From Oscillospiraceae bacterium (lineage in GTDB: Bacteria; Bacillota; Clostridia; Oscillospirales; Ruminococcaceae), in NCBI GenBank assembly GCA_018434245.1, contig JAHDPQ010000005.1:1-40629 (forward strand): DNA of 40,629 nucleotides, given 5' to 3'. The translations under genes and the position numbers were made by a program. Position 1 is the stretch's first letter, and each line of letters starts with the position of its first letter. Positions 1-40,629 of this stretch are shown here, piece after piece. The notes under the pieces were generated by a model. It was not told the DNA's origin. It saw nothing but the letters and a program-made list of their open reading frames with translations, and did not search any database.

Positions 1-95
1 AGGTGCCCCTCGGGAACCAGGCTGTCCAGACACGCAAATTTTGTTGTGTAGCGTAAATCTTCACTTCGCTCAAGCATTTCCATCACCAGATTCAT
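1..95 (-). CDS. N-terminal fragment of an IS1182-like transposase, cut by the window edge
   Basis: Reading the minus strand from ATG at 95 gives 31 codons that stay open to base 1. The readable motifs are LERSEDLRY and LDSLVPEGHL. This resembles the conserved start of IS1182/IS5-like DDE transposases, where a short basic and acidic leader is followed by a 'D-LVP-DHLLRKID' type motif. A TATAAT-like hexamer lies directly upstream on the same strand. ATG codons at 83 or 77 could equally be the start. Only the N-terminus is visible, so intactness and element boundaries cannot be judged. The motif match is by eye over about 30 residues, so the family call is tentative. Confidence 0.55.
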   Translation of the reverse strand, partial: MNLVMEMLERSEDLRYTTKFACLDSLVPEGH

Positions 96-138
96 TATAT
101 CAAAAATAGCCGCTCATGGCGACCTTTTTTGACAGGCT

Positions 139-166
139 GAGCGGTCCCAACCGGGGCCGCTCTTTC
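139..166 (+). terminator. Stem-loop with short T-run between the IS end and the regulator gene
   Basis: A 10-bp stem (139-148 with 153-162, one G-U pair, loop AACC) is followed by TTTCC. An alternative 7-bp stem pairs CCGCTCA at 110-116 with TGAGCGG at 138-144, which would exclude the first hairpin. The simplest role is a terminator insulating the regulator gene from transcription entering from the left. The T-run is short. Confidence 0.4.
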
Positions 167-189
167 CATCCCAAGCCGGAGACTCATGC

Positions 190-238
190 CCTGCCTGCTT
201 TACATTGCTAAGGCCTGCATTATATAATGTAAGGCAGG
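190..238 (+). promoter_or_regulatory. Promoter inside an inverted repeat, upstream of the SARP-type regulator
   Basis: A -35 like TTTACA (199-204) and a perfect -10 TATAAT (223-228) are 18 bp apart. They sit within an inverted repeat whose arms are CCTGCCT-GC-TTTACATT (190-206) and AATGTAAGGCAGG (226-238). The arms cover the -35 and the start-site region, which is the geometry of an operator. Transcription would begin near 235, leaving a leader of about 90 nt before the ATG at 328. Autoregulation is possible but is only an inference. Confidence 0.5.
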
Positions 239-327
239 ATTCCCGATTAAACGATTGGCATTCTCTTCCGATATTGCCTAATGGATCAGGATAACTAAGG
301 TCACACTTTGATAAGGAGTCGGAATAT

Positions 328-1560
328 ATGGAGACAACAAAGCGCCAAGAAGGAGGATATAACGGCTTACCGGTTCGGGTCAGTTTGTTCGGAGGGCTTT
401 CCATTCAGATCGGGGGGCAAATGATCAAAGATTCTTCGTCCCGGGGGTATCAGCTGTGGAGCCTGCTGGAATACCTGATTGCCTTTCGCCATAGAACCAT
501 CCCGCCCGAAGAAATCTACGCCGCTCTATGGGAGGACAGCCCCGTCGACAATCCTGCCAGCGCTTTAAAAAATCTGGTATATCGCATTCGCACGCTGCTT
601 TTGGGATATGAAATTCCCTTTGCCAAAAGCATCATCCTCTACTGCGATGGCACCTACCAGTGGAACAACGACATCCTCTGTGCGGTAGATGCCGAGGAGT
701 TTGAGGAGCTGCACCGCAAAGCCGGGAACTGCGCCCTTCCCATGGATCTTCGCATCGATTACTACCTCCGGGCCATCGGTCTGTACACCGGAGACTTCTT
801 AGCGGACAGCGCTCCGAAAAGCTGGATTACCCCAGTGAGAGGTTACTATAAATCCCTATATTTCCAGTGTGTCTGTCAGGTGTTGCAGCTGCTGCATACC
901 CTTAGCCGCTACCCGGAGATGGAAGCCATCGCCCGGCAGGCCCTCACCGTGGACCGGCATCACGAAGCGGTCCATCGGTACATGCTCCTCTCCCTCATCG
1001 CACAGGGGGATGGCAAGCAGGCCGCCGAGCATTATCGGCAGGCTGACCGGCTGTATCGGCAGGAGCTGGGGGTTCCCCTCCCCCCTTCCCTGCGGGAACT
1101 CTACCGCCAGATAAGCAAACGATCCCTCTCTACAGAAACGGATTTGGATGCCATCCGGCAGGACCTGCGGGAAAGCTACCCCGGCGAAGGTGCCATTTTC
1201 TGCGATTACTCCATCCTAAAGCATATTTATCAGGTGCTGTCTCGCTGGGTGACCCGAACTGGACAGAGCGTCTTTCTGGCCCTCCTCACCCTTGCCGATG
1301 ACCATGGAGAGATTCCCCAGCCCCAGCATCGCCCCCAGATGATGAGCGCACTGCTTCGAGTGATACAGACAAGCACCCGGCACTGCGACGTCTTCGCCCG
1401 CTTTTCCGATTGCCAGTATGTGCTGCTACTCCCCACCTCTTCTCTGGAGCAGTGCGATTTGGTGCTGGTGCGCATTCAAGAGGCTTGCCGGAAGCATCCC
1501 CACTTGGCGGACATTCGGCTCCATACCAATGTAGGGCTGGAGGACTCTGGTATTTTTTAG
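328..1560 (+). CDS. SARP/BTAD-type transcriptional regulator with a degenerate GGDEF-like C-terminus
   Basis: The protein has 410 residues, with ATG at 328 behind AAGGAG. Residues about 17-110 form an OmpR-like winged-helix domain (start VRVSLFGGLSIQIGG, then NPASALKNLVYRIR). Residues about 120-265 match the helical bacterial transcriptional activator domain (DADEFE-like entry, YTGDFL, ALTVDRHHEAVHRYML, QELGVPLPP). That order defines SARP/AfsR-like activators. Residues about 290-405 read like a nucleotide-cyclase fold: SVFLALLTL, then DVFARFSDCQYVLLLP. This aligns with the 'D-aRyGGDEF-llP' strand-turn of GGDEF domains, but the GGDEF signature is lost (SDCQY), so no cyclase activity is expected. 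It may be a sensor or dimerisation module. The gene converges on the HAD/mutase operon and could control it, but nothing in the sequence proves a target. Confidence 0.8.
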   Translation: METTKRQEGGYNGLPVRVSLFGGLSIQIGGQMIKDSSSRGYQLWSLLEYLIAFRHRTIPPEEIYAALWEDSPVDNPASALKNLVYRIRTLLLGYEIPFAKSIILYCDGTYQWNNDILCAVDAEEFEELHRKAGNCALPMDLRIDYYLRAIGLYTGDFLADSAPKSWITPVRGYYKSLYFQCVCQVLQLLHTLSRYPEMEAIARQALTVDRHHEAVHRYMLLSLIAQGDGKQAAEHYRQADRLYRQELGVPLPPSLRELYRQISKRSLSTETDLDAIRQDLRESYPGEGAIFCDYSILKHIYQVLSRWVTRTGQSVFLALLTLADDHGEIPQPQHRPQMMSALLRVIQTSTRHCDVFARFSDCQYVLLLPTSSLEQCDLVLVRIQEACRKHPHLADIRLHTNVGLEDSGIF

Positions 1561-1572
1561 ATTTTTAAGACT

Positions 1573-1615
1573 AAAGGACGGATCAGCCTACCCGGCGATC
1601 CGCCCTTTTCTTTTT
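1573..1615. terminator. Bidirectional terminator between convergent genes
   Basis: AAAGGACGGATC (1573-1584) pairs with GATCCGCCCTTT (1597-1608), with one internal mismatch. It is flanked by a T-rich run on the right (TTTTCTTTTT) and an A-rich run on the left. It would end the regulator transcript on the plus strand and the HAD/mutase operon on the minus strand. It overlaps the stop codon of the minus-strand gene. Confidence 0.75.
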
Positions 1616-2345
1616 AAATCAAAGCTGGAAAAAGATTCAGTAACTGGGGAATCTCATGGATGATGTGGTGGGGCTGGTGGGTTTGACTGGGAGCCTCCTT
1701 GGAGGGCTTATCCTGATCTTGAATCCGCACCATCAGGCCATATCCGGCAGCAAAAGTTCCCTCTACATCCCGCTTGGGGTTGTCGCCGATGTAAGCGCAC
1801 TCGTGGGGCTGGGAACCGATGGCCCGTGCCGCCAGAAGGTAGATGTCGGGGTCGGGTTTGCGTAGCCGTACCTTGGCGGAAAGGATGGTGGTGGTGATGT
1901 AGGGGGAGACGCCATCCTCAATCATCCAGTTGGGGATTTCGTATTCGGTAATGGTATTTGCGATAATTCCCAGTTTGTATCCCCGATTGTGGAGCTGGAC
2001 GATGGTGTCCTTGACGCCGGGACGAGGAACCCTGCGCCCGTCGTGATCCCGCCAGAGCTTGGTAAGCTGGGCGGCGTGGCGGGCAATGTCTGCGTGGGGA
2101 TAATCGGGAAGCAACCACTGGGTCCACAGCTCCATCTCCGAAACATCCAGCAGAGTGGTTTTGGCATTTTTGCGGTAGGCTTTATAGTTTTCTTCCAGTT
2201 CTGCAAAAAACTCCTGGTGAGAGCAGGTGGTGCCTACCAGCTCCATCATTTGCCGCTCTGCGTTGGCCGAAAATTCCGGGTCCTCTACCACCACCCGTAG
2301 GGTGGCACCCACATCAAAAAAGATGGTGTTCACTGTGTTCTTCAT
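1614..2345 (-). CDS. HAD-superfamily hydrolase, paralogue 1 (last gene of the operon)
   Basis: The protein has 243 residues. ATG at 2345 is chosen because AAGGAGGT lies 8 nt upstream; the open frame continues 16 codons further without a site. Motif I is FFDVGATL with nucleophile D11, but the usual second Asp (+2) is Gly13. Motif II reads GIIANTIT, with Ala where Ser/Thr is normal. Motif III Lys is in LRKPDP and motif IV is YIGDNPKRD. A helical cap lies between motifs I and II (about residues 20-95), as in subfamily I HADs. It is clearly homologous to the two other HAD proteins at 3994-4761 and 4786-5559. A phosphatase of a small metabolite is likely. The missing +2 Asp and motif II Ser suggest weak or altered chemistry. 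The substrate is unknown. Confidence 0.85.
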   Translation of the reverse strand: MKNTVNTIFFDVGATLRVVVEDPEFSANAERQMMELVGTTCSHQEFFAELEENYKAYRKNAKTTLLDVSEMELWTQWLLPDYPHADIARHAAQLTKLWRDHDGRRVPRPGVKDTIVQLHNRGYKLGIIANTITEYEIPNWMIEDGVSPYITTTILSAKVRLRKPDPDIYLLAARAIGSQPHECAYIGDNPKRDVEGTFAAGYGLMVRIQDQDKPSKEAPSQTHQPHHIIHEIPQLLNLFPALI

Positions 2346-2402
2346 GCCAAATACCTCCTTTGTTATTATAAGGCTATCTACTGCGACATACATGGCTCCC
2401 TG

Positions 2403-3977
2403 TTAGCGGTAGCGCTTCCCCTTTCCCAACACCATGGACTCGTCGGCCTTTTGCATCTTATGGTAGTTGCCATCCCGGTCCAGAGCAATGCCCCGGCCCA
2501 CACCGTCCACAATGGTTCCAATGCCGATTTTCGCCATCTCAGCGTCCAGCTCCTCCAGCAGAGCAGGAGCGCTTCCCGGCTGGGTGCTGCGGCCATCAAA
2601 AATAATATGTACGTACACCTCCGACAGCCCCGCTTCCTTTGCCATACGCAGCAGGGCCAAGGGATAATCCACCGATCCGTGGGAGCTTTTTTTGGTCAAC
2701 AGGGCCAGCAAATGTAGGGCCCCTCCCCGCTCCATGGCGTTTTGGATGGTCCTGTGGAACACTGGATTCTTCTGGAAGGAGCCGTCCTTCATGGCGGCAT
2801 CCAAGCGAACGTCGTCCTGCATCACCATCCGTCCGGCACCGATATTGATGTGCCCTGCCTCCGAGTTGCCCGCCTTACCTGCCTGCAGGCCCACCGCCTC
2901 CCCGGAGGCCTGCAGCCGGGCCATGGAATAAGCTGACCGCAGATGGTCCCAGTAGGGGGTGTTTGCCACAAAGATGGGGTTGGAGTCGTCCTCTTGGCCA
3001 ATTCCCCAGCCGTCCAGGATGATGAGTAGAACCTTTCGGCCCTCTCCAAACGTCTGCCCCGGCACAAGGCTTTCCCCTGTCATGAGAAGGGGCTGCCGGA
3101 GGCTCAGCACCTGCAAAATTGTAGGGGCTACATCCTGCAGGCTCCCATCCCGGGGATGAAGAGGTGCAACTTTTTGGGGATCGATGAGGAAAAACGGTAC
3201 GGGATTGGTGGTGTGGGCTACATGAGGTTTCCCCTCTTTGCCATAAGCTACCTCCAAATTTCCGTGGTCTGCGGTGATTATTACCACATAGCCCATCTTC
3301 TTGGCAAGCTCCACCACCTCCTCCAGATGCTGGTCCACGCAGGCGGCGCAAGCCACCTTGGCCTGGGTGTTAGAGGTGTGACCGATAACATCGCCATTGG
3401 CAAAATTGGTAACAATAAAGTCGTACCCCTTAGTGATTCCCTCCTTCACCTCTACCGCCACAGCAGGCAAACTTAGCTCGGGCACCGTATCAAAGGGGAC
3501 CCCCTTGGGAGACGACACCCGAAGGTCATCTTCTCCCGGCAGGGTCCGGCTGCTTCCACCATTAAAAAAATACGTAACGTGAGCATATTTTTCCGATTCC
3601 GCCAGATGCAGTTGCTTCATCCCCGCCTCGCTAATGCATTGGGCCAAGGTTTGTTCCACTTGGGTGGGGGCAAAGGCAATGGGCATATCCTTGTATTTTT
3701 CATGGTACATGGTGAGGATGACAAAGTCCAGACCCTTGAGCCTTTCCCGTTGGAAGTGGGGAAACTCCAAAGCGGTAAAGGCGTCGGTCAACTCAATTTC
3801 CCTCTCGCCCCTGCGGCAGCAGAAGATGACGGCATCCCCCGGCTTGATGGTCCCTACCGGTATGCCGGAATCATCCTCCAAGACCAGCGGCTCCATGGAG
3901 TAATCCACCATCCCCTTGTCATAGGATGCCCGAACGGCTTCGGCCAGATTGCTTCCCCCGTGTCCCAAAACAGCCAT
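2403..3977 (-). CDS. Circularly permuted 2,3-bisphosphoglycerate-independent phosphoglycerate mutase-like protein
   Basis: The protein has 524 residues. ATG at 3977 has GGAAAGGAG at good spacing; 13 upstream codons lack a site. All segments of iPGM (alkaline phosphatase superfamily, two metal ions, phosphoserine intermediate) are present, but in the order C-half then N-half. Residues 16-305 match the normal C-terminal part: SYDKGMVDYSMEP, AVIFCCRRGERE, AESEKYAHVTYFFNGG, NFANGDVIGHT, ITADHGN, AHTTNPVPFF, MTGESL. A linker of about 10 residues (306-315) follows. Residues 316-520 match the normal N-terminal part: VLLIILDGWG, GNSEAGHINIGAGR, VHIIFDGRST, GRGIALDRD, DESMVLGKG. The metal-site and nucleophile residues are all kept (D196, H200, D237, H238, H255, D322, S372), as are Arg56, Arg59, K130, H433, R495 and R501. 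The DGRD motif has become DGRS (S464), and the GG before the substrate His is lost. It lies 16 nt after HAD paralogue 2, in one operon. Activity as mutase or as phosphatase is open. Confidence 0.93.
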   Translation of the reverse strand: MAVLGHGGSNLAEAVRASYDKGMVDYSMEPLVLEDDSGIPVGTIKPGDAVIFCCRRGEREIELTDAFTALEFPHFQRERLKGLDFVILTMYHEKYKDMPIAFAPTQVEQTLAQCISEAGMKQLHLAESEKYAHVTYFFNGGSSRTLPGEDDLRVSSPKGVPFDTVPELSLPAVAVEVKEGITKGYDFIVTNFANGDVIGHTSNTQAKVACAACVDQHLEEVVELAKKMGYVVIITADHGNLEVAYGKEGKPHVAHTTNPVPFFLIDPQKVAPLHPRDGSLQDVAPTILQVLSLRQPLLMTGESLVPGQTFGEGRKVLLIILDGWGIGQEDDSNPIFVANTPYWDHLRSAYSMARLQASGEAVGLQAGKAGNSEAGHINIGAGRMVMQDDVRLDAAMKDGSFQKNPVFHRTIQNAMERGGALHLLALLTKKSSHGSVDYPLALLRMAKEAGLSEVYVHIIFDGRSTQPGSAPALLEELDAEMAKIGIGTIVDGVGRGIALDRDGNYHKMQKADESMVLGKGKRYR

Positions 3978-3993
3978 CAGAATTCTCCTTTCC

Positions 3994-4761
3994 TTATTTA
4001 TTTTCGTACGCTGCAAACTCTACGTTGACGTCCGGTACTCCCGGGCAAAGCTCCAGCAACTGGCTAAACCGGAAGATGACGGCATCGGGACGATTAAAGT
4101 CGGTCATTGGTTTGCGGGAAAGGGTTTCGGGGTTGGTGAACAACACGTTGACTCCATACCCCGCCGCCTTGGAGCCGGGAATATCCCGGTTAATATTGTC
4201 CCCCACAAAGGCGATTTGCTCTTCGGGGAGTCCTGCCTGCCGGGCTGCCAGATGGAAAATCTCCACTCCTGGCTTGCGCAGACCGCAGACGCAGGAAAGA
4301 AGCACCGGGTCAAAATACCGGCCCATCCCCGACTCCTCCAACCAATCCGGGACCTCTTCGGAGGTAATGAGGTTGGAGATGATGCCCAGACGATAGCCCC
4401 GCTTGTGGAGGGTATCAATCACCTGTTGGCCGTTGGGCACCACCAGCCGCTTGCCCGAGCACTGCCGGTACTGAAAGGCCATGTCCACCGCATGTTTTAA
4501 CACATGATCCCGGTCGTATTCCGGAAGCAGCCACTTGGTAAACAGCTCGGCCTCCGTTGCCTCCCGCTGGGTGCGAAAACACCACTTGCGGTAGCCTTCG
4601 TAGCGGTCGTCGATCATTTCCAGAAACTCATCAGGAGAAAGATGGGTGCCCGCCAGCCGGGCAAACTCCCTTTTCCCCGCCTCCTGATGCTCGGGAATCT
4701 TATGTAGAATCCGCAGAGTGTTTCCTAAGTCAAAAAAGATGGCTTTGATCGTCGTGTTCAT
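3994..4761 (-). CDS. HAD-superfamily hydrolase, paralogue 2
   Basis: The protein has 255 residues, with ATG at 4761 behind GGAGGAAAGG. Motif I is FFDLGNTL (D11, Gly13 at the usual second Asp). Motif II is GIISNLIT, motif III GLRKPG and motif IV FVGDNINRD. The cap region (about residues 20-100) includes PEHQEAGKREFARLAGT, very like paralogue 3 (PEHRRRAKEQAVELLGL). It is likely a cytoplasmic phosphatase or phosphonatase-like hydrolase acting on a small phosphorylated molecule; the specific substrate cannot be read from sequence. It starts 24 nt after the stop of paralogue 3 and ends 16 nt before the permuted mutase, so the genes are surely cotranscribed. Three adjacent paralogues suggest either stepwise dephosphorylation of related metabolites or a hetero-oligomer. 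Confidence 0.87.
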   Translation of the reverse strand: MNTTIKAIFFDLGNTLRILHKIPEHQEAGKREFARLAGTHLSPDEFLEMIDDRYEGYRKWCFRTQREATEAELFTKWLLPEYDRDHVLKHAVDMAFQYRQCSGKRLVVPNGQQVIDTLHKRGYRLGIISNLITSEEVPDWLEESGMGRYFDPVLLSCVCGLRKPGVEIFHLAARQAGLPEEQIAFVGDNINRDIPGSKAAGYGVNVLFTNPETLSRKPMTDFNRPDAVIFRFSQLLELCPGVPDVNVEFAAYENK

Positions 4762-4785
4762 ATTCCTTTCCTCCCAACTTATATA

Positions 4786-5559
4786 CTAGGTGTTGATTTC
4801 TGCCAAATACTCCGGCGGAACCTGTGCCTGCGGTGCGACCGGAAACAGCTCCAACAGGTCCCGGCAGCCGCTGATGATGGCGTGAGGCCGGGTTTCTTCG
4901 GTAAAGTCCCGGGGTAAAGTCCCCTTGTGATCCACCAGAATCCGCATGCCAAATCCCGAGTGATAGGCCCCTCCCATATCCCGCTCGGCGTTATCGCCTA
5001 TGTAGGCGCACTGCCGGGCAGGCACAGGAATTTGATCCAAAGCAATCTGAAAAATCTGAGGGTCGGGCTTGCGAATACCGGTGTGAGAGGAAAGCACCAC
5101 CGGATGAAAATAAGGGGTGAAGCCGTCTTCCTCCAACCAGTCGGGCAGCTCCCGGGATGTAATGACATTGGATATAATCCCCAGCTTGTAGCCTCTGCGG
5201 GTCAGCTCCTGCACCACCTCCATGGCACCGTCCACCGTCACCCGATATCCCTTAAATTGCCGGAACAAAAAGGTGAGCTCCACAGCATGGGGGACCACCA
5301 ACCCGGGGTCCAGCTCGGGAACAAGCCACCGGGTCCACAGCTCCTCCTCTGATAGCTCCACCCAATCTTTGGTGGCGTGGTTGCGGTACTCCTCGTACCG
5401 GTCATTGATTTTTCGGGCAAAGGCTTCCGGGTCTTCGGTCAGACCCAAAAGCTCTACCGCCTGCTCCTTGGCTCTGCGCCGATGCTCGGGAATATCGGTG
5501 GTGATGCGCAGGGTGTCCCCTACATCAAAAAAGATGTGCTCAATGGTAAAACCCCTCAT
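4786..5559 (-). CDS. HAD-superfamily hydrolase, paralogue 3 (first gene of the operon)
   Basis: The protein has 257 residues, with ATG at 5559 preceded by GAGGAGG. Motif I is FFDVGDTL (D12; the +2 position is Gly14). Motif II is GIISNVIT, motif III GIRKPDP and motif IV YIGDNAERD. The set is complete apart from the general acid/base Asp, which is also missing in the other two copies. Phosphonoacetaldehyde hydrolase likewise replaces this Asp (with Ala), so phosphonate-type substrates deserve thought, though a Gly here also occurs in many uncharacterised HAD proteins. It is the first gene after the minus-strand promoter and operator at 5612-5663. The leader is short, about 70 nt. Confidence 0.87.
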   Translation of the reverse strand: MRGFTIEHIFFDVGDTLRITTDIPEHRRRAKEQAVELLGLTEDPEAFARKINDRYEEYRNHATKDWVELSEEELWTRWLVPELDPGLVVPHAVELTFLFRQFKGYRVTVDGAMEVVQELTRRGYKLGIISNVITSRELPDWLEEDGFTPYFHPVVLSSHTGIRKPDPQIFQIALDQIPVPARQCAYIGDNAERDMGGAYHSGFGMRILVDHKGTLPRDFTEETRPHAIISGCRDLLELFPVAPQAQVPPEYLAEINT

Positions 5560-5611
5560 TCATACGCCTCCTCGCTATAATCATCCCATGGGTAATATAG
5601 TCCCAACGCTT

Positions 5612-5663
5612 CGCAAACGTTTTCGTTATTTGCATTATACAACATTGTGCTTTTTGTTGTCAA
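5612..5663 (-). promoter_or_regulatory. Promoter and LacI-type operator of the HAD/mutase operon
   Basis: Read on the minus strand, TTGACA (5658-5663) and TATAAT (5634-5639) are 18 bp apart. A palindrome-like site (plus strand CGCAAACGTTTTCG, 5612-5625) lies just downstream of the -10, overlapping the start region. The central AAACGTTT with CG flanks is typical of LacI/GalR-family operators. Repression by steric block is the obvious mode. The regulator itself is not in the window. Confidence 0.8.
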
Positions 5664-5738
5664 TCACCAATGATACAATTTCATTTTGTATAAAGTTTTA
5701 ACATGTTACAACTATTTTTATTGCAACATGCTTTTTGA

Positions 5739-5798
5739 TTGCTTTTTTCTTGGATTCAATCTATAATATGAGCAGAAGTTTTAACGCAAACGTTTTAA
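5739..5798 (+). promoter_or_regulatory. Promoter and LacI-type operator of the ABC exporter operon
   Basis: A weak -35 TTGCTT (5739-5744) and a perfect -10 TATAAT (5762-5767) are 17 bp apart. The operator-like site CGCAAACGTTTTAA occupies 5785-5798, again just after the -10. It is divergent from the HAD/mutase promoter; the two -35 boxes are about 75 bp apart, in an AT-rich stretch with nothing else recognisable. Confidence 0.72.
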
Positions 5799-5824
5799 TT
5801 TATCTGCATGTGAGGTGATGTTTG

Positions 5825-7537
5825 GTGGGGGCTATAGGTGCTTACATAAAACCTTACCGGATGCGGATTGCTCTAGGGCTGATCATCAAGTTTTTAGGGA
5901 CCCTGATGGACCTGATCATCCCATGGCTGCTGGCTTATATTGTGGATACCCTCATGCCGACCAGGAATGTTCCCTTGATTCTGAAGGCGGGAGGGCTGAT
6001 GGCATTCTGCTCGGTAATTGCCTTTACCTTTAACGTAAAGGCAAACCGGATGGCCGCCGCCACCACTCGGGATATCACCAAAAAGCTGCGATATGATTTG
6101 TTTGAGCACATCCTGTTTTTGCCCGCCGACAAACGGGACAGCTTTTCCGCTTCCTCCCTTATCTCCCGGCTTTCTACCGATACCTACAACGTCCATCAGT
6201 TGGTGGAGCGATCCCAACGAGTTGGTATCCGCGCCCCCTTGCTGATGCTGGGAGGCATGCTCTTTACCTTTCAGCTGGAGCCCCATCTGGCCACGGTGCT
6301 GCTGCTTCTGGTTCCCCTGCTTTCTCTGGTGATTTGGCACATCACCCGCAAGGGCATTCCCCTTTATGCCAATGTTACCGAAAAAATAGACGATTTGGTT
6401 CGGGTGGTGCGGGAAAGCTCCATTGGAATCCGGGTGATTAAGGCTCTTTCCAAAACCGATTGGGAGGTTTCCCGTTTTGAAAAGGTCAACCAACAGGTCC
6501 GGCAGGCAGAAACCTCCGCAGGACTGATGATCTCCCTTATCGCCCCGGCCATGACCTTTCTGCTCAACACCGGGTTTATGCTGGTAATTTTGCTGGGGGC
6601 CTTCCGCATCAATGCCGGACAGACCCAGCCGGGAAAAATCATGGCTTTTCTCTCCTACTTCACCATCATTCTCAACGCAGTGCTTTCCATTCGTAAGATT
6701 TTTATCCTCTGGTCCACGGGCGGTGCTTCGGCTCAGCGAATCAACAAAGTGATGGGCACCCCTGTGGGAATGCCTTTATGTGAACCGGATCATGTGGACA
6801 ACGGGCTCCATATTTCCTGCGAGAGCATATCTTTTTCCTACAATAAGGCCCTCAACGATCTGGAGAATATCAGCTTCGCCCTCAAACGGGGGGAAACTCT
6901 TGGAATCATCGGCCCAACCGGAGGTGGAAAAACCACCCTTATCAGCCTGTGCATGCGCTTTTATGATGTAGATGACGGTCGCATCCGCATCGACGGAGAA
7001 GATCTGCGGAGCATTCCCCTTCACCAGTTGCGACTGCGGTTTGGGGCGGTATTCCAAAATGATGTGCTGTTGGCCGACACCATCTACGAGAACATCTCCT
7101 TTTTGCGGGATATTCCCAGAAAAGATGTGGAAAAGGCGGCTCGCACCGCCCAAATTGCCGATTTTATCGAGAGCCTCCCCCAAGGCTACGACACCCGGCT
7201 GGATATACGGGGCTCCAACCTCAGCGGCGGTCAAAAGCAGCGCCTTCTCATCGCCCGGGCGCTGGCAGCCAACCCGGAAATTCTGGTACTGGATGATGCG
7301 CAAAGCGCTTTGGACTATAGAACTGACGCCGCCCTGCGTAAGGCCATTGGGCAGGAGTATGCAAACACTACCATGGTGATTGTCAGCCAGCGGATCAGCG
7401 CAATTTGGGGGGCCGATCACATCCTGCTGCTGGAGGAGGGTCGTCTGGTGGATTCCGGCACTCATCAGGAGTTGGTGGAGCGGTGCAATGATTACCGCAA
7501 AATTGTCCGGGTTCAGATGGGAGGTGCCACCCTGTGA
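5825..7537 (+). CDS. ABC exporter half-transporter, subunit with degenerate ATPase site
   Basis: The protein has about 570 residues: six membrane helices (residues about 10-300), then a nucleotide-binding domain. GTG at 5825 is preferred because GAGGTG at 5812-5817 then has 7-nt spacing; TTG at 5822 is one codon earlier. Walker A is GPTGGGKTT (about 363-371) and the signature is LSGGQKQR (about 466). Walker B is ILVLDDAQSALD, so the catalytic Glu is Asp, while the signature is canonical. The partner gene shows the reverse. This is the asymmetry of heterodimeric exporters such as BmrCD and TM287/288. It overlaps the partner by GTGA. The substrate is unknown: drug, lipid, peptide, or a product of the neighbouring pathway. 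The operator upstream links it to the HAD/mutase and importer operons. Confidence 0.9.
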   Translation: MGAIGAYIKPYRMRIALGLIIKFLGTLMDLIIPWLLAYIVDTLMPTRNVPLILKAGGLMAFCSVIAFTFNVKANRMAAATTRDITKKLRYDLFEHILFLPADKRDSFSASSLISRLSTDTYNVHQLVERSQRVGIRAPLLMLGGMLFTFQLEPHLATVLLLLVPLLSLVIWHITRKGIPLYANVTEKIDDLVRVVRESSIGIRVIKALSKTDWEVSRFEKVNQQVRQAETSAGLMISLIAPAMTFLLNTGFMLVILLGAFRINAGQTQPGKIMAFLSYFTIILNAVLSIRKIFILWSTGGASAQRINKVMGTPVGMPLCEPDHVDNGLHISCESISFSYNKALNDLENISFALKRGETLGIIGPTGGGKTTLISLCMRFYDVDDGRIRIDGEDLRSIPLHQLRLRFGAVFQNDVLLADTIYENISFLRDIPRKDVEKAARTAQIADFIESLPQGYDTRLDIRGSNLSGGQKQRLLIARALAANPEILVLDDAQSALDYRTDAALRKAIGQEYANTTMVIVSQRISAIWGADHILLLEEGRLVDSGTHQELVERCNDYRKIVRVQMGGATL

Positions 7538-9297
7538 AAAAGCCTTCCAAAACCAAGGTGCTGCCTGTCCTCCGACGGTTCTGGCAGTATCTTGCCCGGC
7601 GGAGAATGGTGATCGCCGCTGCCTTTGTGGTGATGATCGCCTCCAACCTTTTGGCTCTGGTGGTTCCTTTGCTGTCGGGAGCAGCCATCGATGCCATTGG
7701 GACCAAGGCAGGCAGCGTAAATTTCCCCGCCGTGTTTTACAACTGCACCCTCATGCTGGTTTGTTACGGAGCCTCGGCGGTACTCTCCTACCTGCTCTCC
7801 CTCATCCTCATCCGCCTGAGTCAGACAATTGCCGGATGCTTGCGGCAGGACATCTTTGAGAATCTGATGCAGCTTCCCGTTTCCTATTTTGACACTCACC
7901 CGGTGGGGGACATTATCAGCTGCATTTGCTACGATGTGGATACCATCGGCACTTCTCTGTCCACCGACCTAATTCAAATTTCAAGCAGCGTGGTGACGGT
8001 GCTGGGCTCCCTTGTCATGCTGCTGATCCTCTCCCCCGCCCTATCGGTGGTGGTGCTGGTTAGCGTCCCCGTCACCACCTTTGTCTCCCGCTGGCAGATG
8101 AAGCGGATGCATCCCCTGTTCCGCAGGCGCTCCAAGAAGCTGGGGGAGCTGGGAAGCCTGATTGAGGAAAGCATATCGGCAGGACGAGCGGTCAGCACCT
8201 ACAGCTGTGAAGATGCTATGCTCCGCCGTTTCAAGAACAAAAACAACGAGGCTATGGATGCCTTTTATCTAGCCGATGCCAAAAGCGTTCTGTTGGGCCC
8301 TATGGTCAACTTTATCAACAACATTTCGCTGGCCTTTGGCAGCGTGATGGGGGCTATTCTTTGTCTCTCCAGACGGCTCACACTGGGCGCAGTCTCCTCC
8401 TTCATCCTCTACTCCCGCAAGTTTTCCAGCCCCATTCGGGAGGCCGCCAATATTGTCAGCGAAATTCAGGGCGCTGCTGCCGCCGCCGAACGGGTTTTTC
8501 GCCTGATCGATGCCCAGCCCGAGCTCCCCGACCGTGAAAACGCTCTTTCCCTCCCTGCGGTGGAGGGTCACATCGGGCTGGAGGACATCTCGTTTTCCTA
8601 CACCAAGGAAAAGGAGATACTCCGCGGCATCACCCTTGATGTGCCCAAGGGCAGCATTGTTGCCATTGTAGGGCCCACCGGTGCGGGAAAAACCACCATC
8701 GTCAATCTTCTTATGCGGTTTTACGATGTGCAGTCAGGCAAAATTACCGTAGACGGCACCGATATTCGCGATATGGTGCGCCGGGATCTGCGGATGTCCT
8801 ACGCCATGGTGCTCCAGGACAGTTGGCTCTTTTCCGGCACTGTGTACGAGAATATTGCCTACGGAAACGAAAACGCCACCCGGGAACAGGTGATCGCGGC
8901 TGCCAAAGCCGCCAAAATTCACAAGCATATTTTGTCACTGCCTCAGGGGTACGATACCCCATTGGAGGATGGCGGCGAGAACTTTTCCAAGGGACAGCGT
9001 CAGCTGCTGACCATTGCCAGAGCCATGCTGATTGACGCCAACATGCTGATTCTGGACGAAGCTACTTCCAACGTGGATTCCAACACCGAGCTGGAAATCA
9101 ACGAGGCCATGCAGTGTTTGATGAAGGACAAAACCTGTTTTGTCATTGCCCACCGCCTTTCCACCATCGAAAACGCCGATCTGATTTTGGTGATGGATCA
9201 AGGCCGCCTGGCCGAGCAGGGAACCCACCATGAATTGTTACAGAATGGTGATATTTACTATAAATTATATTGCTCACAATTTAAAATATATAAATAA
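7534..9297 (+). CDS. ABC exporter half-transporter, catalytic subunit
   Basis: The protein has 587 residues with a GTG start overlapping the stop of the previous gene (GTGA). Six membrane helices precede a nucleotide-binding domain. Walker A is GPTGAGKTT (about 380-388). The signature is divergent (FSKGQRQ, about 484). Walker B is canonical (MLILDEATSNVD) and the H-loop is present (IAHRLSTIE). Paired with the preceding subunit it makes a heterodimer with one consensus and one degenerate ATP site. The gene ends four bases before the -35 of the importer promoter, and no clear terminator is visible between them, so some read-through into the importer operon is possible. Confidence 0.92.
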   Translation: MKKPSKTKVLPVLRRFWQYLARRRMVIAAAFVVMIASNLLALVVPLLSGAAIDAIGTKAGSVNFPAVFYNCTLMLVCYGASAVLSYLLSLILIRLSQTIAGCLRQDIFENLMQLPVSYFDTHPVGDIISCICYDVDTIGTSLSTDLIQISSSVVTVLGSLVMLLILSPALSVVVLVSVPVTTFVSRWQMKRMHPLFRRRSKKLGELGSLIEESISAGRAVSTYSCEDAMLRRFKNKNNEAMDAFYLADAKSVLLGPMVNFINNISLAFGSVMGAILCLSRRLTLGAVSSFILYSRKFSSPIREAANIVSEIQGAAAAAERVFRLIDAQPELPDRENALSLPAVEGHIGLEDISFSYTKEKEILRGITLDVPKGSIVAIVGPTGAGKTTIVNLLMRFYDVQSGKITVDGTDIRDMVRRDLRMSYAMVLQDSWLFSGTVYENIAYGNENATREQVIAAAKAAKIHKHILSLPQGYDTPLEDGGENFSKGQRQLLTIARAMLIDANMLILDEATSNVDSNTELEINEAMQCLMKDKTCFVIAHRLSTIENADLILVMDQGRLAEQGTHHELLQNGDIYYKLYCSQFKIYK

Positions 9298-9300
9298 CAT

Positions 9301-9399
9301 TTGACAAATCCCAAATAGTATTCTATAATATAGCATAGTGCGCAAACGTTTACGAAGTCGCAAGTATTTCTTTTTGCTTTGTCTTCGCAAACGTTGTCG
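9301..9399 (+). promoter_or_regulatory. Consensus promoter with two LacI-type operators, importer operon
   Basis: TTGACA (9301-9306) and TATAAT (9324-9329) are 17 bp apart, a textbook sigma-A promoter. Two operator-like sites follow: CGCAAACGTTTACG (9341-9354) and CGCAAACGTTGTCG (9386-9399), centred 45 bp apart. The first overlaps the start region; the second could allow cooperative binding or looping. The rest of the gap, to 9611, is a leader of about 210 nt. I see no convincing gene there; open frames in it overlap the operators and have no ribosome binding site. Confidence 0.85.
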
Positions 9400-9611
9400 A
9401 AAAGTGGATCTCTTAAAGTTGGCCAAGTCGGCCGAATTAGGGTATTCTTCCACCGCTATGAACGCGGGAACGTAAAGTCCTGCCCGGTGCAGTTCGGCAA
9501 AGCTCGGCTCCTTCTTCGGGAAGCTGTTGCAGAGTTCATTCCACCTGAAACACAGGGTTATGATACAGGGGATATGTTGTGGCAAATCTATCACAAGAAA
9601 GAGGTGTTGGT

Positions 9612-11435
9612 GTGGCAAAACCAAAGCGAAAACCACTCACAGGGAAGCGGCTTCGGAATCTTGTATTGAATGTGGTCACCAATCCATTCAACATGATTGT
9701 GTTCATCTCCCTTATTGTTCTAATCTGCCTCATCATCATTCCCCTGTTGCAGATGGTGCAGACTACCTTTACCTTGGCTCAAAGCGAGTTGCGGCGGGTA
9801 GATGGTCAGGTGGGAGACTTTACCCTTTACTACTGGAAGCAGTTGTTTGCCAGCAATCTTTCTTCGGCGCTGCTGTGGCAGCCTCTGCGCAACTCGCTGC
9901 TGGTGGGTATTATCACCGCAGTCATCTCGGTACCTTTGGGGTCTCTCCTGGCTTGGTTGATGGTTCGCTCCGACCTGCCGGGTAAGGACTTTATCGGGAT
10001 GCTCATCATCATTCCCTACATGATTCCCTCCTGGTGCAAGTCCATGTCCTGGCTTGCCATGTTCCGCAACTCCCGCAGCGGCTCCCCAGGATTTTTGTGC
10101 GGCCTTGGGATTCCTATTCCCGACTGGCTGGCCTACGGTCCCATCGCCATCATTCTGGTGATGACCCTGCATTATTATGCCTTCTCCTACATAATGGTTT
10201 CCTCCTCCCTGCGCTCGGTCAACTCGGAGCTGGAGGAGATGGGGGAAATTCAGGGAGCCAGCAAAACACAGATTTTACGGTATATCACTCTGCCGCTGGT
10301 GACTCCGGCCGTTCTCTCCTCCACCATCATGACCTTGTCCAAGGCGGTAGGCTCCTTTGGCGTAGCGGCCAATCTGGGGATGAGAATCGGATACTTTACC
10401 CTTTCTACCAAAATGCACGACGCCATCAACAATCGGCAGGCAGGCTTTGGTTATGCCATGGCAATTCTGCTAATTGTGATGGCATCCGGTACCATATTTG
10501 CCAACCAGCGAATGGTGGGAACCCGCAAATCCTACGAAACCATGGGGGGCAAGGGGACCAAGCACACCCCCATGCCCTTGGGGAAGGCCAAGAAACCCTT
10601 GCTTATCTTTTTAGCTGTTTTTCTGCTGTTAGCTATGGTTCTGCCTATGTTGATTTTAATTTTGGAAACCTTCCAGGTCAGTACCGGCGGCGGCTACGGA
10701 CGCGACAACCTTACCCTTTACAACTGGATCGGTGAGCTGGACCTTGAAAGTCGCGTCAGCCATGTCCCGGGTATCTTCCGCAATCCCGATTTTACCAATG
10801 CCCTTGCCAACACCATTAAGCTGACCATCGTCTCTTCCATCATCACCGCCTTTTCGGGGCAGTTTCTGGGTTACATTAGCTCCCGGGGACGGGGAAAATG
10901 GTATGGAAAAGCCACCGAGCAACTGGTGTTTGTGCCCTATTTGATGCCGGCCATCGCCTTTTCCGCCATTTATTTGTCCATGTGGAGCGTGCCGCGGCTG
11001 GGAGGGCTAATCCCTTCCCTATACGGAACTTTTACCATTCTGGTACTGGCCAGTGTGGTCAAGCACTTCCCCTTTGCCAGCCGGGCAGGAACCGCCAACA
11101 TGCTCCAGATTGGCGTGGAGCTGGAAGAAGCTGCCGATATTGCGGGAGCCAGCTTTTGGCGGCGGATGGCAAGTATTATCATCCCCCTGGCCAAGCAGGG
11201 ATTCATTTCCGGATTTATGCTGGTGTTCATCAGCATTGCGAAAGAGCTGGATCTGATTATTCTCCTCATCACCCCCCAGAACCGCACCCTTTCCTATCTT
11301 GCCTATACCTATAATAAGGACGCCCTGCCCCAGATGGCAGACGCGGTTTCGGTTTGTGTGCTGGCTTTTGTACTGCTGTGCTATTGGATTGCCTACAAGT
11401 TCTTTGGCGCAGATATTGGCAAGAGCTGGGGTTAA
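9612..11435 (+). CDS. ABC importer permease, two fused membrane domains (AfuB/FbpB/PhnUV-like)
   Basis: The protein has about 607 residues. GTG at 9612 is chosen because AAAGAGGTG ends 5 nt upstream; the open frame extends 11 codons further. Two binding-protein-dependent permease domains lie in tandem, about 12 helices in all. Each carries an EAA-type loop that docks the ATPase: EEMGEIQGASKTQILRYITL in the first half and EEAADIAGASFWRRMASIII in the second. Fused permeases of this shape serve iron(III), thiamine, 2-aminoethylphosphonate and hexose-phosphate uptake. The next genes supply the ATPase and binding protein, so the importer is complete. Its link to phosphate-handling enzymes makes a phosphorylated or phosphonate ligand likelier than iron, but that is inference. 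Confidence 0.92.
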   Translation: MAKPKRKPLTGKRLRNLVLNVVTNPFNMIVFISLIVLICLIIIPLLQMVQTTFTLAQSELRRVDGQVGDFTLYYWKQLFASNLSSALLWQPLRNSLLVGIITAVISVPLGSLLAWLMVRSDLPGKDFIGMLIIIPYMIPSWCKSMSWLAMFRNSRSGSPGFLCGLGIPIPDWLAYGPIAIILVMTLHYYAFSYIMVSSSLRSVNSELEEMGEIQGASKTQILRYITLPLVTPAVLSSTIMTLSKAVGSFGVAANLGMRIGYFTLSTKMHDAINNRQAGFGYAMAILLIVMASGTIFANQRMVGTRKSYETMGGKGTKHTPMPLGKAKKPLLIFLAVFLLLAMVLPMLILILETFQVSTGGGYGRDNLTLYNWIGELDLESRVSHVPGIFRNPDFTNALANTIKLTIVSSIITAFSGQFLGYISSRGRGKWYGKATEQLVFVPYLMPAIAFSAIYLSMWSVPRLGGLIPSLYGTFTILVLASVVKHFPFASRAGTANMLQIGVELEEAADIAGASFWRRMASIIIPLAKQGFISGFMLVFISIAKELDLIILLITPQNRTLSYLAYTYNKDALPQMADAVSVCVLAFVLLCYWIAYKFFGADIGKSWG

Positions 11436-11475
11436 GCGGAGCATCCTGAATGACGAATACGGAAGGATTCTGATT

Positions 11476-12594
11476 ATGAGTAGAATAGAGCTTATTAATA
11501 TCGATAAATTTTATGGAGACAACCACGTGCTCAAGGACATCAACCTTGTGATTGAGGACGGCGACTTTATGACTTTGCTGGGGCCTTCCGGCTGCGGAAA
11601 AACTACCACTCTGCGGGTGGTGTCCGGGCTGGAAAAACCTCAGAACGGCAGGATGTTGATGGACGGCCGGGAGGTAATTAACTGCGACGATGCCTACTAC
11701 GAAGAGCCCAGCAAGCGGGGCCTGAATCTGGTCTTTCAAAGCTACGCTCTCTGGCCTCATATGACAGTGTACAAAAACGTTGCCTTTGGCTTGAAAATCA
11801 AGAAGATGCCCCCTCAGGACATTGAAGATAAGGTAATGAATGCCCTAAAGCTAATGCGGATCGACGAGCTTTCCCACCGGTATCCCAACGAGCTTTCCGG
11901 TGGTCAGCAGCAGCGTGTGGCCATCGCCCGGGCCATCGCTTCCGATCCTAAGCTGCTGCTGTTGGATGAGCCGCTGTCCAACCTAGATGCCAAGCTGCGC
12001 ATCGACATGCGCTCCGAGCTCAAGCGGCTGCACAACGAAATGGGAACTACCATCATTTATGTCACCCATGATCAGGTGGAGGCTCTGACCATGTCCACCA
12101 AAATCGCCCTTTTCCACGAAGGCGTCCTCACTCAGGTGGCGCCCCCCATGGAGCTTTATATGAACCCCATCGATCTGCAGGCTGCCGACTTTATTGGGAA
12201 CCCCCGCATCAATTTCATTCAGGCTACTGGCAAAATCGCAGGCGGCAGACTTCATGTGGTTTCCGATCTGGGCAGCTACGTCTATGAAAGCGAACATCTC
12301 ACCGATGAGCCCATGCCGGAAGGGGATTTTTCCTGCGTGATCGGACTTCGCCCCGAGCAGGTGTGCATCGAAACTGAGCCCTTTGAAGGGGCCATCGAAG
12401 CCAGTATTTACGCCAGTCAGCCTGCGGGTTCCGAAACTCTGGTGACCCTTTCAGTGGGCAGGCAGGAGTTTTTGGCAAAGCAGATCGGTCTGGCCGAATA
12501 CAACATCAATCAAAAAGTGTACCTACGCATTGATCCCAACAAGATGAATGTCTATAACGAGAAAAGCACACGGTTGATCAAGCTTGCGGTCTAA
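11476..12594 (+). CDS. ABC importer ATPase (PotA/FbpC/AfuC-like)
   Basis: The protein has 372 residues. ATG at 11476 has GGAAGGA about 9 nt upstream, and the family's standard opening (RIELINIDKFYGDNHVLKDI) starts there. A longer open frame reaching back into the permease gene is ignored. Walker A is GPSGCGKTT (about 36-44), the signature LSGGQQQR (about 141-148), Walker B LLLLDEPLSNLD and the H-loop VTHD. A C-terminal TOBE-like regulatory domain follows (residues about 240-372). The length is normal for the family. It energises the fused permease upstream and sits 40 nt after it. Confidence 0.93.
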   Translation: MSRIELINIDKFYGDNHVLKDINLVIEDGDFMTLLGPSGCGKTTTLRVVSGLEKPQNGRMLMDGREVINCDDAYYEEPSKRGLNLVFQSYALWPHMTVYKNVAFGLKIKKMPPQDIEDKVMNALKLMRIDELSHRYPNELSGGQQQRVAIARAIASDPKLLLLDEPLSNLDAKLRIDMRSELKRLHNEMGTTIIYVTHDQVEALTMSTKIALFHEGVLTQVAPPMELYMNPIDLQAADFIGNPRINFIQATGKIAGGRLHVVSDLGSYVYESEHLTDEPMPEGDFSCVIGLRPEQVCIETEPFEGAIEASIYASQPAGSETLVTLSVGRQEFLAKQIGLAEYNINQKVYLRIDPNKMNVYNEKSTRLIKLAV

Positions 12595-12655
12595 AAGGCC
12601 CGCGGCTGATATATTGGCAGTACTCACATTTACAAGCAGAAAGGGGAACTTTCGC

Positions 12656-13948
12656 ATGAAAAAGACTCTGGCATTATGTCTGGTTGCACTGATGTGCTGC
12701 ACTGTCCTATTCGGATGTCAAAGCGCTTCTCCTGCCCCGGCGTCAAGCCCCGATTCCGCCGCTCCCAACTCTGCCGCCCCCGCCCCGGCTTCCAGCAGCT
12801 CCGATGCTCCCGCTGCCGAAGCGATCAGCGAAGACGACAAGTGGAACGACATGACCGACGAAGAGCTATACGAGCTAGCCAAGCAAGAAGGCGGGGAAAT
12901 TACCATCTACGCCATCACCAGCCGTATGCCCAAAACCTGTGAAGCTTTTATGGAAGCTTACCCTGAACTAAAGGCTGTATCCACCGACTTTGACCAAAAC
13001 GAAGCAGTTTCCAAAATTGAAATTGAAGCCAAGAGCAACAACGTAAACGCCGATATTCTACAGTGCAAAGACAGTGCGGGAGAAATCTACTACGACTTCT
13101 TCCCTTCCGGGTATCTGGAAACCTATTACCCCAGCGATATCTGCTCCACCATCGACCCCGAGTTGCTGAAGTACGGTATGCCCTTTTATGTGGGGCTCAA
13201 CTTCTGGTACTATAATACTGCAATACATGATTCCGCCCCTGTGAGCAACTGGTGGCAGATTATCGAAAAAGATGAAAGTGGCAACAACAAATTCAATCTG
13301 GTTTTTCAAAACCCCTCTGGAAATGACACCTATATGGCTCTGTATTGTAACATGATTCTTTTAGCTGAAGAAATGGCAAAGGCGTACGAGCAGACCTACG
13401 GCAAGCCGCTGGAATATACCTACGACGCTTCTAAAACTCCCGGCGTGCCCGAAAACAATGCCGGTTATGAATTCCTATACCGTCTGAGCCAATGTAAGCT
13501 CACCTTTATCAATGATGGAGACGACATTGTAGAGGCAGTTCATGCCAGTAGTACAACAGGCATAGACACCTTAGGCTTTGCCTCTGCCGGTAAAATTACC
13601 AACCGGGACGAAAACGGCTGGGATATTGAATGGGTGGACGATTTGGACCCCTTCCTCAACGTCATGAATGCCAACTATCTCTACCTGGTCAAGGGGTGCG
13701 ACAACCCCGCAGGCGCTCGTCTCTTTATCCGCTTCCTGATGGGCGGTGCAGAAGGCGGAGGCCCCGGATTTAAGCCCTTCACCAAAGAAGGTAACTGGTC
13801 TGTTCGCAGCGACTATACCAACCCCAACAACCCCTTTGCAGCCAGCGAAGTCAAAAGCATTCCTACCGATATTGAAGGCGTTTACGGCATCTTCTTAGAT
13901 GCCAAGGATTTCTGGGACTACTGGCTGGCCAAAAGCCCTATGAAATAA
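12656..13948 (+). CDS. Extracellular solute-binding lipoprotein of the AfuABC/FbpABC-type importer
   Basis: The protein has 430 residues, with ATG at 12656 behind AAAGGGG. A lipoprotein signal peptide ends in the lipobox LFGC (Cys21). A Ser/Pro/Ala-rich linker of about 40 residues tethers the domain to the membrane. The body matches the class that binds iron, polyamines or phosphorylated compounds: GGEITIYAITSRMPKTCEAF, then YPELKAV and a negatively charged ligand-cleft region. Its ligand cannot be assigned by eye. No clear Tyr-Tyr iron-binding pair stands out. Related AfuA proteins bind hexose phosphates, and PhnS binds 2-aminoethylphosphonate. It is followed by a stem-loop and then a small membrane protein gene. 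Confidence 0.88.
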   Translation: MKKTLALCLVALMCCTVLFGCQSASPAPASSPDSAAPNSAAPAPASSSSDAPAAEAISEDDKWNDMTDEELYELAKQEGGEITIYAITSRMPKTCEAFMEAYPELKAVSTDFDQNEAVSKIEIEAKSNNVNADILQCKDSAGEIYYDFFPSGYLETYYPSDICSTIDPELLKYGMPFYVGLNFWYYNTAIHDSAPVSNWWQIIEKDESGNNKFNLVFQNPSGNDTYMALYCNMILLAEEMAKAYEQTYGKPLEYTYDASKTPGVPENNAGYEFLYRLSQCKLTFINDGDDIVEAVHASSTTGIDTLGFASAGKITNRDENGWDIEWVDDLDPFLNVMNANYLYLVKGCDNPAGARLFIRFLMGGAEGGGPGFKPFTKEGNWSVRSDYTNPNNPFAASEVKSIPTDIEGVYGIFLDAKDFWDYWLAKSPMK

Positions 13949-13982
13949 ACTGATTTGCCACAGGCTTGATATCACATGTTTC

Positions 13983-14005
13983 AGACGGTGGTTTGCCCGC
14001 TGTCT
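13983..14005 (+). other. Stem-loop directly after the binding-protein gene
   Basis: AGACGGTGG (13983-13991) pairs with 13997-14005 (nine pairs, two of them G-U). There is no T-run, so a full terminator is unlikely. A role in 3'-end protection or partial attenuation, keeping the binding protein more abundant than the downstream gene, fits its place. Confidence 0.45.
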
Positions 14006-14037
14006 AACGACAGATCAAGCAGATCAATAAGAAACGG

Positions 14038-14607
14038 ATGATGGCAATGGCTCAAACTCCTCAGATACCCCCAACCGAACTGGAACGGCAGCAGCGGTGG
14101 AAGCAGAGGGGGGATGCCTTTTGGGGCATCTTCCTCCCCACCAAAAACGGAAAAGTCAAGAGTACCCTTGTGCTGAACAGCTTTTGCCTTTCCATTTTGT
14201 TTTTGGCTGTTTACGCCATGGCTTACCTCCTTCTTCTGGACGGTCTGGACGCTTTTTTGGCGGGAAAGGTTTCTCTCTTCTGGATCAATGTTCTGGAGAG
14301 CTTGATTCCCGCTTTGGTCGGCACCTTTGTCTGCAATGTCCTACACTTTATCTTTGCCGAAAAGCGACTTGTGCCCGCCGCCTTTGTCTGGTTGCTGTTA
14401 TACGCCGTTGCCGTCACCGCCTATCTGCTGGCCTGCTCCCCCGCAGAGGCTCGGGGCACCACCCTCAAGCTGTTGATGATGGTGGTTCCCCCTTGCGTCT
14501 TATCGGGATGTGCGCTTTCTGCCTTTTTGTATCTGCGTCACCGGAAGCTGCACCCGCCGAGCAAGCCCATGGAAGAGCTTCCCCCTTGGAAGCAAAACCG
14601 GCGCTGA
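14038..14607 (+). CDS. Small four-helix membrane protein of unknown function
   Basis: The protein has 189 residues (ATG at 14038, or 187 from ATG at 14044; the ribosome site is weak). There are four hydrophobic stretches, at about residues 45-65, 75-105, 112-132 and 145-168, between a charged N-terminus and a Lys/Pro-rich tail. I do not recognise the family. It is the last gene of the importer operon, before a strong terminator. It could be an accessory subunit of the importer or an unrelated passenger. Confidence 0.7.
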   Translation: MMAMAQTPQIPPTELERQQRWKQRGDAFWGIFLPTKNGKVKSTLVLNSFCLSILFLAVYAMAYLLLLDGLDAFLAGKVSLFWINVLESLIPALVGTFVCNVLHFIFAEKRLVPAAFVWLLLYAVAVTAYLLACSPAEARGTTLKLLMMVVPPCVLSGCALSAFLYLRHRKLHPPSKPMEELPPWKQNRR

Positions 14608-14633
14608 TCTTAGGCCGGTAGCTCAAAAAAATG

Positions 14634-14660
14634 AGAGAGCGGTTGACGCCGCTCTCTTTT
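14634..14660 (+). terminator. Rho-independent terminator of the importer operon
   Basis: A perfect 9-bp stem, AGAGAGCGG (14634-14642) with CCGCTCTCT (14649-14657), loop TTGACG, is followed by TTT and a pyrimidine-rich run. Confidence 0.88.
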
Positions 14661-14732
14661 CCGTTTCTATAATTGTCTTCAAATCTTAAAAAGTCCGCTG
14701 ATCCAATGCCGATAAACTCTGTTATGGTGGGA

Positions 14733-16502
14733 TTATTTTTCTTCCAGAGAGCGGACCAGCTCCTCATCGGGCTCTGCCAGAATGGTGTGATAAGTTTCGT
14801 AAATCACCATCCCCGGCTTGGAGCCGTTGGGCTTGCGGACATTGCGCACCCGGGTGTAATCCACCGGCACCTTGGAGGAAGCCCGGCCTTTGGAGTTATA
14901 GGCGGCAATGGCAGCCGCTTCCTCCAAGGTGGCGTCGGGGATGTTCTCCCCCACTCCCCGGATAATGACGTGGGAGCCAGGAATCTTCTGGGTGTGGAGC
15001 CAGATGTCCTGCTTTTCCGCCTCCTTGATGGTCAGGCGATCGTTTTGCAGGTTGTTACGTCCGCACAGAATCAGATACCCATCGGTGGAGCGATAGCGCA
15101 GGTAGGGTATCTTTTGAATTTTAGGTTGCTTCTTTCCCGGGGTAGAGCGGGAGCTCCGGCGCAGGTAGCCGCTGTCCCTCAGTTCCTGTCGGATGGTGTC
15201 CAGTTCAGTTTCCCCGTCAGCCCGGGTGAGGGCGTCGAACACCGAATCTACATAGAGCAGTTCCTCTTCCCCTTGGGCAATCAACTGCTTCAGGTGCTTT
15301 TCCGCCGTATCCGCCTTGCGGTACCCGGCATAGTACCGCTGGGCATTCTGAACAGGAGTCAACCTTGGGTCTAGCTCAATTTCCAGCTCTTCCCCTTCCG
15401 GATGGTAGAAGTTTTCCACCCGGACTGCGGTATCACCCTGCCGGATGTGATAGAGGTTGGCGCTGATCAGATCCCCTTTTTGCCGCAGCTGCTCCCGGTC
15501 GGCGCACTGGATCAGCTCTTCCCGCTGATAGGCCAGCTTCCGGGTGATCCGGTCAGAGGTGGCAGCCAGCAGGTTGAGAAGATCCCCCGAGCGCTGACGC
15601 ACCCGCTCCATCCTCTCCCGGTCGCCATAGAAGCTTTCCAGCAGGGAGCTGCAGTCGGGGTAATCCCGGGTGATCATGGCCACTCCGTACTGATGAACCG
15701 GCAGACAGCAGAAGTCCTTAGGCCGACCGTCAGGCTCCAGCACCATGGTGGGAGTTGGCGTACCCTCCCGCAAGGACTGCGCTACACCGGCCAGATAAAA
15801 GCACAGGCGCTCTGACTGCTCCGATGTCAGCTGGGTGGCCAGAACCTCCCCGCCTCTGGTGGCAAAGTGGGCGGCCTCCCGGCAGACCAACTGGGAAAAG
15901 CCCTCCACATGCTCCATCAGCCCCTTGGAAAGCTCCGCTTCCCGGCCCTCCCGCAGCCGCTCCACAATGACAGAGGGCTCGGCTTCCAGAAGGCTTATTT
16001 TGTTTTGAGAAGGCGGCAGAACATAGGTCATCCCCGGCAGCACCTGCCGTACCCGGGAGGTGGTGATGTCCACCCGGCGGATGGCGTCGATGATCTTGCC
16101 GTCCTCCTCGGTGACAATCAGGTTGCTGTGCCGCCCCATGATTTCCAGAATCACAAACAGGGTCACCGGGTCCCCCAGCTCGTTGCGGGCCTCAAATTCC
16201 AGCCGCAGAATCCGGTCCAGCCCCATTTGTTCCACGCCTGTCAGCCTGCCGCCCCCCAGACGTTTGCGCAGCAGCATACAGAACATGGGGGGAGTTTTGG
16301 GGTTTTCCGGCACCTCCTCCATGAAGTGGATCCGGGGAGCCGCCGCCCCACCGGAAAGGAGCAGCTTCCCCGAAGCCTCCCGGCCCCGCAAGTGGAGGAT
16401 CACTTCCTCCCGGGAGGGCTGAACAATCTTATCCACCCGGGCACCGAGAAAGCCCTGCAGCTCCCGCGTGAGAAAATACAGAAAGATACCGTCTAAAGCC
16501 AT
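14733..16502 (-). CDS. rqcH: RqcH / NFACT-family ribosome quality control protein (FbpA homologue)
   Basis: The protein has 589 residues, with ATG at 16502. It binds stalled 50S subunits carrying peptidyl-tRNA and recruits tRNA-Ala to add C-terminal alanine tails that mark proteins for degradation. Older names are fibronectin-binding protein A or YloA. The NFACT-N domain opens with ALDGIFLYFLTREL and carries the conserved Asp-Arg pair at D96-R97 (GLDRI), needed for tailing in the Bacillus protein. A central coiled-coil spans about residues 270-430. The NFACT-R domain contains DIWLHTQKIPGSHVII and PVDYTRVRNVRKP near the end. The length is normal. It lies 42 nt after the DUF34/NIF3 gene and is probably cotranscribed with it. 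Confidence 0.93.
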   Translation of the reverse strand: MALDGIFLYFLTRELQGFLGARVDKIVQPSREEVILHLRGREASGKLLLSGGAAAPRIHFMEEVPENPKTPPMFCMLLRKRLGGGRLTGVEQMGLDRILRLEFEARNELGDPVTLFVILEIMGRHSNLIVTEEDGKIIDAIRRVDITTSRVRQVLPGMTYVLPPSQNKISLLEAEPSVIVERLREGREAELSKGLMEHVEGFSQLVCREAAHFATRGGEVLATQLTSEQSERLCFYLAGVAQSLREGTPTPTMVLEPDGRPKDFCCLPVHQYGVAMITRDYPDCSSLLESFYGDRERMERVRQRSGDLLNLLAATSDRITRKLAYQREELIQCADREQLRQKGDLISANLYHIRQGDTAVRVENFYHPEGEELEIELDPRLTPVQNAQRYYAGYRKADTAEKHLKQLIAQGEEELLYVDSVFDALTRADGETELDTIRQELRDSGYLRRSSRSTPGKKQPKIQKIPYLRYRSTDGYLILCGRNNLQNDRLTIKEAEKQDIWLHTQKIPGSHVIIRGVGENIPDATLEEAAAIAAYNSKGRASSKVPVDYTRVRNVRKPNGSKPGMVIYETYHTILAEPDEELVRSLEEK

Positions 16503-16544
16503 GTGTTAGGATTCCCTTTCGTTTTTTGCAGGGGAGCAGAAGCC

Positions 16545-17645
16545 TTATCCCCCAATGTATTGGGCAGGATCGGCGCAGACGCCGGCAATTTGAATGTCGA
16601 CACCAGGCAGGGCTTGCCTCAGTCGTTCCAACAAGACGGGGAGCACCACTGCCTCGGTGGCGTAATGGCCGCCGTCCACCAGGGTCAGCCCCATGCTGGA
16701 AGCCTCCAGCAGCTGGCTGTGCTTGACGTCCCCCGTCACCAGGGCCTGTGCTCCCGCTGCCGCCGCCCGGGTGATGAATCCTCCCCCCGAGCCGCCGCAA
16801 AGAGCCACTCTCTGGATATTCTGCTGCCCGGGAGTGTATTTGATCCCCCCCACCTGCAGCCGCTCCTTGACATAGGCGGCAAACTCGTCGGGGGCAAGGC
16901 TTTGCTTTAGGTTGCCCACCCGGGGCAGCCCTTCCTGGGTGAAAAAGGAGTGGGTATCCAGAATGTCAAAGGCAGGCTCCTCGTAGGGGTGAGCTGCTTT
17001 CATGGCGCGGACAGCCGCATCCAGACAGTGGGGAGCAACCAGCATCTCCAGTCGCAGCTCCTCCGCCATTTCTAGGTTCCCAACCTCTCCCAAAAACGGG
17101 TTGGCCCCTTCCAGCGGGATAAACCGCCCCTCCCCCGGAGAGAGGAAGGCTGCGCCGGCATAATTTCCCTGTTTGCCTGCTCCCGCCTGTGTCATGGCGT
17201 GATACACCTCTTCGACGTGGGTGGAGGGCACATAGACAATCATCTTTTTCCACGGGCTGGAACGGCTTTTCTCCAGTAGGGAAACCTCTTGCAGTCCCAG
17301 CCGGGCCGCCAAAGCATCGTTGACGCCGCCTTTGGCCACATCCAGATTGGTGTGGGCGGAGATCACCGCCACTCCCCTTTGAATGGCGTGATATACGGGG
17401 CTTTCGGAGGGAATCCGCCCCAGCTTTTCGTAGATGACAGGATGATGGGTGACGATGAGATTGGCCCCCGCTTTCTCCGCCTCCCGAATCACCGGGAGGG
17501 TGGCGTCCAAAGCCACCAGAGCCCGCTCTACCCGCTGATGCCCCGAGCCGATGAGCAGCCCGGGATTATCCCAGCTTTCGGCCAGAGAAAAGGGGGCGAT
17601 TCCCTCGATGGCGTTATAATAATCCTGTACCAAATAGGTTTTCAT
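16545..17645 (-). CDS. DUF34/NIF3 (YqfO-like) dinuclear metal protein
   Basis: The protein has 366 residues. ATG at 17645 overlaps the stop of trmK (ATGA) and follows GGGAAGGA; the longer open frame is inside trmK. Metal-site motifs are IVTHHPVIY (about residue 62), SAHTNLDVA (about 100) and VDGGHYATE near the C-terminus. The PII-like insertion typical of YqfO occupies the middle (YVPSTHVEEVYHAM, AHPYEEPAF). The family is often misnamed GTP cyclohydrolase type 2, and its true reaction is unsettled. Pairing with trmK is conserved across Firmicutes, which supports the call. Confidence 0.92.
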   Translation of the reverse strand: MKTYLVQDYYNAIEGIAPFSLAESWDNPGLLIGSGHQRVERALVALDATLPVIREAEKAGANLIVTHHPVIYEKLGRIPSESPVYHAIQRGVAVISAHTNLDVAKGGVNDALAARLGLQEVSLLEKSRSSPWKKMIVYVPSTHVEEVYHAMTQAGAGKQGNYAGAAFLSPGEGRFIPLEGANPFLGEVGNLEMAEELRLEMLVAPHCLDAAVRAMKAAHPYEEPAFDILDTHSFFTQEGLPRVGNLKQSLAPDEFAAYVKERLQVGGIKYTPGQQNIQRVALCGGSGGGFITRAAAAGAQALVTGDVKHSQLLEASSMGLTLVDGGHYATEAVVLPVLLERLRQALPGVDIQIAGVCADPAQYIGG

Positions 17646-18340
17646 ATTCCTTCCCTCTCTATGCGTTCTATCTCCGCCGCTAAGGCAAGATATTCCCTTG
17701 CCGACGCTTGTCCCTTGGGGGAGGTAGCTAGCCCCTCTCCGGCGCGGCGCAGCCGTGTGGCAATCCGGCGCAGCAGAGCTTTGCTGTGGGGGCAGCGGCT
17801 TTCCGGCAGCTTCCCGGTCCAGAGAAAGAGAGGTTCCGGTTCCCAAATCTTTCCCGTATAGGCGACCTCCATAACGGTGTAGAGGAACTTTCCCGCCGCC
17901 ACACCTTCCTCACTGATCAGCTCGTAGCCGTTTTGACATAGCCAGCGGCGCAAACGCTCCGCCTTGGTCATGGGCTGCAGCAAAAAGCCTATCTCCTGTC
18001 GGCGAGCACCGGGGCAAGCCTCTAAAATATCGGCAATCAGCTCTCCCCCCATGCCGGCCATTACCACATGGGTGATCCGGTCCAGTGGAAGCCCCTGCAG
18101 GCCATCGGTCAGGTGGGCTTCCACCCTGTGTTCAAGGCCGCGGCTTTGAATCTGCCTGCGGGCATTTTCCAGCGGCTTTTCCCCAATATCACAGGCGTAG
18201 GCATAGGAGGCAATCCCCTTCTCCGCCAGATAGCAGACCAGATAGCCGTGGTCGGTACCGATGTCGGCCACCACCGCTCCTTTGGGAATCTTTTGCGCCA
18301 ACAGCAGCAGCCGGGGATCGGTAAGAAAAGCATCCTTCAC
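17642..18340 (-). CDS. trmK: tRNA (adenine22-N1)-methyltransferase
   Basis: The protein has 232 residues. GTG at 18340 is chosen because AGAGGTG lies just upstream and it overlaps the stop of the permease gene (GTGA). It is a class I SAM-dependent methyltransferase: the SAM-binding loop is VADIGTDHGYL (about residues 24-34) and the catalytic region is VVMAGMGGELI. It methylates N1 of adenine 22 in the D-loop of some tRNAs. The downstream partner is the DUF34/NIF3 gene, the usual arrangement. Confidence 0.93.
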   Translation of the reverse strand: MKDAFLTDPRLLLLAQKIPKGAVVADIGTDHGYLVCYLAEKGIASYAYACDIGEKPLENARRQIQSRGLEHRVEAHLTDGLQGLPLDRITHVVMAGMGGELIADILEACPGARRQEIGFLLQPMTKAERLRRWLCQNGYELISEEGVAAGKFLYTVMEVAYTGKIWEPEPLFLWTGKLPESRCPHSKALLRRIATRLRRAGEGLATSPKGQASAREYLALAAEIERIEREGI

Positions 18341-19638
18341 AAAACCGACACCTCTGTTTCCTTCCGGTGCAGTTTCCGGGTTTGTATTTTTTGCGCCCAC
18401 CACATCAGCCCCACGGTGATAAACTGAATCCCGGTCAGGGTCAGCATAGCATACAGGTAGCCGTCCAGCGTTTTGGGGAAGCAGGCTAAAATCAGCAGAC
18501 CCACAATTCGCCCTGCGCCCAGCGCCGCTTCCCGCAGGCCGGTGAGCTCGGTGATAATCGCCCGCAGGGTCTCGTTCTGGCCCATTGCCTCATAGCAGAT
18601 ATGGACTCCGATGTTGTTAAAGAAGTAGGCTAAAAAGGTGTTGAGCATCCCAAAAACCAGCACTGTAACAACATTGAGTTTGAGCAGCAGCCCCATACAG
18701 CAGACAAAGATGGCTCCGATGGACCCCAGCGCCAGCTTAACTCTGCGGTCAGGGGTGACAATCCGACCAAAGACCCAGGCCGCCGAAATGGAAAACACTC
18801 CGGTGAGGAAGGAGTTGAACCCCACCAGAGCTTCGTCGGTGACCAGAGCAAATAATAGCATATTGAGGAAAAAGGTAAAAGCGCCTTCCCGTATCCCCCG
18901 GAAAAACTCAATGAACATCATAATCCGCAGGGAAAGCTTGCGCACCACCAGCTTGAGGGCAAAGCGATAATCCCGGGGACGGTGCTTTCGCTCCACCGGG
19001 GTCAGCCGGTTCATATAGTAAAACTGGGAAAGGATGGTTGCAATGGCAACACCAAACATCACCCGGTAGCCGGTCACCCCCGGCATCCACCGCAGGATAA
19101 AACCGAAGATCAGCGGCAGGGTCAGGTTCATGATACCGGAAATGATCCCGGTGATGCCAATACCCACAGCCCGGTTACGGGGAGTGGTATAAAGAGTCAA
19201 CAACACGTGATGCCCCGACCAGTAAAGCCCCATAGCCAGTCCAACCAAGGAGCCGATATAGTACATCAGACTTTCCAGATGATCCATCCAGCCAAACATG
19301 AGGCCAAAGAGAATCACATACAGAATCCCCGCAGCCTTAATGGCCCGGATGGGGGTGATTACCCGGGAAAAAGCAGAACAAATATTCATACCAATGGCAC
19401 TAAATAGGTAGGTGAGGCCACGGTAGAACAACACGCTGTACATATTTCCGCCGCTTACCCGGAAAATCAGAGTGTTGACAAACACTGTCTCGATGGTGTA
19501 GTAGACCATGACGAACAGGTAATTTAGGGCCAGAGTGGCATACTGTTTGCTCAATAAATCCAGCCCCAGGACATCAATCGCTTTGCGATGAATGCCCCCC
19601 AGCAATCTTTTAACGGTAAAGTGCGGCTTCTCTTGCAT
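18337..19638 (-). CDS. MFS-type membrane transporter
   Basis: The protein has 433 residues from ATG at 19638 (GGGGAAG upstream) or 440 from ATG at 19659. About 12 hydrophobic helices are visible with short basic loops, e.g. RVITPIRAIK after helix 3. The central cytoplasmic loop is basic (PVERKHRPRDYRF). The overall pattern is a major facilitator permease of an uncharacterised clostridial group; no substrate motif is recognisable. It is tightly coupled to trmK, which is unusual for a transporter and may only reflect operon packing. Confidence 0.8.
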   Translation of the reverse strand: MQEKPHFTVKRLLGGIHRKAIDVLGLDLLSKQYATLALNYLFVMVYYTIETVFVNTLIFRVSGGNMYSVLFYRGLTYLFSAIGMNICSAFSRVITPIRAIKAAGILYVILFGLMFGWMDHLESLMYYIGSLVGLAMGLYWSGHHVLLTLYTTPRNRAVGIGITGIISGIMNLTLPLIFGFILRWMPGVTGYRVMFGVAIATILSQFYYMNRLTPVERKHRPRDYRFALKLVVRKLSLRIMMFIEFFRGIREGAFTFFLNMLLFALVTDEALVGFNSFLTGVFSISAAWVFGRIVTPDRRVKLALGSIGAIFVCCMGLLLKLNVVTVLVFGMLNTFLAYFFNNIGVHICYEAMGQNETLRAIITELTGLREAALGAGRIVGLLILACFPKTLDGYLYAMLTLTGIQFITVGLMWWAQKIQTRKLHRKETEVSVL

Positions 19639-19688
19639 TGAGCTTCCCCATCCTGCCATGAGAGGGGGAGCACAGATCCCCCCGGGCT

Positions 19689-19889
19689 TTACTTATTGTT
19701 TAGGCTAGCATTGAGCTTGGTAATCAAATCCCCGCAGTCCACTCCATGAACCTCACAGGCTTCCTCTACCGTTTCTCCCCGGGAGGCGGGACACTGCCTG
19801 CAAGGCATCCCGAAGGATTCGAATACTTGGTTACAGTCCTCGTCGTAATCCAAAATATCACCGATGATCGTATCCCCGTTCACCTGCAT
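19689..19889 (-). CDS. DUF1858-domain small protein
   Basis: The protein has 66 residues, with ATG at 19889 behind AAGGGGA. The whole protein is one DUF1858 domain: an NGDTIIGDIL opening, the FGMPCRQCPAS motif with two cysteines three apart, then GETVEEACEVHGVD. Such domains are thought to act with redox or iron-sulfur proteins in anaerobes; the function is unproven. It lies 50 bases upstream of the transporter gene and may share its transcript. Confidence 0.92.
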   Translation of the reverse strand: MQVNGDTIIGDILDYDEDCNQVFESFGMPCRQCPASRGETVEEACEVHGVDCGDLITKLNASLNNK

Positions 19890-20013
19890 ATTGGCATCCC
19901 CTTTCCCCCATGTTGTACAACTATCATAATACGGAACCTACTGGAATGCAAGGGGTTTTCCCCTGTAATCTACCTTATGAAAGCCTTAGCTCGCCTTTGC
20001 CCTTCTCCCCTTT

Positions 20014-21588
20014 TCAACCGCCCTTTTGAGAGACAGCGTGCATCTGCTCCGGACCGGGACGAAATCGCTGCAAAATCCAGACCATATCCTTGCGGGTAAT
20101 GCTCCCCACCGAAAGGAGTACCAGTCCATACACCAAGCTGATGACCACAAGGCCCAGAGCCACGCTTTGCCACAGAGCCATCTCCCCCAAAAGGGAGTAG
20201 TTGCACAGGGCCTTCCAGGCCTGACTGGCCGCCAGTGCCGCCAGAACAGGCTTAAAAACCCAGTCGTTGATTCGCAGGGAAATGCGGGCGATCTTCATCA
20301 GTCTGGCTAGATTGAGCAGGGAGGTAAACAAATTGCTGGCCACCACCATCCAGACAAAGCCCCAGACACCCCATTTGGGAATAAGTAGCCAGACCATCAG
20401 CACCCGCAGCAGGCAGTCCCCCACCGAATAGAAGGCGCTGTGGGTCTGTTCCCCCATCCCCTGCAGGATGCTGACCACCACCGTCTCGATGCACATAAAG
20501 GGGCACAAAAACGCCATAGAGCGCAGCATCTCCCCCACCCGGGGGTCCTTGTAAACCACCACGCCGATCTCGTAGGAAAAGCTCATCAGCAGGCATACGA
20601 TGAGAACCCCCAGAATGGAAGTTACCTGCAAAATCTTGCCGATCACCGATTCCAGCCTGCGCCGCTCCGACAGGGCGTGGAGCCGGGAAACCTCCGGCGT
20701 CAGGGTGATGACAAAGGCGGAAAGCAGGCTCAAGGGGAAGATAAGCAGGGGCATCACCATACCGCGGAGCATACCGTAGGTTCCAGTGGCGTCGTCGTGG
20801 TTGCCTCCAAAGGCAGCCAGCCCCGAGACGATGAGAACATCCTCCCACAGGCGGAGAATACTGCGAATGTAGTGACTCACCGAAATGGGCAGCGCAAACC
20901 CGAGGATGCGCAGGTTATATCCCCGGGCGAAGTCCCGCTGTTGTTCCGGGTACCTTCTGCGGTCAATCAGGTACCCGGCCAAGGTATAGACAAGGCAAAC
21001 ACCTTCTCCCAAGGTGATGCCTAAAACCACCAGAGCACATCCTTCTGCAATTCCCTTGGAAAGCCCTGCCGACAGAGTGGTCATAATGAATGCCATTTTG
21101 AAGAGCTGCTCAATCACCTGAGCCGACGCAGGGACCGCCACCCTCCGGCAGGCGATAAAGTAGCCTCTCAGACAGGCGCAGACCGAGAGGAAGGGCAGTC
21201 CCGGAGCCAACAGCTTGAGGGAGGGAACGGTGCGGGCATCCCCTAGAATGTTAACGGCAATGGGGTCGGCAAAGAGGTAGAGAATCATGGCTACCACGCA
21301 GCTGAGCGTCAGGGACATAGCCACACTGCTGGTCAGGATGCACCGGGCGTTTCCCGTTTTGCCCCGGGCCAACTCCTCCGCCGCCAGCTTGGACACCGCC
21401 GTGCTGATTCCGGAGGTGGCAAAGGTAATGCTCAGGGCGTAAACCGACATCACCAGAGAATAGAGCCCCATTCCCTGAGCTCCCATGGTGTTGGAAAGAT
21501 ACACCCGGAACACAAATCCGATCAGTCGGACAAACAGGGCCGAAGCACTGAGCACAAGGGTGGAAAGCATCACGTTTTGTCTCTTCAT
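20014..21588 (-). CDS. SpoVB-like polysaccharide/lipid flippase (MOP superfamily)
   Basis: The protein has 524 residues, with ATG at 21588 behind AGAGGAG. There are about 14 membrane helices and no soluble domain. The start KRQNVMLSTLVLSASALFVRLIGFVFRVYLS and the GAQGMGLYSLV motif are typical of SpoVB/YtgP flippases, which move lipid-linked precursors during spore cortex or peptidoglycan synthesis. Several paralogues are usual per genome, so assignment to spoVB itself is unsafe. It is transcribed alone, downstream of uvrB on the same strand. Confidence 0.85.
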   Translation of the reverse strand: MKRQNVMLSTLVLSASALFVRLIGFVFRVYLSNTMGAQGMGLYSLVMSVYALSITFATSGISTAVSKLAAEELARGKTGNARCILTSSVAMSLTLSCVVAMILYLFADPIAVNILGDARTVPSLKLLAPGLPFLSVCACLRGYFIACRRVAVPASAQVIEQLFKMAFIMTTLSAGLSKGIAEGCALVVLGITLGEGVCLVYTLAGYLIDRRRYPEQQRDFARGYNLRILGFALPISVSHYIRSILRLWEDVLIVSGLAAFGGNHDDATGTYGMLRGMVMPLLIFPLSLLSAFVITLTPEVSRLHALSERRRLESVIGKILQVTSILGVLIVCLLMSFSYEIGVVVYKDPRVGEMLRSMAFLCPFMCIETVVVSILQGMGEQTHSAFYSVGDCLLRVLMVWLLIPKWGVWGFVWMVVASNLFTSLLNLARLMKIARISLRINDWVFKPVLAALAASQAWKALCNYSLLGEMALWQSVALGLVVISLVYGLVLLSVGSITRKDMVWILQRFRPGPEQMHAVSQKGG

Positions 21589-21755
21589 GGGCGGTATTCA
21601 CTCCTCTTTGTTGGGGGAATCCTGGCTTTATTTTCCTGCGCCTTTGACGCAGCAACCAGCTGCTTTTCTCCCGGCTGAAAGCGACAGAATGGTGCTACTC
21701 CAGTATATTCAGCCCGGGGAGTGAAATATTTGCCGTTTCGGGGAAGATGTCCCCC

Positions 21756-21780
21756 AAAAAAAGACAAGAGCCCTTGGGGG
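21756..21780 (-). terminator. Weak candidate terminator after uvrB
   Basis: On the minus strand, a short CAAG/CTTG hairpin (21765-21776) is followed by TC and seven T. The stem is only 4 bp, though flanking CCCCC and GGGGG runs could extend a larger structure. Nothing else stands out between 21589 and 21819. Confidence 0.3.
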
Positions 21781-21819
21781 CAGCAACCGCTGTCACCAAG
21801 AACTCCTGCTTTTGCAAGG

Positions 21820-23796
21820 CTATTCTCTGCCGCTTTTGATCTGCTCGATCTTGTCCCGCAGATAGGCGGCGTGCTCGAACTCCAGCAGCTTGGCGGCGTT
21901 TTTCATCTCTGCCGTCAGCTGTTTGATCAGGGTGGCTTTTTCCCTGGGGCTCATCTGCTTGAGCCGTTTGCCCTTGCGGTCCACATCCTCCTTGGAGGAA
22001 ATCTCCAGAACGTCCGCCACCTTTTTCTGGATGGTCTGGGGGACGATGCCGTGCTCCTGATTATACCGCTGCTGAATTTCCCGGCGGCGGTAGGTTTCGG
22101 TAATGGCCCGCTCCATGGAAGGGGTGACCGAATCGGCGTACATAATCACCTTGCCCCTTGCGTTGCGGGCGGCCCGGCCGATGGTCTGAATCAGAGAGGT
22201 TTCCCCCCGCAAAAAGCCTTCCTTGTCGGCATCAAAGATGGCAACCAGGCTCACCTCAGGGATGTCCAGGCCCTCCCGCAGCAGGTTGATTCCCACCAGC
22301 ACGTCAAATTCCCCGATGCGCAGATCCCGAACAATCTCCATCCGCTCAATGGTGTCCACATCGTGGTGCATGTAGCGGATTTTGACCCCTAGGTTGTGGA
22401 GGTAATCGGTTAAATCCTCCGCCATCTTTTTGGTCAGGGTGGTGATAAGGGTCCGCTCCCCTGCCTCTACTCGTGCATTAATTTCCATCACCACGTCGTC
22501 GATCTGGCCCTCTACCGGGCGCACCTCAATCTCCGGGTCTACAAGTCCGGTGGGGCGGATGATCTGCTCCACAATCTGCTGGGCGTGCTCCCGTTCAAAG
22601 GGACCGGGGGTGGCGCTGACATAAACCGTCTGATTGAACTTGCGATAGAACTCGTCAAAGTTGAGGGGGCGGTTGTCAAAGGCGGAGGGCAGCCGGAACC
22701 CATAATCCACCAGATTCTTCTTCCGGGCGTAGTCGCCACCGAACATCCCCCGAGCCTGAGGCAACGTCACGTGGCTTTCGTCGATGAAAAAGAGGAAATC
22801 GTCGGGGAAATAGTCGAAGAGGGTGAAGGGGGTGCATCCCGGCTGACGGCCTGCCAGCACCCGGTTGTAGTTTTCGATTCCGGAGCAAAAGCCGATTTCC
22901 GTCAGCATTTCCATGTCGTAATTAACCCGCTCGGCAATCCGCTGGGCTTCAATCAGCTTGCCCTCGCTTTTAAAGAACTGCACCCGCTCCTCCATCTCCC
23001 CCTTGATGTCCTCGATGCCTTTGAGCATCTGCTCCCGGGGCACGATGTAATGGGAGGCGGGATAGATGGCCACGTGACCCACCACCGCTTTGACCTCCCC
23101 AGTAAGGGGGTTGACCTCGCTGATGCGGTCGATCTCATCCCCGAAAAACTCCACCCGAATGGCCTGCTCGTTCCAATAGGCGGGGTAGATTTCTACAATG
23201 TCCCCCCGCACCCTGAACTTGTTGCGGATAAAATTTAAATCGTTGCGCTCGTATTGGAGATCCACCAGCTTTTTAATCAGGTCATCCCGGCTTTTTTCCA
23301 TGCCCTGCCGCAGGGAGATGACCATTTCCCGGTAGTCGATGGGGTCTCCCAAGGTGTAAATGCAGCTGATAGAGGAGACAATAATCACATCCCGGCGCTC
23401 GGAAAGGGCCGAGGTGGCCGAGTGGCGCAGCCGCTCAATCTCGTCGTTGATGGAGCTGTCCTTGGCAATATAGGTGTCGGTGCCGGGAATATAGGCCTCC
23501 GGCTGGTAATAATCGTAGTAGCTGACAAAGTATTCCACCGCGTTGTCCGGGAAGAACTCCCGAAATTCGCTGCAAAGCTGGGCGGCAAGGGTTTTGTTGT
23601 GAGCCAGAACCAGAGTGGGCCGGTTGACCCGGGCGATAACGTTGGCCATGGTAAAGGTCTTGCCCGAACCGGTCACCCCCAGAAGAACCTGCTCTCGCTC
23701 GCCACGGTTAATCCCCTCCACCAGCCGCTGGATGGCCTCGGGCTGATCCCCGGTGGGCTGGTACTCCGACACCAGCCGGAAGGTGTTTTCTTGCAC
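21820..23796 (-). CDS. uvrB: Excinuclease ABC subunit B
   Basis: The protein has 658 residues. GTG at 23796 has AAAGGAGGG at ideal spacing; a longer open frame upstream crosses the promoter. It is the damage-verifying helicase of nucleotide excision repair, working with UvrA and UvrC. Walker A is GVTGSGKT (about 40-47), and the beta-hairpin that probes DNA is in [12 protein letters not shown]. Motif II is DESH. Helicase motifs V-VI ([23 protein letters not shown]) are followed by the C-terminal UVR domain ([17 protein letters not shown]). The length matches the family. uvrA is not in this window. No clear LexA box was seen near its promoter. Confidence 0.97.
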
Positions 23797-23833
23797 TGCG
23801 CGCCCTCCTTTCGTACGTTTGTTTACCTCAATG

Positions 23834-23862
23834 ATTGTACCACATGTCCGGGGAATACTCAA
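23834..23862 (-). promoter_or_regulatory. Promoter of uvrB
   Basis: On the minus strand, TTGAGT (23857-23862) and TACAAT (23834-23839) are exactly 17 bp apart, placing the start site about 30 nt before the GTG. The 313-base gap to rnr (23797-24109) holds little else I can name; a convincing plus-strand promoter for rnr was not found. Confidence 0.65.
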
Positions 23863-24109
23863 TCTATTCAGCAAGCAAAGGAGCACTATATAATGAGTGG
23901 ATAGATCATTTTCCCAAAAGGGTGATAAAACTCCCCTTCCGGCAAGGCATCCTTTTCCAGTCATTGTGCGGTGAATCTACGTTTTTCCCTTTTTTCCCAG
24001 CACCGGACTGGTAATTGTTGTGCAGGAATGGTAAAATACTATCATGATCAGATTTTGACCGCTTTTTTAAATTTACCTGGACCGATAACCAAAAAGGCAG
24101 GTGTCACCT

Positions 24110-26218
24110 ATGGCGTCCATGGAACAAAAGATTCTAAAAGCTCTGCGCTCTCATCAGGTGCAGGGGCTGAGCAAAAAAACTCTGGCAAAAGCAGTGGGCC
24201 TTAAAAAAAAGCAGAAGGAGCGGTTTGTCTCGACCATTGACGAGCTCCTCTCTCAGGACAAGCTGCTGGAACGGGCCGACCGCCTCTTCCCTGTGGAAGG
24301 GCAGCGGATGGCCTACGCCACCATTACCCGGGTTAGCGGAACTTTTGGCTTTGCCCGACCGGAAGGTGCGGAGCAGGATGTCTTTATCCCCGGGCGGATG
24401 CTGATGGGCTCCATGCCCGGCGACCGGGTTCTGCTGCGGATCAGCGCCGACAGCGGCGAGCTGGAAAAAGGCGAGGTGTTTCGCATTGTGGAGCAGTCTC
24501 ATCAGCCCTTTGCAGGCACCTTGCAGGTAGAAGGTGGCGTCTATACCGTGCTGCCCGACCATTCCATGCGCTGGCCCCTTCCCGTGGTGCGAGGCGGTGT
24601 GATGAACGCCCGGCCGGGAGACAAGGTGCTGGCGGAAATCGCCACCCGGGGCGAGCGCCACAGCGAGCACACCGCCCGGGTAATCACCACCTTTGGCAGT
24701 GCCCTTTCGGCGGCCTCCTGCTCCCTTGCGGTGCTGGCGGAGCTGGGGGTTCCTACCCAGTTCCCCGATGAAGTCAAAGAGCAGGCCCGGGCCATTGGTG
24801 CCTCTGCCGGGATTCATCCCAAGGAGATTGCCGCCCGGTTGGATCTGCGGGAGGAAGTGATTTTCACCATCGACAGCGCCGATTCCAAGGATTTGGATGA
24901 TGCTATCAGCTTGAAAAAGCTGCCCGGCGGTTGGGAGCTAGGGGTTCACATTGCCGATGTCAGCCACTACGTCACCCCCAATTCCCCATTGGATCAGGAG
25001 GCCTTTCAGCGGGGCACCTCGGTTTACTACGCCGACAGTGTGATTCCCATGCTACCTCCCGAGCTTTCCAACGGCATTTGTTCCCTCAATCCGGGGGAGG
25101 ATCGGCTGGCCTTTTCCTGCTTTGTGACCTTGGATTCTTCGGGAGTTATGACCGCCTACCGGTTCCGCAAAAGCGTGATTCGCTCCCGGGTCAAGGGGGT
25201 TTACAGCGAGCTTAACGCCCTGCTGGATGGCAGCGAGGACCCTGCCCTGCAGGAAAAGTACGCCGACATTCATGAGATGCTTTTGGAAATGCAGGGGCTG
25301 GCTCAGCTGCTGATACGGAACCGTCAGGCGGCGGGCAAGCTGGAGCTGGAGAGCATAGAGGGCAAAATTATATTGGATGAAGCCGGGGAGCCCATTGACG
25401 TCTATCCCCGGGAGCGGGGCTTCTGCGAGCGCCTGATCGAGGAGTTTATGCTGCTGGCCAACGAGGCCGCCGCCACCTTTGCCACCGAGCACAAGCTTCC
25501 CTTTGTCTACCGGGTCCACGACAATCCCTCCCCTGACAAGCTGGAGGAGCTATACGAGGTGCTGGCCCGGCTGGGAGTTTCCTTCCGCAAGCCCAACGCC
25601 ACCGCTCTTTCCAAGGGGCTGGCCGACATCCTCAAGAGGGTGGAGGGCACCAAATACGCAGGTGTCATTGGGGTGTTGACTCTGCGCTCCATGGCCAAGG
25701 CAAAATATTCCCACCAGAACACCGGGCATTTTGGGCTTTCCCTGAAAAACTACGCTCACTTCACCTCCCCCATCCGGCGCTACCCGGACCTTGCGGTGCA
25801 CCGCATCCTCAGCGCCGCCCTCTCCCCCATGAAGAAGGAGAATCTGGTGCGCCACTACACCGCATTTGCCGCCCGGTCCGCCGAGCACTCCTTTCAGCGG
25901 GAGCTGGTGGCTGTCAACGCCGAGCGGGGCTGCGAGGCCTGCTACAAGGCAAGCTATATGGGCCGGTTTATCGGGCAGGAGTTTGAGGGCGTGGTGTCCG
26001 GATGCACCGGCCACGGAGCCTATGTTCAGCTGCCCAACACCTGTGAGGGACTGGTCAAACTGGCGGATTTCCCACCGGGCGACTGGGGATTCGACGGCCA
26101 GATCGCCATCGTCAATGCTGTGGGAAAAGGCCGCATCCAACTGGGAGATACCGTCAAAGTAAAGGTACTCTCCGTCAATGTCTCGGCCGGGCAGATCGAC
26201 TTTGCTCTGGTGAAGTAG
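24110..26218 (+). CDS. rnr: Ribonuclease R
   Basis: The protein has 702 residues. ATG at 24110 is chosen with AGGTG 6 nt upstream; GTG at 24101 lies inside that site. It is a processive 3'-5' exoribonuclease of the RNB family. An N-terminal winged helix (LRSHQVQGLSKKTLAKAVGL) is followed by cold-shock domains (FGFARPEGAEQDVFIP). The RNB catalytic core carries the Asp cluster IDSADSKDLDDAISL (about 253-267) and VADVSHYV, with HFTSPIRRYPDL later. A C-terminal S1 domain (FEGVVSGCTGHGAYVQL) closes it. The short basic tail seen in some RNase R proteins is absent. smpB does not follow, unlike in many Firmicutes. Confidence 0.96.
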   Translation: MASMEQKILKALRSHQVQGLSKKTLAKAVGLKKKQKERFVSTIDELLSQDKLLERADRLFPVEGQRMAYATITRVSGTFGFARPEGAEQDVFIPGRMLMGSMPGDRVLLRISADSGELEKGEVFRIVEQSHQPFAGTLQVEGGVYTVLPDHSMRWPLPVVRGGVMNARPGDKVLAEIATRGERHSEHTARVITTFGSALSAASCSLAVLAELGVPTQFPDEVKEQARAIGASAGIHPKEIAARLDLREEVIFTIDSADSKDLDDAISLKKLPGGWELGVHIADVSHYVTPNSPLDQEAFQRGTSVYYADSVIPMLPPELSNGICSLNPGEDRLAFSCFVTLDSSGVMTAYRFRKSVIRSRVKGVYSELNALLDGSEDPALQEKYADIHEMLLEMQGLAQLLIRNRQAAGKLELESIEGKIILDEAGEPIDVYPRERGFCERLIEEFMLLANEAAATFATEHKLPFVYRVHDNPSPDKLEELYEVLARLGVSFRKPNATALSKGLADILKRVEGTKYAGVIGVLTLRSMAKAKYSHQNTGHFGLSLKNYAHFTSPIRRYPDLAVHRILSAALSPMKKENLVRHYTAFAARSAEHSFQRELVAVNAERGCEACYKASYMGRFIGQEFEGVVSGCTGHGAYVQLPNTCEGLVKLADFPPGDWGFDGQIAIVNAVGKGRIQLGDTVKVKVLSVNVSAGQIDFALVK

Positions 26219-26282
26219 GCAGATTAGAATTCATCGGCCGGGCTCACTGCAAGGGATGCTAAATCTGTAGCTTCAAGAAGGT

Positions 26283-26322
26283 CACAAGCAGCCCCCGGTT
26301 TACTTTCCGGGGGCTGCTTGTG
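26283..26322 (+). terminator. Perfect 16-bp hairpin after rnr
   Basis: CACAAGCAGCCCCCGG (26283-26298) pairs exactly with 26307-26322 around an 8-nt loop. There is no T-run after it, so termination may be Rho-dependent or the hairpin may only protect the transcript end. Confidence 0.6.
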
Positions 26323-26416
26323 CTATTGCGCAATCCCGGGTTCTTTGGCGGAATAATATCATGGGCATTCGGGTAGTTGTTACGAGTGAGAGATGGGCAT
26401 CAGAAAGGATAGTGAC

Positions 26417-27256
26417 ATGGCCAGAAAAGAAGTTTTGGATGCCGGCGTTTTATCCAATTCCAGCATTTATGCGCACATGCCGTCTTATTTTGCACAGGAT
26501 GCCTTGTATTATCTGCTGTATGCGGGGGAATTCCGTTGCGACACCCGCTATCGGATTGAACGGCAGCATCTGGATATGTTTTTGGTGATGTATGTGGTGG
26601 AGGGTGAACTCCGCTGCCAATTCGGAGAAAACGCCCTGTCGGTGGGCCCCGGCGAGCTGATTTTGATGGACTGCCGACAGCATCATGTGTACCAGTCTAT
26701 TGCGGCCAATACGCTGTTTCGGTGGTTTCATTTTTATGGGGCTTCCAGTTGTGTTTATTATGAGCAGATTTGCCAAAGGCACAGTCTGGTCATCACCCCA
26801 TCGGAAAGCTCGCTGCATAATTTGGATAGTATCCTGATGATGATGCAGGAGGAAATGGTCGAGGAGCATCTGGCCTCCATCTTGATCCATACGCTGTTGT
26901 GGGATATAGCCACCTCTACCAATACCAAAGATTCTCGCAACCCCCACGCCAGACAGGTTCTTTCCTACATACACTCTAACTATCAAAGCGATCTGACGGT
27001 CGCTCAACTGGCCGATATCGTCAATCTCAGCACCTACCACTTTATTCGCTGGTTCAAGCGCCTGACCAGCAGCACCCCCCACGAATATCTGATTCATTAC
27101 CGGCTGAAAAAGGCCAAAGAGCTTTTAATTAACACCGATGAGTCGGTGGAGCAGATTGCCGTTCGCTGTGGATTCAACAGTGCTTCCCATTTTTGCAGAT
27201 GCTTTAAAAAAGCAGTGGGGACCACACCGAGAGATTTCCGCAGTTTCCTATTTTAA
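26417..27256 (+). CDS. AraC-family transcriptional regulator
   Basis: The protein has 279 residues from ATG at 26417 (AAAGGAT 7 nt upstream). The N-terminal half is a cupin-type sensor (LDMFLVMYVVEGELRCQFG, then ALSVGPGELILMDCRQHHVY). The C-terminal 100 residues are two helix-turn-helix motifs (LTVAQLADIVNLSTYHFIRWFK and VEQIAVRCGFNSASHFCRCFKK) ending in TTPRDFR. It probably activates the neighbouring sugar-type importer and methyltransferase genes in response to a small ligand. It converges with the importer permease across a terminator. No binding site was identified. Confidence 0.92.
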   Translation: MARKEVLDAGVLSNSSIYAHMPSYFAQDALYYLLYAGEFRCDTRYRIERQHLDMFLVMYVVEGELRCQFGENALSVGPGELILMDCRQHHVYQSIAANTLFRWFHFYGASSCVYYEQICQRHSLVITPSESSLHNLDSILMMMQEEMVEEHLASILIHTLLWDIATSTNTKDSRNPHARQVLSYIHSNYQSDLTVAQLADIVNLSTYHFIRWFKRLTSSTPHEYLIHYRLKKAKELLINTDESVEQIAVRCGFNSASHFCRCFKKAVGTTPRDFRSFLF

Positions 27257-27277
27257 TTAGCTGTCACGGGTACGCAA

Positions 27278-27311
27278 AACAGGGCAGAGTGAACATTCAC
27301 TCTGCCCTGTT
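27278..27311. terminator. Bidirectional hairpin between araC-type gene and importer permease
   Basis: AACAGGGCAGAGTGAA (27278-27293) is perfectly complementary to 27296-27311. T-rich flanks are short, but the position between convergent genes makes a terminator likely. Confidence 0.7.
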
Positions 27312-27345
27312 GGCATATCCGGATAGAGTCGCAGGTACCACCTGA

Positions 27346-28335
27346 CTATTTTGCAGCCAGTTTTCTGGCTTTTGCCTCCATTTGCTCCCGGGTGATGTCA
27401 ATAAACACGGCCAGCACAATCACCGAGCCAATGACGATATACTGGATGTCGTTCTGGGCGCCCAGTAGGTTGAGGCCGTTGCGGATGACCGCAATCAGTA
27501 GCGCCCCGATCATGGTTCCCCATATGGTTCCTTTTCCCCCCATAAAGGAGGCTCCTCCAATAATACAGGCGGCGATGGCGTCGGTGTCGTAGGTGATGCC
27601 GGCCATGGCATTGGCTGAGGATACTCTGCCCACCAAAACGATTCCGGCCAGTCCGCACATCAGGCCGGACAAGGTATAGACGATTCTCATCACCTTTTTA
27701 GAATCAATCCCCGACAATCTGGAAGCTTCGGCATTGCCCCCCACGCAGTAGATATTTCGCCCCAGAGCGGTTAGGTTGAGGAAAATGTCAAACAAGGCAT
27801 ACAAAAACAACACCACAATAAAACTGATGGGAAACCCCTTGATGGTTTTGGAGCCCAGATACAAAAGCGTATCGACCCCCTTGTTCTGAAAGCCGATGGG
27901 GGTAGCTTTGGTGATCAGCAGAGCAACTCCCAGCACGATGTTCTTCATGCCCAAAGTAGAAACAAAGGGGTGAGGCAGATTGAGCTTGGTCAGCAAAAGT
28001 CCATTGCCGTACCCCACCAGCATACCGCTGAGCAGCGCAGATGCCATGAGCACGGCGGTATTAGTAACCCCCATTTGCATCAGCACCCCCATGACACATG
28101 CCGCCAGAACACAGTTGGAACCTACAGACAGATCAATTCCTGCGGTGATTAAAACAATGAGCATTCCGGATGCGATGAGGCAGTTGATGGACGCCTGCTT
28201 GAGGATATTCATGAAGTTGCCATAGTTAAAAAACTTATTCGTCGCAAAGGAGAGAACAACACACATAAGAATCAGGGCCACCAAGGGGCCCAGTCCCATA
28301 ATCAGGTCCTTGATGTTCATTGTTTTTTTCCTCAT
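27346..28335 (-). CDS. Sugar-type ABC importer permease (RbsC-like)
   Basis: The protein has 329 residues. ATG at 28335 overlaps the stop of the ATPase gene (ATGA) and has GGGAGGG 8 nt upstream. About eight to ten helices are visible. The conserved ITAGIDLSVGSNCVLAA segment and ACIIGGASFMGGKGTIWGT loop identify the BPD_transp_2 (ribose/xylose/galactose) family. It forms the membrane channel of the importer with the ATPase and binding protein upstream. The substrate is uncertain, since the family also carries nucleosides, autoinducer-2 and polyols. Confidence 0.93.
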   Translation of the reverse strand: MRKKTMNIKDLIMGLGPLVALILMCVVLSFATNKFFNYGNFMNILKQASINCLIASGMLIVLITAGIDLSVGSNCVLAACVMGVLMQMGVTNTAVLMASALLSGMLVGYGNGLLLTKLNLPHPFVSTLGMKNIVLGVALLITKATPIGFQNKGVDTLLYLGSKTIKGFPISFIVVLFLYALFDIFLNLTALGRNIYCVGGNAEASRLSGIDSKKVMRIVYTLSGLMCGLAGIVLVGRVSSANAMAGITYDTDAIAACIIGGASFMGGKGTIWGTMIGALLIAVIRNGLNLLGAQNDIQYIVIGSVIVLAVFIDITREQMEAKARKLAAK

Positions 28336-29834
28336 GACAGAGTCCCTCCCCATGCTGCCGTCATAATGTCCTCCTGATTAAAGTGTTTTCCTCCCCGCGG
28401 GATTTCTGCGGTGATTCTGCCGGAACGCATAACAATCACACGGTCGCTCATCCCCAGAATCTCCGGTAGCTCCGACGATATCATAATGACGCACTTGCCA
28501 TCCTGCACCAGTTGGTTCATCACCTTATATACTTCGATTTTCGCCCCCACATCGATTCCCCGGGTGGGCTCATCAAATATAAAAATTTCCGCATCCACAT
28601 TCATCCATTTACCGATGACAACTTTTTGTTGGTTCCCGCCCGAAAGCTGAGCAGCCACAGTATCGATGGAAGGGGTCTTGATTCGCAAATCGTCCACAAT
28701 GGAGCGGCTACTGTCTTCTATGTCTTTGCGTCGAAGGAAAGGCCCCGTGCAAAATCCGCTGAAGTTGGATAAAATGAGGTTGTACTTTACATATTGGGAA
28801 AGGACCAACCCCTGTCCTTTTCTGTCCTCCGTTAAAAAGGCTATTTTGTGCCGGATGGCGTCTCGGGGATGCCTGATGTTCACCGGCTTGCCGTCTACCA
28901 GTATTTCACCGTCATCCATGGGGTCGGCACCGAATATCCCGCGGAAGGTTTCTGTCCTTCCGGCGCCAACCAGCCCCGCCACCCCCAAAATCTGCCCCCG
29001 ATAGGCGTCAAAGGAAATCCCGTGCAACACACCGGCAGAGGTCAGGTTGCGTACCGAAAGCGCCACCTCCCCTTTTGTACCGGCTTCCTTGGGATACATA
29101 TTGTCCAAAGTGCGGCCCACCATGGCGTGAATCAGCTTATCGTGATCTAAGTTGGAAATGTGCTCGGTGAGAATGTACTCTCCGTCACGCATTACAGTCA
29201 CCCGGTCGCAGATGACAAAGAGCTCCTCCAGCTTGTGGGAAACAAACAGCACCGCAACCCCCTGGCTGCGCAGTCTGCGTGTGGTTTCAAACAGCTGCGC
29301 CACCTCTTTTTCCCCCAGACTGGAGGTGGGTTCATCCATGATGATCAGCTTGGCATGCATGTGAACGGCACGTCCGATTTCCACCATTTGCTGAATGCCC
29401 ATGCCTAGTTTGCCGCATTCCCTATGGGGGTCAATATCGTGGCCCAGCAGGGCCATAGCTTGTTTGGCCTGCCGGTGCATTTCTTCATAATTTAAAAGCC
29501 CGCTTTTCTTTTTGATCTGGCGGCCCATAAAGATGTTGTCGGTAATGGAAAGCTGCTTGACGATATTCAGCTCCTGATAAACACAGGCGATTCCCGCAGC
29601 TCTTGCGTCCAGGGGATTGCGGAATACCACCTCTTTGCCTTCCATCAGCAGGGTTCCTTCGTCCGCATCGTGAACGCCGGTCAGGTACTTAATCAATGTG
29701 GATTTTCCCGCGCCGTTTTCTCCAACCAGCCCGTGGACTTCCCCCGGCAGGATTTGGAGGGACATGGATTTAAGGGCCACCACACCGGGAAACACCTTTG
29801 TGACATTTTTTATTTCTGCAACATACCCGCTCAC
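28332..29834 (-). CDS. Sugar-type ABC importer ATPase with two nucleotide-binding domains (RbsA-like)
   Basis: The protein has 500 residues. GTG at 29834 has AGAAGGTGAT just upstream; the extra 48 codons of the open frame run through a stem-loop and are rejected. The first domain has Walker A GENGAGKST, a divergent signature (LGMGIQQMVEIGRA) and Walker B LIIMDEPTSSLG. The second has the family's lysine-free P-loop GLVGAGRTE, signature LSGGNQQKV and Walker B IFIFDEPTRGID. This double-domain pattern is standard for RbsA, XylG and MglA. Confidence 0.94.
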   Translation of the reverse strand: MSGYVAEIKNVTKVFPGVVALKSMSLQILPGEVHGLVGENGAGKSTLIKYLTGVHDADEGTLLMEGKEVVFRNPLDARAAGIACVYQELNIVKQLSITDNIFMGRQIKKKSGLLNYEEMHRQAKQAMALLGHDIDPHRECGKLGMGIQQMVEIGRAVHMHAKLIIMDEPTSSLGEKEVAQLFETTRRLRSQGVAVLFVSHKLEELFVICDRVTVMRDGEYILTEHISNLDHDKLIHAMVGRTLDNMYPKEAGTKGEVALSVRNLTSAGVLHGISFDAYRGQILGVAGLVGAGRTETFRGIFGADPMDDGEILVDGKPVNIRHPRDAIRHKIAFLTEDRKGQGLVLSQYVKYNLILSNFSGFCTGPFLRRKDIEDSSRSIVDDLRIKTPSIDTVAAQLSGGNQQKVVIGKWMNVDAEIFIFDEPTRGIDVGAKIEVYKVMNQLVQDGKCVIMISSELPEILGMSDRVIVMRSGRITAEIPRGGKHFNQEDIMTAAWGGTLS

Positions 29835-29858
29835 TTTATCACCTTCTGTCCAGCAAGA

Positions 29859-29897
29859 ATGCTCCTGCGAACTGGGATGCCCGGTTCGCAGGAGCAT
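29859..29897 (-). other. Long stem-loop between binding-protein and ATPase genes
   Basis: ATGCTCCTGCGAAC (29859-29872) pairs exactly with 29884-29897, extended inward by CTGGG/CCCGG (one G-U) to a 3-nt loop. On the minus strand it follows the binding-protein gene by about 130 nt and precedes the ATPase site by about 15 nt. It probably protects the upstream message or lowers downstream expression. Confidence 0.6.
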
Positions 29898-30031
29898 CCT
29901 CATTTTAAATGGCTTGCTCTTGCATTGCCCTAAGATCGATTCCTCTGACATCAGCATCCCACCAGTATCAGGGAGCATCTCTTTTCAGCAAGAACTCCTC
30001 ATCCTCTTTGTTTTTAGGAACTCCAACCGTT

Positions 30032-31039
30032 CTAAACCTGAAATTCGGCTACATTTTCGATGGTAACCAGTGCAGCGGCAACATCCTGATGAGCCTCAAT
30101 CGCTTCTCCCTTGACGGCTTTATAGGCTTCCTCCACACATTGATACCCCATCAAATAAGGCTGCTGTGCCACGGTTGCGGCGATTTTTCCTTCTTGAATC
30201 AGCTGAAGAGCACCCTGATCGGCATTAAAGCCTACGATGCAAATATTGTCCACTCCCGCATTGGCGCAGGCCTGCTGAATGCCGATGGCCATATCGTCGT
30301 TCATGGCCAAAACCGCATTGATTTCACCAGGATATTTGGTCAACAGGTCCTCCATGACAGCCATGGCTTTGTCAGCGGTATTGTTGCCGAACTGCTCTTC
30401 CAGTACGATGGCTCCGTTTTCCTCCAGCCCCTTCCGGAATCCGCTCAGCCGCTGAGCACTGGTCACTTCGCCCTGCTGCCCGCCAATCAGAATGGCTTTG
30501 CCCCCTTGCCCGATGATGCTGGCGGCATATTCTCCGCCCAGCTTGGCCGCTACCTCGTTGCCGGTACCAATAAAGGCAGTTTTGCCTTCCAGTCCCGCGT
30601 CGGTGTCTACCAGCAGCACCGGAATTTTCCCAATGGCCGGAGACAGTGCGCCTATGACCGCATTTTCTTCACAGGGGGCCACCACAATGGCATCTACGCC
30701 GGCGGATATCTGTTCTTCGATTTGGGTCACCTGCTGTGCAATTTCACTTTCGGCATTGGGGCCTAATATGGTTACTTTAATGCCCAGTTGCTGCGCGGCA
30801 TCCTGTGAGCCTGCCTCCATGGTCTTCCAATACTCTGCCGAAAGGGTTTTAAAAATAACGGCAATATGTACTTCATCCTTATCTGCTTCGGCAGAAGGAG
30901 CGGGCGCGGCTTCGCCTTTCAACTCGGAGGGTGCGGAGCTTTTTTGTTCCGGCGCCTGAGGTGTGCTTCCACAAGCTACCATAGTCATTACGAGTGAACA
31001 TGCCAGCAGGAATATCATTGCCAATCTTCTTTTGCGCAT
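30032..31039 (-). CDS. Sugar-type ABC importer substrate-binding lipoprotein (RbsB-like)
   Basis: The protein has 335 residues, with ATG at 31039 behind AAAGGAGAT. A lipoprotein signal ends at Cys23 (MVAC), followed by a short acidic/Ala linker. The periplasmic-binding-protein type 1 fold is clear: IAVIFKTLSAEYWKTM, QISAGVDAIVVAPC, VLLVDTDAG, INAVLAMNDDMAIGI and VGFNADQGALQLI. It is the first gene of the minus-strand importer operon. The ligand may be a pentose or hexose, or a related polyol; the sequence alone does not tell. Confidence 0.94.
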   Translation of the reverse strand: MRKRRLAMIFLLACSLVMTMVACGSTPQAPEQKSSAPSELKGEAAPAPSAEADKDEVHIAVIFKTLSAEYWKTMEAGSQDAAQQLGIKVTILGPNAESEIAQQVTQIEEQISAGVDAIVVAPCEENAVIGALSPAIGKIPVLLVDTDAGLEGKTAFIGTGNEVAAKLGGEYAASIIGQGGKAILIGGQQGEVTSAQRLSGFRKGLEENGAIVLEEQFGNNTADKAMAVMEDLLTKYPGEINAVLAMNDDMAIGIQQACANAGVDNICIVGFNADQGALQLIQEGKIAATVAQQPYLMGYQCVEEAYKAVKGEAIEAHQDVAAALVTIENVAEFQV

Positions 31040-31455
31040 GATGTTATCTCCTTTTATGTATTTCGTTATCCCTTTACCATGATATGTGAAACCATGTAAA
31101 GGGTATGCCGCACTCAACAAATTGTACCAAATTCTTTACTATTGTATCATATTTTTATTGATATGACATTGTATAGAATTGCTTAATTCTTTACATTTAT
31201 TGCTTACTCCCGCTCGACACAGACAGGCACAGAATATTTATAATAGCAAAAGGTGTGCAAAATAAGCCATTACATCATATGCTTTTCAGGAAAGGGATTG
31301 TTCCCTTGAATAGAACCTTTGTTTTATGTTATATGAATCGCAATATTTGTATATAATTGAGCAACCACATGCAATGACTTGACTCTGTATACGGTGTAAT
31401 ATTATGTTTGGGAGCTTTTATCCAAACCACATACAACAATAAAGGGGCGAGCGCT
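31040..31455. promoter_or_regulatory. AT-rich divergent control region between importer and methyltransferase-like gene
   Basis: On the minus strand three TACAAT hexamers occur (31121-31126, 31141-31146, 31168-31173). The middle one has ATGTCA at 31164-31169, 17 bp away, as a possible -35. On the plus strand TATAAT at 31352-31357 has only a poor -35 (TTATAT) at 17 bp, and TTGACT at 31379 has a TATTAT 15 bp later. No operator palindrome was recognised. The neighbouring AraC-type regulator may act here. Confidence 0.4.
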
Positions 31456-32685
31456 GTGATCAGTGAGAAGGAAAAATCCATTTTGCGGGAAGTTGCCAAA
31501 TACCAGTTGGAAGTAGCAAACTCCCCAAAGAATCAGGAACGGGTAGTCCTTTGGAAACGGCACAACGCTCTAAAGGGAGAGCAGCCTCTCATCCACATCG
31601 AAATTGACCATTTTGCAGGCGAGGTGATTGAGCCAAAGCTTGAGTGTACCCATCCGGTAGCCCGAAGGTTGGAGCATCAGCTTTATCACCGCTGCTTCAA
31701 TCTGACGGAGCTGGATGACGACAAGGTGGTACCCGACTATTTTGCCATTCTGTGGGATTGGTGGTTCAAACCCTTTCAGCTGGATATCCAAAAGGTATCT
31801 GCCAGCGGTGGCGGAGTAGGTCACCAGTTTCAGCACCTGATCGAGGATTTGGGGGAAGCATACCCCACTCTGAAGCCCTCCACCTTTGGAATACATACCG
31901 AGAGCACCAAGGCATATTTTGATGCGGCTCAGGATGTTTTTGGGGACATTCTTCCGGTGCGGATGACCATGAAAAGCCTGTGGTGCGTTCTGACTCAGGA
32001 TCTGGTCCATATCATGGGGATGGAGAACTTCCTCATTTCCCTGTATGAATACCCCGATGAGCTGATCGGCATGCTGGACCGCCTCTCGAACGATTATATC
32101 CGCTATTATCACTGGTTGGAAGAAAATGGCTACCTCATCCCTACCACCTCTTACGAGGAGCTCAACCAGGGGTCCCTCTCCTTCACTGACGAGTTGCATA
32201 GTCGGGGTCCGGTCACTGTGAGCCAGGTGTGGGGCTACATGGATTCTCAGGAATCGGTGGGAATCTCCCCGGATATGTTTGGAGAGATGATATTCCCCTA
32301 TTACAAAAAGGTGGGAGATCTGTTCGGGCTGCTTTCCTATGGTTGCTGCGAGCCGGTGGACCCAGTCTGGCAGTACCTAAGCCAATATAAAAATCTGCGT
32401 AAAATTTCCATTTCTCCCTGGGCCAATGAGGAGATCATGGGCGAACAGCTGGCCTGCAGCTCTATCATCTACCAGCGCAAGCCCAGCCCCAACTTTTTAG
32501 GCGTTGGCCCCGGCTTTGATGAAGAGGGCTGGAGGCAGCATATTGTAAAGACCCTGACCTGCGCCAAAAACTGCAAGCTGGAATTTACCTGCCGGGATGT
32601 CTACACCATCCGCGGTGATCTTGCCATGGTAAAAAGAGCGGTGGAGATCATCCGGGAAGAAATCACAAATCGCTGGACTCCGTAA
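31456..32685 (+). CDS. Uroporphyrinogen-decarboxylase-like (MtaA/MtbA-type) protein
   Basis: The protein has 409 residues. GTG at 31456 is preferred with AAAGGGG 8 nt upstream; an earlier start would add 16 unmatched residues. The fold is the URO-D/cobalamin-dependent methyltransferase barrel, judged from the overall pattern (IHIEIDHFAGEVIEPKLECT, YPDELIGMLDRL, SPDMFGEMIFPYYKKVGD, KISISPWANEE). SYGCCEPV (Cys297-298) and FTCRDV (Cys379) could supply zinc ligands, as the cysteines of MtaA-type enzymes do. True haem-pathway HemE would be shorter and lack these. A methyl-transfer role in catabolism is plausible, but no corrinoid protein is in the window. It is divergent from the sugar-type importer and probably coregulated with it. 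Confidence 0.75.
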   Translation: MISEKEKSILREVAKYQLEVANSPKNQERVVLWKRHNALKGEQPLIHIEIDHFAGEVIEPKLECTHPVARRLEHQLYHRCFNLTELDDDKVVPDYFAILWDWWFKPFQLDIQKVSASGGGVGHQFQHLIEDLGEAYPTLKPSTFGIHTESTKAYFDAAQDVFGDILPVRMTMKSLWCVLTQDLVHIMGMENFLISLYEYPDELIGMLDRLSNDYIRYYHWLEENGYLIPTTSYEELNQGSLSFTDELHSRGPVTVSQVWGYMDSQESVGISPDMFGEMIFPYYKKVGDLFGLLSYGCCEPVDPVWQYLSQYKNLRKISISPWANEEIMGEQLACSSIIYQRKPSPNFLGVGPGFDEEGWRQHIVKTLTCAKNCKLEFTCRDVYTIRGDLAMVKRAVEIIREEITNRWTP

Positions 32686-32735
32686 TACTGACAAATACAT
32701 CCAGCTTCATCGGATTTCTCAAAGGGAGAAGCAGT

Positions 32736-32840
32736 ATGATGATATGTCAGAGGTGGGGGCGTCTAAAGCATAAATGCTACAGTAGGGAGTTGTGGTGCTG
32801 CGGATATCGATTCAGCGGATCATTAACGGGTAGCAAGTAA
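32736..32840 (+). CDS. Possible 34-residue Cys- and Arg-rich peptide
   Basis: ATG at 32736 has AAAGGGAG at good spacing and opens 34 codons to TAA at 32838. The peptide is basic with four cysteines (MMICQRWGRLKHKC at the start, then a WCC pair). I know no family. It lies in the 280-base gap after the methyltransferase-like gene and could be chance. The rest of that gap holds only the terminator. Confidence 0.25.
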   Translation: MMICQRWGRLKHKCYSRELWCCGYRFSGSLTGSK

Positions 32841-32916
32841 CAGTCCCTTCGCAAGTGCCAGACCGCAATTATGCCATTTAGATGTAGCTCGTAGTAAAGG
32901 GCTTTGCCCGCACACA

Positions 32917-32948
32917 AAAAGAGCCGTCCAAATTTGGACGGCTCTTTT
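32917..32948. terminator. Bidirectional terminator, perfect palindrome
   Basis: AAAAGAGCCGTCCAAA (32917-32932) is followed at once by its exact complement (32933-32948), ending TTTT on both strands. It separates the convergent methyltransferase-like gene and zinc operon. Confidence 0.92.
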
Positions 32949-32965
32949 GTATGCTATGCCATAAA

Positions 32966-33529
32966 TTACTGGGTTACAAACTCTGCCCCCCGCTCCTCCA
33001 GGACCGTCAGGGAATCAAGATCCAACCGTAGGTATCGCATTCCGTTTTGCTCATAGACTTCCAGAACTCCCACCACTTCACACCAATCGTCCTCCTCAGG
33101 CCACTCCCCCGTCCAGGCAACCTCGAACCCGGCTTCGCCGTCGTATCCGCAGCAGCCGGGACCATAGCGAATCACGTAGTAATAGGTCTCGCCGGTTTCT
33201 TCCCAATCCATGGTTTGAAAGATGCCCTGGTACTTCACAGTTTTGCCTAAATAGTCCTCGGGGTTCAGGTAAATATCGTTGGTTTGGGCAATAAACAGCC
33301 GCTCCTTAATCTCTACTAAACCCCCTGTAGGAGCCTCTATTTTTGCGCTGTGGGGAGCTTGCGCCTGCTGAATCTCCGAAGATTGAGCCGCAGATTCTTG
33401 TTGACTGCTTGCGTTTTTTGACTGGTAGGAGGGCTCAGATGCCAGATGCTCCACTTTTTGGTGGGTGCTCCCAAGGCATCCTGTCAGAATGATGATCAGC
33501 ACCAGCAGAACCAGTATTCCTCTTTTCAC
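32966..33529 (-). CDS. Lipoprotein with a DUF1980/YcgQ-like C-terminal domain, end of zinc operon
   Basis: The protein has 187 residues. GTG at 33529 overlaps the permease stop (GTGA) and begins a lipoprotein signal with lipobox LTGC (Cys18). A Ser/Gln-rich linker runs to about residue 70. The C-terminal 110 residues (NPEDYLGKTVKYQGIF, RYGPGCCGYDGEAGFEVAW, DDWCEVVGVLEVYE) resemble the OB-like DUF1980 domain of TIGR03943/YcgQ proteins, including the paired cysteines. YcgQ-YcgR pairs are Zur-regulated in some bacilli. Here the domain stands alone on a lipoprotein, without the membrane part. A zinc-handling role at the cell surface is an inference from context. Confidence 0.72.
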   Translation of the reverse strand: MKRGILVLLVLIIILTGCLGSTHQKVEHLASEPSYQSKNASSQQESAAQSSEIQQAQAPHSAKIEAPTGGLVEIKERLFIAQTNDIYLNPEDYLGKTVKYQGIFQTMDWEETGETYYYVIRYGPGCCGYDGEAGFEVAWTGEWPEEDDWCEVVGVLEVYEQNGMRYLRLDLDSLTVLEERGAEFVTQ

Positions 33530-34356
33530 CGCTTCTGCAAACCACCCTTCACCACGCCGATCAGACTGCACAGAAGAAGGGCCACCAGGTTCACTGTCAC
33601 TACGCTGGCTCCGGTGGGCAGAGAATACCAGTAGGATAAAAAGATTCCTACCAGAAAGCAGAGCACCGAGCTGACCGCCGAGAAGATGACCACTGTCTGA
33701 AAGCGCTTGCACAGCCGCATAGCGGTAAGGGCGGGAAAGATAATCAGCGCCGAAATCAGCATGGCTCCCATCATGCGCATCCCCAGAACAATGGTGATGG
33801 CGGTTAAAATGGCAAGGAGCATGTTGTAGATCCCGGCCTTGGTCCCCACCGCCCGACTAAAGGTTTCGTCAAAGGTCACCGCAAAAATCTTGTGGTAAAA
33901 GAGGATAAACAAAATCAAAACCAGAATAGAGAGCACGATACTGAGCCGGACATCTGCGTGGCTCATGGCCAGAATGCTCCCAAACATATAGTTGCACACA
34001 TCGGTGTTCATGCCGGTAGTGACTGAGATAAAGATAACTCCCAGCGCCAAAGAACTGGTGGAGATCAGAGCAATGGCGGCGTCCCCTTTGATCTTGCTGT
34101 TCTCACTGAGGCGCAGCAGCAAAAAAGCCGCTGCCACCACCACCGGAATCGAAACGGTGAGAGGCGCCACATTGAGGGCGGTGGCAATGGCAAGAGCACC
34201 GAATCCCACGTGGGAAAGGCCGTCGCCGATCATGGAATACCGCTTGAGCACCAGACTGACCCCCAGGAGCGAAGCACAAAGAGAGACCAGCAACCCAACG
34301 ATGACGGCGCGTACCAAAAAGGTATAGGACATCATTTCGAAGATGACGTCAAACAT
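33526..34356 (-). CDS. znuB: Zinc ABC importer permease
   Basis: The protein has 276 residues. ATG at 34356 has GGGAGGTG upstream and overlaps the end of the ATPase gene by 8 nt; the longer open frame is inside that gene. It is an ABC-3 family metal permease with about eight to nine helices: LVLKRYSMIGDGLSHVGFGALAIA, SENSKIKGDAAIALIS, and LRMMGAMLISALIIFPA-like segments. The Asp and His in GDGLSHVGFG are typical of zinc/manganese permeases. Placement with ZnuA, ZnuC and a Fur/Zur regulator supports zinc. Confidence 0.92.
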   Translation of the reverse strand: MFDVIFEMMSYTFLVRAVIVGLLVSLCASLLGVSLVLKRYSMIGDGLSHVGFGALAIATALNVAPLTVSIPVVVAAAFLLLRLSENSKIKGDAAIALISTSSLALGVIFISVTTGMNTDVCNYMFGSILAMSHADVRLSIVLSILVLILFILFYHKIFAVTFDETFSRAVGTKAGIYNMLLAILTAITIVLGMRMMGAMLISALIIFPALTAMRLCKRFQTVVIFSAVSSVLCFLVGIFLSYWYSLPTGASVVTVNLVALLLCSLIGVVKGGLQKR

Positions 34357-35059
34357 CTTGGGCACCTCCCAAAAAACGTTTGGCCAAGTCGGTTTGCAGG
34401 TAGTCTTTGGGGGTTCCAAAAAATAGCTGCTGATTACCCAGATGCAAAATGTGGTCGGCGTACTCCACGGCGCTGCGAATATCATGAGATACCATGATGA
34501 TGGTCAGCTTTTGCTCCCGGTTCAGCATCTGGATCAGGTCGTACAGCTCCCGGGTGGCGAGAGGGTCCAGCCCAGCCACTGGCTCATCCAGTAGCAGAAG
34601 CTTTTCGGTGGCGCAAAGGGCCCGAGCCAAAAGCGCCCGCTGCTGTTGACCGCCGGAGAGCTCCCGGTAGCAATGGTTCTTCAGGTGGCCGATCCCCAGC
34701 TTCTCCATGTTTTCCATGGCGATTTCCCGATCTTTTTTACTGTAAAACGGGCGGCCCCCCCGCTTGCTCTGGCGGCCGGATAGCACCACTTCCAGCACAC
34801 CGGCGGGGAAATCCTTCTGTGCTGCCGATTGCTGGGGTAAATAGCCGATCTCGTTGGCCTTGAGGCCATCCCCCATGAGAATTTCCCCCGATACCGGCAT
34901 TTTCAGGCGCAACAGCCCCTTGATCAGCGTGCTCTTTCCCGATCCGTTTTCCCCCACTACGCAAAGGTAGTCGCCGGATTCTACCGCAAAATTAAGGCCG
35001 CTTGCCACAATCCCTGTATCGTATCCCAGAGCAGCCTCCCGACAGGTGATTAACGCCAT
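34349..35059 (-). CDS. znuC: Zinc ABC importer ATPase
   Basis: The protein has 236 residues, with ATG at 35059, one base after the stop of znuA. Its ribosome site GGAGG lies inside that gene. Walker A is GENGSGKST, the Q-loop YLPQQ, the signature LSGGQQQRALLARAL, Walker B LLLLDEPVAGLD and the H-loop VSHD. The length and the C-terminal FFGTPKDYL are typical of metal importers. Confidence 0.94.
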   Translation of the reverse strand: MALITCREAALGYDTGIVASGLNFAVESGDYLCVVGENGSGKSTLIKGLLRLKMPVSGEILMGDGLKANEIGYLPQQSAAQKDFPAGVLEVVLSGRQSKRGGRPFYSKKDREIAMENMEKLGIGHLKNHCYRELSGGQQQRALLARALCATEKLLLLDEPVAGLDPLATRELYDLIQMLNREQKLTIIMVSHDIRSAVEYADHILHLGNQQLFFGTPKDYLQTDLAKRFLGGAQDV

Positions 35060-35060
35060 A

Positions 35061-36092
35061 TCAGCCCAGTGCCTCCTTTAAATGCTCCGCGTTTTGCGCC
35101 ATCAGCTCCAGATAGGTGACACCTCGCTTCACTTCGTCTTTGGTGAGATTATGGCAGGAGTGAAACAGAAGCTTTTTGGCTCCCGTGCTCTCGCTGATGG
35201 TGTCGGCCATCTTCTCGTTGGAAAGCTCGATATAAAACACCACCGGAATCTCTTCTGTCTTTACCTTATCCACCAGAAAAGCCACTGCCTTGGCGTTGGC
35301 CTCGGTCTCGGTGGAGCAACCGGGGAAGGCGGCGTAATAATCCAGATCATACTCATCCACAAAGTACCGGAAGGGAAACCGATCCCCAAAAATGAGGGTC
35401 TTGCGCTGTCCCTCCTCCACTACCTGATGGAAGGACGCATCCAGAACATCCAACTTGGCAAGATAGGTGGCAGTATTCTCGCGGAAGATGGGAGCATGTT
35501 TCTCATCTAGCTGACACAAAACATCGGACAGAGCCTGAGTAATGCGCTTGGCGTTGATGAGGGAGGTCCAGACATGCTCGTCGTATTCGGTATCCTGGTG
35601 ATCCCCATCCTCGTGATCGTGGTCGTCTTCGTGGTCATCCTCATAGCCGTGCTCATGGTCATCCTCGTGGTCATCCTCGTGGTCGTGCTCCATGCCTTCC
35701 TTAATTTCTTCCCGCACCACATCCACAATATCCATCATGGAGAGAATGGTCATACGGGAAGTGTCTATGGAATCCAATATACCCTTCATCCAGGCATCGG
35801 AATCACCGCCCACATAAAGGAAGACATCGCAGTTTTGAATGGCGATGATGTCCTGGGGGGTGGGCTCAAAGGAATGGCTTTCCGATCCAGGGGGGAGCAG
35901 CATGGTCACTTTAGCGTTTTCCCCTACGATCTCCCGGGCAAAATCGTATCCCGGAAAGATGGTAGACACAATGCTCAGCCGATCCTCTCCGCTGTTTGCC
36001 GTGCTCCCGCTTTTGGGAGTCGATGGGCTGCAGCCGGAAATAATAGCCAACAATAAGATCAGAACCAGGCCGACAGATAATTTTTGTTTCAT
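35061..36092 (-). CDS. znuA: Zinc-binding lipoprotein of the zinc importer
   Basis: The protein has 343 residues, with ATG at 36092 behind GGAGGC. A lipoprotein signal ends at Cys21 (ISGC). It is a cluster A-I metal-binding protein. H73 lies in ESHSFEPTPQD and H173 in YDEHVWTS, the usual first two metal ligands; a later His and Asp/Glu complete the site (FGDRFPFRYFVDEYDLDYYAAFPG region). Between them, residues 135-167 form a loop of His, Asp and Glu only, built from repeats of DDHE and DH (DNA 35589-35690). Such loops are characteristic of zinc-specific ZnuA proteins and are thought to capture or sense zinc. The repeated DNA there could change length between strains. Confidence 0.95.
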   Translation of the reverse strand: MKQKLSVGLVLILLLAIISGCSPSTPKSGSTANSGEDRLSIVSTIFPGYDFAREIVGENAKVTMLLPPGSESHSFEPTPQDIIAIQNCDVFLYVGGDSDAWMKGILDSIDTSRMTILSMMDIVDVVREEIKEGMEHDHEDDHEDDHEHGYEDDHEDDHDHEDGDHQDTEYDEHVWTSLINAKRITQALSDVLCQLDEKHAPIFRENTATYLAKLDVLDASFHQVVEEGQRKTLIFGDRFPFRYFVDEYDLDYYAAFPGCSTETEANAKAVAFLVDKVKTEEIPVVFYIELSNEKMADTISESTGAKKLLFHSCHNLTKDEVKRGVTYLELMAQNAEHLKEALG

Positions 36093-36171
36093 AAACAGAA
36101 GCCTCCGTAATCGTTCCAATGGATTTAAGTGTCCCCCGTTAGATACTGATAGAACTTGACACGGAGGTGGT

Positions 36172-36474
36172 TCAATGGTTGAGCCGCACCTTTAACCGAA
36201 CCGGTGAAGCGTTCCTCCCTTGGGTTACAGCTTCCCTGAGAGCTAAAAAACTCCGAATAAACAAGATAGTCGCTATTAAAAAGCCTGTCTCCAGCAGAGA
36301 AAACTGCTGAAAGAGGTGGCCCGTATGGCGAAGCTGGTCACAGACTTTGCATCCAGAACCGATACACTGGTGGCCGGCGTGACGGAGCACCAGTGCCGCT
36401 GACAGAATGGTCACTGCGATCAGGGCAAGGCAAAGCAGAAGTACCACCATGCTCTGCTGTGTCCAACGCTTCAC
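36172..36474 (-). CDS. Small two-helix membrane protein with Cys/His motif, zinc operon
   Basis: The protein has 100 residues. GTG at 36474 has GGAGGGG 5 nt upstream; the longer open frame overlaps the regulator. Helix 1 spans about residues 8-30 and helix 2 about 60-75. Between them lies HAGHQCIGSGCKVCDQLRH, a Cys/His cluster, and the tail ends VRLKVRLNH. From memory, proteins of this shape sit beside zinc importers in other Clostridia. A metal-binding accessory role is inferred from the motif and position. Confidence 0.75.
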   Translation of the reverse strand: MKRWTQQSMVVLLLCLALIAVTILSAALVLRHAGHQCIGSGCKVCDQLRHTGHLFQQFSLLETGFLIATILFIRSFLALREAVTQGRNASPVRLKVRLNH

Positions 36475-36502
36475 CCAATCCCCTCCTCCATCGGCTTCAT
36501 GG

Positions 36503-36925
36503 CTAATCTTTTTGGGCACAATTCGCACACATTCCATAAAGCACTGTCTTGCGAGGATTGATCTTAAAGGAGCTCTCCTCGTAGATGCTCTGCTCTACAT
36601 GATCCAACTCATCGTATGGATAATGGGCAATCACGCCGCAGCCTTCGCATTTTAAGTGAAGATAACGGTGTTCCGCCTCGTCTTTTCCGCAGTACTGGTA
36701 ACAGGCTCCCGACACACCATCTATGGTGTATTTGTGCACCTGACCACACTCCACCAACCGCTCCAGATGGCGGTAAATCGTGGCGATGCCGATGGGAAAT
36801 CCGGTGTCGTTAAAATGGGCCTGTATGCTGCCGGCAGTGGCATGTTCCCCCTTCAGCGAGACGATATAGGAAAGAATGGCCTTGCTTTGTTTGGTGCGGT
36901 ATCTAACCGGACGCTTCACTTTCAT
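36503..36925 (-). CDS. Fur-family regulator, probably Zur
   Basis: The protein has 140 residues from ATG at 36925; GTG at 36919 has better spacing to GGAGGT and may be the true start. The winged helix (TAGSIQAHFNDTGFPIGIATIYRHLERL) is followed by a metal-binding dimerisation domain (HRYLHLKCEGCGVI, then MCANCAQ). Two CxxC pairs form the structural zinc site. Its place at the head of znu genes points to zinc rather than iron sensing. A Fur-type box overlaps its own promoter, so it probably represses the whole operon when zinc is plentiful. Confidence 0.9.
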   Translation of the reverse strand: MKVKRPVRYRTKQSKAILSYIVSLKGEHATAGSIQAHFNDTGFPIGIATIYRHLERLVECGQVHKYTIDGVSGACYQYCGKDEAEHRYLHLKCEGCGVIAHYPYDELDHVEQSIYEESSFKINPRKTVLYGMCANCAQKD

Positions 36926-36941
36926 GACCTCCAGCCCAAAT

Positions 36942-36984
36942 TGATAGTAGTTTTCAGTTTAACACAATATCTCCTGCCGGTCAA
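36942..36984 (-). promoter_or_regulatory. Promoter and Fur/Zur-type box of the zinc operon
   Basis: On the minus strand, TTGACC (36979-36984) and TAAACT (36956-36961, with an upstream TG) are 17 bp apart. The sequence TGATAGTAGTTTTCA (plus strand, 36942-36956) matches the 7-1-7 Fur-family pattern TGATAAT-N-ATTATCA at 11 of 14 defined positions. It lies right after the -10, where binding would block initiation. Confidence 0.6.
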
Positions 36985-37085
36985 TATGAAAACGCTTCTT
37001 AATTTATAGTTTGGCTAAATTTTGGAGAAAAATGTATATTGCTCTTGTATCTATCGGATTGAGAGGAAAAAAGTGCTTCATCGCA

Positions 37086-37123
37086 GAAAAAGGCCCCCTT
37101 CCCAGCATGGAAGGAGGCCTTTG
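37086..37123 (-). terminator. Terminator of the amino acid importer operon
   Basis: On the minus strand, AAAGGCCTCCTTCC pairs with GGAAGGGGGCCTTT (one mismatch) and is followed by TTTTT. A second hairpin (GATCCGCT/AGCGGATC) lies between it and the stop codon at 37161. Confidence 0.82.
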
Positions 37124-37160
37124 GGTTTGCAGGATCCGCTGCCCAGCGGATCAGGTCCTG

Positions 37161-37952
37161 TTAGTTTTGTTTCCAAGTGGACTCGTTGGAAAAACGGGAT
37201 AAAAACTGGCGGGTGCGTTCCTCTTTGGGGTTGGAGATCAAATCCTGGGGGCAGCCTTCTTCCACGACGACGCCGTCGTCCATAAAGATGATGTGGTCGG
37301 CTACGTCCCGGGCAAAGGCCATCTCGTGGGTAACAATGACCATGGTGGTCTTTTTTTCTGCCAGACTGCGAATCACCCGCAGCACCTCTCCCGTCAGCTC
37401 TGGGTCCAGAGCGGAGGTGGGCTCGTCAAAGCATAAAATGTTGGGGCGCAGGGCAAGGGCTCGGGCAATGGCCACCCGCTGCTGTTGTCCCCCCGAAAGC
37501 TGATGGGGATAGGCGTCCACCTTTTCCGACAGGCCCATCTGCTCCAGCAAGCCCCGGGCCTGCTCCTCAATTTCCCGCTGAGCGGCCTTGCGGCCCGACT
37601 GCTCCTTTGCCAGCAGTTCACCGGCCAGAGTCACATTCTTCAGCACCGTATACTGGGGAAAGAGGTGAAAGGACTGAAACACCAGCCCAAAATTTAGCCG
37701 CTTTTTGCGGATTTCCACCTCTCGCTGGGTAGCAGGATCTCCGGCATCAAACAGCACTTTGCCGTTGATCCGAATCACGCCTTGATCGGGACGCTCCAAA
37801 AAGTTTAGGCAGCGGAGCAGCGTTGTCTTCCCCGAGCCGGAGGCTCCGATGATGGCAAGGGCCTGACCCTGCTCCAGAGAAAAGTTGATTCCCTTGAGCA
37901 CCTGAGTTTGCCCAAAGCTTTTATAAAGATTTTCCACTTCCAAAATAGCCAT
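37161..37952 (-). CDS. Polar amino acid ABC importer ATPase (GlnQ-like)
   Basis: The protein has 263 residues, with ATG at 37952 behind GAGGTG. Walker A is GASGSGKTT, the Q-loop VFQSFHLFPQYTVL, the signature LSGGQQQRVAIARAL, Walker B ILCFDEPTSALDPE and the H-loop VTHEM. The FHLFPQ and DEPTSALDPELTGEVL signatures are those of the polar amino acid uptake family. It is the last gene of the binding protein, permease, ATPase operon. Confidence 0.95.
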   Translation of the reverse strand: MAILEVENLYKSFGQTQVLKGINFSLEQGQALAIIGASGSGKTTLLRCLNFLERPDQGVIRINGKVLFDAGDPATQREVEIRKKRLNFGLVFQSFHLFPQYTVLKNVTLAGELLAKEQSGRKAAQREIEEQARGLLEQMGLSEKVDAYPHQLSGGQQQRVAIARALALRPNILCFDEPTSALDPELTGEVLRVIRSLAEKKTTMVIVTHEMAFARDVADHIIFMDDGVVVEEGCPQDLISNPKEERTRQFLSRFSNESTWKQN

Positions 37953-38017
37953 GTGACACCTCGCCGGTGAAATGATAACAGCTCAGCCGAGCCTAAAGCT
38001 CTATACAGAGTATCGTT

Positions 38018-38680
38018 CTATGCCCGAAAATAATCCAGCTTTTTTTCCAGCCAGTTGAACAGCAGGGTAAGCCCACCCACAAACGCGAGGAAAAACAGTC
38101 CGGTGGAAAACAGCGGCCAGATCAGGCCTTTGGCGGTGTACTCCTGCGCCATCATAATGATCTCTTTGTTGGAGATGATCCGGGCCAGAGATGTGTCCTT
38201 CACCAGTGTGATGACCTCGTTGGCCATAGCAGGCAGAATGCGCTTGACCACCTGCAGTAGAGTGACCTTAAAGAAAATCTGGGATTTGGTCATCCCCAAT
38301 ACCTGCCCTGCCTCGGTTTGCCCCCGGGAAACTCCCTGAATCCCCCCCCGATAGATTTCGGAAAAATAGCAGGCATAGTTTATCACAAAGGCCACAGTGG
38401 CGGCAAAAAGCCGCCCTCCGGTACCGGCTTTCCAGGGAGAGCCCAACCCCAACAGCCCCGGCGCAAAGTAGATGATGAGGATTTGCAGCATCAAAGGGGT
38501 ACCCCGTATGATCCAAACCACGGTTTTGGTGAGGATCGAAAGGGGCCGAAAGCGGCTCATGGAGCCAAAAGCCACGACAAGGCCCAACGGCAGGGCAAAG
38601 AGTAGGGTGAGGAGAAAGAGCTGGCAGTTGAGCTGGAACGCCTCCAGCAGCCGGGCCATAATAACGCTAAGGTTAGTCAT
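38018..38680 (-). CDS. Polar amino acid ABC importer permease (HisM/GlnP-like)
   Basis: The protein has 220 residues, with ATG at 38680 behind GAGGTC. There are five helices. The family motif ETYRGGIQGVSRGQTEAGQVLGMT appears here as EIYRGGIQGVSRGQTEAGQ, and LVKDTSLARIIS follows. These are typical of the HEQRO permeases, which usually work as homodimers. It lies 65 bases before the ATPase and 61 bases after the binding protein. Confidence 0.94.
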   Translation of the reverse strand: MTNLSVIMARLLEAFQLNCQLFLLTLLFALPLGLVVAFGSMSRFRPLSILTKTVVWIIRGTPLMLQILIIYFAPGLLGLGSPWKAGTGGRLFAATVAFVINYACYFSEIYRGGIQGVSRGQTEAGQVLGMTKSQIFFKVTLLQVVKRILPAMANEVITLVKDTSLARIISNKEIIMMAQEYTAKGLIWPLFSTGLFFLAFVGGLTLLFNWLEKKLDYFRA

Positions 38681-38705
38681 AACAGGACCTCAAAAGACTT
38701 CCCCC

Positions 38706-38727
38706 GGGACAGGGACCAGCCTGTCCC
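38706..38727 (-). other. Stem-loop after the amino acid binding-protein gene
   Basis: GGGACAGG (38706-38713) pairs with CCTGTCCC (38720-38727), loop GACCAG, with no T-run. It sits between the highly expressed binding protein and the permease, like the stem-loops at 13983 and 29859. Confidence 0.55.
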
Positions 38728-38741
38728 AGGTGTGTTTTAAT

Positions 38742-39575
38742 TTATGCCAGATCCAAACCGTACTGGTCGGCCAATGCTCCCATGGTACCATCGGCTTTGA
38801 GAGCCGCAAAGGCTTCGTTCACCGCATCGCAAAGGTCGGAGCCCTTGCGGAAGGCCACGCCGTAGTCTTCTACCGCCAGACGATCCCGGATAGCTAGATT
38901 GTTGTAGTCGGTACCTTCCCCAATCATGGCCTTGGCCAGAGTCAGGTCCAGAACGGCAGCATCGGCAGTTCCGGCAGCTACCTCCATCAGGCAGGCGGTC
39001 TGCACCTCTTTGGAAACATAATCGGCTTGAGCCAGACTCTCGTTTTCCTGAACCGTCTTTTCGCCGGCGCTTCCAGCCTCGGCACACACCGTCTTACCAA
39101 TGAGAGAAGAGGCATCGGTGTACTCGGCATCGGTCTTCATCACTACAACCTGTGCGTTTTTGACATAAGGCTCGGTGATCTCCATGGTTGCTTTGCGCTC
39201 ATCATTGATGGTCAGCCCGTTCCAGATGCAGTCGATGCTCTTGGCCGACAACTCGATCTCCTTGGTATCCCAATTGATCTCAACGAACTCCGGAGTCAGG
39301 CCCAGTTCCTGACAGACAGCCTCGGCCAGTTCGGTGTCGAATCCGGTAAAGACGCCGTTGCTGTCAGTATAGTTCATGGGTTCGTAGACAGTGTATCCGA
39401 TGATCATGGTGCCCTTATTCTTCACATATGTAAGATCGCTCTCGTCGGTGGGCTGGCTGTCGGATTGCGGAGCCTCCGATGCAGGTTCCGATGGACTGGC
39501 ACTGCCGGAACCGCCGCAGGCAGTCAAGGTAACCATTGCAAGAATTAAAACAAGAGAGAGCATTTTTTTAACCAT
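38742..39575 (-). CDS. Polar amino acid ABC importer binding lipoprotein
   Basis: The protein has 277 residues, with ATG at 39575 behind AGGAGG. A lipoprotein signal ends at Cys20 (LTAC), followed by a Ser/Pro-rich linker. The type 3 solute-binding fold is evident: MIIGYTVYEPMNYTDSNG, FTGFDTELAEAVCQELGL, SIDCIWNGLTINDERKATM and a C-terminal DAVNEAFAALKADGTMGAL. The ligand is probably a polar amino acid such as glutamine, cystine or arginine; the class cannot be refined by eye. Confidence 0.94.
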   Translation of the reverse strand: MVKKMLSLVLILAMVTLTACGGSGSASPSEPASEAPQSDSQPTDESDLTYVKNKGTMIIGYTVYEPMNYTDSNGVFTGFDTELAEAVCQELGLTPEFVEINWDTKEIELSAKSIDCIWNGLTINDERKATMEITEPYVKNAQVVVMKTDAEYTDASSLIGKTVCAEAGSAGEKTVQENESLAQADYVSKEVQTACLMEVAAGTADAAVLDLTLAKAMIGEGTDYNNLAIRDRLAVEDYGVAFRKGSDLCDAVNEAFAALKADGTMGALADQYGLDLA

Positions 39576-39776
39576 TGTGCATATCCTCCTAATTGAAGCA
39601 AAATAAATTGGGCATACTGCGTTTTAATATATTACCACAATAAATCGATAAAAGAAAGGGCTTTCCTCGTTTTTTATGGTTTCGTCAAAATTGGAGGTTG
39701 AGGAAAGGTAAATATACTGCAAACTGCCGGAGTTCCTTTTTGTGCCTGCTCTTCCCCGTTTCTTGTCGAAAAACTA

Positions 39777-39805
39777 TTGACAAATTCCTGTACAATGGCT
39801 ATAAT
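39777..39805 (+). promoter_or_regulatory. Consensus promoter of the tRNA gene
   Basis: TTGACA (39777-39782) and TATAAT (39800-39805) are exactly 17 bp apart, placing the start site about 10-15 nt before the tRNA. Both hexamers are perfect, as is common for stable RNA genes. Confidence 0.9.
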
Positions 39806-39825
39806 ATAAAAGCTGTCTGTGAGAT

Positions 39826-39899
39826 TGCCCGATTGTGTAACGGTAGCACGACAGACTCTGACTCTGTTTGTCTGGGTTCGAATCCTAGTCGGGCAACCA
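39826..39899 (+). tRNA. tRNA-Gln(CUG)
   Basis: The 74 bases include an encoded CCA. The acceptor stem is TGCCCGA with TCGGGCA, starting with the U1-A72 pair typical of tRNA-Gln. The D-arm is GTG-TAACGGTAG-CAC. The anticodon stem ACAGA/TCTGT holds the loop CTCTGAC, giving anticodon CTG. The T-arm is CTGGG-TTCGAAT-CCTAG. It stands alone with its own promoter. Confidence 0.95.
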
Positions 39900-39901
39900 A
39901 T

Positions 39902-40003
39902 TTGTTAAGCTACAGGAAAGCCTATGATTCATAGGCTCTCTTGTAGTATAACAAGTATATAAAGGGCAGGACGTAAGGCGAATACGCCCTACCCTTGTAT
40001 ATA
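39902..40003 (+). repeat. Two large stem-loops directly after the tRNA
   Basis: The first stem-loop (39902-39954) pairs TTGTTA with TAACAA outside, CTACA with TGTAG in the middle and AGCCTATG with CATAGGCT inside. The second (39956-40003) pairs TATATA/TATATA and AAGGGCAGGACGTA with TACGCCCTACCCTT (two mismatches). Neither ends in a clean T-run. They may process or end the tRNA transcript, or be ends of a small repeat element. Confidence 0.6.
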
Positions 40004-40629
40004 AACCTTACCTTGACATCAACAGCCGCTTGTAGTTTGCAAGCGCATAGCTCCGCAGACATCGTTCGTTGAACGGGTGCCGCAGATGCTCTATCCTATG
40101 GTTGTATAATTCGGATAGCTCTTACTTGTGGCATTCACGAAGCGAGAAGTATCATTATCTTTTACAGGGTCATAGCGATTCAGTCTACTACAGTCTGATT
40201 TTAGCCAAAAGTTGTCGCTCGTGCCTTTGCGTCATTCATAATGAATACGTAGCATTGATCCGTAAGGACAGGCAGTCTTGGCGCTTTTGCTTATGTCGCT
40301 TTCCGCTCACCACGGTTCTGTAAAAAAACGTGCTGATGATGTCGGGATTAAGTTGTCAAGGTGCAGTTGCACTCTTGCTGTTACAAGGTGCGGGACGTGG
40401 AGCAGGCCGCAGGGCCTGTCCCACACAGCGATCCAGATTGTGTTGTAAAGGTACTACTGGACGCTGGATTTATTTCAAGCGCTGGAATGCGCTCAAAACC
40501 AAAAAACAAGAGCCTACAATGATGTTACCAGACTTTGCCGGTTGGATAACATCTGTAAGCTCTTGCGCAGTATTCAAATCCATGCTAAAATAGCACGGTA
40601 TGAACCGCTCTCACAAGTCTTAGCAGATG
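40004..40629. other. Non-coding stretch with inverted repeats, no convincing gene
   Basis: Short open frames here lack ribosome sites and family resemblance. A bulged hairpin lies at 40388-40426 (GTG, GGGAC, AGGCC arms) and a long one at 40507-40565 (CAAGAGC and GATGTTA arms). Three degenerate copies of a TTGTMAAGGTRC-like motif begin near 40352, 40380 and 40443. Composition resembles spacer or remnant DNA. The stretch runs off the right edge. Confidence 0.5.

Follow-up and report, generated by a model that had tools for sequence, protein, structure and literature searches.

The locus described here raises the question of what an apparent phosphoglycerate mutase does when its two halves stand in exchanged order and one of its active-site residues has been replaced, and whether such a protein is a singular case or belongs to a family of its own. 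The gene lies in a stretch of 40,629 nucleotides from an Oscillospiraceae bacterium, which is referred to below as the window. Its product is referred to as cpPGM (Table 1).

The window gene encodes a circularly permuted iPGM homologue

The open reading frame with its own ribosome site was present as originally predicted, and it runs on the minus strand, which the prediction had not named, from an ATG at position 3977 to a stop at position 2403. When the product was compared with PDB sequences by phmmer, residues 13 to 305 matched residues 218 to 509 of Geobacillus iPGM (1EJJ; E-value 5e-59), and residues 315 to 524 matched residues 5 to 214 of the same protein (E-value 4.9e-44), so that homology extends over nearly the full length. 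These findings confirm that the window protein is a circularly permuted iPGM homologue, the break lying in the substrate domain between positions 214 and 218 of iPGM. Both the exchange of the halves within one reading frame and the new ends in the middle of the substrate-binding domain are as had been proposed. A linker of approximately nine residues connects MTGESL, the former C-terminus, with KVLLIILDGWG; approximately 10 had been estimated earlier.

The structure predicted for the window cpPGM was confident (pLDDT 94.2, pTM 0.86), and the core fold and metal ligands of the alkaline phosphatase superfamily, which includes phosphopentomutase and other relatives of the protein, were found in cpPGM. 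The confident model is in line with the expected iPGM fold; superposition reached only residues 4 to 307 approximately, because sequential aligners require the same order and halt at half of cpPGM, as expected of a permutation.

Against the family model TIGR01307 the window cpPGM scored 468.5 bits (cut-off 330.65), matched in two stretches, and against NF003897 it scored 367.5 bits, below the cut-off of 862. Since the TIGR01307 cut-off was passed, a name taken from that model would be that of ordinary GpmI. The standard family model thus accepts the branch with swapped halves under the ordinary name, and genomes may carry misleading annotation.

Table 1. Features of the window around the cpPGM gene and the importer genes
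Feature	Position	Strand	Basis
HAD hydrolase, motif I FDVGATL; true start probably inside the listed ORF	1614..2393	-	Pfam, sequence
cpPGM, circularly permuted iPGM-like protein, 524 aa	2403..3977	-	ORF, profile and PDB matches, family alignment, model
cpPGM residues 315-524, equal to iPGM 5-214 (Asp12/Ser62 side and first substrate-domain half; Ser464 at Asp154)	2406..3035	-	PDB match, alignment
cpPGM linker, residues 306-314, old C-terminus to old N-terminus	3036..3062	-	PDB match, family alignment
cpPGM residues 1-305, with 13-305 equal to iPGM 218-509 (second substrate-domain half and metal site 1 side)	3063..3977	-	PDB match, fold comparison
Ribosome site AGGAGA of cpPGM	3984..3989	-	sequence
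HAD hydrolase, motif I FDLGNTL	3994..4761	-	Pfam, sequence
HAD hydrolase, motif I FDVGDTL (D-x-G)	4786..5559	-	Pfam, sequence
Promoter-like site (12/12) before HAD-HAD-cpPGM-HAD	5634..5663	-	consensus match only
Promoter-like site (12/12) before importer	9301..9329	+	consensus match only
ABC importer permease, two BPD_transp_1 stretches	9579..11435	+	best NCBIfam PhnU2 and molybdate permease, all below cut-off
Importer ATPase; start picked by eye in ORF 11299-12594	11476..12594	+	cluster relatives
Solute-binding protein, sbp18 cluster	12656..13948	+	cluster relatives
Small membrane protein; in L159-L161 and other loci, relatives come after the binding protein	14038..14607	+	cluster relatives

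cpPGM belongs to a two-branch family

A scan of species genomes gave 92 relatives, from which 80 loci were retained (the permA branch), and in 76 of these the permuted order was found in one near full-length open reading frame. Three of the exceptions end at contig ends (L059, L078 and L079) and one is split into two open reading frames (L082). By record titles, permA carriers belong to Bacillota, Chloroflexota and spirochaetes. A second branch, permB, was found in at least 11 other genomes among 398 genomes of the window's phylum (the window's own included), and a further permB-type copy in genome G078 is 37% identical to a family representative and has DGRS. Identity of permB proteins to the window protein was approximately 42%; the median was 42% for permB and also 42% for normal proteins, the 20 normal proteins compared ranging from 38 to 43%. 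The junction and the linker (six to nine residues) were similar in permA and permB (21 proteins compared).

In the usual iPGM order Asp12 and Ser62 come first and the stretch from Asp403 to His462 last; this order was swapped in all 88 full-length permuted proteins aligned. The alignment leaves out truncated or split proteins (L059, L078, L079, L082 and L097), doubles (L001-L004) and the G078 copy. Homologues with the same half order, which the original prediction had proposed to look for, thus number 87 besides the window protein, and chance is excluded by them. When 32 permuted proteins were placed in a tree with 20 normal ones in rotated form, the two sets were split with support of 100/100, the root not being fixed by the tree; that all 32 permuted proteins fall on one side of this branch fits one origin. 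These findings show that cpPGM is not a singular case but a member of a widespread family of two branches, with a common junction, that occurs in many anaerobic bacteria and is paralogous to conventional phosphoglycerate mutase.

Within the window's genome, a second permuted copy (59% identity) was found along with a normal GpmI. This second copy (L085:6488-8056, on contig C8 of genome G000) stands in an operon of the order binding protein, ATPase, permease, ATPase and cpPGM, and a HAD relative was not found in the L085 stretch. The complete chromosome of [Clostridium] asparagiforme contains two permuted copies and one normal gene. Two separate genes or the normal order at the window locus, or a model lacking the iPGM fold, were not seen; this chromosome and the confident model both side with the original prediction. 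One of the C. asparagiforme copies (L134:9189-14982) lies, by eye, head to head with genes for an RpiR-like regulator and a TctCBA-like transporter.

An assembly artefact or a gene fusion was rejected in view of the 76 of 80 loci in which a single, nearly full-length frame has this order, and an artefact is also countered by the complete chromosome with its two permuted copies. A mobile-element origin was likewise rejected: among the listed plasmid (15 rows, 44 records) and phage (10 rows, 22 records) protein matches no permuted order was found, each match falling in two pieces, as the ordinary GpmI order gives.

The active site is retained except for Asp154

Fifteen positions of iPGM (D12, S62, H123, R153, D154, R185, R191, R261, R264, K336, D403, H407, D444, H445 and H462 in 1EJJ) were compared, which we take to be the catalytic ones. 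Thirteen of them were invariant in all 88 permuted proteins, and R191 was kept in 87. The invariant set comprises the serine nucleophile with the two-metal ligands (D12, S62, D403, H407, D444, H445 and H462) and the phosphoglycerate-site residues H123, R153, R185, R261, R264 and K336. In contrast, Asp154 was replaced by Ser in 88 of 88 permuted proteins, and all 20 normal proteins compared have Asp there. The alignment bears out in the window protein what had been read from its sequence: Ser372 as nucleophile, both metal sites and the Arg, Lys and His set are retained, the second Asp of DGRD is Ser464, and the GG near the substrate His is lost (GGVH in iPGM, KSSH in this protein). Other fixed differences between permuted and normal proteins were E231Y, N259C, A265E, T334S, G121S, S124G and M189L, and Asn447 was Leu in 10 of 10 permB proteins. 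The list of metal ligands agrees with the triads named in the available text of PMC5382265.

Because the nucleophile, the metals and the Arg/Lys cradle are kept, a phosphoserine intermediate is probably still formed from a small anionic phosphoester. Ser464 in place of Asp154, together with several other changed residues, suggests that the reaction is probably not the exchange of 2- and 3-phosphoglycerate, and our best guess is the changed substrate or phosphatase-like reaction at which the original prediction had hinted. In iPGM, Asp154 presumably lies close to the substrate's free hydroxyl. A substrate that carries a second phosphate, or that offers no free second hydroxyl, would be compatible with the loss of Asp154 and with the changes around it. 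Since all the phosphate- and carboxylate-binding Arg and Lys residues checked are kept, mutase activity is possible.

Most carriers have another phosphoglycerate mutase

A normal GpmI was present in 13 of 18 carrier genomes. Among the other five, G399 has a dPGM, G405 and G406 have both dPGM and apgM, and G414 has apgM; in G409 (1.0 Mb) no mutase scored over the cut-off and one match lay under it. With another phosphoglycerate mutase in 17 of the 18 carriers, the cpPGM gene is accessory, and its being a replacement of the glycolytic enzyme is unsupported. In 50 further carrier genomes, where GpmI alone was sought, it was found in 37 (in some as a fragment only) and not in 13. Three permB genomes without GpmI among the matches listed (G049, G123 and G385) have apgM. 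The normal GpmI gene was located within approximately 3 kb of another PGK gene in seven of eight carrier genomes (L164-L170), and no PGK was seen near the normal GpmI of the window's own genome (L086).

Neighbouring genes point to an import-linked module

In the window, the HAD-HAD-cpPGM-HAD run has gaps of 24, 16 and 9 bases, and all three HAD genes matched PF13419 and PF00702 over the cut-off. HAD neighbours of the family depart from the motif I pattern D-x-D-x-T: the second Asp was Gly in all 224 motifs recognised among 300 HAD-like open reading frames (76 without a recognised motif, overlapping loci being counted twice). The window binding protein did not match any Pfam or NCBIfam model or any PDB sequence. 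Two ABC exporter-like half-transporters (5822-9297), noticed by eye, separate the HAD/cpPGM run from the importer, and a BTAD-type transcriptional regulator (PF03704, 328-1560) adjoins the run.

Within 5 kb of the 80 permA loci, relatives of HAD were found in 73, LacI in 53, IolG in 30, PfkB in 27, type II GAPDH in 26, PGK in 23, LarA in 16, the transketolase halves in 16 and 15, and the importer permease in 10, these counts resting on BLAST to cluster representatives and depending on contig ends. An archaeal-type iPGM was found in 3 of the 80. Permeases of one family were present in 16 of 30 wider, hand-picked loci (18 of the 30 overlap the 80). Further upstream in six rumen-type genomes, the permease was present in four (L159-L162, L161 continuing the already counted L126) and was not seen in L157 and L158. 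A metallo-beta-lactamase-like gene of approximately 316 aa follows the importer, by eye, in L159 (5862-6812) and L160 (3124-4071). Taken together, the surrounding genes suggest a module tied to import and not glycolysis.

The rumen clostridia (L125-L129) have a tight run of four HAD genes, cpPGM, IolG, type II GAPDH, PGK, in some a transketolase, and LarA. The split transketolase was found in L125, L126 and L128, and a divergent LacI gene precedes the run in L126-L129. This operon, and the 14 of 15 catalytic positions that are kept, would be explained if cpPGM were a second phosphoglycerate mutase, converting 2- to 3-phosphoglycerate in an operon that resembles lower glycolysis and has a type II GAPDH and a PGK of its own. 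Such a role is unlikely, given that Asp154 is lost throughout the family and that most carriers already have a normal GpmI. The importer and the HAD hydrolases would also be out of place in lower glycolysis, and importer-type loci such as L085, L117, L135 and L137 were without a GAPDH or PGK relative.

The inositol genes IolG and IolE of the rumen-type clusters suggest an inositol-linked substrate there, and they speak most strongly against a single substrate for the whole family. A little less probable than a second mutase is that cpPGM generally dephosphorylates inositol phosphates taken up by the cell, such as those derived from phytate, working with the tandem HAD hydrolases ahead of the Iol pathway. 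The phosphoglycerate-site residues are kept except for Asp154, no IolG relative was found in the permB and importer-type loci, and the link to cyclic 2,3-diphosphoglycerate (cDPG) synthetase described below has no place in this scheme, which draws instead on the IolG relatives in 30 of 80 permA loci (by BLAST, so that other Gfo/Idh proteins may be included). IolG exceeded the NCBIfam cut-off in L047 and IolE in L125; by eye, an IolE-like protein was seen in L126, and the importer of L162 adjoins IolE-, IolB- and IolD-like genes and an IolG relative.

permB genes in operons with cyclic 2,3-diphosphoglycerate synthetase

Four permB loci (L116, L117, L118 and L123) have the order GntR, synthetase, binding protein, permease, ATPase and cpPGM. 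The synthetase of L117 matched cDPG synthetase (8ORK) with an E-value of 1.3e-133 and keeps E45, K46, K145, R146, K149, T150, D208, E305, E404 and K406 (Methanothermus fervidus numbering), the catalytic residues of the M. fervidus enzyme being named in the available text of PMC10690619. The synthetase was found in 8 of 398 genomes (L116, L117, L118, L123 and L152-L155), each time in an importer/cpPGM operon as far as the contigs reach. Four sequence motifs were present in all eight proteins (one of the four had served to select them), TMCE was absent in one, and the exact TELKAAAVD was absent in three. The run from synthetase to cpPGM was contiguous in six of the eight; in G273 two contigs share it, and in G319 the sequence breaks off within the ATPase gene at the contig end. 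Five of the eight showed a GntR gene ahead of the synthetase operon, and the one scanned was a GntR/UTRA regulator. An uptake operon typically has such a regulator ahead of an importer.

The cpPGM gene was found in 7 of the 8 synthetase genomes compared to 6 of the 390 others (Fisher p 4.6e-11, G319 counted as lacking it), a value that is optimistic because of the shared ancestry of the genomes. NF003259 (PRK04220), which we take to represent 2-phosphoglycerate kinase, matched none of the eight synthetase genomes, two of which were less than 90% complete, and matched the control, Methanocaldococcus jannaschii. The synthetase was absent from the window's genome, from all 18 genomes examined by way of permA loci and from 5 of the 11 permB genomes. 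In the permB loci of four of these five (L119-L122) no importer was seen either. A phosphosugar mutase-like gene lies near the permB copy in these four loci, and L120 also has a RapZ-like gene (by eye).

Proposed function

The importer, together with the cDPG synthetase, PGK and apgM neighbours, indicates phosphoglycerate chemistry and therefore favours 2,3-bisphosphoglycerate, imported itself or as cDPG, as the substrate that we infer. We put at roughly 40% the probability that cpPGM works through a phosphoserine on imported esters of the phosphoglycerate kind, with 2,3-bisphosphoglycerate as a plausible substrate. Against it stand the genomes without synthetase (the window's own, the 18 of permA and 5 of 11 of permB), the scarcity of the importer permease near permA loci (10 of 80, and none seen further upstream in L157 and L158), the permB loci L119-L122, the inositol genes of the rumen-type clusters, the kept Arg and Lys residues and the window binding protein, whose sequence has no counterpart in the PDB. 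Phosphoglycerate-type organophosphates would enter through the AfuABC/PhnSTU-like ABC transporter, with cpPGM as the cytoplasmic enzyme of the module. As in iPGM, Ser372 would be phosphorylated by the substrate at the two-metal site, and one phosphate of a more anionic compound would probably be removed or transferred; the most likely case is conversion of 2,3-bisphosphoglycerate to 2- or 3-phosphoglycerate for glycolysis. In the window's branch, the tandem HAD hydrolases may complete the dephosphorylation.

According to the available text of PMC10690619, 2,3-bisphosphoglycerate is the substrate of cDPG synthetase and only hyperthermophilic methanogens contain cDPG; according to PMC1224877 (in part), it also builds up in Methanobrevibacter smithii. 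The same source describes the M. fervidus synthetase as reversible and able to make ATP, and that of Methanothermobacter as apparently irreversible. The presence of cDPG in M. smithii and the reversible M. fervidus enzyme would make feeding on cDPG plausible in gut and digester. The fuller scenario, in which gut, rumen and digester bacteria scavenge cDPG (or 2,3-bisphosphoglycerate) of methanogens through the importer, regain ATP by the reversed synthetase and use the Asp154Ser cpPGM as a bisphosphoglycerate phosphohydrolase or phosphotransferase, is doubtful, its chances being slightly better than those of a second mutase. If the substrate reading is true, it would give bacteria a route to feed on a methanogen osmolyte in gut and rumen.

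The synthetase branch might also run in reverse, with cpPGM forming 2,3-bisphosphoglycerate through transfer of a phosphoryl group from one phosphoglycerate to another and the synthetase then producing cDPG as a solute. This is improbable, more so than the inositol phosphate scheme, and the importer and the GntR gene ahead of the operon in five of eight cases, an uptake-operon pattern, tell against it; consistent with it are the use of 2,3-bisphosphoglycerate by the synthetase (PMC10690619, in part) and the kinase result of none in eight synthetase genomes. Least probable is action of cpPGM on an imported phosphonate such as phosphonopyruvate, a reading suggested by importer parts that score to the 2-aminoethylphosphonate models phnS2 and PhnU2 and by a GntR protein of L117 that scores to PhnF, all under the cut-off, and opposed by the cDPG synthetase and PGK links and by the neighbourhoods, in which no phosphonate enzyme was noticed (no dedicated search being made).

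Comparison with known systems

Both halves of cpPGM are homologous to iPGM/GpmI (1EJJ, TIGR01307), with the serine nucleophile, the metal sites and most substrate residues in common. In contrast to that enzyme, cpPGM has its halves swapped, Ser at Asp154 and the other fixed changes, and it occurs in an accessory, often import-linked context. No description of a permuted iPGM was found in titles and abstracts of the open-licence literature, in line with the original prediction, which knew of none, and 'permut' is absent from the available text of a survey of iPGM in 702 genomes (PMC2964296). A fixed permutation combined with a fixed active-site swap offers a natural experiment on the iPGM mechanism.

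The L117 partner is clearly cDPG synthetase (8ORK, 8ORU and 9SXB), its catalytic residues being kept. It differs from the known enzymes, for which the literature found covers archaea, in that the gene is bacterial and lies beside an importer, with 2-phosphoglycerate kinase in none of the eight genomes. A bacterial cDPG uptake system was not found in titles and abstracts of the open-licence literature.

AfuABC is a sugar-phosphate importer (PMC4546632, in part; PDB 4R72-4R75). The binding protein of L117 was nearest to AfuA (E-value 3e-19) and to a pyridoxal-phosphate binder. When sugar-binding residues of AfuA were compared (from the set His205, Asp206 and Glu229), His205-Asp206 faced Leu-Asp in L117, where the alignment is weak. 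The L117 system differs from AfuABC in its neighbouring genes and perhaps also in the residue that faces the sugar-binding His.
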